Below, piece by piece: positions 1 to 64,000 of a DNA stretch of 64,000 nucleotides; positions within the stretch are counted from its first letter, which is position 1, and each line of letters starts with the position of its first letter. The translations under genes were made by a program, and so were the position numbers. Source of the DNA: Cavenderia fasciculata (Eukaryota; Evosea; Eumycetozoa; Acytosteliales; Cavenderiaceae); assembly GCF_000203815.1 (NCBI RefSeq), contig NW_004457718.1:62001-126000 (forward strand). The letters run 5' to 3'. The notes under the pieces were generated by a model, which worked only from the letters and a program-made list of their open reading frames with translations, made no database searches and had not been told where the DNA came from.

Positions 1-3000
1 ACCAAGATGTTGAACTTATTCCAGTTGACCTTCGTAACAAGGTGACAGTCTCTATTCGTGGTCTCAAAAAGGATTTCAATACTGGTAATGGTCTTAGAAC
101 CGCTGTCGATGGTCTTAATCTTGAAATGTATCAAGATCAAATTCATGCATTTTTAGGTATGTAAATGTGTATAAATAATATGTATAGTTTTTGAAAGATT
201 ATTAATCATTTTTTTATTCCTTTCTAAAAAAAAAGGTCACAATGGTGCAGGAAAGTCTACTAGTATGTTAAAAACAATATATATATATATAATAATAATA
301 ATATAATAATAATTAATATTGATTTTAATTTTTAATTTTTTAGCAATTGGAATGTTAACAGGATTAATTAAACCAACTAGTGGTGATGCATTGATTCAAG
401 GTAATTCTATTTCACGTGAAATGAATAGAGTTAGAAATGTGATTGGAGTTTGTCCACAACAAGATATTATTTGGAAAGAGTTGACAGTCTTTGAACATCT
501 TTCTATTTATGCTGCTCTAAAGGGTGTACCTGCTAATTTGATTGACAAACAAGCAGAAGAAATGGCAAGAGAAATTGGTTTGGCCGATAAAATACATGCT
601 CCTTCTGGAACAATGTCTGGTGGTCAAAAGAGAAAATTATGTCTTGGTATTGCTTTTATCGGTCGATCTGAAGTTATCTTCCTGTATGTATCTGAGATAA
701 AATTATTGTATATTCCCAAAATATCAAAACTCTCTCTCATTCTTTTCTTTCTTAGTGATGAAGTTACATCTGGTATGGATCCATTATCAAGACGTGGAGT
801 ATGGGACTTTTTACTTCGTCACAAAAAAACAAGAACCATTGTTCTAACAACACATTTTATGGATGAAGCTGATTTCCTTGGTGATCGTATTGCTATCATT
901 TCTCATGGAAAGCTTAGATGTGATGGTTCACCACTCTACTTGAAGAAGAAATTTGGTATTGGTTATCTCTTGACAATGTCAAAGATTGAAGGTCAATGTA
1001 GATCACAAGATGTCATCAACTTTGTTCAATCTTACATACCAGAGGCTGCAGTACTCTCTGATGTCGGTACAGAATTAAGTATCCGTCTTCCCACCTCTTC
1101 GTCGAATCAATTTGTTCCACTCTTTATTCAACTCGATCAACAAAAAGGATATCTCGGTGTTGGGCATTACGGTATCTCTATTACAACAATGGAAGAGGTA
1201 TTCTTGAGAATAGGTCAAGAGTCTGATGGTGGAGCACGTCAATTTAATTTGACATCAAACAACAATAACAATAATAACAAAGCAATCAACACCAATGCAG
1301 TGGCTAGAACTGCCAAACAACAACTCTATGGTCTTCTCATCAAACGTATCCGTACTTCGATCAAAGATGCACGTGGTTTCTTTTTATCGATACTCTTGCC
1401 AGCCGTCGTTATCTTTGCATCGATTATTATTTATAAAAGTGTTTCTGGTGGAGAGTCCAACAGTACATTGCATTCATTGCCTCTCTCAATGTCCATCTAC
1501 CCACCATCACAAGACTTTTTTATACCCTATCAAACGGCAGACAATCAATCTGCAACCACCTCATTCCTTGGTACGTCTCCATTCATCTCTCAATTGACCG
1601 GACCAATTACCAGTGACTTTGAAGATTATCTCAGAGATAATTTTACTAGAGATCCAGGTGCTCTCCACTTTTCTACTTTGTTGTCTGCCAGTGCCTCTTC
1701 AACACTAAACTACACTGCACTATACAACATTAATTACAAACAAACACTTCCAGCGCTCATCAATATGGTATCAGATTCACTACTTAGATCATCACCCAAT
1801 GCCAATGGAGCTGGTATTGCGGCCACTTACAAACCATTTAAACATGTTTTAACATTGTTTGAAAAGCAAAGTGACCAAGTTCAAACTCAAACCATTGTAT
1901 TCTTTTCATTACTGTTTTTGGCTGGCTATGCATTGATGGGCGCATCATTTGCAGGAAATGTTTGTCAAGAACGTGCTTACAATATAAAACGTCTATTGTA
2001 CATATCTGGTTGCAAGAAACATGTCTATTGGTTGAGTAATCTGCTGTGGGATTACTTTTTTGCAGCCATCCTTGTTATGGTTGTCACAATCACTATGGTT
2101 TGCATCGATGAAAGATTTAGAGATCAATGGGCAATTGTATTGATTGCTCAAGTATTGTATTGTATTGGTATCATCCCATTATCCTACCTTTTCTCTTACA
2201 ATTTCAAAACACATGGAAAAGCAACCGGTGCCATCTTTGGTCTACTCTACACTATCGGTATCGTTTTCTTTATCACCTCTATGAATGTACGAGTACAAGC
2301 TGCCTCTCGTCAATCAACTAATCTTCAAAACATTGGAGATATATTAGATTACATATTCTATGCCATCTCTCCTCTGTATTGTCTCGCCAATACAATGTTA
2401 TTCTTGGCAAAATTCCCAGGAACTGCAAGAGTCGGACAATTTGAAGTTGATGACTTTTGGTCGCTACATGCTTGTGGACTACCTCTTATTTACTTGGCTG
2501 TTCATGTTATTGTTTGGCTTGTTTGGTTGTTTGTATTGGATATGATGCCAGAGATCAAAGGTCGTCTTCGTAATCCTCGTAACGTACGTGCTCCCACTCC
2601 AGAACACGATGAAGATAGTGATGTTGCCAATGAAAGACTACGTATTCGTTCTTTGGAAAATGGTGGTGGTGGTGGATCGGCAGGCCCAGAAGACTTGGTC
2701 GTGGTACGTGGTCTACATAAACTATTCAAAGCAAGTGGAAAGAACAAAGACAAGATTGCAGTTCACAACAGTACATTTGGTATTCCTCGTGGTCAAACAT
2801 TTGGTCTCCTAGGTATGACATTAAATACATAACATTTATATATTATTTATTAACTCTTTATTTAAAACCCTAAAAAAGGTCTCAATGGTGCCGGTAAAAC
2901 GACTACCTTGTCAATGTTATCTGGTGATATCTATCCAACCTCTGGCTCTGCATCCATTAGTGGTCATGATTTGATCACTGAAAGATCAGGTGCACTCCAA

Positions 3001-3947
3001 TCGATTGGTAGTTGTCCACAATTTGATGCACTCATTCCACTATTGACAGCAAGGGAGCAACTCACACTCTATGCTCGTATCAAGGGTATACCAGAACACC
3101 AAATACAAGAGACAGTAGAAGCATTCATATCAATGATGGATGTCAGCGGTATTGCCAACAGTAACGTCGGTGGTTACAGTGGTGGTAACAAGAGAAAGAT
3201 TTCACTCTCTATTGCTATGCTTGGTAATCCTTCTGTTGTTTTCCTTGATGAAGTATGTAGAAATATTAAATATTATTATTACGATATGTATATGTAGCCT
3301 CAGAATCTCTAACCACTTTTATCTCTTTCTTTTTTCTATTTTTATAGGCAAGTACTGGATGTGATCCACAAGTAAGACGTTTCATGTGGAATGTAATTAC
3401 AGAACTTGGCAAGAACAAGGTTATCATTATTACAACACATTCAATGGAAGAATGTGAAGCACTATGTCAACGTGTTTCAATCATGAAGGATGGTAAACTA
3501 ACATGTCTAGGATCTATTCAACACATCAAGAGCAAGTTTGGTTCTGGTTATTCAATTGATATCAAATTTAAAAAGGAATATGTAGACACTGGTGTTGATA
3601 TTGTACTAAGATCATTCCCAGGATCATCACTCCTAGATCGTCACGATCTCGTTGCCAATTTTGAACTTCCAAATCCTCCACAACGTCCAGTTAAATTATG
3701 TACCATCTTCCAAATACTTCAATCACAACTTCATTACTTGATGGATGATTATTCTGTCTCACAATCTACATTGGACAGTATATTCATCAAACTCACAGCC
3801 TCTACACACGCCGATAGATTAGCAACACTATCTGAACACCAATACGAATATTATGATCAATCATCATCTGATACAGAGAGTGTTTCAAAAATGATGTTGA
3901 TTGATAAATATATAAATAATAATAATAATCATACAATTTTAAATTAA
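1..3947 (+). CDS. ABC transporter, A family (5' end outside window)
   Basis: Lipid-type ABC exporter of the ABCA family, truncated by the window edge; about 1,183 residues are present. Exons: 1-156, 236-262, 344-683, 756-2812, 2879-3252, 3348-3947. Seen in order: end of a linker, NBD1 (Walker [10 protein letters not shown], signature MSGGQKRKL, Walker [14 protein letters not shown], switch His in [10 protein letters not shown]), a first membrane helix after a poly-Asn linker, a large loop, five to six helices, then NBD2 (Walker [10 protein letters not shown], signature YSGGNKRKI, Walker [23 protein letters not shown]). This is the TMD-NBD-TMD-NBD plan of ABCA full transporters; the missing part is the first membrane half. 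Intron 684-755 is 72 nt and open in frame, so it reads through if retained. Substrate cannot be told from sequence. Only 91 bp separate its stop from the next gene. Confidence 0.93.
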
Positions 3948-4038
3948 TAAATAAATAAATATACTTTTGTTTTTTTGATAACTTAACCAAAAAATTGTGT
4001 GAAGTTGCTGATTCATTCATTTAAATCACATAGACACG

Positions 4039-6831
4039 ATGACAAAAAAAGGAGGAACAACTATACACAATAAATCAACAAATAGTAGTAGTAGTAGTAG
4101 TAGTAGTAATAGTAGTGATCATGTTGGTAGTAATAAAACAACAACAACAACAACATCTATTGTGAGTGAAGAACAACTGATAAATACATTGGTTTCACAA
4201 GGTGATGCGATCAAATATATAGATGAAATAGTATCATTTGGTTCATTGGGATTGGATAAAAGAGATGATAAATCTTTGGTTGATAACAAAAGTACTGGTA
4301 CTACTGATCTATTAAATGATCCACTTTTACTTCAAAACTACTTTACTTCGGTTGTTGATACTTTGATTGATCTAAAGGTAGGTAATATAATAACAACGAC
4401 TCTATTCCACTTCCTTTCTTTATCATTTATTAATCAATACTTTCTTTCTTTCTTTCTTTCTATCTTTAGAAACACTTGTATAATAATGTACATAATGAAT
4501 TGGAAAAATCAGCAAGAGTAGATATATTGTCAATACAAAGAGAGATACAATCATTGGAAGAAAACACTTTGAAATCATTTCAAGTGATCAATGACAAGAA
4601 TAGTATTGTCGGTAGAATAAGATCAAATATATCATATGATCAACAACTAAGAAAGAGATTAGAATCGATTGAATCAACATTGGTCATGGTCGACTACTTT
4701 GAAGAGTATGATGGTTATGTAAAAGCCTATGAAAAGGCAATCAAAGAAAATGATATTGTTCAATCTACTAGACATCTCGTCAAGATGGAGACAATGGTCA
4801 ACATTGGGATACCAGACTCACTACAATCAATGCAACCACTTCCTCGTATCCTTCCTTCGATAAAAGATCAATTGAAAAAGAGAAAGAATCAACTAAAGAC
4901 TCAATTGTTGGAAGAGTTTACAAATGCTCTTGTCATTAATCACTTGGAGATATCCCTAGCTAGAGATAATATCTACCAATTGATTGGCGCTTTGGAGCAA
5001 CTTGGTTTATTGTATTTTATCGTTTCTTCCATTTCAAATCAAATTTATAAATCAATTATACAACCACTTCTCTCAACCGTCCAAGCTAGACTCTCTTTAA
5101 CAAAAAATGAATCACAACCAACAATTGATATTAGTAAAAATGGAAACCATTTAAAATTAACAATAGATATTCAAGAAAAGAACAAAATATCAACAATTGG
5201 TATGTACCATAAAATATATAAGTTTTTATCGAATTTTTTGTTTAACAAATCATTTTAATTCTTTAGACAATTTATTCAATATATTAAAAAACATGTTTGA
5301 ATTTATTTATAATCATATATTTGGAAAGGAGAATCGATTGATGGAGAGATTTGGAACTGATATTTGGAGTGATATATCAACTACCATCATTTCAAATTGT
5401 TTAAAAAATATAATACCAGATGATCCATCACAACTTTCATTATTCCAAAGTATTCAAAGTAAACCATTTGAAGAATATTTGGTTCAAATAGGTATGAAAC
5501 GAAAACTCAATTAACTAGATCATCTTCTAACAATATATCTATCTATCTTTAGGTTTAATCAATTCAACACAACAAAGTATAACAGAATTTATTAATAATA
5601 TTGAATCACATTTTGCAGAGAAAAAGAGACACAACCTGTTGGCAAAGGCAAGACATATTATCATGACTGATAAATTTGATTCTATTGATAGTTCAGAGTC
5701 AGTTATTGGTGAGTCCCAACAAAATAATGGATCTCTTCAATTATATTATTTTACACCTAGATCAATCTTTAAAAATGCCAACACTTTAATTCAAATGTGT
5801 AAAACTGCGCTTTATGAATCTTTACAATCTTCCCCTCTATGGTATGTATAGAGAGAAATCAAAACAAATCATGTATTATTCTTTATTTATCATTATTTTT
5901 ACTAGTTCAACAAAAATTTACCAAGGATGTAGAGATATTTTTGATATGTTTAGATTTATGTACATTAAATATCACAAGGATAAAATCAAAACTGTCCCTT
6001 TATTGGCATGTTTATATTATAATAGTTGTTTATTTTTATCCCATAGCTTTTTAATTTTATCTTTTGAATTTCAACAATTGTATGTATCACAGAAAATGTT
6101 TACATTTGATTTATTTATTTAATTTTTTTTTTTAGGAAAAAAGAAAAAGATACAACTTTATTTTTAGATTTTTCTCCAATCTTTTCCAAACATGCAAATG
6201 AATATTTTAGTAGTTATTTGATGGACCAACTCAATTTTATTCTGTCATACTATGATGGTTGCAACGGATTAGATGATACAAAGGATGAGTTTATCATGAA
6301 TAGAACCGAATCTAGTTTCAAGAGAATGGTCAACGAACTGACAAGACTATCACAAACTTGTCGATCATCTTTAACAAGAGAAGATTATTTTGGATTGATA
6401 TCTCATTTTGTTGATAGAGTATTGGCAAAGTTTATAGAATTGGTCTTGAAGCTTGAAAATATTTCAACCATTGAAACTACAAAACTAAGTCAACTTTGCT
6501 CTCAATTTTTGTCTTTGGAACAATTATTTTTATATGATGATGAATCAGAGGTAAAAATATTAAAATATTAATCATATTGAGCAATATTCTAACATTTATT
6601 TATAAATTTTAGGAAATGGTGAAACCAAGATTAAAATTGGTTAGAAATTGGAAAAAGGTTTGGCAATTGAATAAGATTTTGGATCTCAACCTAAGCGAAA
6701 TAGTTACATTGTACAACAAAGGTGAACTTAAAAGATTATCAAACTCTGAATTAAAATTACTTGTCATGAGTATCTTTGCAGAGTTTGATCTCAGGACTAC
6801 ATTCTTGAAAACATTATCTACAACAAATTAA
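4039..6831 (+). CDS. zw10: ZW10 homologue (NRZ/Dsl1 tether, kinetochore RZZ family)
   Basis: Seven exons: 4039-4377, 4470-5199, 5267-5491, 5553-5841, 5906-6079, 6136-6550, 6613-6831, giving 796 residues against about 780 in animals. After a Ser/Asn/Thr-rich leader (residues 15-45) the protein is helical with an N-terminal coiled-coil region. Recognition rests on the ZW10 middle and C-terminal parts: a segment with IWSDISTTIISNCLKNIIP, the ESHFAEKKRHNLLAKARHI block, the VPLLACLYYNSCLFLSH block and the final ILDLNLSEIVTLYNKGEL region, all collinear with animal ZW10. In the family ZW10 works with NAG and RINT1 in tethering Golgi-derived vesicles at the ER, and in metazoans with ROD and Zwilch at kinetochores; which role applies here is not shown. 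The ATG at 4039 follows an A-rich leader. Confidence 0.85.
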
Positions 6832-7100
6832 CTAATAAAAGAGGGAATGGAATTTTGTATACAAATCAATTTTATTTATTATTGTTACTTGTTTGTTGTT
6901 GTTATTGTTTGAAATCAATAAAATTACTTTGTTCATCTTGTTGTGATGAACGTTTTAAATTTTATCAAAAGAGAGAGAGGGAGAATAAAAGAATTTAAAG
7001 GTGAAGGTTTGTTGATCCAGGTTGGGAATTAAAATTGTTTGTTTTAATATCCATTACATTATTGTTATTATTATTATTATTATTGTTATTGCTGTATTAT

Positions 7101-8599
7101 TTAATCGCTTTCATCAGTTGAGGCTTCTGGATCTAAAGTTGGGACCTCTGGGTGAGATGGTTCAAGTTTGGCAGTGGCAGAATTAACTGTTGATAATGGT
7201 CTCTTTGTGGCATCTCTTCTCCATAATGTGATTTCTTGTTGTTTGAAATACCTGTTGAGAGAAAATAAAATCATAAGTATGGTTGCATGGTTTGATATAT
7301 TTTCTTTTTTTTTTGATTTCATACTTTTTATCATCTTCATCAACAAGAGCAAGATTCAAGTAATATTTAACAGAGAACTTGTTGTGAACACTTCTATAGG
7401 TTGGAGTAAGATCGAAAACTGAAAGGAAAAGTCTAACTGGGATTGATTCACCTATATATATTTTTTTGAGAATAAAATTAATTAATTAAACTGTATCTTT
7501 GTGTTGGTTAGATCTAAAAACAAACATACCTCTAACTGGAGCACCATCCATAATTTCAAATTTGGTTAAAGTTTCGCTTTCATTGAAAACGTTTGGACCA
7601 TGACCGGTTTGCTCTCTCTTGATTAAAGCAATCTCCATATATTTAATTTTAATTCTTACCAAAAGGAAGTAAATCTTTCCAATGATGACATCCTTTAAGT
7701 GATACTTTGATTTGTTGTATTCAAACTCAATGTGAAGACAGTCCTCAATACCGACTTCCATCTTGATGTTGCTGTTGACTTCGGGTGGTTTGTTGTAGTT
7801 GATGACCCAAATATCGTATTCCTTGATAATGTTTGGTGCATAACTTCTAGAGATTGTCAATCTGACAAAATATCTTAGTCTGGTGTTTGTACCATTGTAA
7901 GATTCGTATTGCTTTTCAACATTCATAAAGTCATAAGTAAAAGTCTTGTTTTCGGTCAATTCACCTGCTGGTGCCAATTCTCTAACCAAAGATGTAAATT
8001 CATAATGATTACCTCTGTCATAATATAATTCTAAAAGAGAAGAGACAAAAAAAAAAGATTAATTAGATTTTTTCCTTTACTTTTTCTTTTTTTTTTTTTT
8101 TTTAATTTATATATTATATATATGAACAGTGATTTGCAGGTGATTCGAGACTTACCAATTTGTCCAACAAACTCTACTTTGATCCCTTTGTGTTCAATCT
8201 TTTTAGCCTTATCCTTCAAGGTGATAGCAACTTTGCCAGAGACTGGTTCATTACCAACAAATACAAATAGCTTTTCAACCTTTCCTTTGTCTTGAGTAAC
8301 TTCTATTGTCTTTCTATTTTGACAGTTATCTAAATCAAAATCGATGGTACATGGTGTTCCTGTTACCAATTGATTAAAAAAGTTCTGATATAGGTGGTTA
8401 TTGTGTGCATATAAATATATATATATAGGTAGTGATAGTAGTTAACCATGTTAGTTCATCAAGTATCTTTCATTGTCCTATTGTAGCAACCAAAGTGTGT
8501 TCTTGTCCCTGACAGCGCCGTCAGAGATTAGAAGATATTTGTAGTATCAGCTATTGTACACAATAGGAGGTGTATTGCTTGATCAAGATTAATTACCAT
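7101..8599 (-). CDS. vps26: VPS26, retromer subunit
   Basis: Arrestin-fold subunit of retromer, which recycles cargo from endosomes to the Golgi. Minus-strand exons: 8597-8599 (tentative), 8156-8384, 7530-8030, 7325-7451, 7101-7251; 336 residues, against about 327 in human. Highly conserved family blocks are visible: [77 protein letters not shown] and [14 protein letters not shown]. The C-terminal tail (Pro/Ser/Glu-rich, about 35 residues) is not conserved. The start is uncertain: the first secure exon opens with [16 protein letters not shown] after a CAG acceptor, and no in-frame ATG precedes it. The best candidate is an exon holding only the ATG (8597-8599) followed by a GTAATT donor, which gives MNFFNQL. 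Convergent with ZW10. Confidence 0.9.
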
Positions 8600-8982
8600 T
8601 TTCTATGTGTGTTTATTCCTTTTTTGGTCTAAACTACTATACTGTGCTCTACTGTTGCTATTGATATAGTATGGTTGTTAATATTAGAGAGTATTCGATA
8701 ATACAACTGTTATCACAGAAAGAGAGAAGAAACAAAGGTCTCAATAAATTTAAAGTGAAATCAAGGTAGGGAGAATTAATGAAAACAAAAAAAAAAAAAA
8801 AAAAAAGATTAAAATCTCTTTTCCTTTTTCTGCGCAGGTCGACCCACCTCACCAGTATCTTCCTCCGAATCAAGGGATATCGATTAAAAGGTCTTTAGTT
8901 TTGGTACTTTGTCAAAAATTAGTTAACTTTGTAATCACATCATTATAGGTAAGGATGTTTATTCAAAAACAGCCCCCCTTCT
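8600..8982. other. gap between VPS26 and aspartyl-tRNA synthetase
   Basis: AT-rich interval with an A run at 8787-8806. It should contain the VPS26 5' leader/promoter and the 3' flank of the synthetase. No coding sequence seen. Confidence 0.5.
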
Positions 8983-11205
8983 TTATTCTTTATTGAGTAA
9001 TTTTAAACCCAATTCAGTTAATTCGGCAGAGGTTACTTGGGATGGTGAATTGGTCATGAGTTCACGACCACCAGATGTTTTTGGAAAAGCAATGACATCA
9101 CGAATAGATGGTGATCCTACCATGAGTGCCATTAATCTATCGAATCCAAGTGCAATACCTCCGTGTGGTGGACAACCAAGGGAGAGTGCATTGAGAAGAT
9201 GTGAGAAACGTTGGACAAGATGTGGTTCGAGTTTGAGTACTCCTTCAAGTACCTTGAGTTGGAGTGCAGAGTTGTGAATACGAATCGATCCTCCACCGAG
9301 TTCGACGCCATTCAAAACAATGTCATAGTGAAGTCCACGAATGTGTGAAAAGTCTGATGGCTTGGTGCCATTGGCAAGGTGGTGAATATCATCTGGATGT
9401 GGAGCTGTGAATGGATGGTGAGTGGCTTGGAGTGGAGAGTTTTCATTCAAATAGTCGGCTGGAGTAAACAATGGGAAATCGACAACCCAGAGAAAGTTGA
9501 ATTGACGTGGATTGATTTCGAGTAGTTTCTTGTCACGCATCATATTGGCACAGAGAATACGTGTCTTGCCAAGTACTGGTTCTACAATACAACGTGGACC
9601 AGCAGACAAGAGGATGAGATCACCTGCTTGTACTGGCTCCTTGTATTCCATTGCGAAACGATTGATGATTTGATCAACCTCTTGTGAGGACATGTGTTTT
9701 GAGAGCATCGATTTCCATTCTCTATCAGATTGACATTTGATGGCAATAAGACCAGGTGATCCAGGTGCAAATGTCTTGCTGTCCAAAACCAATTGATCAA
9801 TTTCTTTCGATGTGAAATGATTCAATACCTGTGGCAATTTAATGCACTTTATGACAGACTTTGCTTCTTCAAAGGTGCTTGGTGGTGTAGCATCGAGTAT
9901 CTTTTTGAGTAATGGAATAGATGTGTTGGCAAAGACACTTGAAAGGTCTCGCATTTCTAGTCCGTAACGAGTGTCTGGTTTGTCTACACCAAATCTCGAC
10001 AATGCATCCTTGTACGATAGGAATGGGAATGGTGCTTGGATGGTGTAACCAGCTTCACGCCACATTGAAACGATCAAACCCTCAATGATACGATATACCA
10101 TATCAACATTGACAAATGACATTTCCATATCGATTTGAGTGAATTCTGGTTGACGATCGGCACGAAGATCTTCATCACGATAGCAACGAGCCAATTGAAA
10201 GTAACGATCCATACCACCGACCATCAACAGTTGTTTGTATTGTTGTGGACTTTGAGGAAGACTGTAAAATTGACCTGCCATACGAGTTGGCACTAGATAT
10301 TCTCTGGCACCCTCTGGTGTTGGTCTAAAGAGGGTGGGTGTTTCTACTTCGGTGAATTTCTGTCGAGTTAAAAAGTCACGTGCTGCCATGGCAACTCGAC
10401 TTCTCAGACGTATGTTGTGTTGTACGTCTGGACGACGTAGATCGACATATCTATGACGTAGACGCATCTCTTCAGTGACACCGGTATCGTGTTCAATGGT
10501 AAATGGTAGATCTCTACATTGATTCAAGAGACAAAGCTCATCGACAGACACCTCTATGGCACCGGTCGACATCTTTTCATTTGTCATACCTTGTGGACGT
10601 GCAATGACACGACCTTTGATAGAGACTACACTCTCTAGACTAATATTTGTTTTGATATCCTTTATCTCGTTTAGAGACACCTCCAATACAGTCGATTTCA
10701 AACTCAGTTGCTTTGACTCTGAGCTAATACAAAGTTGAGTAGTTCCATGACCATCACGTAAAACGATAAAGATTAGATTATCTCCAATCATACGTAACGA
10801 TTGTACCCATCCATATAATACAACCTCTGAACCAACATCTTTGATTCTTAATTCTCCACAATCATGTGTTCTTTCAATTATATTATTAAGGTTACTACTA
10901 GATGCACTATTATTACTAGATGTTGAATAATATTTGTTTAAACTGTTGTTGTTGATATTGTTGATAGATCTACTATTTGATATAAAGTTACTCCACAATG
11001 ATGATATATTATTATTATTATTATTATTATCGTTACAAGTTGTAGTTATTTGGTGGTTGTTGTTGTTGTTGTTGTTGTTGTAATTAAAGGTTTGTTGTTT
11101 TGAGGATGATGGTGGTGGTGGTGTGATATATGATATCGATCTTTTGATTTGATTTAAAGAATAGCAGCCAAGGCTGTTTTTACGACTACCTAACATCATC
11201 ATCAT
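8983..11205 (-). CDS. maspS: aspartyl-tRNA synthetase, bacterial type, probably mitochondrial
   Basis: Charges tRNA-Asp. Single exon, 740 residues. Residues 1-105 are a low-complexity leader (basic and Ser/Asn/Thr-rich, poly-Asn runs), consistent with a mitochondrial targeting region. Then come an OB-fold anticodon-binding domain ([20 protein letters not shown]), the class II core with motif 2 ([31 protein letters not shown]), the GAD insertion typical of bacterial AspRS, and motif 3 ([14 protein letters not shown]). The start is taken at the ATG at 11205; upstream in-frame codons are GTG/ATA/ACG only. A eukaryotic cytosolic AspRS lacks the GAD insert, so organellar use is the sensible inference. 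The gene is separated by 2.6 kb from its divergent neighbour. Confidence 0.95.
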
Positions 11206-11595
11206 CGTTATCGTTATCGTTATCACAACTGACAGATAAATTAACTGATGCAGCTGCCCCTTAACACTAATTAATAAACGAACAGATATTCATTCAAAAA
11301 ACACAGGACCAAACTCTGAAGATACATAATAATGAAAAAAAGAAAGACGACAGCAAATCAATCTGTTGAAGGTTTCTTCTTTCAAGCTGCTCAAGAAGAA
11401 CTATAGTATAGTATAGTAGATGATCAACAAAGATGTGTTGGTGTAGATAAGATAACTTGGGAATTCATCTATGTATCATCTTGATGGGTACTTCTAGCAG
11501 AAGCGGCTCTGCAACTGTTGGATCAATGTATGATGATATCATAGATTGATGATCACCCAACAACCGCAATATTAAACAGCAGCAACAGTAACAGC

Positions 11596-11626
<31 letters not shown>

Positions 11627-13833
11627 CCACCAACATCCATTGAGAGGAGACGAAAGGTGGGTGGGTAGTGATTACCGTACCTTGTTCACTCTTTCACCAT
11701 TACCACTACCACTAGCCATTCTACCCACCACCCTGAACGATATATTTGTACATTGAATGGTTGGGGGTGGGTTCTCTCTGTGCACATATATACAACATCG
11801 ATGCTGCTATGTATATATATCCATACCGACCCATCATAATAAGGAGGTGAATGGTCAGTTGGGAGATGGTCTCTCTCTCTTTCTCTCTTTAAACCCATTC
11901 AACAAAACTATCAACATTTCTAGCGAGCTATCCCACCCTCACTCCCCACCCTCATTATATGTTTTTGATGGTATGTATTACTGTTCTTCTACTTTTTGCA
12001 CTTCTGCTTTTTTGATATCTTGATCTATGCGACTACTCTTTCTGGTATGTACCACCAATCAACCTTTTTTAATATTACTATTATATATATTAACAACACC
12101 TACCCCCCTCCCTCTCCTTCCTCTTACTTTAAAGAACCTAATTATTTCCACCTCTTTTTAAAATAACCAGCAGCAAACATGTTTTGCTTAACCAAGCAGC
12201 CAGGTACGTGTAAAATAACAACATCACGACTCAAATATACCAATTTCAACCTTTGTTGTTGTTCTTCTTCTTCTTCTTCTTCTAACTTCAACATAACATC
12301 AAATTTATTTTAATCCATTGTGTTGTTTATCAAAATCGACAACACAACACAACACAACAACAGCAACAGCAACACAACAACAGAACAATAATAATAATAA
12401 TAATAATAATAATAATTTAATAATAATAATTAACACCATTTTTAATTATTTATTTTTAAAACCTCTATCCCCTCATCCATTATTTATAATACCAACCATA
12501 TTATATCCATCATTCATCTGTTAATTACAGCAATCAATTATTTGTATTTTACCTTTTTAAATATTTCCATCAAATCCAAAAAAAAAAAACAAATAGTACA
12601 TCTTGAAATTAAAACTAAAAAGTACACCAATTTCCATTATTTCTTGAAGATCCATTGATTTATCAAAAAACAAAAAAGTAATAATCAAAAATAATAATAA
12701 TAATTATTATTCATCTTCCATTTTGTTTAGATTAACCCAACCAATACTTTGTTGGTATGTAATATCATCTTTAATCACAAATAATAATAATAATTCAAGA
12801 GACTCCTATTATTTTTATTATTATTGTTATTATTATTATTCAACTATACTTTTGTGTATATCTTGGTATAAAAGAATTCAACCAAATCTCATTTGTCACC
12901 TTTCCTTCTTTTTCACGACCGTCCATGTGTCCGATATTTACCATCCACATCTGTTCCACTACCATCACTATCACTACCACCATTAAACACCCAATCCACC
13001 CAACCCCCCCACCCATCCACACTTAATTCTGCTGCACGATTTTCACCCCCCCCCCCAGTCGGTTTTGATTTTGTTGTTATTGTCATCATCAGATTATTGT
13101 TCATGTTGATATTATTATTATTATTATGACTACTACGACTACTACTATTATTATTATTATGTGCGTACTAGTTGTTGGTCTCACATACTCGTTCAATTCC
13201 AACCACTTTTTGTCAAATTATGTCTAGACTGGCAAAAGTTATAACTGTTGTTTGTGTTTTCAACAACAACATCAGTGCACGATTGTGATGCATTTCTCTC
13301 TTTGTTGCAACTTTTCTTTTTCTTTTCAACCTTTTTTGACAAATTAAAATTTTGAAGCAAGCAACATCCAAATTAATTAATAATAATAATATTTAGTCTA
13401 GCCATCATCATCAGCGTCCCTACTATCACTCAAAATTATAATATAATTTAACAAGAGGACAGGTACAATATTATTACTAGCACTTACCGCAACAAACCCA
13501 CTCACTCTGTTTAATTGTAATTTATCCTTTTTCAAAAAAATTTTTTTTGTTGTAAATCCCATGATATAGTAGTCATTATTTATTAAATCACAATCCATAG
13601 ATTTTTAGTAATACCAATCAAGATTTTATTTAGTAATAATATTAATATTTATTTATTTTTTATCAATCAATCAATCAGTTCAAAGCTTTGAAAACAAAGA
13701 AATTCAATCAATAGTAGTAGTAGCAACACTTTACAATAATTAATAATAATCAAAAAGATAAAAAGAAGAAAAAGAAAAAATAATTTTAGAATATTAGAGG
13801 ATTCTCTAAAACAAAAAAAAATATATATACAAT
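11206..13833. other. 2.6-kb intergenic region between divergent genes
   Basis: I find no convincing protein gene. It holds CAA-type repeats (11580-11625, 12340-12385), AAT repeats, and G-rich (11756-11770) and C-rich (12997-13020, 13047-13056) tracts. An imperfect hairpin joins 11660-11668 and 11721-11729 (9-bp stem, 52-nt loop). A short ATG frame at 12179 ends in a GTACGT donor-like site, and a 24-nt segment at 12731-12754 is flanked by TTTAG and GTATGT, but no reading frame links them. The promoters of both flanking genes lie here. Confidence 0.5.
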
Positions 13834-15078
13834 ATGTCCGATGTAACACCTGCACCAGCAGAGACTTGCTATTGTGATCCAACCATTCTATCATATGGAT
13901 GTAACGAAAATGGATGCTTGGCAATTGCAGTAATATTTTTAATATTATTTTCAATCCCATTTGTAATTTGTATATATCGTTTCTTTATACTCTTTCAAAA
14001 ACCAAAAGAAAATCTTTGGTCCATCGTATCGCATTCCTTTATTGCTGTTACATGTGTTTGTAAGTATACCTAATATTATATAATGCTAAAAACTACTACC
14101 ACTACTATGATATTAATAATATGATTATTATTATTATTATTTCTATATATATATATAGGTAGAATAGTTAGATCAGGATGTTTAATTGCAAGAGTAGCCA
14201 ATTTGGCAGGAATGGCATTATTATATCTTTTCCCAATTGGATTTTTAATTTGTTCCTATTTCAACACACTCTATGTATGGATCAAGATTATCTATCACGT
14301 TAATTTCTCTAAAGTTGTAGAGAGAATTTTCCCGTCACTTGGCAAAACTATGATTGCATTACAAGTATTATTGATCGTTTGTATTATTATCGTATCTATG
14401 GTTCAATCTCCATATCAAGTTACCAATGGTATTTTAGGTGCTTTTATCTTTTTTGGAGCGTATGTAACAAAAAAAAAAACAAGAGAAAATGGTTAGTTAA
14501 TATTTTAATTATTTTTATTTAGACTTGGATTTGCCATTTTTGGAAAGATGATTTGGAGAGAATATCGTGATATTTCATCAAAGGATTGTGGAGTATTCAG
14601 TCAAACCACACATTCAAAGATTCAAAAGGTTACTAAATTGTCGGCTGCTGCCATCGTTGTCACCTTTTGTACGTTTGGTGTGATTATTTGGGGATTGGTA
14701 TCATCCTATCCATTGGGCATAAAGAGTTTGATTGCATTCTCGTTGGTAGGCAGAGGAATAGAAGTATCATGGATCATATCTATGCTTTTAGTGCTTTCTC
14801 CTAGTTTGCAAACTTGGGGTGCTGGTGCATCAAAACAAGTCAGTTCAATGGGTGCCAACCAACACTTTGAAGATCTCAGTGATAGTTCAATCGATATTGA
14901 AGATGGAGAAGTAACATCATCCAAGAAACAACAACAACAACAACAACAACATCAAGCAACATCTATTACAACTGCCACTAAAATGAATCATTTACATGGA
15001 ATTGATGATAGTGATGATGATAGTAGTAGTAGCAGTAGTAGTAGTAATATTGATCTTCCTACCTCCCCTACTGTTGTC

Positions 15079-15119
<41 letters not shown>

Positions 15120-15243
15120 AACTACCACCAATCAAAATCAAAATCAAAATCAAAATCAAAATACCAACGAAAATACTAATAATTCTACAATTGATAATAA
15201 TCAACAACAACAACAATCAACTGGAGGTTCATCTGAAGTTTAA
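13834..15243 (+). CDS. polytopic membrane protein, about seven helices, low-complexity tail
   Basis: Exons 13834-14059, 14159-14459, 14523-15243; 415 residues. About seven hydrophobic segments are visible in the first 270 residues (for example LAIAVIFLILFSIPFVICIY, LAGMALLYLFPIGFLIC, ALQVLLIVCIIIVSMV, AAAIVVTFCTFGVIIWGLV, VSWIISMLLVLSP). The N-terminus is short and Cys-rich (CYCDPTILSYGCNENGC). The last 120 residues are acidic and then poly-Gln, poly-Ser, poly-Asn and (Gln-Asn) repeats, probably cytosolic and disordered. The helix arrangement recalls the THH1/TOM1/TOM3 family of seven-helix proteins, but this is a pattern-level guess. No signal peptide is needed, since the first helix can serve as an anchor. 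Convergent with the glutamine synthetase gene. Confidence 0.8.
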
Positions 15244-15572
15244 ATTTAAACATTAATCAAATAATATTTTTTCTTTAGAAATATTATTATTCCTATTATA
15301 TCAAAACATATTTATCATCCGTCAAACCCAAATCTTACTTTTATTAAATATACATCAAACTATAAATTTAAAAGGCCGCAAAATAAACCACATGTACTAT
15401 ATTATTATATTAAATATTAAATATTTTGATTGATTATAGTTTTTTTTTTTTTATGTATCAATTATTTTATTTACTGATTTTATTATTGTATATTTTTTTC
15501 TTTGTTTCTAACAGTACTGATTGCTGATATGGTATGGTTATTTCTTATTATTATTTGTTTTTTTTGTTTTTT
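15244..15572. terminator. convergent 3' intergenic region
   Basis: 329 bp between two stop codons facing each other, with T- and A-rich tracts and AATAAA-like sequences (for example near 15380). It presumably carries both polyadenylation regions. Nothing else seen. Confidence 0.4.
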
Positions 15573-17135
15573 TTAGATTACTTCAAAATATCTTTGAGTT
15601 TCCCATCTATGAACTTGATGATTGAATGTTCTATATTCCCATCTTCTAGTTTGAACAAAGTGATCAATAAATTCTTCACCTAACAATTCTTTTGCAATGT
15701 CAGACTTTGCCAACAATTCAGTACTCTCTGATAGAGTTCTTGGTAGACGTGGAACAAGACCCTTCTTGTAGAGGTCATAACTATTGCCAACAATTGGTTC
15801 TTGTGTAAGTTTTAACTTGTTTTTTACTCCATAGAGACCGGCAGCAAAACTAGCAGCAATGGCAATATATGGATTAACATCACTACCAGTAACTCTAAAC
15901 TCTGATCTTGTTGCCTTTCCACCCTTGATGACACGAATGGCTACCGTTCTGTTATCATATCCCCATGTTGGTGTGGTGGGTGCCCAATAACCATCGACCA
16001 ATCTCTTGTAACTATTGATAGTTGGTGCAAAGAATGGAAGGAATTCTGGAAGGAGTTGTAACTGACCAGCCAAGAAGCTCTTGAATGTTTCAGAAATCTC
16101 TCCCTTTGAATCGGCAAATAGATTGGTCTTTCCATCGAGACTTTGGAAGTTTTGATGCATGTGACCTGAACATCCTGGTAGTTGGGTGGATGGCTTGGCC
16201 ATGAATGAAGCCATGATACCAAATTTGGCACCAATTTCTTTTGTGGCCAACTTGAATAGAATGGCACGATCGGCAGCTTCCAAGGCATCACTAAATTGAA
16301 TGGCCACTTCATAGACACCTGGACCAGTTTCAGTATGAAGACCTTCCAAAGGAATACCATAGTCTTTGAGAGCGGCCAACGTATTTGCATACTCTGAATT
16401 GGAGGCGACTCTTAAAAGACTGTAACCAAACATACCATTGGTGAGTGGAGACAGGTTCATAAAGTCCTTTTCATAGATGGTTTGATTATTCTCTAGATAA
16501 TTGTACCATTCAAACTCCATTCCCATCATTGGTTCGAATCCAGCCTCTCTACAATCTTTGATCACCTTTTTCAAAAGATTACGTGGACAAATGGGTAGAG
16601 GTTTATTTGGATCATCGGTCTTGTAAAAGTCAATGAGGAAGAAAGGGGTGTTGTTCTCCCATGGAATCAATCTAAAGGTTCCAAGATCTGGTTTGGCACC
16701 AATATCTGGATAACCTGTATGATTGCCAGTGAATTGAACATTGTCATAGCATTGATCCTCTGAATCCCAACCAAAAATGACACTACAAAAACCCAATCCT
16801 TTAGTAGCAGCCGATTCAAACTTTTCCTTTTGTAGATATTTTCCTCTAAGAATGCCATCAATATCTGAACCAGCAACTTTAACCATTGGTGCAGAACTAT
16901 TCTTTACTTGATTTATAATTAAATCTTCTGGTGTCATTCTACCTTCATCATATTTTGTTCCAAAATATCTTTTAATTCTAGAATTATCTTCATTGTTGAG
17001 ATGATTATTTAAAATAGTCTTGTTTGATGAATATTTAAAATTTAAAGGTGATGATAATTTGGTTGTTGTTGTTGTTGGTTGAATTGAGTTTTTAAAAGCT
17101 ATTAAACTATTTCTACTGATCGATTGTTTAAACAT
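15573..17135 (-). CDS. type-1 (GS-I) glutamine synthetase-like enzyme
   Basis: ATP-dependent ligase of the GS-I fold that makes glutamine or a related gamma-glutamyl amide. Single exon, 520 residues. Residues 1-60 are Ser/Thr/Asn-rich and basic, lack acidic clusters at the start and look like a mitochondrial leader. The beta-grasp domain follows (SDIDGILRGKYL) and then the catalytic barrel: MGMEFEWY, GLHTETGPGVYEVA, PGCSGHMHQN, NSYKRLVDGYWAPTTPTWG, NRTVAIRVI, and FRVTGSDVNPYIAIAA near the C-terminal part. Metal-binding Glu residues and the HMH element are present. The usual GQxE element reads GVYE, so Gln and the next residue differ from classical GS. D. discoideum has two type-1 genes (glnA1, glnA2); I cannot assign which one this matches, and lengsin-like or FluG-like substrate use remains possible. 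Confidence 0.88.
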   Translation of the reverse strand: MFKQSISRNSLIAFKNSIQPTTTTTKLSSPLNFKYSSNKTILNNHLNNEDNSRIKRYFGTKYDEGRMTPEDLIINQVKNSSAPMVKVAGSDIDGILRGKYLQKEKFESAATKGLGFCSVIFGWDSEDQCYDNVQFTGNHTGYPDIGAKPDLGTFRLIPWENNTPFFLIDFYKTDDPNKPLPICPRNLLKKVIKDCREAGFEPMMGMEFEWYNYLENNQTIYEKDFMNLSPLTNGMFGYSLLRVASNSEYANTLAALKDYGIPLEGLHTETGPGVYEVAIQFSDALEAADRAILFKLATKEIGAKFGIMASFMAKPSTQLPGCSGHMHQNFQSLDGKTNLFADSKGEISETFKSFLAGQLQLLPEFLPFFAPTINSYKRLVDGYWAPTTPTWGYDNRTVAIRVIKGGKATRSEFRVTGSDVNPYIAIAASFAAGLYGVKNKLKLTQEPIVGNSYDLYKKGLVPRLPRTLSESTELLAKSDIAKELLGEEFIDHFVQTRRWEYRTFNHQVHRWETQRYFEVI

Positions 17136-17633
17136 TTTGTTGTGTGTGTTTTTATAAAATACAGTTAATCTATTATTATTAAATAGATCTATATATATAC
17201 AGAGAGAGTGGAAGAGTGAGGAGATATGAAATGTACAAAAAAAATATAAAATGATGCTATTAAAGCAAGAATTGTGTGTTGGGGATAGGAAAAAACAAGA
17301 TATATTTTAGAACAAAGCAAGATTAATATTTATATATATATACAATTGAGAGAATAGAATGAAAAAACAAATGAAGAAAGAGAGAGGAGGGGCTACTTGA
17401 AATGCATGGGTTGATTAATTTTTTAATATTTGGGAGACCTGAAATTTTTTTGGAATGAGGGTTTCCCTGGACCACACCCTTTCGGATTTTTTATTCATTG
17501 AACTTCATCTTTGAAAAATCTTTGTACCTTTTTTATTTATTGTTTCCATTGACCTATATATTACCTTTTTTCAATCAATTTTAAAGTCCCAATGATTGAA
17601 TAGTTTGACAATATTACCTTTTTTCAATCAGTT
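17136..17633. other. intergenic region upstream of glutamine synthetase
   Basis: 498 bp. Contains the glutamine synthetase promoter/leader and the 3' flank of HAT1, including the first copy of a 53-bp tandem duplication (listed separately). No coding sequence seen. Confidence 0.5.
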
Positions 17634-17663
17634 TTAAAGTCCCAATGATTGAATAGTTTGACA
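17558..17663. repeat. 53-bp tandem duplication across the HAT1 stop codon
   Basis: Two adjacent copies, 17558-17610 and 17611-17663, identical except for one A/G difference (position 21 of the unit). The copy nearer the gene contains the last nine HAT1 codons and the TAA; the distal copy repeats them in the 3' untranslated region. Confidence 0.95.
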
Positions 17664-18752
17664 ATATTCTTGCTCTGTTGTCCTATACAATTCCAACAAT
17701 ATTTTTTTTTTACTTTCTTCTGCTTCTTTTAATTTGGCTGGATCATCTTTGATACTTTCATCTACTTCGTTTCCAATGTATTGTTTATATAATTTCTTTT
17801 TAATCGATATTCTATAGTTTTTATAGACTGGACTATTTGATGGCATATGCATTAATTTACTTAATAAATAAATTTCTAAACATATTTTGCTTTGTGACTT
17901 TTTAAAAAATAATTAAATAAAATTTAGTTGGATTATTAATTATACTACTATACTATTCTATACATACTGGAGAGATTAATAATTTTTTACGTATATTTTC
18001 AAATAGTAGAGTATTGGCAGATAATGAAAGTGAATTATTTGGTTGAATATCTTTAAACAATTCAGAACGCATAATGTTACCAAGATCTACAGTATTACGT
18101 AAAAGACTAAATTGTTCACCTGGATCTTCAACCGTTAAATCATAACATGGTCCATATACACTATCATTTGTTAAATAATAATTATAAATTGAATTAAATA
18201 AATGTTCTAAAAATAAATAAATAAATAAAATATATTAGTCCTAGACTATACTCTCTTTTATATCTATCTATCTATCTATCATTTTACATACTTCCATGAC
18301 CCATTCTTTGATAAGGTGGTAAAACCAAAAATTGACTAATACGAGGACGTGTTTGAGATGGATGATGATAGAAATTGTATAGAGTGCAATAGCCAGCTAT
18401 GCCATATCGTGGTTGTCCATCAATCATTCTCTTTTCAAAGATAAAAAATACATCCCAATTGGTGTCGTTGGAGTGAATAAATGACGATGCATCAATAAAC
18501 CACAAACAGAATATTTGTAGTCTTTCATGATATCTCAGAACGGCTGGATCTGATATTCTTCCAAAATAGATTTCATAAACCATCTCTTCTCCAATCTCTC
18601 TATCAACAATTGTATATTCTTTTAATTTAACTCCAACTGGTACAAAATCCTTTTCTTTGTTTTCTAAATGCTAGCAAGAATTAGATTAAATTAGAATAAA
18701 TTGTTGGTTTTTTAAAGAGAAAAAAAAAGGTGGTATCATCTGACAGACTACC

Positions 18753-18837
<85 letters not shown>

Positions 18838-19276
18838 ATACATCTTGTAATTGATTGATTGATCTAAAAGGTGGATCAGTTTTTGACATGAAACCAGTAA
18901 TTTGTTTCTCTACATTTGTAATATTTCTAGATTTGATAGTATAGTTTGTATCAATAAACGAATAGAGACTACCAGCAGTAAAGAATATGTTTAATCTAAG
19001 TGGATCATATCCCATGATTTGTTCCTCTTTGAAAAAGTTGTGTGAAAACTCTGTATTAAAAGGTGCAAACCTATTATCTCTTTCATGTATATTGATTCGA
19101 TAAAAGTTGTTTTGTATTTGTTGTTGGTCTTGTTGTTGATGTTGTTGATGATCTTGTTGTTGTTGTTGTTGTTGTTGTTTTTGGTCTCGTTCAAGATAGT
19201 TTACAAGTTCATGTGATGTCCACACAAACTTGATATTGGTTGATTGATTAGAATCAAATTTTAATATTGTTGTCAT
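17634..19276 (-). CDS. hat1: histone acetyltransferase HAT1 (type B)
   Basis: Acetylates newly made histone H4 before deposition. Minus-strand exons: 18842-19276, 18292-18670, 17991-18206, 17634-17875; 423 residues. The N-terminal HAT1 domain contains a poly-Gln insert (residues about 33-52); then IMGYDPLRLNIFFTAGSLYSF is collinear with HAT1. The GNAT core has YHERLQIFCLWFIDASSFI, GIAGYCTLYNFYHHP and SQFLVLPPYQRMGHGK (acetyl-CoA loop RxGxGK-like), followed by YDLTVEDPGEQFSLLRN. The donor of intron 17876-17990 is GTAAAA, not the GTATGT 19 nt further on, because only that junction gives the conserved NIQIYLLSKLM...YRISIKKKLYKQY ending. Intron 18671-18841 is dominated by a (TAG)n repeat. Divergent from the SWIM gene by 278 bp. 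Confidence 0.92.
18753..18837. repeat. uninterrupted CTA/TAG trinucleotide repeat, about 28 units
   Basis: 85 bp of perfect CTA repeat (TAG on the gene strand) inside HAT1 intron 18671-18841, starting four bases after the 5' splice site. If the intron is retained the frame reads poly-Ser and then stops. Confidence 0.97.
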
Positions 19277-19554
19277 TCACTACTACTTCTATTATATAAC
19301 TATTACTATATAACTATATATGATGATATTGGTTAAAGAAGAAGACTAAATCGCTTAGCGCTACAACCATCATACTATTAAAAAAAAATTCAAATTATTT
19401 GAAGTTCAGGTGGTGGTAAAAATAATATTAATTAATTATTTTTATTGAATGAATGGAGAGATCCAGTTGTAATAGTTAAAAAACTAGAACAACAGCAATA
19501 ATAATAATTAATTTAATATATTTCTAGAATAATAATAATAATATATAATACATA
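19277..19554. promoter_or_regulatory. shared divergent promoter HAT1 / SWIM gene
   Basis: 278 bp between two start codons pointing away from each other, very AT-rich, with an A run at 19379-19388. It must contain both transcription starts. No specific site assigned. Confidence 0.5.
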
Positions 19555-20085
19555 ATGAAAACATTAAAAAGTCTATCATTGAACAAATGCAAAAGAATGG
19601 GGAGTAATAAACACGAAACCTATGGAGAGGTAGAATTAAATAATTGTGGTTTCACTCATGTAGATGCAACTATGGAAGGTACCGTTGGTACATATACTAT
19701 CAATATTGATATGGATCCAAAAACAGGAAAAGTGTCATCTGATTGTTCTTGTCCCGTTGGAGATGGTTGGTGTAAACATATAAGGGCAACAGCAATAGCA
19801 ATGTATTATAATCTCAAACAAAAATCTCTATCATCTTTTACACCAAAAGTACAATACAAAGAGTCGTTGGATAAAATGTCAAAAGATGAATTAGTTGGAA
19901 TCATCATGGAATTGAAATTCCCAGATCAAGACGATGATGAAGAAGACGAAGAAGACAATGAAGATGATGATGAAGATGAAGATGACGATGACGATGACGA
20001 TGAAGATGAAGATGAAGATGAAAATTATAGTGATAGTTCATTTGGAGGGTACTATAATAGAAAAAGAAAACGTTATCATTATTAA
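19555..20085 (+). CDS. SWIM zinc-finger protein with acidic tail
   Basis: Single exon, 176 residues. The SWIM-type CxCx(n)CxH zinc motif is clear: CSCPVGDGWCKH at about residues 63-74, preceded by a beta-rich stretch (GTYTINIDMDPKTGKVSSD) as in other SWIM domains. Residues 125-160 are almost entirely Asp/Glu and the end is basic (NRKRKRYHY), a possible nuclear signal. SWIM domains bind DNA or protein in transposases, MEKK1 and helicase-related proteins; here nothing beyond the finger indicates function. There is no transposase core, so this is not called a mobile element. Confidence 0.8.
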   Translation: MKTLKSLSLNKCKRMGSNKHETYGEVELNNCGFTHVDATMEGTVGTYTINIDMDPKTGKVSSDCSCPVGDGWCKHIRATAIAMYYNLKQKSLSSFTPKVQYKESLDKMSKDELVGIIMELKFPDQDDDEEDEEDNEDDDEDEDDDDDDDEDEDEDENYSDSSFGGYYNRKRKRYHY

Positions 20086-20606
20086 TAAATGTCATTTTAT
20101 CCAAATGAATGCACCACCAATACTTTTCAAACCTCCTGTTATTAAACTTTGATTTCACTTATTACACTTGGGTTGCATTGATATTAATCAACAATCAATC
20201 AATCAATCTATTTTACCGTTACCGTTGTTATATAAATCTATCTTCCCTTCCTTCCATTTGACGCAAAGTAAATCTAAAGAACACATTTAATAATATCTGT
20301 ACTTTTAGGCATTAACATCACAAAAAATAAAGTGTAGAGTGCCATTGTTCCGCTGATCTTATCAATCCAACTGACTCTCTGCAAAATAGGAGTCGAATTG
20401 CACAGCGTCGCGGGAAATGATAGACACAACTGTCACATGAAAGTTCACATTCCTTTTCCTTTCGGATTTTAATTTTTTTTAAATTTTTTATATAAAACTA
20501 ACTCGCACTCTTCTTGTTCGTCACCATTAAACATCGATCAGGCAGTTTCTTTTACTTTTACTTTCTCTATCTTTTTTTAGATATATAAATACCTTTTACA
20601 TAAAAA
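20086..20606. promoter_or_regulatory. upstream region of cathepsin B gene
   Basis: 521 bp. A TATA-like element (TATATAAAAC, about 20489-20498) lies about 110 bp before the cathepsin ATG. A less AT-rich patch at 20340-20460 contains GCACAGCGTCGCGGG. No coding sequence seen. Confidence 0.4.
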
Positions 20607-21818
20607 ATGTTTATTCAAAGAATATTCTTTGCTATTATGCTTACATGGATGTCTGTATCCATGGCCTACCAAATCCCAATCAGCGGTGCTGGTAAGGTTA
20701 TCAATCATGCTACTTGGGTCGAACAAAAGCGTCCAGGTTTCCTCCCACCAATGGGTTTCAAGAGATCTGCTGATCGTGGTGATGTTCCAGTAGTCGATTA
20801 TGCTTTCCAAGCTGTTCCTGCCAACTTTAACTCTGCTCAACAATGGTCCAATTGTTCATACATCTCTGCCATCCAAAGTATGTCAAAAAACATAAATATA
20901 TATATATATATTTATATATCATCTGATCAACCAAACACATATGTATATTAATATCAATTTGTACTATCACTATAATATTATAATAGATCAAGCAAGATGT
21001 GGAAGTTGTTGGGCATTCGGAGCTGTTGAATCAGTTTCCGATCGTTTCTGTATTCACAAAGGTGAAGATGTTTTATTGAGTTTCCAAGATCTAGTTACCT
21101 GTGATCAATCAGATAATGGATGTCAGGGAGGTGATGCTTATACTGCAATGAAGGTAAAGGATAATAGCCAACAATACATTTATTTTCCTAGCCAACTTGC
21201 TGTTTTATTAATTTCCTTTTAATTTATTTATTTATTTAAAAACTATATAGTTTATCCAAAAGAAGGGTATCGTCTCGAATGACTGTCTCCCATACACCAT
21301 TCCAACTTGTGCTCCAGCTCAACAACCATGTCTCAACTTTGTTGACACCCCACAATGCGTTGAAAAGTGCTCCAACGCTTCATACACCTATGCTCAAGAT
21401 CTCCACTTTATCGATGGTGTCTACAGCATGAACCCAACCGTCAATGCCATTCAACAAGAAATCATGACCAACGGTCCAGTTGAAGCCTGTTTTGAAGTAT
21501 ATGAAGATTTCCTCGGATACAAGTCTGGTGTCTACCAACACACCACCGGCAAGGATTTGGGTGGTCACTGTGTCAAGATGATTGGTTGGGGTACCCAAAA
21601 CAATGAACTCTACTGGATTTGCAACAACTCTTGGACTACTTATTGGGTATGTTAAAACAACAAACTTATATTATTTATACATAATAATTATAATATTCAT
21701 GGCTAATTTAATTTAATTTAATTTATTATTATAGGGTAACCAAGGTGTTTTCTGGATCAAGGCTGGTGTCAACGAATGTGGTATTGAAAGCGACGTCGTA
21801 GCTGCCAAGTTCAAGTAA
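20607..21818 (+). CDS. ctsB: cathepsin B-like cysteine protease
   Basis: Secreted or lysosomal papain-family protease. Exons 20607-20877, 20987-21153, 21251-21646, 21735-21818; 305 residues. A signal peptide (residues 1-20, hydrophobic [15 protein letters not shown]) is followed by a short propeptide. Catalytic elements are intact: oxyanion Gln and Cys in [16 protein letters not shown], His in [11 protein letters not shown], Asn in [46 protein letters not shown] and [11 protein letters not shown] are cathepsin B signatures. The occluding-loop region (between [11 protein letters not shown] and the following CVEKC) is short and has no His-His pair, so dipeptidyl-carboxypeptidase activity may be weak or absent. 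A broken copy of its exons lies about 1 kb downstream. Confidence 0.92.
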
Positions 21819-22724
21819 ACAATTAAACACAAACAAAATGATTGAATATTCATCATTAATCATCATCAAATTTATAATAATATAATAATTTTTGTAAAAT
21901 AAAATTAATCTTCTTTAAGTAACAGGTAAATGATTGATAGATCTATAGGAATTGGGCATAAGCTCATCCAATTGGTGTATTGGATTCATGATAATTTCTT
22001 GGGCAAACTACGACTAGTTGGCGCACCCTGAAAGGGTTAAGTCCATTATGTAACTGGAAAAAATATATTAATATTGATCTTCTTTCCCCATGGAAATGAC
22101 AGGTTGTAATTAACACATTCGACCCCCACAATGAGAGAGGGGAGGTAATGTTATACATGAGTGGGATTTCATTTTATAAAAACTGGAACGGTAGTCACTC
22201 TCAGAATGAAACCAAACAAAATTAGAGCTATTGACATTTCCAGCTTTGAATTTATTTTTATTAAAAATTTAATGTATTATGTTTCTAAGATTTCTAAATT
22301 TATAATGTAGATATGAAGTACTACCTATAAATAATATTATAAATTGATATCGAGAAATTCTTTAAAATGTCTTGTTGAAATTTTTTTTTTTGGTTTTATT
22401 TGATACTTTCTCTATAGAATCTAGTTGATAAATACAATTTTCATAGTGAACTTTGGTTAGATTTGGTTAAATTCAACGAATTTCGAGTTGGAATACTCTT
22501 GAATAATTTCCCCTTTTGTTAGGTCTAAATTTAATTATTTTTTAAAACAATAAGCATGAGTAACATTCCCGACACATTGTCTATCTATACACCTTGCTCC
22601 TGTTTGATTTGGAGATTTTTTTTTTTCCATATAAAATTAGTATGGACTTCCTCCGGCTTGGGAAAACAATTGTTTGTCAAAATCCCATGTACAAGTGGGT
22701 GTTATATGTTTGTATGAAGAGCAG
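21819..22724. other. intergenic region between cathepsin B and its broken copy
   Basis: About 900 bp, AT-rich, no convincing reading frame on either strand. The segment 21960-22210 is less AT-rich than its flanks. No similarity to the cathepsin gene was noticed before about 22725. Confidence 0.4.
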
Positions 22725-22934
22725 TAGAATCAGTTTCCGATCGTTTCTGTATTCTAAGGAGGGTGAAGATGTTTTATTGAGTTTCCAAGATCTAGTTACC
22801 TGTGATCAATCAGATAATGGATGTCAAGAAAATTTTGGTGATGCTTATACTGCAAGCTCAACCACCATGTCTCAACTTTGTTGACACCCCACAATGTGTT
22901 GAAAAGTGCTCCAAAGTTTCATACACTTTGTAAA
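22725..22934 (+). pseudogene. partial, rearranged copy of cathepsin B exons 2-3
   Basis: Nearly identical to parts of the cathepsin B gene upstream. The block from GTAGAATCAGTTTCCGAT through GATGCTTATACTGCA matches exon 2 (about 21023-21147), then jumps straight to exon 3 sequence (about 21316-21390: CTCAACAACCATGTCTC through CTTCATACAC). The exon 2-3 intron and the beginning of exon 3 are missing between the two blocks. Small changes alter the start (GAGCAGTAGAATC) and the Cys-Gly-Gly region (an inserted ENF in place of GG). Catalytic Cys, His and Asn segments are all absent, so no protease can be made. High identity implies a recent event; the absent intron is due to a deletion that also removed exon sequence, so retroposition is not needed. 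Confidence 0.85.
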
Positions 22935-23136
22935 TACCAAAACAATATGATATAAAACCCAAACAAACTTGATGGAATTTCAATTGGTTTTAGATCTAAA
23001 ACTAATTTAAATTAAAAAAAGATTATGATTTTTTCGAATCCACTCACACTATCGTGAAAATCATATCCTCACCATCAGTATAGATCATACTAGAGAGAGA
23101 TTGTAGACTATAGAAGGAGTAAAAGATAGAAGGTAG

Positions 23137-26100
23137 ATGACAGATAATTACAAAGGACTCTTACAAGAGATTTGTCAGAAACATCGAGAAGGTGTTCCCA
23201 ACTATACAGAATGTCATCAAGCTCCTGGTCCAAATAATTCAAATATATTCACTTCACAGGTACATTGTCTGTTTAGAGGTACAGATCTTTCGGGTGAGGG
23301 AAAGGGAAAGACAAAGAAAGATGCTGAAAAGGCTTCTGCTCTTAGTGTCATTCATCAACTATTTATACTCTTTCCTGAAATTAAACCTACTTCTTTTAAT
23401 TCTTCTCCCTCTTCTCCCTCTTCCTCCTCTGATCCTTCATCTTATTCATCTTCTTATACCTCTTCTTCACCTTCACCTGTGGCCAATCATTTTGTCCCTT
23501 CTTCTTCTTCCTCTTACTCTGCTTCTGCAACCTCCTCCTCCTCTTCTGTACCATACACACATACTATATTTAGTATACCAACTACATCAACTACATCAAC
23601 AACAACAAGTACCACATCAGCTACTATTATAGAAGAGAATGATACCATTTCATCATCACCATCTATTACACCACCTCCAACACCTCCATTTAGAAGTCAT
23701 GAAAGACCAACTACACCTACATCATCGTCATCTACCTACTTGTACGATGATCAATCATCAACGTCATCATTTAATATCGACTCTTCCAAATCATCAAGTT
23801 CCTACACACCAACAACAACAACAACAACTCAACAACAACTTCAAATTGATGCACTTCAAAAAATAGTAAAAGACCAACAATTAAAGTTTGCCAAAGAGAT
23901 ATTTGAGATGAAACAAAACCATGAACGTTCCAACAAGGTACTGGAAGATAGAATAGCAGAGATGGAAAGAAAGTTTGAAGTCGTAAAAGAATTTGTTGAT
24001 CACAAACTCAAACAACCTAAAAAGAATAATGACAAGACTCATTCCTATAAGATTGTCATGGCTACATCTACTGTAGAGAAACCACCAATTCTTTCTCCTT
24101 CTTCTTCTTCCTCCTCCACTTACACTTCCACTTCCACTTCTTCTCGTACATATGGAAGACAACAACAATCAACAATCAACTATCAAAGTGTGGTACATCC
24201 TGAAATTGCCAAAATTGACAACAACAAAGTACCAGAGACGATGAATTTCCTTGTCTATCATCTTGTCGTTTCTCATGGTTTCCAACCATCCAACTTTTCA
24301 CATCTCGATCGTAAATATCGACACAATGGATTTGTACTCTACACTCAAGAGATACTTCATCGAAAGCCTGTAATACATATATCCAATGCTGCAGGACAAC
24401 ACTTTGGAGTAACAGTCATCCAGTCAAAGCAGGTTAGTGTCAGTCGATCCGACTTTCAGTTTATGCTCACCTTTTTTAACTTTTTCTATGGTCCAGTGCT
24501 CGAACAACACTACATGCCAACCAATGAAAACGATCGTCACTTTTTCGTGCCAGATGTAGAACCAGCCGACACTGCTCCAGGAAGCATGAGTGTTGGTGAA
24601 AAGTTCCGTATCCTCTTTGATCTCATCCAACAAATCGATGTCTTGGGTGTCTGTCCTCCAGGTATAAAAGACAAGAACCAAATGGTTGAATTCTTTAAAG
24701 AAAGATTCCTCAACAAGGTTCAAATGACTGCTCGTGGTGACTTTGTCGTTTGTAGAGGTGTCGACCCAAAGAAAACATTCCGTTATGACTCTGTTCCATA
24801 CAAGGTCAAACGTATGGATGGTAAGCCCGTCCCTCTCGTCAGTAATGAAGCACCCATTATAATGTGTACTCATACTGGTGCATCGCTTGGTGGTGAAGAG
24901 TACTGGTCTCTCAAACCTCTTCTCTACTTTAACAAGGATGGCAATGAAGAGGATCTCAGTCGTTGGAACATTGATCCATATCTTCCCAAATCTGATGTTG
25001 CCCCACGGGAACATGCCCCTGTTCGTGATGCTCATCTCGAGGAACCCATTCATTTTGAAGACTATATCAGAAAGAGAAAGTTACAGGAGCGTGATCCACT
25101 CGTCCACAAAGTCTATGGCATTACAAGTGAAATGCATGCAATGGCCAAGGTCATTGTTCTTGTCTATCAACCAGAACTAAAGTGGTGGGCAAAGATGTAT
25201 GAATTCCAAAAATCATTTGTCTCTATCAAGAATGACCTTTTACTCAGACAAGTATTCACTCATCCATCGACCAAGATGATCAACTCTCTTGTACCACAAT
25301 CGTACAATATATTTAGAGACTATTTGCCTTTTGATGGTGACAATCAAAGATTAGAGTTTTTGGGTGACTCTGTACTCAAGTTTTGTACAACCTACTATCT
25401 CTACTTTAAGTATCCACAATTAAGAGAAGGTCAACTCACTTCCAAACGTAGTGAGATTACAAGCAACAGTTATCTACTCTCAAAATGTGAACGTTGGAAT
25501 GTTGTAGATCTGCTTCGTTTTACTGTCACCGAAGATATGAAAAAACCAAAGGCCGATGTCATGGAAGCAATCTTTGGAGCTCTCTTTATTGAACGAGGTG
25601 TAAAAGAAGCATATCAATTCATTGTTCAAAATATCTTTCAAGATCCTGAATTTTCTCAATTCCCAGAGTATCTTTGTAGTTGTATATCTGAATTACCTCC
25701 AAGTATGAAGAAAGAAACAAAAAATATAAAGATTATATTACTAACCTTTTACCTTTTTCTTTTTTTTTAGGTAGAAGACAATCTAAATTTTTATTTGATT
25801 TAAGAATCAATATTAAAAAAACATGTCTTTTCCAACAGAGTATGACATGTTCTGGTGATTTGGATAGTTATGAAAGATTGGAATTTTTGGGAGATGCATT
25901 TTTAGATTTGGTGATTAGTAAACATCTCTATGATCAATTCCCAGACAAACAAGAAGGCTTTTTGTCAACAGCTCGCGCTGGACTCGTAAAGAATGAGGCA
26001 TTGGCACAGATCAGTCAAAAGATTAATCTTAGTTTGGCCATTTCAGATCCACATATTCATTTTACAGTCAAGAGATTGGGTGATCTCTTGGAAGCATTTA

Positions 26101-26525
26101 TTGGATGTCTTCTTTTGGATTGTGGTATGGAAAAGACTAAATATTTTATTCATACTCAATTCAATTTAGCTTCAAAAGACACTGTCCTTGAAGCCTATCG
26201 TTTAGAGTGTATCTCTTCAAAACAGTTTCAGACAACTACCACTTCTACCACCTCTACCACTTCAACTGCCATTCCTTCATCACCACAACAATACAATGGA
26301 AATAATAATAATGATAATGCTAATAGCATCGGAATCGATTCTGTCATTGAAAGTTTCGATGCAATTAACATCAAACAACAACAAAATGGAACAGATTTTG
26401 AACAAGAAGATAATAGTAGTGATAGTTCTTTTGAATCTGATGATGATGATGAAGAAGAACATAAAGAAATTCAAATTATCAACAACAACAATAATAATGA
26501 TGATAATAATAATAATAACAATTAA
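23137..26525 (+). CDS. Dicer-like double RNase III protein (Drn family)
   Basis: Processes double-stranded RNA into small RNAs. Exons 23137-25702 and 25771-26525; 1,106 residues. Order: N-terminal dsRNA-binding domain (about residues 4-75, ending GKGKTKKDAEKASALSVIHQL); a 270-residue Ser/Thr/Pro-rich linker with a coiled coil (about 230-290); a conserved-looking globular region (about 360-690); RNase IIIa (FTHPS, RLEFLGDSVLKF, ADVMEAIFGALF); RNase IIIb (YERLEFLGDAFLDL, RLGDLLEAFIGCLL); an acidic and Asn-rich tail. The four acidic catalytic positions of each RNase III core appear intact. No DExD helicase is present. A dsRBD before tandem RNase III domains, without helicase, is the layout of D. 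discoideum DrnA and DrnB; which of the two this matches is not decided. The intron falls between the RNase III domains. Confidence 0.93.
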
Positions 26526-26661
26526 AATTAAATAAAAAACAAATATATAAAAAATAAATATATTTTTTGAAGTCACCAACAATAAGATTAAAGAAAGACA
26601 TTGACACTTTTTTTGATTAAAGATATTCATTATTCATCAAGAAAGAAGAAAAAGAAGAAGA

Positions 26662-27652
26662 ATGTCATCTTCAAATGATGTAGTAGTAGCAGGAGGAGGA
26701 GGAGAAGAAGAAGAACAACAAGTTTGGTTATTATCAGAAAAAGGAGATCAAATATTGGATTCACTATTACTCAATATACATCAATTCACAAAACAAGTAC
26801 TATCAATGCATTGGGATCCTGTTCAATTACATACTGTCTTACCAACTAAAACAGTTGATACCTATTCATCTGGTTTCTCTGAACATATCTATGGTTCTGA
26901 TACTCCTTTACCTCTTAAATATCAACCAAAAAGAAATGATCAACAACTACAACAACAAGCTGATACAAATCAACAACAATCACAACAACCAACAGATATA
27001 TATACCAACATGTTTAATCATTTCAATTTAAATGATCCAAATGAACATTTGGACAGAGCTGTATTTGAAAAGGATACATCAAAGACAAAAGAAGTTGGAG
27101 AACAATGTTTGGAACAACTACGAAAGTTAACCACCGTCGTAAACGGTATTGTAAATTTAGAACTATCATCACTATCAAAGAAAAATATTCGTAAACAACA
27201 ACTACAACAACAACAAAAGGAAACTGAAATCAAAGACATTGAACAACAACAAAAAATAGAAGATATAGAAATGCAAAGTACATCAACTACTACGACGACG
27301 ACGGCAATAGCTGAAACTACCACCACCACCACTACTACAATGACCAATCTTGGTGATCATGAATCAAAGGTAATTCAAGGCATCATCGATGAATCAAAAC
27401 AAAAAAGAAAAGAATTATCAGATTTAAAGCATGTATGTATTACATATTATATAATAATAAGAAGAAGAAGAAGAAGAAGAAGAATATCACACAATTGTCA
27501 CCATATATATCATCGATACTGATCAACTTTATATCAATTTAATTTAGGAGGCACACAAAAGAGATTTAATAATTAAAAAGTTAATTGATCAAATGAGACT
27601 TTTACAATTAAGCATAAATACAATGAACAAGGTATCTATACCTTCAGATTAA
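26662..27652 (+). CDS. probable Mediator subunit 30-like protein
   Basis: Exons 26662-27432 and 27548-27652; 291 residues. An N-terminal helix (EKGDQILDSLLLNIHQFTKQ), a middle helix (GEQCLEQLRKLTTVVNGIVN) and a C-terminal coiled coil ending KKLIDQMRLLQLSINTMN are separated by poly-Gln and poly-Thr linkers. These three helices fall in the same order as in animal MED30, whose end reads LKQIMDQLRNLIWDINAM. Mediator bridges activators and RNA polymerase II. The match is short and the protein is longer than animal MED30 (178 residues) because of low-complexity inserts, so the name is tentative; another small coiled-coil subunit is possible. The gene starts 136 bp after the Dicer-like gene. Confidence 0.55.
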
Positions 27653-27739
27653 TATTACCGATCAATATATATATATTTGTAATTGTAGTTTTTTATTTTA
27701 TTTATTTATTTATTTTTTTTGGTATAATCTCGGTATTGG

Positions 27740-28231
27740 TTAACAAGCTTCTCCAGTTTTTGAACCAGCAGCCTTAAAGTTAAAAGCAAAGAAATGGTCA
27801 TTTGACCAAGCATAATTCATTCCACTTGGAGAACATTGAAGTTCAAGGTTGAATCCTGGCGATGATGGGTCTTTCCAGAGTGGTGTCATACTGCATGTAC
27901 CATCTTGATTCAATACGATACCGCTTCGGTCGTAAAAGGAAATTGAGGGCTTTGTCTCTGCAAAGGGCTGAACCTTTGAGTTTGCACAGTCTTCATTGTC
28001 ACTGGTTACCACACTGAATGAATCCCCATTGGTCAAGAAGTGACCCTGAGGAAAGTAGTAGAGGTCGTTACGCGTAAACACTACATTTCCATTTGGCATT
28101 ACTACTGTCATTTGTACTCTTTGTTTCTGTCCATTAAAATATGGTGCCAATTGCGATAGACATCTGGGATCTGATGCTGATGCTAATCCTAGCACTAATC
28201 CTATTACTACTATTAATAATAAGATTCTCAT
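27740..28231 (-). CDS. small secreted protein of unknown function
   Basis: Single exon, 163 residues. A textbook signal peptide (MRILLLIVVIGLVLGLASA) is followed by a mature chain of about 143 residues with five Cys, one of them the last residue. The mature part is rich in beta-prone and aromatic residues (QMTVVMPNGNVVFTRNDLYY, GMNYAWSNDHFFAFNF). No transmembrane helix or GPI-type hydrophobic tail. I do not recognise the family. Convergent with the Mediator-like gene, only 87 bp between stops. Confidence 0.8.
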   Translation of the reverse strand: MRILLLIVVIGLVLGLASASDPRCLSQLAPYFNGQKQRVQMTVVMPNGNVVFTRNDLYYFPQGHFLTNGDSFSVVTSDNEDCANSKVQPFAETKPSISFYDRSGIVLNQDGTCSMTPLWKDPSSPGFNLELQCSPSGMNYAWSNDHFFAFNFKAAGSKTGEAC

Positions 28232-28816
28232 TGGATTTATATTTTAAAAAGATATATAGAAAAGGAAAATAGATAGGTTAAAAGGTAGGAAGCAACAAAC
28301 AAAAAGGAAGAAATTAAAATGATTCAAACCAGAGGACATTAACCATCATTTATAAACATGAAATTGCAGAAGAGTTGTTACACACAACATTACAATTGTA
28401 TAATCCATTCATCAATATCACACATTGCTTTGCTTTATGTTTTTACCTCTGTCGCTTCCAACTCAATGAAGAAGTTTTGATAACCCCCAAACAAAAAAAA
28501 TATTGTTATTAATACAACCACTACCACCCACCATTGTTCTCAATGATGGGTTAGTTTTGTTGCCATTATCTTTTGTAAATCTCATTCTTTCAAATCCCTC
28601 CTTTTTGTTTCTTCAATGGTACTAGATATTTTTTTCCAAGATGTTATCAGACACACCAAGTAGAAATGTTTGTTTGTTGGATGTTGAAAACTGGATCAAA
28701 AATATCCAAGATTATTGTTTTCTCTTAATCATCTATAATAATTGTTGTGGTTCGAGATGGTGGATGGCTAGAGATGATGATGATGTGGGTGACACGGAAC
28801 GGATAGGGAAAATTGT
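28232..28816. other. upstream region of secreted-protein gene
   Basis: 585 bp containing the promoter of the secreted-protein gene and the 3' flank of VMA22. A short plus-strand frame at 28641-28829 has no support (see rejected items). Confidence 0.4.
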
Positions 28817-29334
28817 TTATTTTTCTTGAATTTCCTCATATCTCTTTTGGATAGTTTCCATCTTTATCATCTTGTTTGAAATTTCTATTGATAATCTTAA
28901 AGCTGAAATGGAATATTATTAATGATGATGTTTTTTTTTTTCCAATCAATCCTCTGTCCGTCTGTCAGTCATACCTTGCTTAAAATAAAGTTGTGATTGT
29001 TTTAAAGTGGCAGGAGTTAAATATCCAAACCAAAAGATTGGATTGGCCTTTAACTCGGTTGTTCGCCTCTTTGGTTTACGTGGAGTAGATTTCTTTTCGC
29101 CACTATTTTCATTACCATTATTATTTTCATTGTCATCGCTATTGTCGTCATTATTTTCATCGTCTGAATCGCTATCACTGTCACTTTCTTGGTCAATTGA
29201 AGATGAACTTAATAATCTTTCAATTGATCCCATTGTAGTGGTACCTGTCTTTGGATCCACTGAAATCTCTGGTTCCTTATTGAATTTTGTTCTTCTACGA
29301 GTCGTCGATTCATTTTCACCAGTTTCATTATTAC

Positions 29335-29365
<31 letters not shown>

Positions 29366-29855
29366 GCCATTATTATTGTTGTTATTGTTCTTTTTTATAT
29401 CAGTTTGAATTTCATGATATGATATTTCATTATGTACATTATCAATATTATAACCATCTTTTGGACTAAAAGATTTAGATAAAGATGATCATTTAGTAAA
29501 GTGTATTATTATAATAAGACCAAATATATAAAGTCTGGTTCATACATTTCAAGTTTAATAGTTGGTTTCATATTCTCTGGATATTGTAATTGACCAAGTG
29601 ATTTCAAACCCATTGTATTTCTTGATTTAGTTATTAAAAAGTAACCCTATAAAAAAGATCAATTGAATTAATCAATCAATGCTAACACATCATTTTGTTT
29701 GTTTGTTTGTTTGTTTGTCTCGAGATCTTTAGATTGCATACATTCTTTAAGGCATCGTTTAATTGACTTCTCAATTGAGTGAGTAATGTATATTCGTCAA
29801 AATACTCTGTTAATAACTTTTCACAAGTCTCTTTGTTGCTATTGCTACTTGTCAT
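28817..29855 (-). CDS. V-ATPase assembly factor VMA22/CCDC115
   Basis: ER-located assembly factor for the membrane sector of the proton-pumping V-ATPase. Minus-strand exons: 29742-29855, 29546-29646, 28975-29465, 28817-28902; 263 residues. An N-terminal coiled coil (CEKLLTEYFDEYTLLTQLRS) is followed by the family hallmark RNTMGLKSLGQLQY (human: RYAMGAKSVGPLQY), a long Asn-rich and then Asp/Glu/Ser-rich acidic linker, and the second hallmark NPIFWFGYLTPATLKQSQLYF (human: [21 protein letters not shown]), ending in a helix KMIKMETIQKRYEEIQEK. The linker makes it longer than the 180-residue human protein. Divergent from LAMTOR3 by 225 bp. Confidence 0.85.
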
Positions 29856-30080
29856 CTAGTTATAATAGTAGTAATAGTAATAGTATAGATAAATATATAT
29901 AAATGTGATAAAAAAAAACTGTTGATTAAAATATATTCAAACAACTTCCCAGGAAGGAATTTTTTATTTTTTATTTTTTTTTTGTAGCTCTTGAAAAGAA
30001 GAAGAGGTTATCCCTTTTACCTATTATCAATATCTATCGTTTTTACTATCTTTTTTATATTTATATATATATATTAAATC
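29856..30080. promoter_or_regulatory. shared divergent promoter VMA22 / LAMTOR3
   Basis: 225 bp separate the two start codons (LAMTOR3 start tentative). T-rich and TATA-like tracts on both strands (TATATATATATT near 30063-30074). Both genes act on the lysosome, so joint control is plausible but inferred. Confidence 0.5.
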
Positions 30081-30997
30081 ATGTCATCTGTAGGTTGATT
30101 ATAAACAAACAATACTAAGGAGGAGACAGCTGGAGTACATATAGAAGAGATCAACATCATTATCATCATCAACAAACGAGTAGCATTAAATATCTACAAA
30201 CATGTTGGTTTCGAACAACACAACAACAAATCAATAGTCATATGATGATGATGATGATGATGAAGTTGGTCTTCTATTAGACAATCTGCAATACTTCCTG
30301 TGCGGCTATCATGTCATTGTTATAACGAATCAAGTTTAAACTAATCAACAACAATATCTATTAAAATACAGGAACTTAATAACTTTTGTCAAAAGATCAT
30401 TCAAAGATTCCAAGGATCATCTATAGTAATTGCAGATAAGGATGGTTTTGTTTTAGCCAAGGGTAAATAAATTAGAACAACAAGACAACAACAAAACGAC
30501 AACAAAACAAAACAACTACACATAATACTTACACCTCTTTTCATTCCGTTAGCTATTGACCACGACACTATGGAAGAAAAAGTAATCGACAGTTCATTTT
30601 TATCTACCTTTTCATTGGCATCTGATCAGGTAAGACTAGAGTTTTAAAAACAACAACTACAACAACAACAACAACACCCTATTCTCTGATTTGATGAATA
30701 ATAGAATAGAATAATAATTCTATTATTATTATTATTATTATTGGTGAACCAATTCATTAATCTCCCCTTTTTGATTTATTTATATAGGCTGGTAAACTTT
30801 TATTTGGAAAGAACAAGAGCATTGTTTCATATTTTGACGATAAATTGGTATTTCAAATCAATGTTCAAAACATTATAGTATCTATTATTTGGGATTCAGA
30901 TTCAAATGTTGGGGTTTTGTTGGGTGCTCAAGATGAAATTATACGTTCACTCACAACACTTTCCAATTCCATTCAATTGGATATTCAAGATTTGTAA
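30081..30997 (+). CDS. lamtor3: LAMTOR3 (Ragulator subunit, MP1)
   Basis: Roadblock-fold Ragulator subunit that anchors Rag GTPases and TORC1 to the lysosome. Exons 30081-30089 (tentative), 30372-30462, 30553-30629, 30788-30997; 128 residues, against 124 in human. Family block FLSTFSLASDQAGKLLFGKN (human FLSTFALATDQGSKLGLSKN) continues into KSIVSYF, preceded by SSIVIADKDGFVLAKAID and followed by VQNIIVSIIWDSDSNVGVLL. The first coding exon encodes only MSS before a GTAGGT donor; it was chosen because it is the only nearby ATG followed by a good donor in phase 0 with exon 2. Confidence 0.85.
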
Positions 30998-33900
30998 AGC
31001 TTCACATCGATAATAAACTAATTTAAAATCCCCCCCCCCCCCTCACATACATACATACATACATATAAATATATAAATATAATAAACCTTTGGACCCGCG
31101 AGTTGGTATTCTTCAAACGTTGTCACAAGTATAAAACAAACTCCCCCTCCCTATCGATAAATGATATCCCATCCATCCATCTTTTGAATCAATAAAATAA
31201 AACTATCATTAATAATGATATTTTTTTTCTTTATTCAATGATTATCTATATCTATATCTATATTTATTAATAAATACTTTTCTAGACCAATATTCCTCAA
31301 CGACAACATTTAGCACCACCCGACATTTGAAACAACAAGTAGACACTACACAATTTTGGAAGGTCATTCCCTACCCTGCCCCAACCCTAAACCTTCAAAC
31401 TGTTGTCAGTTTGTTGTCGTGTCACGAACAAGTACGTCATTCTGGAAGTTAAGATCCATAGATTTGTTTGGTCAACCCGAATAGTTGGTGGAACAACAAA
31501 AGGCTCAAGTTCTTTTTTTTTTTTTTTTAAATTCCCTTCTCATAAAGTATTTTTTTTTCTTGAACTGATTTTGCTTGAGCTTGTCAGTTTTTTTATTATT
31601 AAAACCAAATTAGGAAATATTGACCATTAAGAAAGGCTTTTTGAAAACTCTTCCTCATCAACTTTAATACCCCCCAATGCCCCCGCGACTCTCTTTTAGA
31701 GTGGTGGCAGTATTGGTTCATAGACAGTCGACCACCACCAAAACACAACAAACATCGAATTAATTAAAGAGAGTGAGTGAACTAGTGCAACTGTCGCCTG
31801 TAGAAAAAGACCAAGACCTAAATGTAGAATATTGAATTTATTATATCACATCCAAAAAGAACAACTCAAAGATCCATAGTACCGTTCATATTTTTGATAC
31901 ATCAATGATATTTCAAAACAACAAACAAACTCTTTTTAGCTTTCTTTTTAAATTATTTATATAGTTTCCACACACCCACCTAAACATTAATTAAATGTCT
32001 TTTCAATTTTTATAGGTTATTCATTAAATCAACTAAATAAATATAAATATAAAATATTAATATATATATAATAATAATAATAATAATACTACTAGAGAGA
32101 ACTAAAAATAATAATAGTAATAATAATAATTTTCAAGAGCAGTATTATATTTTCATGTCAAAACGTCGATAACAAAAAAGGTAAAAGATAATAATAATAA
32201 TAATAATAATAATCAGTACTGCTGTGTTTGTTTATTGTTGTTGTTCACACATCGTCGTTGACGTATTTTTGTTCGATTTAAAACTATCACCATCTTAATG
32301 TTTTTTATAATTTTCGCCGAGTGGTCTTTTTTGATGGATGGGAAAGGTTGTTTTTTATCAACAATCCCTACACCAAAAACCATGGTTGGTTGGGCTCTCT
32401 GACCTGACGCGGATGTGCAGAAAACCTACAGACTTGCAGGTCATAAATTTATGAAAGAGGTGCTGTTGTTGTCATTTCCCACTCACTGTTTGCAGGTGTC
32501 GACCCAACAGAGAACTGTTTCTTGTTAGACCGCTCTGGGAACTCTTCACTACGATTTACTCTAGCCATCATAAACCTTTCAACCAAATCAGCAACCCCAC
32601 GATGGTTTACTTGGATCTATAAACATAACCGTTCATCCAAACAACCAATAATTCGTCGTTCCTCATGTTGTCTAGATATCTATCGTCGTTCTCTTTTGGA
32701 GCTTGTCAAGCTTTGATTTTAACCTCTTCATTTTATTTGTTAAATCAACCAATCTGTTTTCTTCCTGTTCAAATGTCAGTACTGTCATTCATTCATTCAC
32801 ACATTTCAACTTCTTCTACTACTACTACTACTACAATAGGCATCAATATACCACACATTCATTCTATCTCCTACATACTCTTTTAAGGGATCCATCCACA
32901 GTTGTAAGTACACTATTACTCTTTCCCCACACACCATCTTATTATTATGTCTCTCTGCCAAGGTTGACTTGATGTCTGTTCAGAGAATAATTATCTCTTT
33001 GTCTTTCTTTCATCCTTGCCCCTCAAATTCATTTTTCAGTGTTGGATATTTTGATCAAACAAAATATCTCCATTGTTCTCGAATAGTCGACTAAAAATAA
33101 CCCATCAAGGGTGCGCAATCGTGATCGAAAAGCTGTTTTTTTTCCAAATGGCGCAGATTTTTTTTTTATGGCATCATTCCTTTGCATTGAGTGTCAAAAA
33201 CTCAGCCATCTGTTGGCAAATCACCACCGAGGAAGGTCTACGACTAACCCCTACTCTCTCGATCTGCGTACCCTCCTCTTAACATCCGTCTCCAATATAC
33301 GAATGTTGGAGGTCGACCACGAGGCGTGTACCTCAGGCTATTTCGAACAAACAAGATGAAGGGTTTTTTTTCTTTTTGTTTTCGATCAGGCTTGTTTTCG
33401 AAATCTGCCCTTGCCGCACTGTGACCCTTCGCTCATACAAGCCAATTTTTTTTTGATTTTTTAATTTTTTTTGTTTCGTAGCGAAAAAAACACCTTCACG
33501 CCTTTGACCATTCATTCTTCACCCCCAACCTTTTTTTCCCTCTTTCCTTCTATAAGCTCTAGTAACACTACAAACTCTTTCTTTTCTCTCTCTCTTTTAT
33601 AAAATACTATTATCTATCTATTTTCGATCAAAAGCACTTTTTTTTATATCTTGCTTGATTGAATTTATTGTATCATATTCACCCCCATCAGTAGTATAAT
33701 AATATTTAAACGAAAAAAAGAGAAAACTTTAAAGCACATACTCGTCAACAAAGGCACAGGAATCCAATTTCGCACCACACACATTTTTGTTTTTGATATA
33801 TATATACACTACCCTTCCATGTTTTATTAAACAAAACAGCCATACCAGATATATAATCATTTTTTTTTTTCGAGGTCACCCTTAGGCAAACAATTTTTTT

Positions 33901-34376
33901 GTACCATTACTTTTTGTAGTTTTAAATATTCTATCTTTGTTTAACAATTAGTTACTTTTTTTTTCCAAAGTCTAATTGCCATCTTTTTTTTACTCTGTAC
34001 ATATATTTTATTTTTTTTAACCAAAAACTCCAATTTAAACTAACTTTTAGATAAAGTTATATTAACCAACCATTATTCTTTCAAAATAATTAGAATTTAT
34101 TCTCAATTAACAAAACACGAAATATATACTTTTTTTTTTTTTTAATATTTATATATTTTCCAACTATATCCCTCTGTACATATATTTGACATTAACAACA
34201 ACAACAACAACAACAATACAAATAGGAATTCACCAAAACTCCTAAATTAATTAATTTAATTTTTCTTTTTTCAAATTAATTAATTTCCGATCAAACAACA
34301 AAAAATCATCCGATAATTATACATTTTCCCCAAACAACCAACATTTTTTTCCAATTACACTCTCTCTTATTCAAAA
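30998..34376. other. 3.4-kb gene-free region upstream of the RWP-RK gene
   Basis: No convincing protein gene on either strand. Directly after LAMTOR3 there is a C run (31030-31041) and CATA repeats. Two patches are visibly richer in G+C than the rest: about 32380-32720 and 33070-33430. A small perfect hairpin ACTCT-CTTTT-AGAGT lies at about 31687-31701. The last 700 bp are A/T tracts plus a CAA repeat (34195-34216), as expected for a promoter and leader. Candidate non-coding RNA or regulatory DNA; see findings. Confidence 0.4.
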
Positions 34377-35024
34377 ATGCCATTAATGTGCGAAATTGAC
34401 CTTCCATTCCTCTCTAAATACTTTCATTTACCAATAAATGATGTAGCTAAAGAGATTGGAGTATGTGCTACTGTTTTAAAGAAGATTTGTAGAAAGAATG
34501 GAATTCCAAGATGGCCACATAGAAAGGTAAATATTAAAAAAAAACAAAAAAAACAAATAATAATATATTAATATCTTAATTTCAATAGATTAAAAGTATT
34601 GATAAGATGATTTCCAATCTTGAAAATACCACTCCAAAGAATATGGAAGTAGACGTCCGTATTAAAGAAGAGATTGAAAACCTCAAGAGAAAGAAAGCCT
34701 ACCTTATCAAGAACCCAAATATCCTCGGTTTCAAGTCAAAGACCATCAAAGAGTCTGTACTTGAGGGCCAAGGTCAAATTGATCTTTCTGGAATCGAACC
34801 ATCTAGTAGTCCAACCCCATCTAGTAGCCAAGCTTTTAAGAATCTTGGTGCTATCTCCAACCCATACATTCATCAAAATCAATTGATGATGGATGAACAA
34901 CAACTTTGTAATAATAATAATCAACAAAATCAAAATCAAAATAATAATAATAATATCAATAGTAGTAGTGATAACATAAGTAGTTCAGTACCAACTTCTC
35001 CAAATTATCATTCATATCCATATC

Positions 35025-35059
<35 letters not shown>

Positions 35060-35174
35060 AACTTTAATTATTTCCATACTCTTACCAATGTAGCATCACA
35101 ACCACAAAACCAACAACAACCACAACCACAATATAATACTGAATTATTACGTACACAATTCTATCAACAACCCC

Positions 35175-35206
<32 letters not shown>

Positions 35207-35800
35207 GTAGTCCAACAGCCACGTTTCATTTCGAGCTCGCCAAGTAAACTTGTTCCATCCCAACAAGGACCACCATCACCATCGCCAAGCACTTGGAGCA
35301 TTCACCAAGACTCACCATTCCAAACACTCAAACAAGTCGTTACCGATGAACAACAAGTCCATCAACATAAACGTGTATCACCACAACCAGTACAATCATC
35401 GACTGAAAGTTCCAACGGATATTTAATTCAGCTTCCCAAATTAATGATTCCAAACTCTTCTTCATTTGGAGATCTCGTATCCCTCTCCACCAACTCCTCT
35501 CATTTACAAACCCTTGAGCCAACCTCGCTCATCGAAACCTCTGTACCATCATCTCAACAAAACTCCCCATCTTCCCAACACTATGCACTACCATCGTGGT
35601 TTAAAAAGGAACATGACATGGTCCTTCAAAATTTTTCCCAACACCAACAACAACAACAACAACAACAACAAAGAACTTCACCACAACAACAACAACGATC
35701 CAATAATGTTATTAGAGTTGATCAATTAATTTCCGACGAAGATAATGTCCCAATTGTTATCCAACACTTTACTTCACCATCTTCTTTAATTGATTGCTAA
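34377..35800 (+). CDS. RWP-RK domain transcription factor
   Basis: DNA-binding protein of the RWP-RK family known from plants, algae and amoebae. Exons 34377-34526 and 34589-35800; 453 residues. The domain is at the very N-terminus (residues 1-53): LSKYFHLPINDVAKEIGVCA then VLKKICRKNGIPRWPHRK, i.e. a helix-turn-helix followed by the hallmark RWPxRK, and the intron falls immediately after that Lys. A basic helix (about 65-80) may form a coiled coil. The remaining 370 residues are Gln/Ser/Pro/Asn-rich with several poly-Gln runs, resembling activation regions. The 3.4 kb gene-free upstream interval fits a developmentally regulated regulator, but no site proves this. Confidence 0.92.
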
Positions 35801-36106
35801 ACAAAAACATTTAAACAATTCTATGTTCTTTGATCCAACCGAGTATTAGTATTCCATATTCACCATCATCTCCAACCCACCGCAAAAACCCCCAGACCAA
35901 CCAACCAACCAACAGTTGTTAGATAATTCTTTTTAAATATACATATATTTATTAATCCTATTTATATGTTTATTTCCGCCGACTCATAATTATTCTAATC
36001 ACACATGTAATTATTTTCCCCTACCCTACCCAACCAACCCCCCGCTACCTCCCCAAACGACCAAGATGTCTTTAACAATAAAAACATATTTAAATTAGTA
36101 TCATAA

Positions 36107-36139
<33 letters not shown>

Positions 36140-36200
36140 CATTTGTTGAATCTTTTTTTTATTAATTCTATATATCCTTTGTTATTATTTAATTTATTTT
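35801..36200. other. convergent 3' intergenic region
   Basis: 400 bp between facing stop codons; C-rich patches (35890-35910, 36020-36060) and an ATT repeat (36108-36140). No coding sequence seen. Confidence 0.4.
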
Positions 36201-37645
36201 TTATAATTGAGTTTCACCTTGTTGTTCAAAATCTTTTAATTCTTTCTTTACTCTTTTTTTAATTTCCTTTTTCTTTTCATGTTCGATGATTTCTTCTGGA
36301 TAAATGTATGGTTTGATATTTTTGTGACCAGATGATTCTCTGGTTCTTGTCAACATGAGTGATACCATTGAGGCACCAACAAAGGCAGATGCAAATTTAA
36401 CAGAGGTACATTTTACAAGAATGTATCCACCAGTCATAAAGATTGCACTACCAAGTGATTCAACTGCTGCTGAACCAGTGAGTGACTTGACGCTACTGAT
36501 GATCGTTCCAAATATCGACATACCTCCAACCAATAGAATGGGGAAACCAATACTTTCTGTAAGTGGTCTCTTGGTGTACATTCCAAAAGCAGCCATTTGT
36601 ATAAAAGTTGAAACGACTGGTAGTTTTTGATGTTGCAATGCGTATGGCAAATAATAACGTAGACGAGCTTGTGTAATGTACTTGTCGATAATTATTTGTG
36701 GGAGGGTTTGTTGGTTCTTGCTGACTGGTCCATTGGCAGCAATCAATTGAAGCATTGCGTATTTAATGGAAGGAATATTATTTTTGAGATGTTTGGTGAT
36801 GAGGAATTCAAATACGACAATGATACCACTATCGATCAATATTTGATAACAATCTCTACGATTGATTACAAGGATTGCCAATGATAAACATATCATCTCT
36901 GAACATACTAATGGTGTAAATTGACTCTTACAGAATGATACTATTCTATGAATTGGTATATCCTCTTTTTTCACTAAAGATGATTGAAAAAATGATGTCA
37001 GTCATATGTACTAGATAATCGACGAATATCTATACTACAAACATACTATTTAAAAGTAATTGAGACATGATTTGAATGGAAATACTAATTGTATTTTCAT
37101 TTTGAAGATGGTCAAATAGTGTTTTGATATCCTCTTTTGAAGCATGTTTGATGTTTTGTGTTTCATAGGTTGATCTAATGGCAGCAGCGGTAACACTCAT
37201 AATTTCCAACAACTTTAATACATTGGCACTTGTAGAGATGTCTTTGGTGATGAATTGATTATTGTAAATCACTTGGAGTACCTCTTGTATCTTTGCACCA
37301 GAGAGATCAATCTCTCCCTCTACAGTAACCTTTTGATGAAGTTCATCGATAGCATGTTGAATTTGATCTACAATTACTTGACTTGGTCCAACTTGAATGG
37401 TTTTTAAATCTATATATAGATTAGGTTAGAAACATTTTAAATTGATGTAACAAGTATACTCCAAATAACAACGACGGTGACGACAACTACATACAATAGA
37501 GAGAGAATGAAACAGCAGTAGATAATAAACCAACCTTTACACCTTGAGCCAATGTGACATTATTATGTAATCTAGTTGATGCAAGTGTCAATGTTTCTTT
37601 TGCAAGTTTTAAAGGTACTTCTTTAATAGTATCTATATATTGCAT
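36201..37645 (-). CDS. unrecognised helical protein with C-terminal membrane segments
   Basis: Minus-strand exons 37543-37645, 37047-37409, 36201-36973; 412 residues. The first 270 residues are helical in an armadillo/HEAT-like way (VLKLLEIMSVTAAAIR, IKTLFDHLQNENTISISIQI, VSFCKSQFTPLVCSEMICLS). Residues about 290-365 hold three hydrophobic segments (FPILLVGGMSIFGTIISSV, LGSAIFMTGGYILVKC, FASAFVGASMVSLML), and the tail is strongly charged (EHEKKKEIKKRVKKELKDFE). I do not recognise the family. The start ATG at 37645 is the first in frame; an upstream 5' exon cannot be ruled out. The donor after exon 1 is GTGTAA, chosen because it is the one that keeps the frame. Confidence 0.7.
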
Positions 37646-37845
37646 TCTAATCTATCTAGTATCTCTATCTATTCTTTTTAAATATATATATGAGAATAGA
37701 ACCTTTGTTTGATCATCGTTTTTAATCATCATCATTGCTCGAGTACACTGAAAAAACGACAAAAAACAAAAAAGTCTCCCAACTTGATATTATATATTTT
37801 CCTATTTATTAATATTAATATTTATATATATATTTATTTATTTAT

Positions 37846-38866
37846 TTAAAGAGAACTAGTTGGATTATTAATAGGAGTTATAGTATGAATAGATTGAAAA
37901 GAATGACCTGGTTCAATGAGAGGTGGTCGATTGATAACACCTGCTTCTATACATATCATTTGTAGGTACTCTAAATCACCAAAGTCTTCCATCTTTTTTG
38001 ACTTTTCAATCCATGGATTCCAAACTACTGCATCTGGTAGACTCTGTGATGATGTTAGTTTGATAGATGATTTGGTGTCTACAATGGTGACTGGTTGTTT
38101 AGTGTCTAGATAGACTCTATCAACTTCTTCGCCAATCACTACATTCTTGCGTGCCTCCTTTTCAACGATTAGATTTCTCATCTTGTCAATGTATTCTACT
38201 TGATATAGTCCTTCTACGTGTACATTTGATATTTGTGATACTTGGTAGTAGGTGTGGAAGGCCAGTTGAAAGTCCCATGGCTTTTGATCGGTATTGGTAG
38301 TGGTAAATCTAAGTTCTAACCGATCGGCAAACAATACTACACTATAGATACACTTGAAAGAGTAGTCCCAAATGGAACGAGTGTAATCATTGTCAACGAG
38401 TTGAAGATCAACACCTACACATTGATTGACACTATCAACAAATGTATCGTGAATAGCCCATTCAGTGTTTCTAGCAAATCCATGTGTCTGTATCTTTCCA
38501 GGTCCAAATTGTGGAAAGATAATTGGTACACCTCCTCTAATCGCTTTGCCACTTGTAAATACAGACTTTTCACTTGTAAATAAATGTTCACTTGAATTGG
38601 TCTTGAATGATATAACATGTCCTCCTAGATAATAATAATAATAATAAAATGTGAATTATTAATATCAAGTTATATACATATGTAGATATATAGATGATAG
38701 ATAGATAGATAGATATAGATTGATGAATCAACAAACCATGTAAATAAACGGAAGAAGAAGAGTTATTGCCACTATCTAAATGTACAATAGTTAGACCATG
38801 TCTTTGATCAATTGAAACATATCCCTTTTTATTCCATTGTTGTTGTAGTGTTGCTATATCTGTCAT
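37846..38866 (-). CDS. hexose-6-phosphate mutarotase (glucose-6-phosphate 1-epimerase)
   Basis: Interconverts alpha and beta anomers of hexose 6-phosphates, feeding glycolysis and the pentose phosphate pathway. Exons 38737-38866 and 37846-38624 on the minus strand; 302 residues, normal for the YeaD/YMR099C family. Seen: GGHVISFK near the N-terminus, GVPIIFPQFGPGKIQTHGFAR (substrate loop and first His), FHTYYQVSQI (catalytic His) and YLQMICIEAGVI (catalytic Glu). The intron uses a GTTTGT donor. The enzyme should be cytosolic; no signal peptide. Confidence 0.9.
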
Positions 38867-39195
38867 TATCTATCTCTCTATCTCTATTATATCTATCTAT
38901 ATTATTATTATTATTATTATTATCTCTATGTTGTTAAAAAGTGATTGAATTTGGTTTAAACCACTTTCTAAATTATGTTTCTAAATTAATTGAAGCGTAT
39001 TCGAAGTTCACACAAAATCACATCTGTTGGTGCATCGCAACGAATAGTTTTCATTGAACACCTAAATTAGATTATCTGTTCAGTTTTAAAAGAGAATAAA
39101 TCAGCTAGCTTTGATCAAGAAGAGGATCATTTTTATTTTCAACAATTCTATCTTATCTATTTATCTATTTATCTATCATTTAGTTATTCAAAGGA
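38867..39195. promoter_or_regulatory. shared divergent promoter mutarotase / ICMT
   Basis: 329 bp between two start codons that point apart, with TCTA-type repeats at both ends (38875-38895, 39150-39178). No specific site assigned. Confidence 0.45.
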
Positions 39196-39505
39196 ATGAC
39201 AACACATTCATCAACAACAACAACAACATCAGGTATTGATAATAAATCAGCACAATTTGCATGGTCAAAGCATGGTGCAGCCAAGACAGTTTGTATAGCC
39301 TATGCATTGGGTATCGCAATGGGTGTTGGTATATCAGTCTATTTCTATTCTGATTCATTCCCTACATTTGGTCTATACCTAACATCACTATCAATCTTTC
39401 ATCTATGGGAATACATTTGGGTATCAATGTATGATACTTCTAATCTTTCAAGTGAATGTATGTTATTATATATTATCTATCTATCTATATTATATCATAC
39501 TAATT

Positions 39506-39548
<43 letters not shown>

Positions 39549-40021
39549 AAGCATTCTTATTAAATCATAGTAGAGAATATCATTTAGCATTATTGGTTGG
39601 GTTTTCAGAGTTTTGGATTGAATGGTATTTATTCCCATCGTTGAAACAATTTGGATGGATTAGCTTTATTGGATTGATTGGGTCTTTGGGAGGACAAGCA
39701 CTCAGAACCGTTGCAATGATCACTGCCGGTAGAAACTTTTCACATCTCATACAAGAAGAGAAACGTAAACATCACAAATTGGTGACTAATGGCATCTATC
39801 AATACATTAGACATCCAAGTTATTGTGGATGGTTCATTTGGAGTGTATCAACTCAACTATTGATGTTTAATCCAATTTGTATACTAGGTTTTGCCTACGT
39901 ATCATGGCAATTCTTTAGCGATAGAATTGACTATGAAGAAGACACTTTAATTGAGTTCTTTGGAAATGATTATAAAGAATATAAAAAGAAGGTTTGGTCT
40001 GGTGTACCTCTTATTAAATAA
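39196..40021 (+). CDS. icmt-1: protein-S-isoprenylcysteine O-methyltransferase
   Basis: ER membrane enzyme that methylates the C-terminal prenylcysteine of Ras, Rho and other CaaX proteins. Exons 39196-39457 and 39552-40021; 243 residues. Several hydrophobic helices run through the protein. The family's S-adenosylmethionine/prenyl site is visible as LRTVAMITAGRNFSHLI and LVTNGIYQYIRHPSYCGWFI, with the C-terminal FFSDRIDYEEDTLIEFFG and YKEYKKKVWSGVPLI. The intron contains a (CT) tract (39511-39540) before the acceptor. Symbol follows D. discoideum usage. Confidence 0.93.
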
Positions 40022-40418
40022 TATTAAATAATAATAATAATAATAATAACTTTACATGTAAAGTAAACAAATATAGTAATAATAATAATAATAATTGTAC
40101 ATTATAAATATATATAATATAATCCCAATACTATCTTCTTCCTTCTTCCTTCTTCCTTCCTCTTCTTCTTCCAACCTTACCGAGATAGAATAATAATAAT
40201 AAATAATACTCGTAATTATTAATAATAATAATATTATTTATATACAACATCACTAGATTATACATTCATTCATTACCCTTGATTTTTTAAAAAGTGTGAA
40301 TGTTTGGAAAAAAATATATTTTCTGTTTTTTTTTATTTATTTTTTATTGCTACCTTGAATGATAATAGAATATAAATTACAATTGAAACCAGTAATTTAT
40401 ATGTAGAAAAATTTAAAG
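40022..40418. promoter_or_regulatory. upstream region of ABCG gene
   Basis: 397 bp of AAT repeats and a CTTC-rich tract (40134-40170). No coding sequence seen. Confidence 0.4.
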
Positions 40419-43400
40419 ATGGTAAAAGAAGTAGGGAATACTAAAATTTCAATGGATGAAATTGATATACCAACTACAAATAATAGTTTGAACCATCAGA
40501 ATGGACAACAATCAATAGATTTAGAAAAGAGTGAAATAGATTTTAAAACAACATCATTTATTTTGGAAAATGAATCAAAGAATAATAGATTGAATAATAA
40601 AGATGATGGTGATGATTTGGAAAATAGAGTATCACCAGATGATGATAGTAGTGATTTTAAACTTCGACAATACTTTGAAGATTCACAAAGAATGTCAATA
40701 TCAAATGGAAGTAAACCTAAAAAGATGGGTATTAGTGTTCATAATTTATCGGTTATTGGTATTGGTGCTGATGTATCTGTAATTAAAGATATGTTATCTC
40801 CTTTATTCTTTATATTTAATCCTTTTAAATGGTAAAAAAATTAAAAAAAACAAAAAAAAACAATGATTTTAAACATTCTCTCTACCTCTCTTTATCTTCA
40901 TATTTTAGGAAAAGAAATAATGGTATAACATTTAATATATTAAATAATATAGATATATTTTGTAAAGATGGTGAAATGTTGTTGGTGTTGGGTAGACCTG
41001 GTGCAGGTTGTAGTACAATGTTGAGAATGATTGCAAATGTTCAACGTGACACTTATGTCAATGTCAAAGGTACTGTGTCTTATGGTGGTTTGGATTCAGA
41101 GAGATGGTCTAGATATAGAGGTGAAGCAATATACATTCCAGAGGAAGACTGTCATTTCCCAACATTGACACTACACCAAACACTCGACTTTGCTCTCAAG
41201 TGCAAGACTCCAGGTAATAGGTTACCAGATGAAACGAAACGATCTTTTCGTCAAAAGATATACAAGCTGATGTTGGATATGTATGGATTGGTTAATCAGT
41301 CAAATACAATCGTTGGTAATGCCTTTATTAGAGGGTTATCAGGTGGCGAGCGAAAAAGAACAACCATCACCGAAGCAATGGTCTCAGCAGCACCTATCAA
41401 TTGCTGGGATTGTTCAACTCGTGGTTTAGACAGTGCAAGTGCATTGGACTATGCAAAATCACTTCGTATCATGACAGACACTCTGGACAAGACAACCATT
41501 GCAACCTTTTATCAGGCATCTGAATCAATCTATCGTCTATTTGACAAGGTGTTGGTACTTGAAAAGGGTAAATGTATCTACTTTGGTCCAACCGACCAGG
41601 CAAAGCAATACTTTGTAGACTTGGGATTCGATTGTGAACCACGTAAATCAACACCCGACTACTTGACTGGTGTCACTAATCCACAAGAAAGAAATATTCG
41701 TCAAGGTTTTGAAAGTAGTGCTCCTCAAACTAGTTTTGAATTTGAAGATGCATGGTTACATTCATCGAGTCGTAGTAAAATGCTTCAAGAACAAATGCAA
41801 TTTGACCAACAGTTGGAAACAGAACAACCATACAAGATATTTGCTCAACAGGTTGAATCAGAGAAATCAAAAACGACACCAAACTCTAGACCATACACTA
41901 CATCATTTTTCACTCAAGTTCGTGCCCTTACGATACGTCAATTTCAAATCATTTGGGGAAACAAGGTTTCAATGATATCTCGTTACATTTCAGTATTGTT
42001 TCAAGCATTTGTGTACGGATCTTTATTTTTCCAACAACCAAATGACATGAACGGACTATTCACAAGGTGTGGTGCGATATTTGGGTCCATTCTATTCAAT
42101 TCCTTTTTGTCTCAAGGAGAGTTGATAGTCACATTTATGGGCCGTCAAACATTACAAAAACACAAAACCTATGCCATGTATCGTCCATCAGCCTACCACC
42201 TGGCTCAAGTCATAACAGATCTACCAATCATCGCATTTCAAGTACTTCTGTTCTCAATCATTGCCTATTTTATGTTTGGTCTTCAATATAGAGTGGAACA
42301 ATTCTTTTTTTGGATTTTTAGTATGATTGGTCTCACTCTTTGTATCACCAATATTATTCGTGCGCTGGGCCATTTCTCTCCATCTCTGTATGCCTCTCAA
42401 AATGTAATGTCTGTCTATCTCTTGTTACTTCTTTGTTATGCTGGGTTTACAGTTCCCTATCCCAAGCTGCATCCATGGTTATCTTGGTTCCTTTGGATTA
42501 ATCCATTCTCGTATGGATTCAAAGCACTCACTTTAAATGAATTCGAAAATATTATATTTGATTGTAATCAAACTGCCATCCCCTATGGTCCAACTTATCA
42601 ACAACAATCATCATATCGTACATGTCCTATTCCTGGTTCTGTTCCAGGTCAACTATCAATATCAGGTGAATCATATCTTAAAAGTAATTTTGATATTGAT
42701 GCATCTAGAAAAGGATTTTATATTTTAATAGTTTACCTATTTTGGGTATTATTTATTATTTTAAATATGTTTGCTTTAGAGTTTATTGATTGGACAAGGT
42801 ATTTATATTAAAACAAAAAAAAAAAAAATACAATTAAATAATTTAATTAATATTTATTTTTTTAATTAGTGGAGGATATACAAAAAAAGTATATAAAAAA
42901 GGTAAAGCACCAAAGATTAATGATTCAAATCAAGAAGAAAAAAAGATAAACAAAATGGTTCAAGAAGCAAATGAAAATATAAAGAATATGTCATTGGATT
43001 GTGGTGGTGGTGTATTAACTTGGCAACATATAAAATATACTGTGCCAGTACCAGGTGGAAAGAGATTGTTATTGGATGATATACAAGGTTGGATTAAACC
43101 AGGACAAATGACAGCTCTCGTGGGATCAACAGGTGCCGGTAAAACGACACTTCTCGATGTGTTGGCCAAGAGAAAGACATTGGGAACTGTACAAGGTGAT
43201 ATTCGTCTAAATGGCAAACCACTTGAAATCGATTTCGAACGTATCACTGGTTACATTGAACAAATGGATGTTTTTAGTCCAAATCTAACTGTTCGTGAAG
43301 CACTTAGATTCTCTGCAAAGATGCGTCAAGATCCAAAAGTACCAATAGATGAAAAATACCAATACGTAGAGTCAATCCTCGAAATGATAGAAATGAAACA

Positions 43401-45013
43401 CCTTGGTGATGCTCTCATTGGTGATTTGGAAAGTGGTGTTGGTATATCAGTTGAAGAACGTAAACGTCTAACTATTGGTATTGAATTGGTTGCCAAACCT
43501 CATATCCTTTTCTTGGATGAACCTACATCTGGTCTTGGTAAATATAAATATAACAATCAAATTAATTATTATATTTCAAATTAATTAATTAATTTCTTTT
43601 TCTATTATCTATTTCTATTTTTTAGATTCACAATCATCATATAATATTATTAAATTTATTCGTAAACTTGCAGATGCTGGTATACCATTGGTTTGTACCA
43701 TTCATCAACCATCACCTGTATTGTTTGAATATTTTGATAGACTATTACTTCTTGCAAAGGGAGGTAAAATGGTTTATTTTGGTGATATTGGAGAAAGATC
43801 AAGTTTATTGACATCTTATTTCACTCGGTATGGTGCTAGACCATGTACTGAATCAGAAAACCCTGCAGAATATATACTTGAAGTCATTGGAGCTGGTGTT
43901 TATGGAAAATCAAATGTTGACTGGTCCAACACTTGGAAGAGTTCACCAGAGTACCAACAAGTTACTTTGGAATTGGAACAACTTAGTGGTATCACCACAA
44001 ACAATCTATCCTCCTCTTTATCTTCTTCCTCATCCTCCTCACCACCTAGAGAATTTTCTACACCACTTGCCTATCAAATATGGCAAGTATATAAAAGAAT
44101 GAATATTATTTATTGGAGAGATCCATTTTATTCATTTGGTCGATGGGTTCAAGGTATTGTTGTTGGACTCATCATTGGTCTAACATACTTTAATCTTCAA
44201 TTCTCATCATCCGATATGAATCAAAGAGTGTTTTTTGTGTTTCAAGGTATCATTCTTGGCATCATGATGATATTTGCATCACTTCCACAACTATTTGAAC
44301 AACGAAACACCTTTAGACGAGACTATGCCTCAAGACTTTACCATTGGATCCCGTTTGCATTGTCAATGGTAGCAGTCGAACTACCATACCTAGTTGTTAC
44401 AAGTACTCTATTTTATGTGTGTGCCTATTGGTTGGCAGGACTTGGATCAGATGCAGAAACCAACTTTTACTTTTGGTTAACTTTTACCTTGTTTCTATTC
44501 TTTTGTGTGTCGATTGGTCAAGCAGTTGGTGCATTCTGTGAAACAATGTTCCTGGCAAAGTTTGTCATACCAGTGATCATTGCATTTCTCTTTTTGTTTT
44601 GTGGTGTACTTGCCCCGCCACAAAATATGCCTCTATTTTGGAGATCGTGGATCTATCACTTGATGCCAACTAGATACCTCATGGAAGGATTTGTTACCAA
44701 TATTTTAAAGGATGTAAATGTACGTTGCACAGACGAGGATCTAATTCGATTTACCTCTCCACCAGGACAATCTTGTGAACAATACACTCAACCATTTAGT
44801 CAATACAGTACTGGATATACCCAACAACTATCGTCACCACAAAACGACACATGTGGGTATTGTATCTACTCTAATGGTTCTGAATACTATCATACACTTG
44901 GTTGGAGTGAAAGTAATCGATATAGAAATCTATTGATTGTATTTTGTTATTGGATATTCAATATATTCTTGGTTACCATCTTTATCTATATTTCTAGAAA
45001 ACAAAAGAGATAA
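40419..45013 (+). CDS. ABC transporter, G family, full-size (PDR type)
   Basis: Plasma-membrane type exporter of the pleiotropic drug resistance group, layout NBD-TMD-NBD-TMD. Exons 40419-40831, 40909-42798, 42870-43537, 43626-45013; 1,452 residues. An acidic N-terminal tail (residues 1-110) precedes NBD1, which is degenerate in the usual PDR way (Walker [10 protein letters not shown] with Cys for Lys, signature GLSGGERKR, Walker [12 protein letters not shown]). NBD2 has a canonical Walker [10 protein letters not shown] and Walker [13 protein letters not shown] with the usual PDR signature variant GISVEERKR. Each half ends in six helices; large Cys-containing loops near the end of each half are typical of PDR proteins. 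Substrate unknown. Intron 43538-43625 sits just after Walker B of NBD2. Confidence 0.95.
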
Positions 45014-45939
45014 AAAATAAATCCAGCTCCCAAAAAAAATTTTTAAAATTAAATTTAATTTAAATTCTTTGTTAGATTGTAGTTGTTCACTGCAGTTTAT
45101 GCGTGGTGTCTGCACAAGCACTTGGTGAGTTTTACCTTTTTTTTACTCATAAAATAACAACAATGCCCAGGATACATGAAATAAAATGATATTAATTTTA
45201 AAAAAAAATGTTATAGAAACTTTATTTATAGTATTATTAAAGTATTTGTATTGTTTTAAATTCATAGTGAATGTTTTCATCTGTTTTTGAGCTGTTTAAA
45301 ATATTAACTTTGAACAATTATCATGAGAACGATTTTTAATAGTATTATTTATGCTGTATCTAAGTGTTATTGCTTGTTTTAATCTGTTTCTATACTGTTT
45401 ATACCTGTTATCTCTCTTTAACTATGATTGTATTATATTTGTATTTTCTACATTGTATTGTATAGAAAATAACAAATAAAAAAAAAAAAAAAAAAAGTAC
45501 CCAACCGACCAAAAAGATTGAAAGCGCTCATCAAAATAGTGTTGATCAATTTTTCATAATATACCCTGATAGTATTTTTGTAAATTAAAGTACAGCTCAA
45601 AGATTAGTCAATGAGATTTCATCTAATTATCAACATACATTGTCATGGTGGCCAAATATGGAAAGTGCTCTGGATAAAAATACTAACTAAACAACAAACT
45701 ATCAAAGACTGATGAAATCAATAAACGTGATTCACTTTTAATAATTATTGTTTATGTTATAAATATTATCTTTACAATCTAATTTTAATCTAAAGCTTTT
45801 ATATTATACCTCTCAAACTAATTTTATATTTACCTAGTATCTATATAGTTATTACAGCAATAAAAATAACACAACAAATAATAATAACTAATAATAACAA
45901 CCATTAAGTCAAACATCATCCCAATCTCAGAAGTTAAAT
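45014..45939. other. intergenic region with a 3'-UTR-like, poly(A)-ended segment
   Basis: 926 bp without a coding frame. About 45060-45477 is T-rich, contains repeated CTGTTT words and ends in AATAACAAATAAA directly followed by 19 A (45478-45496), like the 3' end of a transcript copied into DNA. The rest is ordinary AT-rich DNA leading into the next gene. Confidence 0.4.
45478..45496. repeat. poly(A) run after a polyadenylation-like signal
   Basis: 19 consecutive A preceded by a CAAATAAA word. Could be a retroposed transcript end or a simple homopolymer, which are common in this genome. Confidence 0.6.
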
Positions 45940-46653
45940 ATGTCTAAAAAGAAACAATCTCCAACCTCAGAATTTCTATCAGAATCATCAGAATCCTCTA
46001 CAGTTACAACATCAGAGTCCGAATCAGAATTATCTGTGTCGGAAGAGAATTCGAATCCATCCACTCCAGTTGACACATCAGAGTCCGAAGGGCTTGAGAC
46101 TAGTTTTAGAACATTGACACTCGATCCACCAATTTTAAATTCAACTATCCTTCGTGAAAAAGGAGTAACCCAATTATATCACTTCACAGACAAAAGTAAC
46201 TTAGACTCTATTAAACAAAATGGTCTATTTTCTTGGGATCATATTGATCAAAACGGAATTCAATCTGTGATGGGAAGTAACGAAGACTCAAGAAGATTGG
46301 ACAAGAGAAAAGGATTAGAAGATTATGTAAGACTCAGCTTTGTTCAAAACCACCCCATGATGCACGCAGCATACAAAAGAGATAGTATAAAGCAACCAAT
46401 TATTTTAGTAATTGATATCATGGTTGTGGATCTCTTGGATGTAAAGTTTTCTGATGTAAATGCAACTTCCAACAACGTAATCATTCAAAATGACACGAAT
46501 CATATCCAATTCAGTATTTTCAAAAAAGATTATTTCAAACTCTCGACCAACGAAAAACAATACTTCCAGGCAGAGGTTTTAATAAGAAATAACGTACCTG
46601 CAAGTTATATCAAGAGATCTATTACCCCAAATATGGGTCGTAAGAGTACATAA
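45940..46653 (+). CDS. DarT-like (DUF4433) ADP-ribosyltransferase domain protein
   Basis: Single exon, 237 residues, reading frame whole. Residues 1-60 are Ser/Glu-rich and probably disordered. Residues about 75-230 match the DarT fold by pattern: QLYHFTDKSNLDSIKQNGLF (NAD-binding start), a middle block RRLDKRKGLEDYVRLSFVQN followed by PMM, and YFQAEVLIRNNVPASYI, where the Glu of QAEVL is the family's catalytic position. In bacteria DarT modifies thymidine in single-stranded DNA and pairs with the macrodomain protein DarG. No macrodomain gene is visible in this window. Most neighbours have introns and this gene has none, which fits a transferred gene but does not prove it. Substrate (DNA, RNA or protein) is open; a host-defence or signalling role is speculation. 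Confidence 0.72.
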   Translation: MSKKKQSPTSEFLSESSESSTVTTSESESELSVSEENSNPSTPVDTSESEGLETSFRTLTLDPPILNSTILREKGVTQLYHFTDKSNLDSIKQNGLFSWDHIDQNGIQSVMGSNEDSRRLDKRKGLEDYVRLSFVQNHPMMHAAYKRDSIKQPIILVIDIMVVDLLDVKFSDVNATSNNVIIQNDTNHIQFSIFKKDYFKLSTNEKQYFQAEVLIRNNVPASYIKRSITPNMGRKST

Positions 46654-47139
46654 ATAATTCTTATGGATCACTTAGTTCAGCACTATCAAGAGCCCTCCAC
46701 CTATCACCAAATCATTTGTAAATAAACTCTTTTATTTGTATCACAATAACATACAAAGTTAACAAAACACAGTTTCCATTTCCTTTATTGGGTCACCATT
46801 TGTGGACTGTGGGAATTATGATGAGGTTTGATTCGACGATTATAATACCAAAATAAAATGTATGGTAATTATAAAATACTTTTTTCCTTTAAAAAACAAA
46901 TGTGTTTAGGAAATATGAGGAATACAATATGAGATACATACAATGAGAGCATATATCCTCACGACTCTAATGATCCCCATGTTATGTGGGGTATATAATT
47001 TGTTGATGATATAGTATATCGAGGAATGCCCCATTTCATATCTTTAACTTTGTGGATGGTATGATCTTGTCGATCCAATTGCTCTGTTTAACCCATCCAC
47101 TCCAACAAATAGGATTATCTATCGGTTCTCTCGGTTGAT
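46654..47139. other. convergent 3' intergenic region
   Basis: 486 bp between facing stop codons. Slightly less AT-rich around 46960-47120. No coding sequence or RNA gene recognised. Confidence 0.4.
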
Positions 47140-48045
47140 TTATTTTGGAATTGAAGTAAAAGGAGAATAATCTACATTACATTTACTCCAAGCCTTTAAA
47201 ACTGAACTTTCAGCAATTGATTTACATTTTGGATGATCTTCCAATGCTTTGATGGCACGTCTCTTTACACAATCTTGAAGATGATTATAAATACCTTTGT
47301 GTCCACGTGCAAACTCTTGTGCCAAATTACAATCACCAGATAGATTGGCAGCTCTAATCTCTGTACATGCAAGATGTTGACAATTGGTTGGATCCAAATC
47401 AACTCTGCACATATCATATGCATGTATCATTTCATGCATCACTGTATTTCTCATACTAGTATAAAATGTTGATACATTATTACATATTACAAGCTAAAAT
47501 AAATAATTAAATTAATAAATAGGTTGAAAAAGACATACTATAGTTTTGTACATGTCGACGACACATACACCAAGTTGATTATCATAATAACCAAAAGCAG
47601 GATCATCACATGGTCTACATCTAATTACAGGTGGTTTACAACCCAATCTAACCATCTCTTTGATTATATATTGTAATGGTTCATCTATAACAAAAATAAG
47701 AGTATTAAGACCGAGCAACAATAGATATGATATCAATCAATCTAACAACATACATTCATTTAAAGTTTTCAATACAGTCTTTTCACATTGTTCATTGTTT
47801 GGTTCAATAAATATACTATTACTATCTAATTTCTTGTCATTGTTATTGTTTTGTTGTTCTTCTTTTGAATAAAGTGTTATATGATTATAGGTTTGTTTGT
47901 CGTCGTCGTCTTGTAAATCTATATCATCTTTATCTATATTATCATTTACTATATTATTTATATTATTGTTGTTTTGATTATTATTATTATTATTGTTATT
48001 AACTATAGACTTTAGTCTTTCTCTTATATGATCTGCAATCGTCAT
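47140..48045 (-). CDS. atp23: mitochondrial inner-membrane metalloprotease ATP23
   Basis: Intermembrane-space protease and chaperone for assembly of ATP synthase subunit 6 in yeast. Minus-strand exons 47754-48045, 47539-47684, 47140-47493; 263 residues. After an Asn/Asp-rich leader (residues 15-85) the conserved core has LGCKPPVIRCRPCDDPAFGY, the zinc site TVMHEMIHAYD (HExxH), LACTEIRAANLSGDC and the Cys-rich end (CVKRRAIKALEDHPKC, KAWSKCNVDYSPF). Its Cys pattern fits oxidative folding in the intermembrane space. Homologues in animals are XRCC6BP1/KUB3. Confidence 0.93.
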
Positions 48046-48468
48046 CGTTGTTATCTCTGTCTGTATCTTTGCTTTAAGATCTTCAAGGAATTATGTGTCT
48101 CTCGTTCGTTTTTCACAAACACATCCCAATCAAGAAATTATATACAATATTAATTTTAATAAATATTAATTAGTTATTAAATTAATTCAACCAACCGTCA
48201 ACATTCAGTTTATTACATTAATCAAACAATTAAAAATAAAATAAATAAAATAAACAAAAAAGTTGTACTTTGGAATTTGATTGTTCAATTTGCTGCAGTG
48301 TCAAATAAAGGAGTAATAAAGAGTAGTTGATTCATTCACTATCATTTGCACTTAACTACGAGAATAACACATCCCCCCTTTTGTAAATAGTTGATTTGAT
48401 AGATAACACTCGCTTCTTTGTTATTGATATAATAAAGAGTAGATAATAGAAGAAGAAGAAGAAGAAAC
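48046..48468. promoter_or_regulatory. shared divergent promoter ATP23 / CPSF30
   Basis: 423 bp between two start codons facing apart; AT-rich, with an AAGAAG purine tract just before the CPSF30 ATG (48450-48466). No specific site assigned. Confidence 0.45.
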
Positions 48469-49593
48469 ATGTTGGATGGTGAAGTAGATACGATATCATT
48501 GAAATTGGTATTCGACTTTGAACCATATGTAACTGAAAAGAATGAAATAGAAGTTGATGAAGAAGATAAGGGTATGTATTACAACAATCAGATGAAGTTG
48601 TACACGTACAAGAGCCATATATTAACACATGTACATCCTATATAGACAACTCTGGTGAAATATGTAGATTCTTTTTAAAAGGAAATTGTACAAAGGGACC
48701 TGATTGTCCGTTTAAACACACAAAGACTGAACATGCTGTCGTCTGTAAACATTGGCTTAGAGGTTTATGCAAGAAAGGTGATCTATGTGAATTTCTTCAT
48801 GAATATGATTTGGCAAAGATGCCTGAATGTTATTTCTTTTCAAAATATGGTAAGACAGATAGATAGATACATCAACCACACAACAACAACCGCTATCTTT
48901 TCTTTTACTGACACTTTTAATTTCTCTCTCTCTCTCTCAGGTGAATGTAATAATAAAGAATGTATGTACCTTCATTTAAATCCAGAGGAAAAGGTAATAG
49001 AATGTCCTTGGTACGCAAGAGGATTCTGTAAACATGGCCCAAAGTGTAGACATAAACATGTTAAAAAGTTGCTGTGCGAGAACTTTTATTTAGGGTTCTG
49101 TCCAGAGGGACCAAAATGTAAATATGGTCATCCAAAGTGGGAGGTGCCAAAAGAAGATTTAGAATCAAAACAAGATATCGAAAAACAACAACAGAGCAGA
49201 CTACAAAGTCAACAATACAATCAACAAATCATTTCAAATATTTCAAAACAAAAACAAATGTTGTTACAACAACAACAAGATCAAGAAAATGGTATAGGTG
49301 GTGAAGATAAAATGAATATAGATAATCAAAATAATAATGGTAATAGTAATATAAGTAATATGAATAGTGGTGCTGGATATACTCAAATGCTTGGACAACA
49401 ACATTCATATGGAGAAAGAGGTGGTAGAGGTGGTGGTGGAAGAGGTAGAGGTGGTGGACGAGGTAGAGGTGGTGGAAGAGGTAGAGGTGGTGGTGTTATG
49501 GGAGGTGGAGATCAAGGAGGAGGAGGTGGAGGATACCAAAATTTTAATCAAGCTCCTCCCCCTCAATTTAGTTATAATCAACACTATACATAA
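48469..49593 (+). CDS. CPSF30 (cleavage and polyadenylation factor, CCCH zinc fingers)
   Basis: Subunit of the mRNA 3'-end processing complex that reads AAUAAA. Exons 48469-48571, 48646-48849, 48941-49593; 319 residues. Five tandem CCCH fingers fill residues about 40-175: CRFFLKGNCTKGPDCPFKH, CKHWLRGLCKKGDLCEFLH, CYFFSKYGECNNKECMYLH, CPWYARGFCKHGPKCRHKH and CENFYLGFCPEGPKCKYGH. The N-terminal helix-like segment (LKLVFDFEP) is as in CPSF4. The tail has Gln/Asn stretches and a Gly-Arg-rich (RGG-type) repeat, which replaces the zinc knuckle of the human protein. Each finger boundary is intact. Confidence 0.93.
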
Positions 49594-49835
49594 CAAGAGA
49601 GCCACAACCAACTAAAATATTAATAATAATAAACTCAAAAAGAAAAAAAGACAAGAAAATAAACAACATTATTTATTCTTTTTTTTTTTTTGGTACTACC
49701 AAATAACAGCGTCAAACTTTGATGCTATATATCTGTTTCTCTTTTTTTATTAATCTTTTTTTAATTTTTGCCATAGTCTGGAACCATTTTACATAAATAG
49801 CTCAAATATGGTCTTCTTGAGAAAAGAGAATTCTC

Positions 49836-50058
49836 TTACTTTTTTTTTTCAATCTCGTCGATATCGCCCTTGTTGATGTCAAACTTGTGTCCAACGGGAT
49901 GATCGATTTCATATTCCTCCTTTTCATGTGAAAGTTCTGGAATACCATATCCCTTTGGGTGTTGCTTTATTTCGTCTAAGAAAAATATTAAATTAATATT
50001 TTGAAAATATAAATATAAAATATACATATATACACAAAGACATACTTTTCTTATCCAT
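49836..50058 (-). CDS. 50-residue conserved-looking small protein, two exons
   Basis: Exon 1 50046-50058 (13 coding nt), intron 49976-50045 with GTATGT donor and TTAG acceptor, exon 2 49836-49975. The predicted chain begins MDKKNEIKQHPKGYGIPELS and is highly charged, ending EIEKKK, with no signal peptide or helix long enough for a membrane. The base composition of exon 2 is clearly coding-like compared with its flanks, and the splice signals are good. I do not recognise the family. Divergent from SWC5. Confidence 0.65.
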
Positions 50059-50496
50059 TTTTTAATGTTTGTCTGTTTGTTTGAAAGTAATGAATTAAAA
50101 TTACAACAAGTTTATTTTATAGTTTGTTGAAATGTAGAATTCATACTAAAATTAATATAAATTCAATTACCAATTCTTCCTTTTTAATACATTCATTGGT
50201 CTGTTGAATTCAACTAAAAATATGTTTTAGGGTTTTTTAACCAAAAAAGGAATAAAATTTTTATCTCTTTACCCTCAAATTAATTGAGACTGTTTCGAAA
50301 TGGTAATAGGGAATATTCAAAATAGAAAGATAATAAAAACTATTGAACTTCGTTTTTTTGAACCAATAGAATAATTTTAATAAAAAAAATAATTTTTTAA
50401 AAGTAATAATGACCTCCATCCTTCCCTCTTTTTTTTTTAGAATCGATTCGTAGTAATTTTAATATTCGATAAGATATAGGGTATTCCCATCAAGTT
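50059..50496. promoter_or_regulatory. divergent promoter region before SWC5
   Basis: 438 bp, strongly A/T homopolymeric, with a T8-CC-T8-like pyrimidine tract near 50415-50440. No coding sequence seen. Confidence 0.4.
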
Positions 50497-51516
50497 ATGG
50501 CAATAACCATTCAAACTAGAAGTAGAACAGTAAAGATTGATTCTGCACCAGAGGGAGGTTTCAGAGAAGAGGATCCCTCTGAAGATGAAGACTATGAACC
50601 AAGTGCTGGTGAAGAGGAATCTGAAGATGAACATGAAGAAGCAGAAGAACAAAAACGAAAGAGAAAGAAATCATCAACAACATCAAAAGATCAAACACAA
50701 AAGAAAACAAAGAATGATAATATAGATAACAACAAAGATGATGAACAACAAGATTCAAAGTCATCATCATCATCGTTTCAACAAGATTTAAAATCAAAGA
50801 GTTTAGATGAATTGATGCAACTTTCCTCATCTTCTTCATCATCGACTACAAAAGAATCGTCGTCACCAAATCAAAATAATAAGAAAGATTCTGAATCATC
50901 ATCATCATCATCCAATAAGGTTGCCGATACAACAACCAGTAGTACTACTAAAATCGAAGTTGTAGAGTTTGCTGGTGAAAAAATAGAGTAAGACTTGACA
51001 AAGATGATTATTATTATTATTATGCTACAACCCTATTGATACCAACTATCATCATTATTATTACTTATAGGAGAGTTGTAAATATTACGCCTGTCTCTCC
51101 CAAGAAGAGTTTTGCTCCTGCTAGGCCATTCTCTGCTCAGAAAAAGTATGAACTCTCTACAATATATTCTTTCTCCTATGATGATATCTATTGATGCAAA
51201 TAGATCATATACAAATATCTATAACAAATATCTGTATTGTCATACGACTTTAGATTACTTACCTTTCTTTTTGTTTTATGCAAGAGGGGCGTTAGATGGA
51301 ATATTATCAGGTCTATCTGGGAACAACAAACCAAAAAAATTATCGACTTTGGAGAAATCCCAACTCGATTGGGAAAAGTTCAAAGATACCAATGTCATGG
51401 AAAAGAATGATCTGGAGAAACAAAGTAAAAATGGTTATCTTGAAAAACAAGCATTCCTTCAGAGAACTGATGAAAACCTTTACAACACTGTTAAATCATT
51501 ACAAAAGAAACAATAG
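50497..51516 (+). CDS. SWC5/CFDP1 (BCNT domain), SWR1-type chromatin remodeller subunit
   Basis: Subunit of the complex that installs histone H2A.Z. Exons 50497-50987, 51071-51145, 51285-51516; 265 residues. The N-terminus carries an acidic region (residues 17-45, DEDYEPSAGEEESEDEHEE) that in the family binds H2A-H2B. The middle is Ser/Lys-rich and low in complexity. The C-terminal BCNT domain is clear: KKLSTLEKSQLDWEKFK, then GYLEKQAFLQRTDENLY. The acceptor of the second intron is CAAG at 51284; the next AG would break the frame. Confidence 0.88.
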
Positions 51517-52693
51517 TAATAGTAATAGTAGTAGGTAGAAGTAAGTAAAGATAAAAAAAAAATAACAAAAGGGAAAAGGTTGAAGGTTAATGGGTTTCCT
51601 CCATCCCCCAATAAAATATCCCCCAACAACAACCATCACACCATGCATGGTATCCAAAAGTAATCGGATTACCTTTGATGATATTCTTTTCAAACCCATA
51701 TTCGTCATTGTATTACTATTACGGATGATGAAGATAGTATCTTTGTGCGCACAAACCCTTTTATTGTTGTATTTTTACTTTTTTTATCGACATTTTAGCG
51801 ATAAATTTATAAAACCTAAAAAGTCTGAAAATTGGGTAGAGAGAAACACTTGGCCAATAGAGGTGTGGGGGGACAGGTAAAAAAATCTCACACCGATTTC
51901 TTTGGTATGCCTCGAACCTCGCCTCATCACTCCCAAACGACCGCTCTGACCTTTTTTTTTGTTTTTTTTTATATTTTTAATGTTCAACCCGATTTCGAGC
52001 TAACAAGTTCCCAACATTCATTAATACAAGAGAGAGTCTATTTAAAGTTTAGAATACACTCAACACTTTATCATAATCAAAGGTATATTATAACCCAACT
52101 TCCCCTCCCCTTCTAATATTATTTGTCCACAACCATCATCTTCATTTCCCATATTTTCCTACCCTTTTTTAAGGCATCATCTTCTTCTTCTTCGATGTTT
52201 TATTCGTTGTTTAAGGCCATGTCCCCTTTTTTTAATTTTTATCTTTACCATTTTCTTTTTTCAACCATGACCATTATTATTATCATTTGGTTCTACCATT
52301 TGTTGTTGATATTATTATTTACGAAAAGCGAACTCGGCATTTGGGCATCGCCACTATAGCCCATCTTAACCAACTTCTCGTTCTGGTATTGCGAAATGCT
52401 TGCCCATTATTTTCATCCTCCTCTGTCCTTTTGTGTGCCGACCCGTGGTCGGAAAAACAACAAACAAAAAAAATCCAAAGATTCTTCATCATCAAAGTCT
52501 CTTTGGTCAAAAAAAAAGGTCACCTTTCAACTAATCGATCCTCGCTTTTTTATTTCTTTCATTCTCTTTTTTATATTATCATCATCATCATTATATATTT
52601 ATATATCTATATATATTTATCTCTTTTTCTTTTATATTCTCTCTCTCTATAGATAGATTGATAAAAAAAAACATAAATAGATAAAAACAAAAA
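51517..52693. other. upstream region of the fused desaturase gene
   Basis: 1.2 kb. No protein gene recognised. Patches at about 51830-51950 and 52320-52450 are richer in G+C than the surroundings. The last 200 bp are T-rich with TATATATTTATAT elements and a CT repeat before the start codon. Confidence 0.4.
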
Positions 52694-55117
52694 ATGGGTA
52701 GCGGAAATACAGCCAAAACCTATCCACCGGTTTTATACAAGAAACTCAAACCAATTCGTAAATCACCAAAAGAGTTGCCTCAAGTCATTACTCTTGAACA
52801 AATTGTAGAATCACTTCCAAAGGAAGTATTTGAAAAGTCTGGATTCAAGTCTTTCTCGTCACTCTTTTTGACCATCCTTTTCATTGCATTATCCATTGTA
52901 TTTATGAACCATGTCCCATCATACCTTTATCCAATCGGTTGGTTCCTTGGTGGTGCTTCAATTACTGGTGTAAGTAAACTAAACAACAAAACAAAACAAT
53001 CAAACTTAAGTTTATTCTAATTTACTTTTTTTTTATTCCATTTCCATTCATTTGTTTCTTTTCTTTTTTTTTGTTTGTTTGTTTTTAGTTATTTGTAATT
53101 GGTAATGATTGTAATCACAAGTCATTTTCAAACTCTTCAACAATCAACAGTGTCGTTGGTACTATTGTTATGCTTCCACTTTTATATCCATTCCAATCTG
53201 TTAAAATTATTGATAGAATGTAAGTGTTGTTTGGAAACAAAATGCAATCATGTTAAAAAGTATTAATATATTATTTTCTTTTTTATCATTTCTTTTTATT
53301 TATTTTTATTTTTTAGTAATTTAAATAATAATATTAAATCAAATGCATCATTTATTAGAAACTGGGCAACAGGTAAATATTTTTGGTTAGTTAGTATTTG
53401 TAACTGGGCCGAAAACTATTTCAACGTTAAAAAAGTAGAAGACAAGGATGACAAGGCCAAAGCCTTTACCTCTATTGTATTGGTCTATGTGTTTGCCGGT
53501 ATCTTCTTCCCATTGATCCTCAAGTTCTTTGGTATCTCTGGATTCCTCAACTACTGGCTCGCACCATGGCTCATCTACCATTTCCTCGCCTCCACCTTTA
53601 CCTTGTTGCCACGTATCCCATTCTTTGATGAACGTGACAAAAAGTATTCCGTTCACATTACCTACCCCAAGTGGTTTGAATTTGTCGTCAAAGACATCAA
53701 CTTTACCTTGCCACGTCAAATTGCAGTCACCATCCCACATTACAATCTCCGCAAGGCCTATGACGCCTTTAAGAAGAACTGGGGTGAATACATCTTTGAA
53801 ATGCCATTCGAACATGAAATGCTCAAAGAGTTGATTACCCGTTCACAAAGTTTCTCAGAGGAAATCTTTTCGCCATTTGACAATCAACCCATTGCCAAGC
53901 CAACCAACCGTCGTTATGTTCCACCAACCTCTCAACGCAAGTCACGTACCGTTTCTGAGTTCCTCAAGGAAATCAACTGGCTCCACGCCAGTCTCCTCCT
54001 CACCACTCCAGTCATTGCCGTCTATGGTATGATGAGTGTATCACTCACTTGGAAGACATTTGTCTGGACCTTTATCTATTATCACATGACTGGTATGGGT
54101 ATCACCGTTGGTTACCATCGTCTCTACTCTCATCGTTCGTACAAGGCTACTCTCCCCATTCGTATTCTCCTCTTACTCTTTGGTGCCGGTGCCATTGAAG
54201 GATCGTGTCGTTGGTGGTCTCGTGATCATCGTGCTCATCACCGTTACACCGACACTGACAAGGACCCATATAGTGCTCACTCTGGATTCTTTTGGTCGCA
54301 CTTTGGTTGGTTGATGATGAAGCAAGATCCATCCAAGATTGGTCGTTCCAACATTGAAGATCTCAACGCCGACAAATGGGTCATGTGGCAACACCGCAAC
54401 TATCTCCCCATTGCCTTCTTTTTTGGTTTTGTTTTCCCAACACTCGTCGCTGGTTTGGGTTGGGACGATTGGATGGGTGGCTACTTTTATGCAGGTGTCC
54501 TCCGTCTCGTCACAGTCCACCACTCTACCTTTTTCGTAAACTCCTTGGCTCATTTCATCGGTGACACTCCCTACGACGACAACCACTCGCCCAAGGATTC
54601 AATCATCACGGCCATCTTGACGTTTGGTGAAGGTTACCACAACTTCCATCACGAGTTCCCAACCGACTATCGTAACGCCTACTCTACCTTTGGCTACGAC
54701 CCAAGTAAATGGGCCATCAAATTGATGGAGTTGCTCGGTCTCGTCTACGACCTCAACACATTCTCCAAAAATGAAATCCAAAAGGGTATGATCCAAATGC
54801 GTCAAAAGAACGTTGAACAACTCAAGCAAGTCATCCACTGGGGTACTGCCATTGAATCGTTGCCAGAAATGACCGAAGAAGATTTTGACGCTCAATGCAA
54901 ACAAGGCAAGAAATACATCATCATTGACAGTATCGTTCTCGACGTTGAAACCTTTATCGACGAGCACCCAGGTGGTGTTTCATACATAAAGATGGGTCTC
55001 GGTAAAGATGCCACTAAAATGTTTAGAGGTGAAGTCTATGGTCATTCAAATGCTGCAAATAATCTTATCAGTCAATTTAGAATTGCTAGATTCATTTCAA
55101 AAGAAAAAAATAATTAG
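52694..55117 (+). CDS. fused desaturase: inactive DesA-like domain + delta-9 desaturase + cytochrome b5
   Basis: Exons 52694-52969, 53089-53219, 53317-55117; 735 residues. Residues about 1-300 align with cyanobacterial/plastid delta-12 desaturases (DesA/FAD6): GASITGLFVIGNDCNHKSFS, IVMLPLLYPFQS, YWLAPWLIYHFLASTFT, YPKWFEFVVKDINFTLPRQI, IPHYNLRKAYDAFKKNWGEY. Its histidine boxes are gone: HDCGH reads NDCNH, the second box region (about 136-142) has no His, and the third reads TLPRQ. Residues about 350-610 are an intact delta-9 acyl-CoA desaturase with HRLYSH (403), DHRAHH (439) and HNFHH (577). Residues about 655-732 are a cytochrome b5 domain with both haem His (HPGG 686, YGHSN 712). Hydrophobic segments indicate an ER membrane protein. 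The second half should introduce the delta-9 double bond; the first half can only be structural or regulatory. Confidence 0.92.
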
Positions 55118-55415
55118 GAAAAAAAAAACAAACAAACAAAAAATAACTCTTTTTTTACTTCTATCTCTTTACAACACCCTTATAATTTAATTAGTTTTAA
55201 TTAAAATTATCACCATATTTCAAATAAATTCAAATCTATTTTTTCATTCTCTTTTGTTGTAGTAGTCCAATCAAATCAAAGATTGGAAAAACTACTTCAT
55301 TATTATTAAAAAATCAAAATCACAATAATTAATTTAATTATGTTGGATTTATTATTATTAGTTTTGTACAAAAGCATATGTCTATATTAAACATATTGGA
55401 TACTAGTAGTATCGA

Positions 55416-55768
55416 CTATTTTACATTGAGTGAATCAAGTAAATTTGAAAGGTTTTCAAGACTATCTCCAGAAGAGTTATCTCCATCCTGTAGTTGTGCA
55501 ATAATCTTTTCAATCAACATTGGTGGTAAATTCTTTTTAAGTAGAATCATCAATACATCTAAATATAGGAATAAATGGATTGGTTAATATATTATTTTTC
55601 TTGAATTCTGAATAAACATACCTTGGCTTATTTGAGGTTCTTTAAGATTACATTAAATAGGAATTGGTTTGTTAGAAATATATAAAGTTAGAATCAATTC
55701 ATTGAAGTGAGAGGAGTGGAGGGGAAAGATCTCTACATACTTTGAGGAACCGCAGAATTTGAAGACAT
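55416..55768 (-). CDS. 62-residue protein, three exons including an 18-nt microexon
   Basis: Minus-strand exons 55741-55768, 55622-55639 and 55416-55558, separated by introns with GTATGT donors and AG acceptors. The joined frame starts MSSNSAVPQKPQISQDVLMI and continues with an amphipathic helix (KKNLPPMLIEKIIAQLQDGD) and a Leu-rich end (SLENLSNLLDSLNVK). The whole reading frame exists only with these splices, all of which use the genome's usual signals. It may be a small subunit of a helical complex. I do not recognise the family, and transcript data would be needed to be sure of exon 2. Confidence 0.6.
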
Positions 55769-56280
55769 TTAGTATTATAATAGATAGATAGATAGAATAA
55801 TTAAATAAAGTTTTAATAGTACAATAAAAAATAACAAAAAGACTTTATACTCTAGATCAGAGGGCATATCTTCTCATTTTTTTAATAATTTGTGACTCCA
55901 ATTTATTAAATTTTTAATATTCTGATTGATTACCCAACCAAAAGAGATTTAATTATCTAATTCTATTTCTTATACATAACGTAACGTTTAGATGATCAGA
56001 TATAAAGAGAACAATGAAAAAATATCTCAAAGGCCATGATTAAAATTTTAATTGAAATCCTTAAGCGAGTCCCTCGGAGATTCTCCGACCTTCAATGGTG
56101 AACTCAAAGAATCCCAAAGCCCCTATGAAATGTCAATAACAATTTCTTTTATTTGTTCTTCTCCTTTTGTTTTGTTCATCTTAATCTTTCAACAAACCAA
56201 AGGTATAAAAAGACATTGATTCTCCTCCCCAATAATTATTTATTATTATTTATTCACTTATTTTTTTGAAAGTAAAAAGA
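55769..56280. promoter_or_regulatory. divergent promoter region before ceramidase
   Basis: 512 bp, AT-rich; a less AT-rich segment at 56060-56125 (CGAGTCCCTCGGAGATTCTC). GGTATAAAAAG at 56201-56211 is a good TATA-box candidate about 70 bp before the ceramidase ATG. Confidence 0.5.
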
Positions 56281-57041
56281 ATGAACATCAAGACTTATAC
56301 ATTATTTATTTTTTTATTATTATTCATTGCTATACAACAGATAGAATCAAAAAATGAACAACCAATTAAAATAGATAATCATCAACAACAACAACAATTG
56401 TTGGATGATTCAAATTATGAACTTGGTGTTGGTATATGGGATGTTACTGGTCCTGCTGCTGAAAGTATGTTAAAGTAAAACATATATCACAACAACATTA
56501 TTATTATTATCTATCAACTCAATCCTAATCATCTCTTTTTTATTCTCTCTTGCTAGCTGGAATGATGGGATATGCACAACCAGGACAGATAACAGAAGGA
56601 ATTCACTTTAGATTAAGAGCACGTGCTTTTGTATTTGTCGATGTCAATGGAAATAGAGCTGTCTATGTTAGTACCGATGCGTGTATGATATTCCAAGCTG
56701 TCAAGTTGAATGTCGTACAATTGTTACAAGATCATTTCGGACCTGATCTATATACATCTGATAATGTATTGTTGAGTGGAATACATACACATTCTGGTCC
56801 TGCTGGCTATTCAATGTATGCTCTCTATGGTATCACTGCTCTTGGTTTCTATAAGGAAAACTTTGACACTATTTGTAATGGTATAGTACAATCAATTATC
56901 ATGGCTCACAATAATGTACAACCTGGTAGATTATTGGTTGAACAAAGTACTCTTTATAATACTAGTATAAAGTATGTAATATATTTTAAAAATATTGATT
57001 TTGAATCGTCATCAAATATTAACATTTACAATAAATGATTT

Positions 57042-57074
<33 letters not shown>

Positions 57075-58636
57075 TATCTAGTCGATCACCAAATGCATAT
57101 TTAAATAATCCAGAAGAAGAAAGATCACTTTATCAAGATGATACTGATAAGAATATTACAGTGATTAGATTAGAGAATGGACAAGGTGATGCAATAGGTG
57201 TAATCTCTTTGTTTTCTGTTCATTGTGTATCAATGAACAACACTAATCATTTGATTAGTGGAGATAACAAGGGTTATGCTTCATATATGTTTGAAAAGTA
57301 TATGAATGGAAATGACTCGTTGCCAGGTGTTGGTCCATTTGTCGCTGCATTTGGTCAATCCAATGAAGGTGATGTGTCACCAAATACGATGGGTCCCAAG
57401 TGTCCAGATGGGAGTCCATGTTCGTCCGATTCAACTTGCAATGGAAAGAATGAAGGATGTATTGCTCACGGTCCGGGAATAGACATGTTTGACAGTACAA
57501 AGATCATTGGTACCAACCAATTCCAAAAAACATTGGATATGTTAGAGTCTGCATCGACACTGGTTTCAGGTGCCATCCAGTATCGTCATACCTATCTCGC
57601 TATGACCAATTTGACAGTGTATCCACCATTTGTACAAGATCCAGTAACCACTTGTCGTCCAGCTATGGGATATGCCTTTGCTGCCGGTACAACCGATGGA
57701 CCTGGTGCTTTTGATTTCACTCAAAACGCAAATGACACACAAGGTAATCCATTCTGGAACTTTATCTCTGGGTTTATCGCCAAACCAACACAAGAACAAA
57801 GAGATTGCCAAGCACCAAAACCAATTCTACTCGATGTAGGTATGACCAAGCCATTGCCATGGATCCCAGATGTTGTACCAATTCAAATCATCACTATTGG
57901 TCAAATAGTTCTTTGTGCAGTGCCAGGTGAATTTACAACCATGTCTGGTCGTCGTCTTCGTAATACCATCACACAAATCATTGGTCAAGGTATTGATAAC
58001 CCAATCGTTCTTGTAGCAGGTCTCGCCAACACCTACACTGGGTACATTGCCACACCAGAAGAATATGATGTCCAAAGATTCGAAGGTGCTGCCACTGCAT
58101 TTGGCCCTAATACTCTTAATGCCTATTTACAAGAGTTTTCAAAGTTGGCTCAGTCAATTGTTGACAAGAAAGAGGTTTCAGCCGGTCCAACCCCACGAAA
58201 CATGACTGGACATACATTCTTTTTCCTTCCACCAGTGATTGTTGATGAAGCACCCAATGGACAATTTGGAAAGGTGTTGCAAGATGTAGAGTCTAGCTAC
58301 TCTGTCGGTGATACAGTAACAGTCTCTTTTTATGGTGCCAACCCACGTAACAACTTTATGACCCAGTCAACCTTTTTGACAGTTGACATGTTACAATCTG
58401 ACAATACAACCTGGAGGACTATTCTTGTTGATGGCGATTGGGATACTAGATTCTATTGGAAGATGCATAATCTTGTACAATCAGCCATCACCATTGAATG
58501 GATTATAGACCCATCATGGAATTACCAACCAGGTACCTATCGTATAACACATTCTGGATATGCAAAACCATCAATGTTTTCAGATAAACTTGTTCCCTAT
58601 TCTGGTCAATCAAGTGAATTTCAAATTACCAATTAA
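56281..58636 (+). CDS. neutral ceramidase
   Basis: Secreted or surface hydrolase that splits ceramide into sphingosine and fatty acid. Exons 56281-56464, 56557-56971, 57082-58636; 717 residues. A signal peptide (residues 1-22, TLFIFLLLFIAI) precedes a short poly-Gln linker. Family motifs: GVGIWDVTGPAAE, MMGYAQPGQITEGIHFRLRA, GIHTHSGP (zinc His), FSVHCVSMNNTN (zinc His), FGQSNEGDVSPN (nucleophile Ser), VPGEFTTMSGRRLR (zinc Glu) and LANTYTGYIATPEEY (zinc Tyr), then the C-terminal beta domain. All catalytic residues appear present. The ATG at 56281 is used; the preceding in-frame codons are not ATG. D. discoideum has two such genes (dcd2A, dcd2B); which one this matches is not decided. Confidence 0.94.
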
Positions 58637-58700
58637 TTTAATAAACAAAAAATTATTATTATAATTGATGAATATTGGGAATATTTATTTATTTATTTAT

Positions 58701-59622
58701 TTATTTTGATTTATATAGAGTAGGATAATTTACATGAAATTGTGTGTAATTGTATACTTGTGGAATTAATAATGAATTCTTGTTGCTGTTGTTGTTTGGC
58801 GATGATAAATTACTCATTGTATCTGATGAATATGAACCTACTTGTGGAGTTGTAAGATTACTTGAAGTAATATCAATGTTTTTGGTAGTAGTTATAATAT
58901 TTTTGTTGTTGTTGTTTTCTCTATATAATTCAGAATAGGTTGGGAAAATGTTAAAACTTTGGTATTGACCTGCACCAGACTGTGATGTTGATGATGTTGC
59001 ACCATGATGATTATCTGACAAACCACCATAAATAAATGGTTGGTGAACAAGATCTTTTTGAAGAATTGGAGTATAAATAGTTGGTGTATGTGAAAAATGA
59101 TAATAATCTAATAATCTTTTCACTCTAGTCGAACAATATATAGAAAATACACTTAAACCTATCCAACCAACCGTAAGAATGATTGCAATAATATTCCAAG
59201 CACAACCAACTGGAAAGAAAAGAAACGACTCGTCAGAACTTCCAATGGCAAATAAAGTCATCACCATACCAATAAGTATAAATAATGTTAAAACTATCAT
59301 TACAACATTATACTATTTAAAAAAAAAACAAAAAAAAAAAAAAGATTTGATTTGATTAGATTAGATCAAAAGAATACTATTCTTTATTATTTGATTGGTT
59401 ACATACAAAAGCAATTAAATTTCTTCTTTTAGAATAAGCACCAATGAAACCCAATACAATTACATGTAATCCAATAATGGCAGCCACCAAACTATAAACA
59501 TTTACAAATAGCAATGGAATTGTATTAGCCATCATTATCATGAGTACAACTGTAAATTTAAATGATGAACGATTCAATTCATTATCATCATCTTCCCCAA
59601 CAAATTTATTATAATATTCCAT
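58701..59622 (-). CDS. four-helix membrane protein of unknown function
   Basis: Minus-strand exons 59407-59622 and 58701-59312; 275 residues. Four hydrophobic helices: about residues 25-45, 46-63, 74-95 and 106-130 (VVLMIMMANTIPLLFVNVY, LVAAIIGLHVIVLGFIGAY, VVMIVLTLFILIGMVMTLFA, GCAWNIIAIILTVGWIGLSV). The acidic N-terminus (GEDDDNELNR) and the 145-residue Ser/Asn/Tyr-rich tail are probably cytosolic. There is no large extracellular Cys loop, so it is not a classical tetraspanin; a MARVEL-like four-helix protein is possible. Convergent with ceramidase, only 64 bp between stops. Confidence 0.75.
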
Positions 59623-59658
59623 ATTTCTTAATATAAATATAAATATATAAATTCTACC

Positions 59659-59690
<32 letters not shown>

Positions 59691-59897
59691 AATATTATCT
59701 CTTTTGATACTCTAAAAATGATTAATGATTGATGTGTTAACACCCATTATTGAACAACAAGAGTTGATGATGATGAGGGATGGAACTTACCTTTATGATC
59801 ATTGTTTTTTTTTATATATTCTTTTTGTTGTATGTGTGTGAGTGTGTTTTGTTGAGAGAACCAAGCGGTGAAGGTGGTGGTAGTGGTGGACAATGGT

Positions 59898-60594
59898 CTA
59901 AATGATTTTTTTCAATAGATTGGTAGAATGTTGATTGAGTAGTTGTACAATATTTAGATGACCATTTAAATTTGCCTGATCAATTGCCTTTTGAGTAAAT
60001 CCCTCTTTTCTATTGTTGACAAGATAAGCTAACGATGTGTAGATAACCATTTGATGAAGCTATATCCAATGCATCGGTTGAACAATAAATATCTGGGTAT
60101 GATAGATCTAGATAGGTTAGAATGGCAAGGTTACCATTAGATGCCAGACAGTCCATCACATGATCTTCAATATAGAGTGGTGATTGTAAACAACACCACT
60201 TTAACAACGGTTGAAGTGTTTCAAGTGTAGAGTTGGTATGACAACAATATTGACTAATTGCCATATTAACTATATAGTCATCCAAAGTGGGTGGTTGTCT
60301 GGTTGCAATGTAATGTTTTACGTACTGCCATGGCAGTCCGTATTTTGCGATCATCTCTAATGCCTCATTGTCATGATCACCGTCTTTGAGTACATTGATG
60401 ATATTGCTACCTTTGATAAATGATCTTTTCTTCTTTTCAATGATAGAGTTTGGATTGCAACCATAAGAGTGTATCGAATTGATCATATTAAGATATCTTT
60501 GATCGATTGCACTCAATGTCTCTATCGATTGAAATATCTTATTTCTTATGACAACATGTCTAAATAGATCGATAAACGTTACTATTACTTCCAT
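59898..60594 (-). pseudogene. ankyrin-like repeat protein with an apparent frameshift
   Basis: From the ATG at 60594 the frame runs 194 codons to a stop at 60010-60012. Typical dictyostelid ankyrin-like phrases are present: NEALEMIAKYGLPWQYVKHY, STLETLQPLLKWCC, GNLAILTYLDL, DALDIASSNGYLHIV. Directly after the last phrase the repeat register continues in another frame (YLVNNRKEGFTQKAIDQANL, then NGHLNIVQLLNQHSTNLLKK) to a TAG at 59898-59900, so a one-base shift lies near 60024-60034. It could be a real mutation, a sequencing error or, less likely, a missed tiny intron. The family is large in dictyostelids and often degenerates. The part upstream of the shift is compatible with a folded, shortened protein. 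Confidence 0.7.
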
Positions 60595-63373
60595 TGATCA
60601 ATTTAAAAAGTAAAAAAGATGCTTATAATATATATATAATATACAAAAAAAATAAAGGTGTTTGCTTTGTCATAACAATCAAATATCACATCTTTGGGGG
60701 AGATATTTTCAAATAAAGAAAAAAATATATATTTCTAGTCTAGAAATATATATTTTTAATAGTCATTTTTTACTCATTTTAATGTAATTATTTTCAAAGT
60801 AGTAAAGTAGTGTTGTTGGTTTGTGATAATAATAATAATAAATAAATCATTACTGTATTGTAATGATCTCTAGAAGGTTGACTCAAATGGGACACGAAAA
60901 AAAAAAACAATTTTAATTACACAAAATACGAAAGAGAAATCGAATCGCTGCTGCTGAGGGTTGCGAACAAAAGAGTTTAAAAACCCCTCATAATTATATT
61001 TCATCAACATCTATCTATTATACATCATCTCGTTTATTACATACAATTCGAATAGTTAACCAATCATCATCATCATCAAAAGACTGGAAAGCATCACTAA
61101 ACAGTCAGATATATATACAACATCATCACAAAAAGTGATCTGTTAAATGCTGTTTTGATAGACATCAGTTAAATCACACACTAGTTATTATAATATAGAG
61201 ATCAAAAGATAATAAGAAATCAATTTCAACCCTATCTATCTATCTATTTATCACAACAACCAATCATTATGACTTCAGAGTAAAACGAACAACTTTCTTC
61301 GCCATCATCTTCTTCCTCTAGTTTTCACAACAACAACTACAATAATAATAATAGTAGAAGCAAACCCCTTTGTAGACTTTATATATATATATATATTACT
61401 GGTAGAAAGTAATTAAAATTATCTTCAACCTTTTTCCCTTCCTTCCGACCAACCAATAGGCAACAAACAGTAACACCAAATCACAACAACAACAATAACA
61501 ACCACACAAAAGTCTTAATCACGGGACCGTAAACACAAACTAGTTTTATTAATAGAACTAAAAGGTAATAAGAACATAAAGATCACCCCTATCACATTGA
61601 CAAAGGAAGGCTCATCCAACCAAACCAATCATCCAAAAGGTCGACAACTACATATAGCACTCTTTTCGTCTTTCTCCTTTTTATCACACCACCAATACAA
61701 ATATCGATCACAAATAATCACATCTCAATCAATCCTCATCCATATCTCTCTCTCTCTCTCTCTCTCTCTCTTTGTTGTTGTTATTGTTTTTTAATAATTT
61801 ACCCTTTTGTTGTATATTATGGTGTTCACTTATTAAAATAAGTGAAATCAAATAGTAGAGTAGTAATATTTAATTGGATCTTTATATTTTGTAAAGTATC
61901 CCAATTTTAAAAACAACTGGTTGTAAATTTACAGCCTTTCTCTCTCTCTGAAACATCAGGAGATAGATAGATTTAATATTTTATTGCAATATCACAACTA
62001 GTCGATATAATAATTATTATATTAATGTTGTTGCAATCCGATTCCAATGATATATAATATATAACACATTCAATTTCACAATCCAATTCAATTTGGAGAA
62101 GGAGGGTGGGTGCTTCTCTAGGAGAGTAGTAGTTGTTGTTTCATTATATGGGTGGTATAGATCATATTTTTTTTTTATATAATCTCACACCTCTCTCTCC
62201 GTCTGCTGTTGCTAAACAACAAGCAGCAACAGTCAGACCTACACCCCTTTCTATGTCTTGCACCTACCTCTACTTCACCCTCTGACTGTCATTACCGCTA
62301 CTATCTGTTTGTGTAGGTAGCTGGTGGTGGTGGTGGTGGTTGAGGGTATGCATACATATATATATAAAAGAGAAAACATATAAATATAAGCTGTTTGCAT
62401 ATTTAATTGTGTTCCAACTCTATTTAATTCACAACAACAACACAGTCGCAACAGCAAGCAACATCAGTCTCATTAAAAAAAAAAAAAAGTAGAATAGTAC
62501 TCCTAACCTCAATTGTAGTACAGTTGTAAGCAACACAACAACAACAACAACAACAACATCAAACAAAGAACAACGCTAGTCTGGTTTTAAATTAATCTTT
62601 GTGACAAAATAATAATAATAATAATAATAATAAATTCACACTCCGCATAAATCAATATATTAGTCATCATCATTGTCAATCATCATCATCATCATCATAT
62701 TGTAAATAATAATATTTTAATTAAAGATTAAAAATTAGATCGCCAGACATCATTTCATTATCAATCATATCATCTAACCCTACCAAAAGACACACCAGTT
62801 TTTAAAAAAGAAGAAATTAGGCATACCCTTTTAAACAATAACATCACTTTTAAAAACAAAAAAGGGTGGGATATTGTAAGTGTTACCAAGAGATTGTTTT
62901 TTAAAAACCATTATTACCTTTTCACCACATCATCAACATGAATCAAATCATAACATGTTGATTGCCTATAAAATCAACTAAATAATAGTTTTTAAAAAAC
63001 AACAAATATTATTATCATTATTTATTTGATAGCAATCGCAATACCATACCCTATCATTTTATTTGTTTTGTTAAACAAATAATAATCTCCATTTTTTTTT
63101 TAATCCAATTCCTTTTTCCACAAAGTTGATCTTTTTATTGAAATTTCAATCGTCGTCGTCGCTGTGTTTTCCTATTACAGATAAAATATTAATAATCAAA
63201 CATACACATATGGAATCATACATCACCTATCACAACTAGCTAAACCAAAAGAAATTCTTTATTTTCTCTATTTATTAACCAATTTAATTTTCTTTTTATT
63301 ATTTTAGAAATCTTTGCTTTTTTTTTTTCAAAATCAAATCCCTTTTTTCCTCCTTTATAAATTATAAATCATC
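60595..63373. other. 2.8-kb gene-free region upstream of the last gene
   Basis: No convincing protein gene. It contains a perfect 37-nt palindrome (listed separately), CAA-type repeats, a CT repeat (61745-61770), a GTG-type tract (62321-62340), and an ATC repeat (62681-62698). A short ATG frame at 61270 (four codons, then a GTAAAA donor-like site) could be an upstream exon of the last gene. The final 400 bp are A/T homopolymers typical of dictyostelid promoters. Confidence 0.4.
60721..60757. repeat. perfect inverted repeat, 18-bp arms, 1-nt spacer
   Basis: Arms 60721-60738 and 60740-60757 are exact reverse complements around a single T; the core is TTTCTAG-T-CTAGAAA. AT-rich but not a simple repeat. 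Confidence 0.97.
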
Positions 63374-64000
63374 ATGATGACGGATGATCATAAACATCCT
63401 TCGATTGAAGATCTTTCATTTGAAGATCTTACTTTTGGAGATTCATCCAATTCATTGGATTTATTAAATTCCCATCGATTAAATATAACTGGCCATTCGT
63501 TCCAACCCAATTCCTCTTCATTCCAGCCATCAAAACATTTACATTTACACCCAGATATTAAAAAGTCATCTCTTTTGACTGCCAGTTTACAACAACATCA
63601 ACAACAACAACACCATCACAACAACTCATACAACAATAATAATATTATCGTTTCACCACCTACTACCAACAACATTTCAACTTCATTGGGTGGATTTAAT
63701 AGTAGTACACCAAATACACCAAACAATGGAATTTTATACAACAGCAGCCTGTCACTTCTAAGTGCAGCCGTTGCAGGTAGTGCCGGTTCAATGATGTCTC
63801 CCATGTCATCGTCGTTGAAACCACCCAAAGATAAACGTACCAAGAGTGACAAGTCAGACAGACATGCTGTCCTTGTCAGCTCCAAGGGTGACAAGATCAA
63901 TGTTGGTTTGTTATTAAAGCAATTGGAAGAGTGTGGTCCCGTCAGAGCCCACCACTTTCGTGAGCGTCAAACTTTTGGCTTTGTCCAATTCCTAGACTCT
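63374..64000 (+). CDS. 5' part of a large regulator-like protein, possible RNA-binding domain
   Basis: Open from ATG 63374 to the window end, 209 residues visible. The N-terminus is acidic (SIEDLSFEDLTFGDSSN) and is followed by His/Gln/Asn/Ser-rich low complexity, a basic segment (KPPKDKRTKSDKSDRH) and then what looks like the start of a folded domain: AVLVSSKGDKINVGLLLKQL, then GPVRAHHFRERQTFGFVQF, which resembles an RRM (beta1, helix1, and the GFVQF RNP-like strand) but has unusual spacing. A long gene-free leader upstream suits a regulator. Identity cannot be settled without the rest. Confidence 0.75.
   Translation, partial: MMTDDHKHPSIEDLSFEDLTFGDSSNSLDLLNSHRLNITGHSFQPNSSSFQPSKHLHLHPDIKKSSLLTASLQQHQQQQHHHNNSYNNNNIIVSPPTTNNISTSLGGFNSSTPNTPNNGILYNSSLSLLSAAVAGSAGSMMSPMSSSLKPPKDKRTKSDKSDRHAVLVSSKGDKINVGLLLKQLEECGPVRAHHFRERQTFGFVQFLDS

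What the first reader, a model, noticed from the sequence alone, without database searches (positions are those of the whole stretch)
52694..55117. Desaturase pseudoenzyme fused to an active delta-9 desaturase and cytochrome b5
The first 300 residues clearly follow cyanobacterial DesA/plastid FAD6 desaturases, yet every histidine box is lost (NDCNH for HDCGH, no His in box 2, TLPRQ for HVPHH), while structural blocks such as YPKWFEF and IPHYNLRKAY are kept. This dead domain is joined in one open frame to a delta-9 desaturase with all three boxes and a haem-competent cytochrome b5. Keeping the fold but not the metal site suggests a scaffold, substrate-handling or regulatory role, perhaps a heterodimer-like intramolecular partner. 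The cyanobacterial-type affinity in a non-photosynthetic amoeba also points to transfer or an ancient paralogue. I know of no described protein with this layout, but I could not search.
Basis: partly seen in the sequence, partly recalled or inferred. Interest (0 to 1): 0.82.

Follow-up and report, generated by a model that had tools for sequence, protein, structure and literature searches.

The report
Desaturase fused to dead desaturase partner
A slime-mould enzyme that puts the first double bond into fatty acids carries, on the same chain, a second desaturase domain that has lost its metal site but is kept about as carefully as the working half, and the same arrangement turns up in many other single-celled organisms.

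Summary
The gene (exons 52694-52969, 53089-53219, 53317-55117) encodes a 735-residue protein identical to a Cavenderia fasciculata entry named only 'delta 9 fatty acid desaturase'. Residues 34-312 are a DesA/FAD6-type desaturase domain with 2 of 9 inferred metal histidines; residues 348-608 are an SCD-type delta-9 desaturase with all ligands, then cytochrome b5. It is not unique: of 60 usable fused proteins (this one included), 3 keep all nine N-domain histidines (one is Cyanophora by identifier style), 16 keep 4-8, 41 keep 3 or fewer; delta-9 ligands are intact in 60 of 60. Sampled N-domains form one clade, sister to green plastid FAD6. One box-3 histidine maps to a single loss at the base of the dead clade; others decayed repeatedly. 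In dictyostelid orthologues the dead domain changed fast on the stem (N/D9 branch ratio 5.9), then became as conserved as the active half (crown ratio 0.72): a pseudo-desaturase under selection, not a relic. Its closest solved structure is FADL, a Chlamydomonas motor-complex chain that also lacks part of the metal site. Best guess: a non-catalytic membrane partner of the delta-9 half; that role is inferred. The genome's second copy is also dead, but other clades conserve the domain less.

The parts
52694..52969 (+). exon 1, residues 1-92: N-terminus and most of the first two long helices (50-73, 76-101) of the dead domain
   Evidence: splice; helices from the model; spliced protein identical to P0001
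53089..53219 (+). exon 2, residues 93-136 (codon 136 split): box-1 region NDCNH and start of the former box-2 stretch
   Evidence: alignment
53317..55117 (+). exon 3, end of codon 136 to residue 735 and stop: second half of dead domain, linker, delta-9 domain, cytochrome b5 in one uninterrupted frame
52793..53845 (+). pseudo-desaturase domain, residues 34-312 (span includes both introns)
53104..53118 (+). former box 1, NDCNH (residues 98-102), HDCGH or HDCAH in intact fused relatives
53212..53323 (+). former box 2 position (residues 134-138, spans intron 2); all three histidines lost and the following loop shortened
53705..53719 (+). former box 3, TLPRQ (residues 266-270), HVPHH in intact relatives; R269 is newly fixed in dictyostelids plus sister dead rows (23 rows compared)
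53951..54733 (+). delta-9 (SCD-type) desaturase domain, residues 348-608
54116..54133 (+). delta-9 box 1, H403 and H408
   Evidence: 60 of 60 rows
54227..54241 (+). delta-9 box 2, H440, H443, H444
   Evidence: 60 of 60 rows
54638..54652 (+). delta-9 box 3, H577, H580, H581
   Evidence: 60 of 60 rows
54872..55090 (+). cytochrome b5 domain, residues 655-727, haem histidines H686 and H712
   Evidence: Pfam PF00173 E 3.6e-15; both histidines in 60 of 60 rows

Best explanation
This is a stearoyl-CoA-type delta-9 desaturase with its own cytochrome b5, carrying at its N-terminus a pseudo-desaturase. Supported by sequence, trees and rates: the N-domain descends from a DesA/FAD6-type (delta-12) desaturase that was fused to a delta-9-b5 enzyme and still has all its histidines in relatives such as the Cyanophora-style protein; the metal site was lost early in a clade that includes dictyostelids, Capsaspora and (by identifier style) Physarum, while fold and fusion stayed; in dictyostelid orthologues the domain is now as constrained at protein level as the catalytic half. 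Inferred: in the fused ancestor the two halves sat side by side in the membrane as an intramolecular heterodimer, passing 18:1 from the delta-9 to the delta-12 site with one shared cytochrome b5; after delta-12 activity was lost the N-domain was kept as a non-catalytic partner that holds the delta-9 half in its dimer-like arrangement, or controls its substrate access or stability.
For: Layout shared by six named dictyostelid species and two unnamed rows and by 63 tabulated fused rows. N-domain tree (40 of 63 fused rows): fused one clade (99/95), joined to FAD6 (100/99), cyanobacterial DesA outside; the three intact rows sister to the other 37 (98/97). Ligand counts: 3 of 60 rows have 9 of 9, 16 have 4-8, 41 have 3 or fewer; the window protein 2 of 9; delta-9 ligands 60 of 60. 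First box-3 histidine: one inferred loss covering all 37 dead rows of that tree; other positions 3-8 losses; the helix-embedded His none. Mean identity among 7 dictyostelid-type orthologues (21 pairs): N 69.6%, D9 68.7%, b5 67.9%; against the 3 intact rows N 37.7%, D9 59.7%. N/D9 branch ratio 5.89 on the dictyostelid stem and 0.72 in the crown, against 1.10 in the intact crown; crown ratio below the intact one in 60 of 60 column bootstraps, stem above crown in 60 of 60. Conservation in dictyostelids peaks in helices 76-101 and 109-123 (85%) and is low where box 2 was (56% and 39%). Fold kept. FADL, a partly metal-less homologue, is a chain of a motor complex. Plant omega-6/omega-3 desaturase pairs are said possibly to work as heterodimers for channelling (PMC7212373, passages).
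Against: No functional or interaction data. The pTM of the model is 0.56, so the packing of the two halves is not established. In paralogue B and in the group that keeps boxes 1-2, the N-domain evolves faster than D9 (crown ratio 1.75; 43.6% against 64.5% identity); the sister, mostly environmental rows have a crown ratio of 1.05, like intact rows; so extra constraint is shown for dictyostelid A-type genes only. Helix 50-73 of the N-domain is only 58% identical in dictyostelids. Branching inside the 23-taxon tree used for rates is weak in places (bootstrap 30-66). Cyanophora (by identifier style) also has a delta-9-b5 protein without the domain (P0182), so the delta-9 enzyme can do without it. 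The Physarum-style copy is dead too although Physarum is reported to make linoleate, so the dead domain does not track simple loss of linoleate. The alternative branching (dead fusions outside intact fusions plus FAD6) is not rejected.
Confidence: 0.6

Rival explanations
1. The N-domain no longer serves the delta-9 half but is a docking or scaffold module for other proteins or for an ER subdomain, as FADL may be in the Chlamydomonas motor complex.
Against: In this genome both N-domain copies are fused to a delta-9-b5 enzyme. This is weak evidence: the protein searches took candidates of roughly 404 residues or more or 427 or more, so a free-standing dead domain of about 330 residues elsewhere would have been missed.
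Confidence: 0.25
2. The N-domain is a lipid or membrane-state sensor: the old acyl tunnel binds an acyl chain without chemistry and tunes the delta-9 half.
For: Several helices are the best-kept parts in dictyostelids while the box-2 stretch relaxed.
Against: The tunnel residues were not inspected; no coordinates were available. Nothing here shows ligand binding. Helix 50-73 is not well kept (58%).
Confidence: 0.1
3. The N-domain still catalyses something with a different metal arrangement.
For: H102 and H224 remain in the window protein, and D99, C100 and H224 are kept in clade A.
Against: 2 of 9 ligand positions; box 2 and part of the loop after H224 are missing; the remaining pattern differs between clades.
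Confidence: 0.04
4. The N-domain is a neutral relic carried along because the gene is one transcript.
For: Histidines decayed several times independently; paralogue B shows looser constraint.
Against: Dictyostelid orthologues conserve it as well as the catalytic domain (69.6% against 68.7%), and slower than intact copies relative to D9.
Confidence: 0.03

Closest known systems
DesA / plastid FAD6 delta-12 (omega-6) desaturases
   Same: Sequence ancestry and fold of the N-domain; tree joins it to green FAD6
   Different: Here the histidine boxes are lost (2 of 9 kept), and the domain is fused to a delta-9-b5 enzyme; no plastid role is claimed
SCD / Ole1-type delta-9 desaturase with C-terminal cytochrome b5 (fungal layout)
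   Different: Extra 340-residue N-terminal pseudo-desaturase
FADL of the Chlamydomonas Ycf2/Orf2971-FtsHi motor complex (8xks, 8xqw, 8xqx)
   Same: FAD6 homologue that has lost part of the metal site (HECAM for box 1, YMLPQ for box 3) and is a chain of a larger complex
   Different: Separate protein of 682 residues with a long N-terminus before the match; box 2 kept; not fused to a delta-9 desaturase
Intact tri-domain fusions P0010, P0013, P0014 (Cyanophora by identifier style for P0014)
   Same: Same domain order and similar length; shared clade
   Different: All nine N-domain histidines present, so presumably a working delta-12 plus delta-9 enzyme (activity untested)
Plant FAD2-FAD3 and FAD6-FAD7/8 pairs
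   Same: Two desaturases acting in sequence, said possibly to pair as heterodimers for channelling (PMC7212373, passages)
   Different: Separate active proteins; here one chain with one half dead

Membership tests
DesA/FAD6 acyl-lipid delta-12 desaturase (N-domain) | three histidine boxes (HDxxH, HxxHH, HxxHH) | tested here: not met
   2 of 9 inferred ligand histidines in the window protein
DesA/FAD6 acyl-lipid delta-12 desaturase (N-domain) | common ancestry with FAD6 and DesA | tested here: met
   fused N-domains joined to FAD6 (100/99), DesA outside; fused clade 97/91 without the longest rows
DesA/FAD6 acyl-lipid delta-12 desaturase (N-domain) | delta-12 desaturation | not testable with these tools
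   no assay; expected absent
SCD-type delta-9 desaturase (C-terminal part) | nine histidines and one asparagine at the di-metal site | tested here: met
   all ten present, 60 of 60 rows (ligand list recalled from SCD1)
SCD-type delta-9 desaturase (C-terminal part) | SCD fold | tested here: met
SCD-type delta-9 desaturase (C-terminal part) | delta-9 regioselectivity on acyl-CoA | not testable with these tools
   named so by the source annotation only
cytochrome b5 domain | two axial haem histidines, HPGG | tested here: met
   H686 and H712 in 60 of 60 rows; Pfam E 3.6e-15
pseudoenzyme | catalytic residues lost, fold retained | tested here: met
pseudoenzyme | purifying selection on the dead domain | tested here: met
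   protein-level rates in dictyostelid-type orthologues; weaker in other clades; dN/dS not tested, no sister-species DNA was fetched
pseudoenzyme | a non-catalytic function | not testable with these tools
   inference only
FADL | FAD6-like fold with degenerate boxes | tested here: met
FADL | subunit of the chloroplast Ycf2-FtsHi motor | not tested
   dictyostelids have no chloroplast (recalled), so not claimed
YibE/F-like (PF07907) | score over the Pfam cut-off | tested here: not met
   21.9 bits against 27.2 for residues 45-130 of the 328-residue piece

The most novel reading that the evidence does not exclude
Across several groups of non-photosynthetic protists (dictyostelids, Capsaspora, Physarum by identifier style, and unnamed environmental lineages) a delta-9 fatty acid desaturase depends on a built-in dead desaturase of plastid lineage, gained with a fused algal-type delta-12/delta-9 gene and converted early from enzyme to obligatory membrane partner; together with FADL this would make the FAD6 fold a structural module recruited at least twice after losing its metals.
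Probability: 0.35. Interest if true: 0.8.

Novelty: new variant of a known kind. Interest (0 to 1): 0.64.

Why it matters
Where these proteins carry a source name it refers to the active half ('delta 9 fatty acid desaturase', 'stearoyl-CoA desaturase'), so a sizeable family of fused pseudo-desaturases seems to have gone unnoticed; my ten paper searches listed no paper on it in this open-access library. If the dead half is needed by the live one, it offers a direct handle on why membrane desaturases work in pairs and whether a partner can act without chemistry, in D. discoideum, where gene replacement is routine (recalled). It also shows a stepwise enzyme-to-pseudoenzyme path with living intermediates (9, 7, 6, 4, 3, 2, 1 and 0 histidines kept).

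Tried and rejected
Gene-model or assembly artefact: rejected. Both halves share exon 3, and the layout recurs in independent species and in relatives with transcript-style names. P0005 has a garbled box-1 stretch that looks like a prediction error and was left out of counts.

Fusion of a cyanobacterial desA-desC pair: considered because in 3 of 6 cyanobacterial genomes searched the DesC hit lies within about 500 bases of the DesA locus, if contig numbers correspond (coordinates). Rejected: the delta-9 half of P0010 is 29-35% identical to DesC, while the window protein is 49-56% identical to named fungal delta-9-b5 proteins.

Dead domain explains the lack of methylene-interrupted dienes: D. discoideum is reported with 5,9- and 5,11-dienes while Physarum makes linoleate (PMC11900508, passages). 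In this genome the search gave five PF00487 places: two with b5 before the desaturase (front-end type, recalled term), one with a sub-threshold sphingolipid-DES match, and the two dead fusions, which fits, though the search scores exon by exon and only its best candidates. But the Physarum-style fused copy is dead too (name style recalled), so linoleate there must come from elsewhere; kept only as a weak consistency.

YibE/F Pfam hit: below cut-off. NCBIfam gave only matches far below cut-offs.

Rooting of the delta-9 tree: with DesC as outgroup (branch 4.4) the root is not trustworthy; single delta-9-b5 proteins sit among fused ones, so whether fungi lost the N-domain or never had it is open. 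In one search only 5 of 12 DesC loci passed my motif filter.

Sub-sampling: the N-domain tree used 40 of 63 fused rows, 9 FAD6 rows (8 of the 117 non-fused rows listed, plus P0011), 10 of 80 cyanobacterial loci (11 picked; L076 gave a short wrong frame and was dropped) and one Sphingomonas row. The robustness tree used 27 fused rows. Delta-9 trees used 40 and 36 fused rows and 21 and 17 single rows. Rate trees used 23 rows. Rows dropped from ligand counts: P0005, P0178, P0179. Searches list the best 120 of 176 and of 1842 hits, so the number of fusions is a lower bound; one search kept 80 of 484.

The aligner lists from the whole-protein models are dominated by cytochrome b5 rows; the N-domain alone was not folded.

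Full report
The gene. Splicing 52694-52969, 53089-53219 and 53317-55117 gives 735 residues, identical to P0001, 'delta 9 fatty acid desaturase [Cavenderia fasciculata]'. In Pfam the whole protein matches FA_desaturase over the cut-off, best stretch 381-585, and cytochrome b5 at 655-727; residues 1-328 alone match FA_desaturase only below the cut-off, 21.4 against 29.7 bits. This may be why the front half carries no annotation.

What the front half is. Searching residues 1-345 returned 12 proteins: six named dictyostelid species including the window's own, two unnamed rows that group with them (P0003, P0005), P0009, P0010, a Selaginella FAD6-like protein and a Sphingomonas protein. Searching with P0010 brought P0013, P0014 and plastid omega-6 desaturases, and an alignment search brought fifty further fusions (P0133-P0181, P0185), among them a Physarum-style transcript (P0167), Capsaspora (P0180), C. 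deminutiva 'ScdA' (P0150) and D. purpureum (P0151). P0014 (tig00020553_g10659.t1) and P0182 (tig00000981_g5874.t1) carry the identifier style that a figure legend in PMC12449267 gives for Cyanophora paradoxa (passage). P0010 and P0013 are unnamed MMETSP transcripts; that they are glaucophytes too is a guess. Of the 80 prokaryote loci kept (of 484 confirmed) for the intact-type N-domain, 78 bear cyanobacterial labels and two odd metagenome-bin labels. That FAD6 stems from cyanobacterial DesA is stated in PMC6946739 (passage).

Boxes. In 60 usable fused rows, this protein and its paralogue included (63 tabulated, three partial or garbled ones dropped), the number of the nine inferred ligand histidines kept in the N-domain is 9 in three rows, 6-7 in six, 4 in ten, and 3 or fewer in 41. 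The window protein keeps two, H102 and H224. The delta-9 site and the haem histidines are complete in 60 of 60. The ligand set is by analogy with SCD1 and is recalled.

Trees. N-domains (60 rows, 40 of them fused): fused rows one clade (99/95), joined to FAD6 (100/99); the three intact rows are sister to the other 37 (98/97). Some rows there are long (Capsaspora P0180 at 3.09, Physarum-style P0167 at 1.74), so their exact place is unsure. Without the longest branches: fused clade 97/91, dead clade 86/79; the alternative in which intact fusions join FAD6 and the dead ones lie outside is not rejected (AU p = 0.12). With regain forbidden, the first box-3 histidine needs one loss for all 37 dead rows, the membrane-helix histidine none, the others three to eight; these counts lean on some weak branches. 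The delta-9 trees keep most of the same small clades but mix fused and single proteins, and the root is unsure.

Selection. Among seven A-type orthologues (six named dictyostelids and P0003; 21 pairs) mean identity is 69.6% for N, 68.7% for D9, 67.9% for b5 and 50.7% for the linker; against the three intact rows N is 37.7% and D9 59.7%. On a fixed topology the stem of dictyostelids is 0.556 for N and 0.094 for D9, the crown 1.43 and 1.97. In 60 column bootstraps the crown ratio was 0.53-0.89 and below the intact crown in all 60, and the stem ratio 2.8-14.6 and above the crown in all 60. So the domain changed quickly and was then held. The sister rows, mostly environmental, also have a high stem ratio (7.3) but a crown ratio like that of intact rows (1.05). 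Paralogue B is looser (crown 1.75), and so is the group that kept boxes 1-2 (43.6% N against 64.5% D9). In dictyostelids identity is highest in helices 76-101 and 109-123 (85%) and has fallen in the box-2 stretch (56% at 127-139, against 75% in five intact-type rows); 139-157 is loose in both (39% and 35%), and helix 50-73 is only 58%. Eight residues are newly fixed in clade A (23 rows), among them Arg269 in place of a box-3 histidine. All this is at protein level; dN/dS was not measured.

Genome context. The genome gave five PF00487 places: L001 and L002 with b5 in front (front-end type), L003 with a sub-threshold sphingolipid-DES match, this gene, and L005 on contig C5, a second fusion with GYACGKN and LARLQTQ where boxes 1 and 3 were. 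An intact-type N-domain finds only these two dead copies.

How it most likely works. In the ancestor, a delta-9 and a delta-12 desaturase with one cytochrome b5 on a single chain could act in sequence. Plant desaturases of this superfamily are said possibly to pair for channelling (PMC7212373, passages). When the delta-12 site was lost the membrane body stayed, because the delta-9 half had come to rely on it for assembly, stability or control. The ancestry and the loss are supported by sequence and trees; the reliance is inferred, and the Cyanophora-style single protein P0182 shows that it is not universal.

Literature. Ten searches of the open-access library listed no description of this fusion; 'fatty acid desaturase' with 'pseudoenzyme' gave one paper, on viral infection by its title and abstract (listing). 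PMC6830349 (one section read) treats a D. discoideum stearoyl-CoA desaturase with a b5 domain and does not mention a front domain there. Subscription journals are mostly not covered.

Noticed in passing
L005 (G000:C5:2683752-2687402, minus strand): Second fused pseudo-desaturase/delta-9/b5 gene in the same genome, N-domain dead with different remnants; relatives in C. deminutiva (named ScdA) and D. purpureum.
   Followed up: partly
P0182 (Cyanophora-style identifier): A delta-9-b5 protein that groups with the intact fusion P0014 in the delta-9 trees but has no N-domain: an apparent secondary loss of the domain.
   Followed up: partly
delta-9 trees: Fungal and Planoprotostelium single delta-9-b5 proteins branch among fused proteins; whether fungal Ole1 descends from a fused ancestor is open.
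   Followed up: no
8xks chain K (FADL): A solved Chlamydomonas FAD6 homologue with broken box 1 and box 3 is a chain of a protein motor complex: another pseudo-desaturase.
   Followed up: partly
window 57035-58636 +: Neutral/alkaline ceramidase lies downstream, another lipid enzyme; probably chance neighbourhood.
   Followed up: no
P0163, P0168, P0170-P0174, P0176, P0177, P0185: A subgroup of fused proteins has HPAG instead of HPGG in cytochrome b5, most with an insert at the former box 3.
   Followed up: no
cyanobacterial loci: DesA and DesC hits lie close together in 3 of 6 genomes searched, if contig numbers correspond.
   Followed up: no
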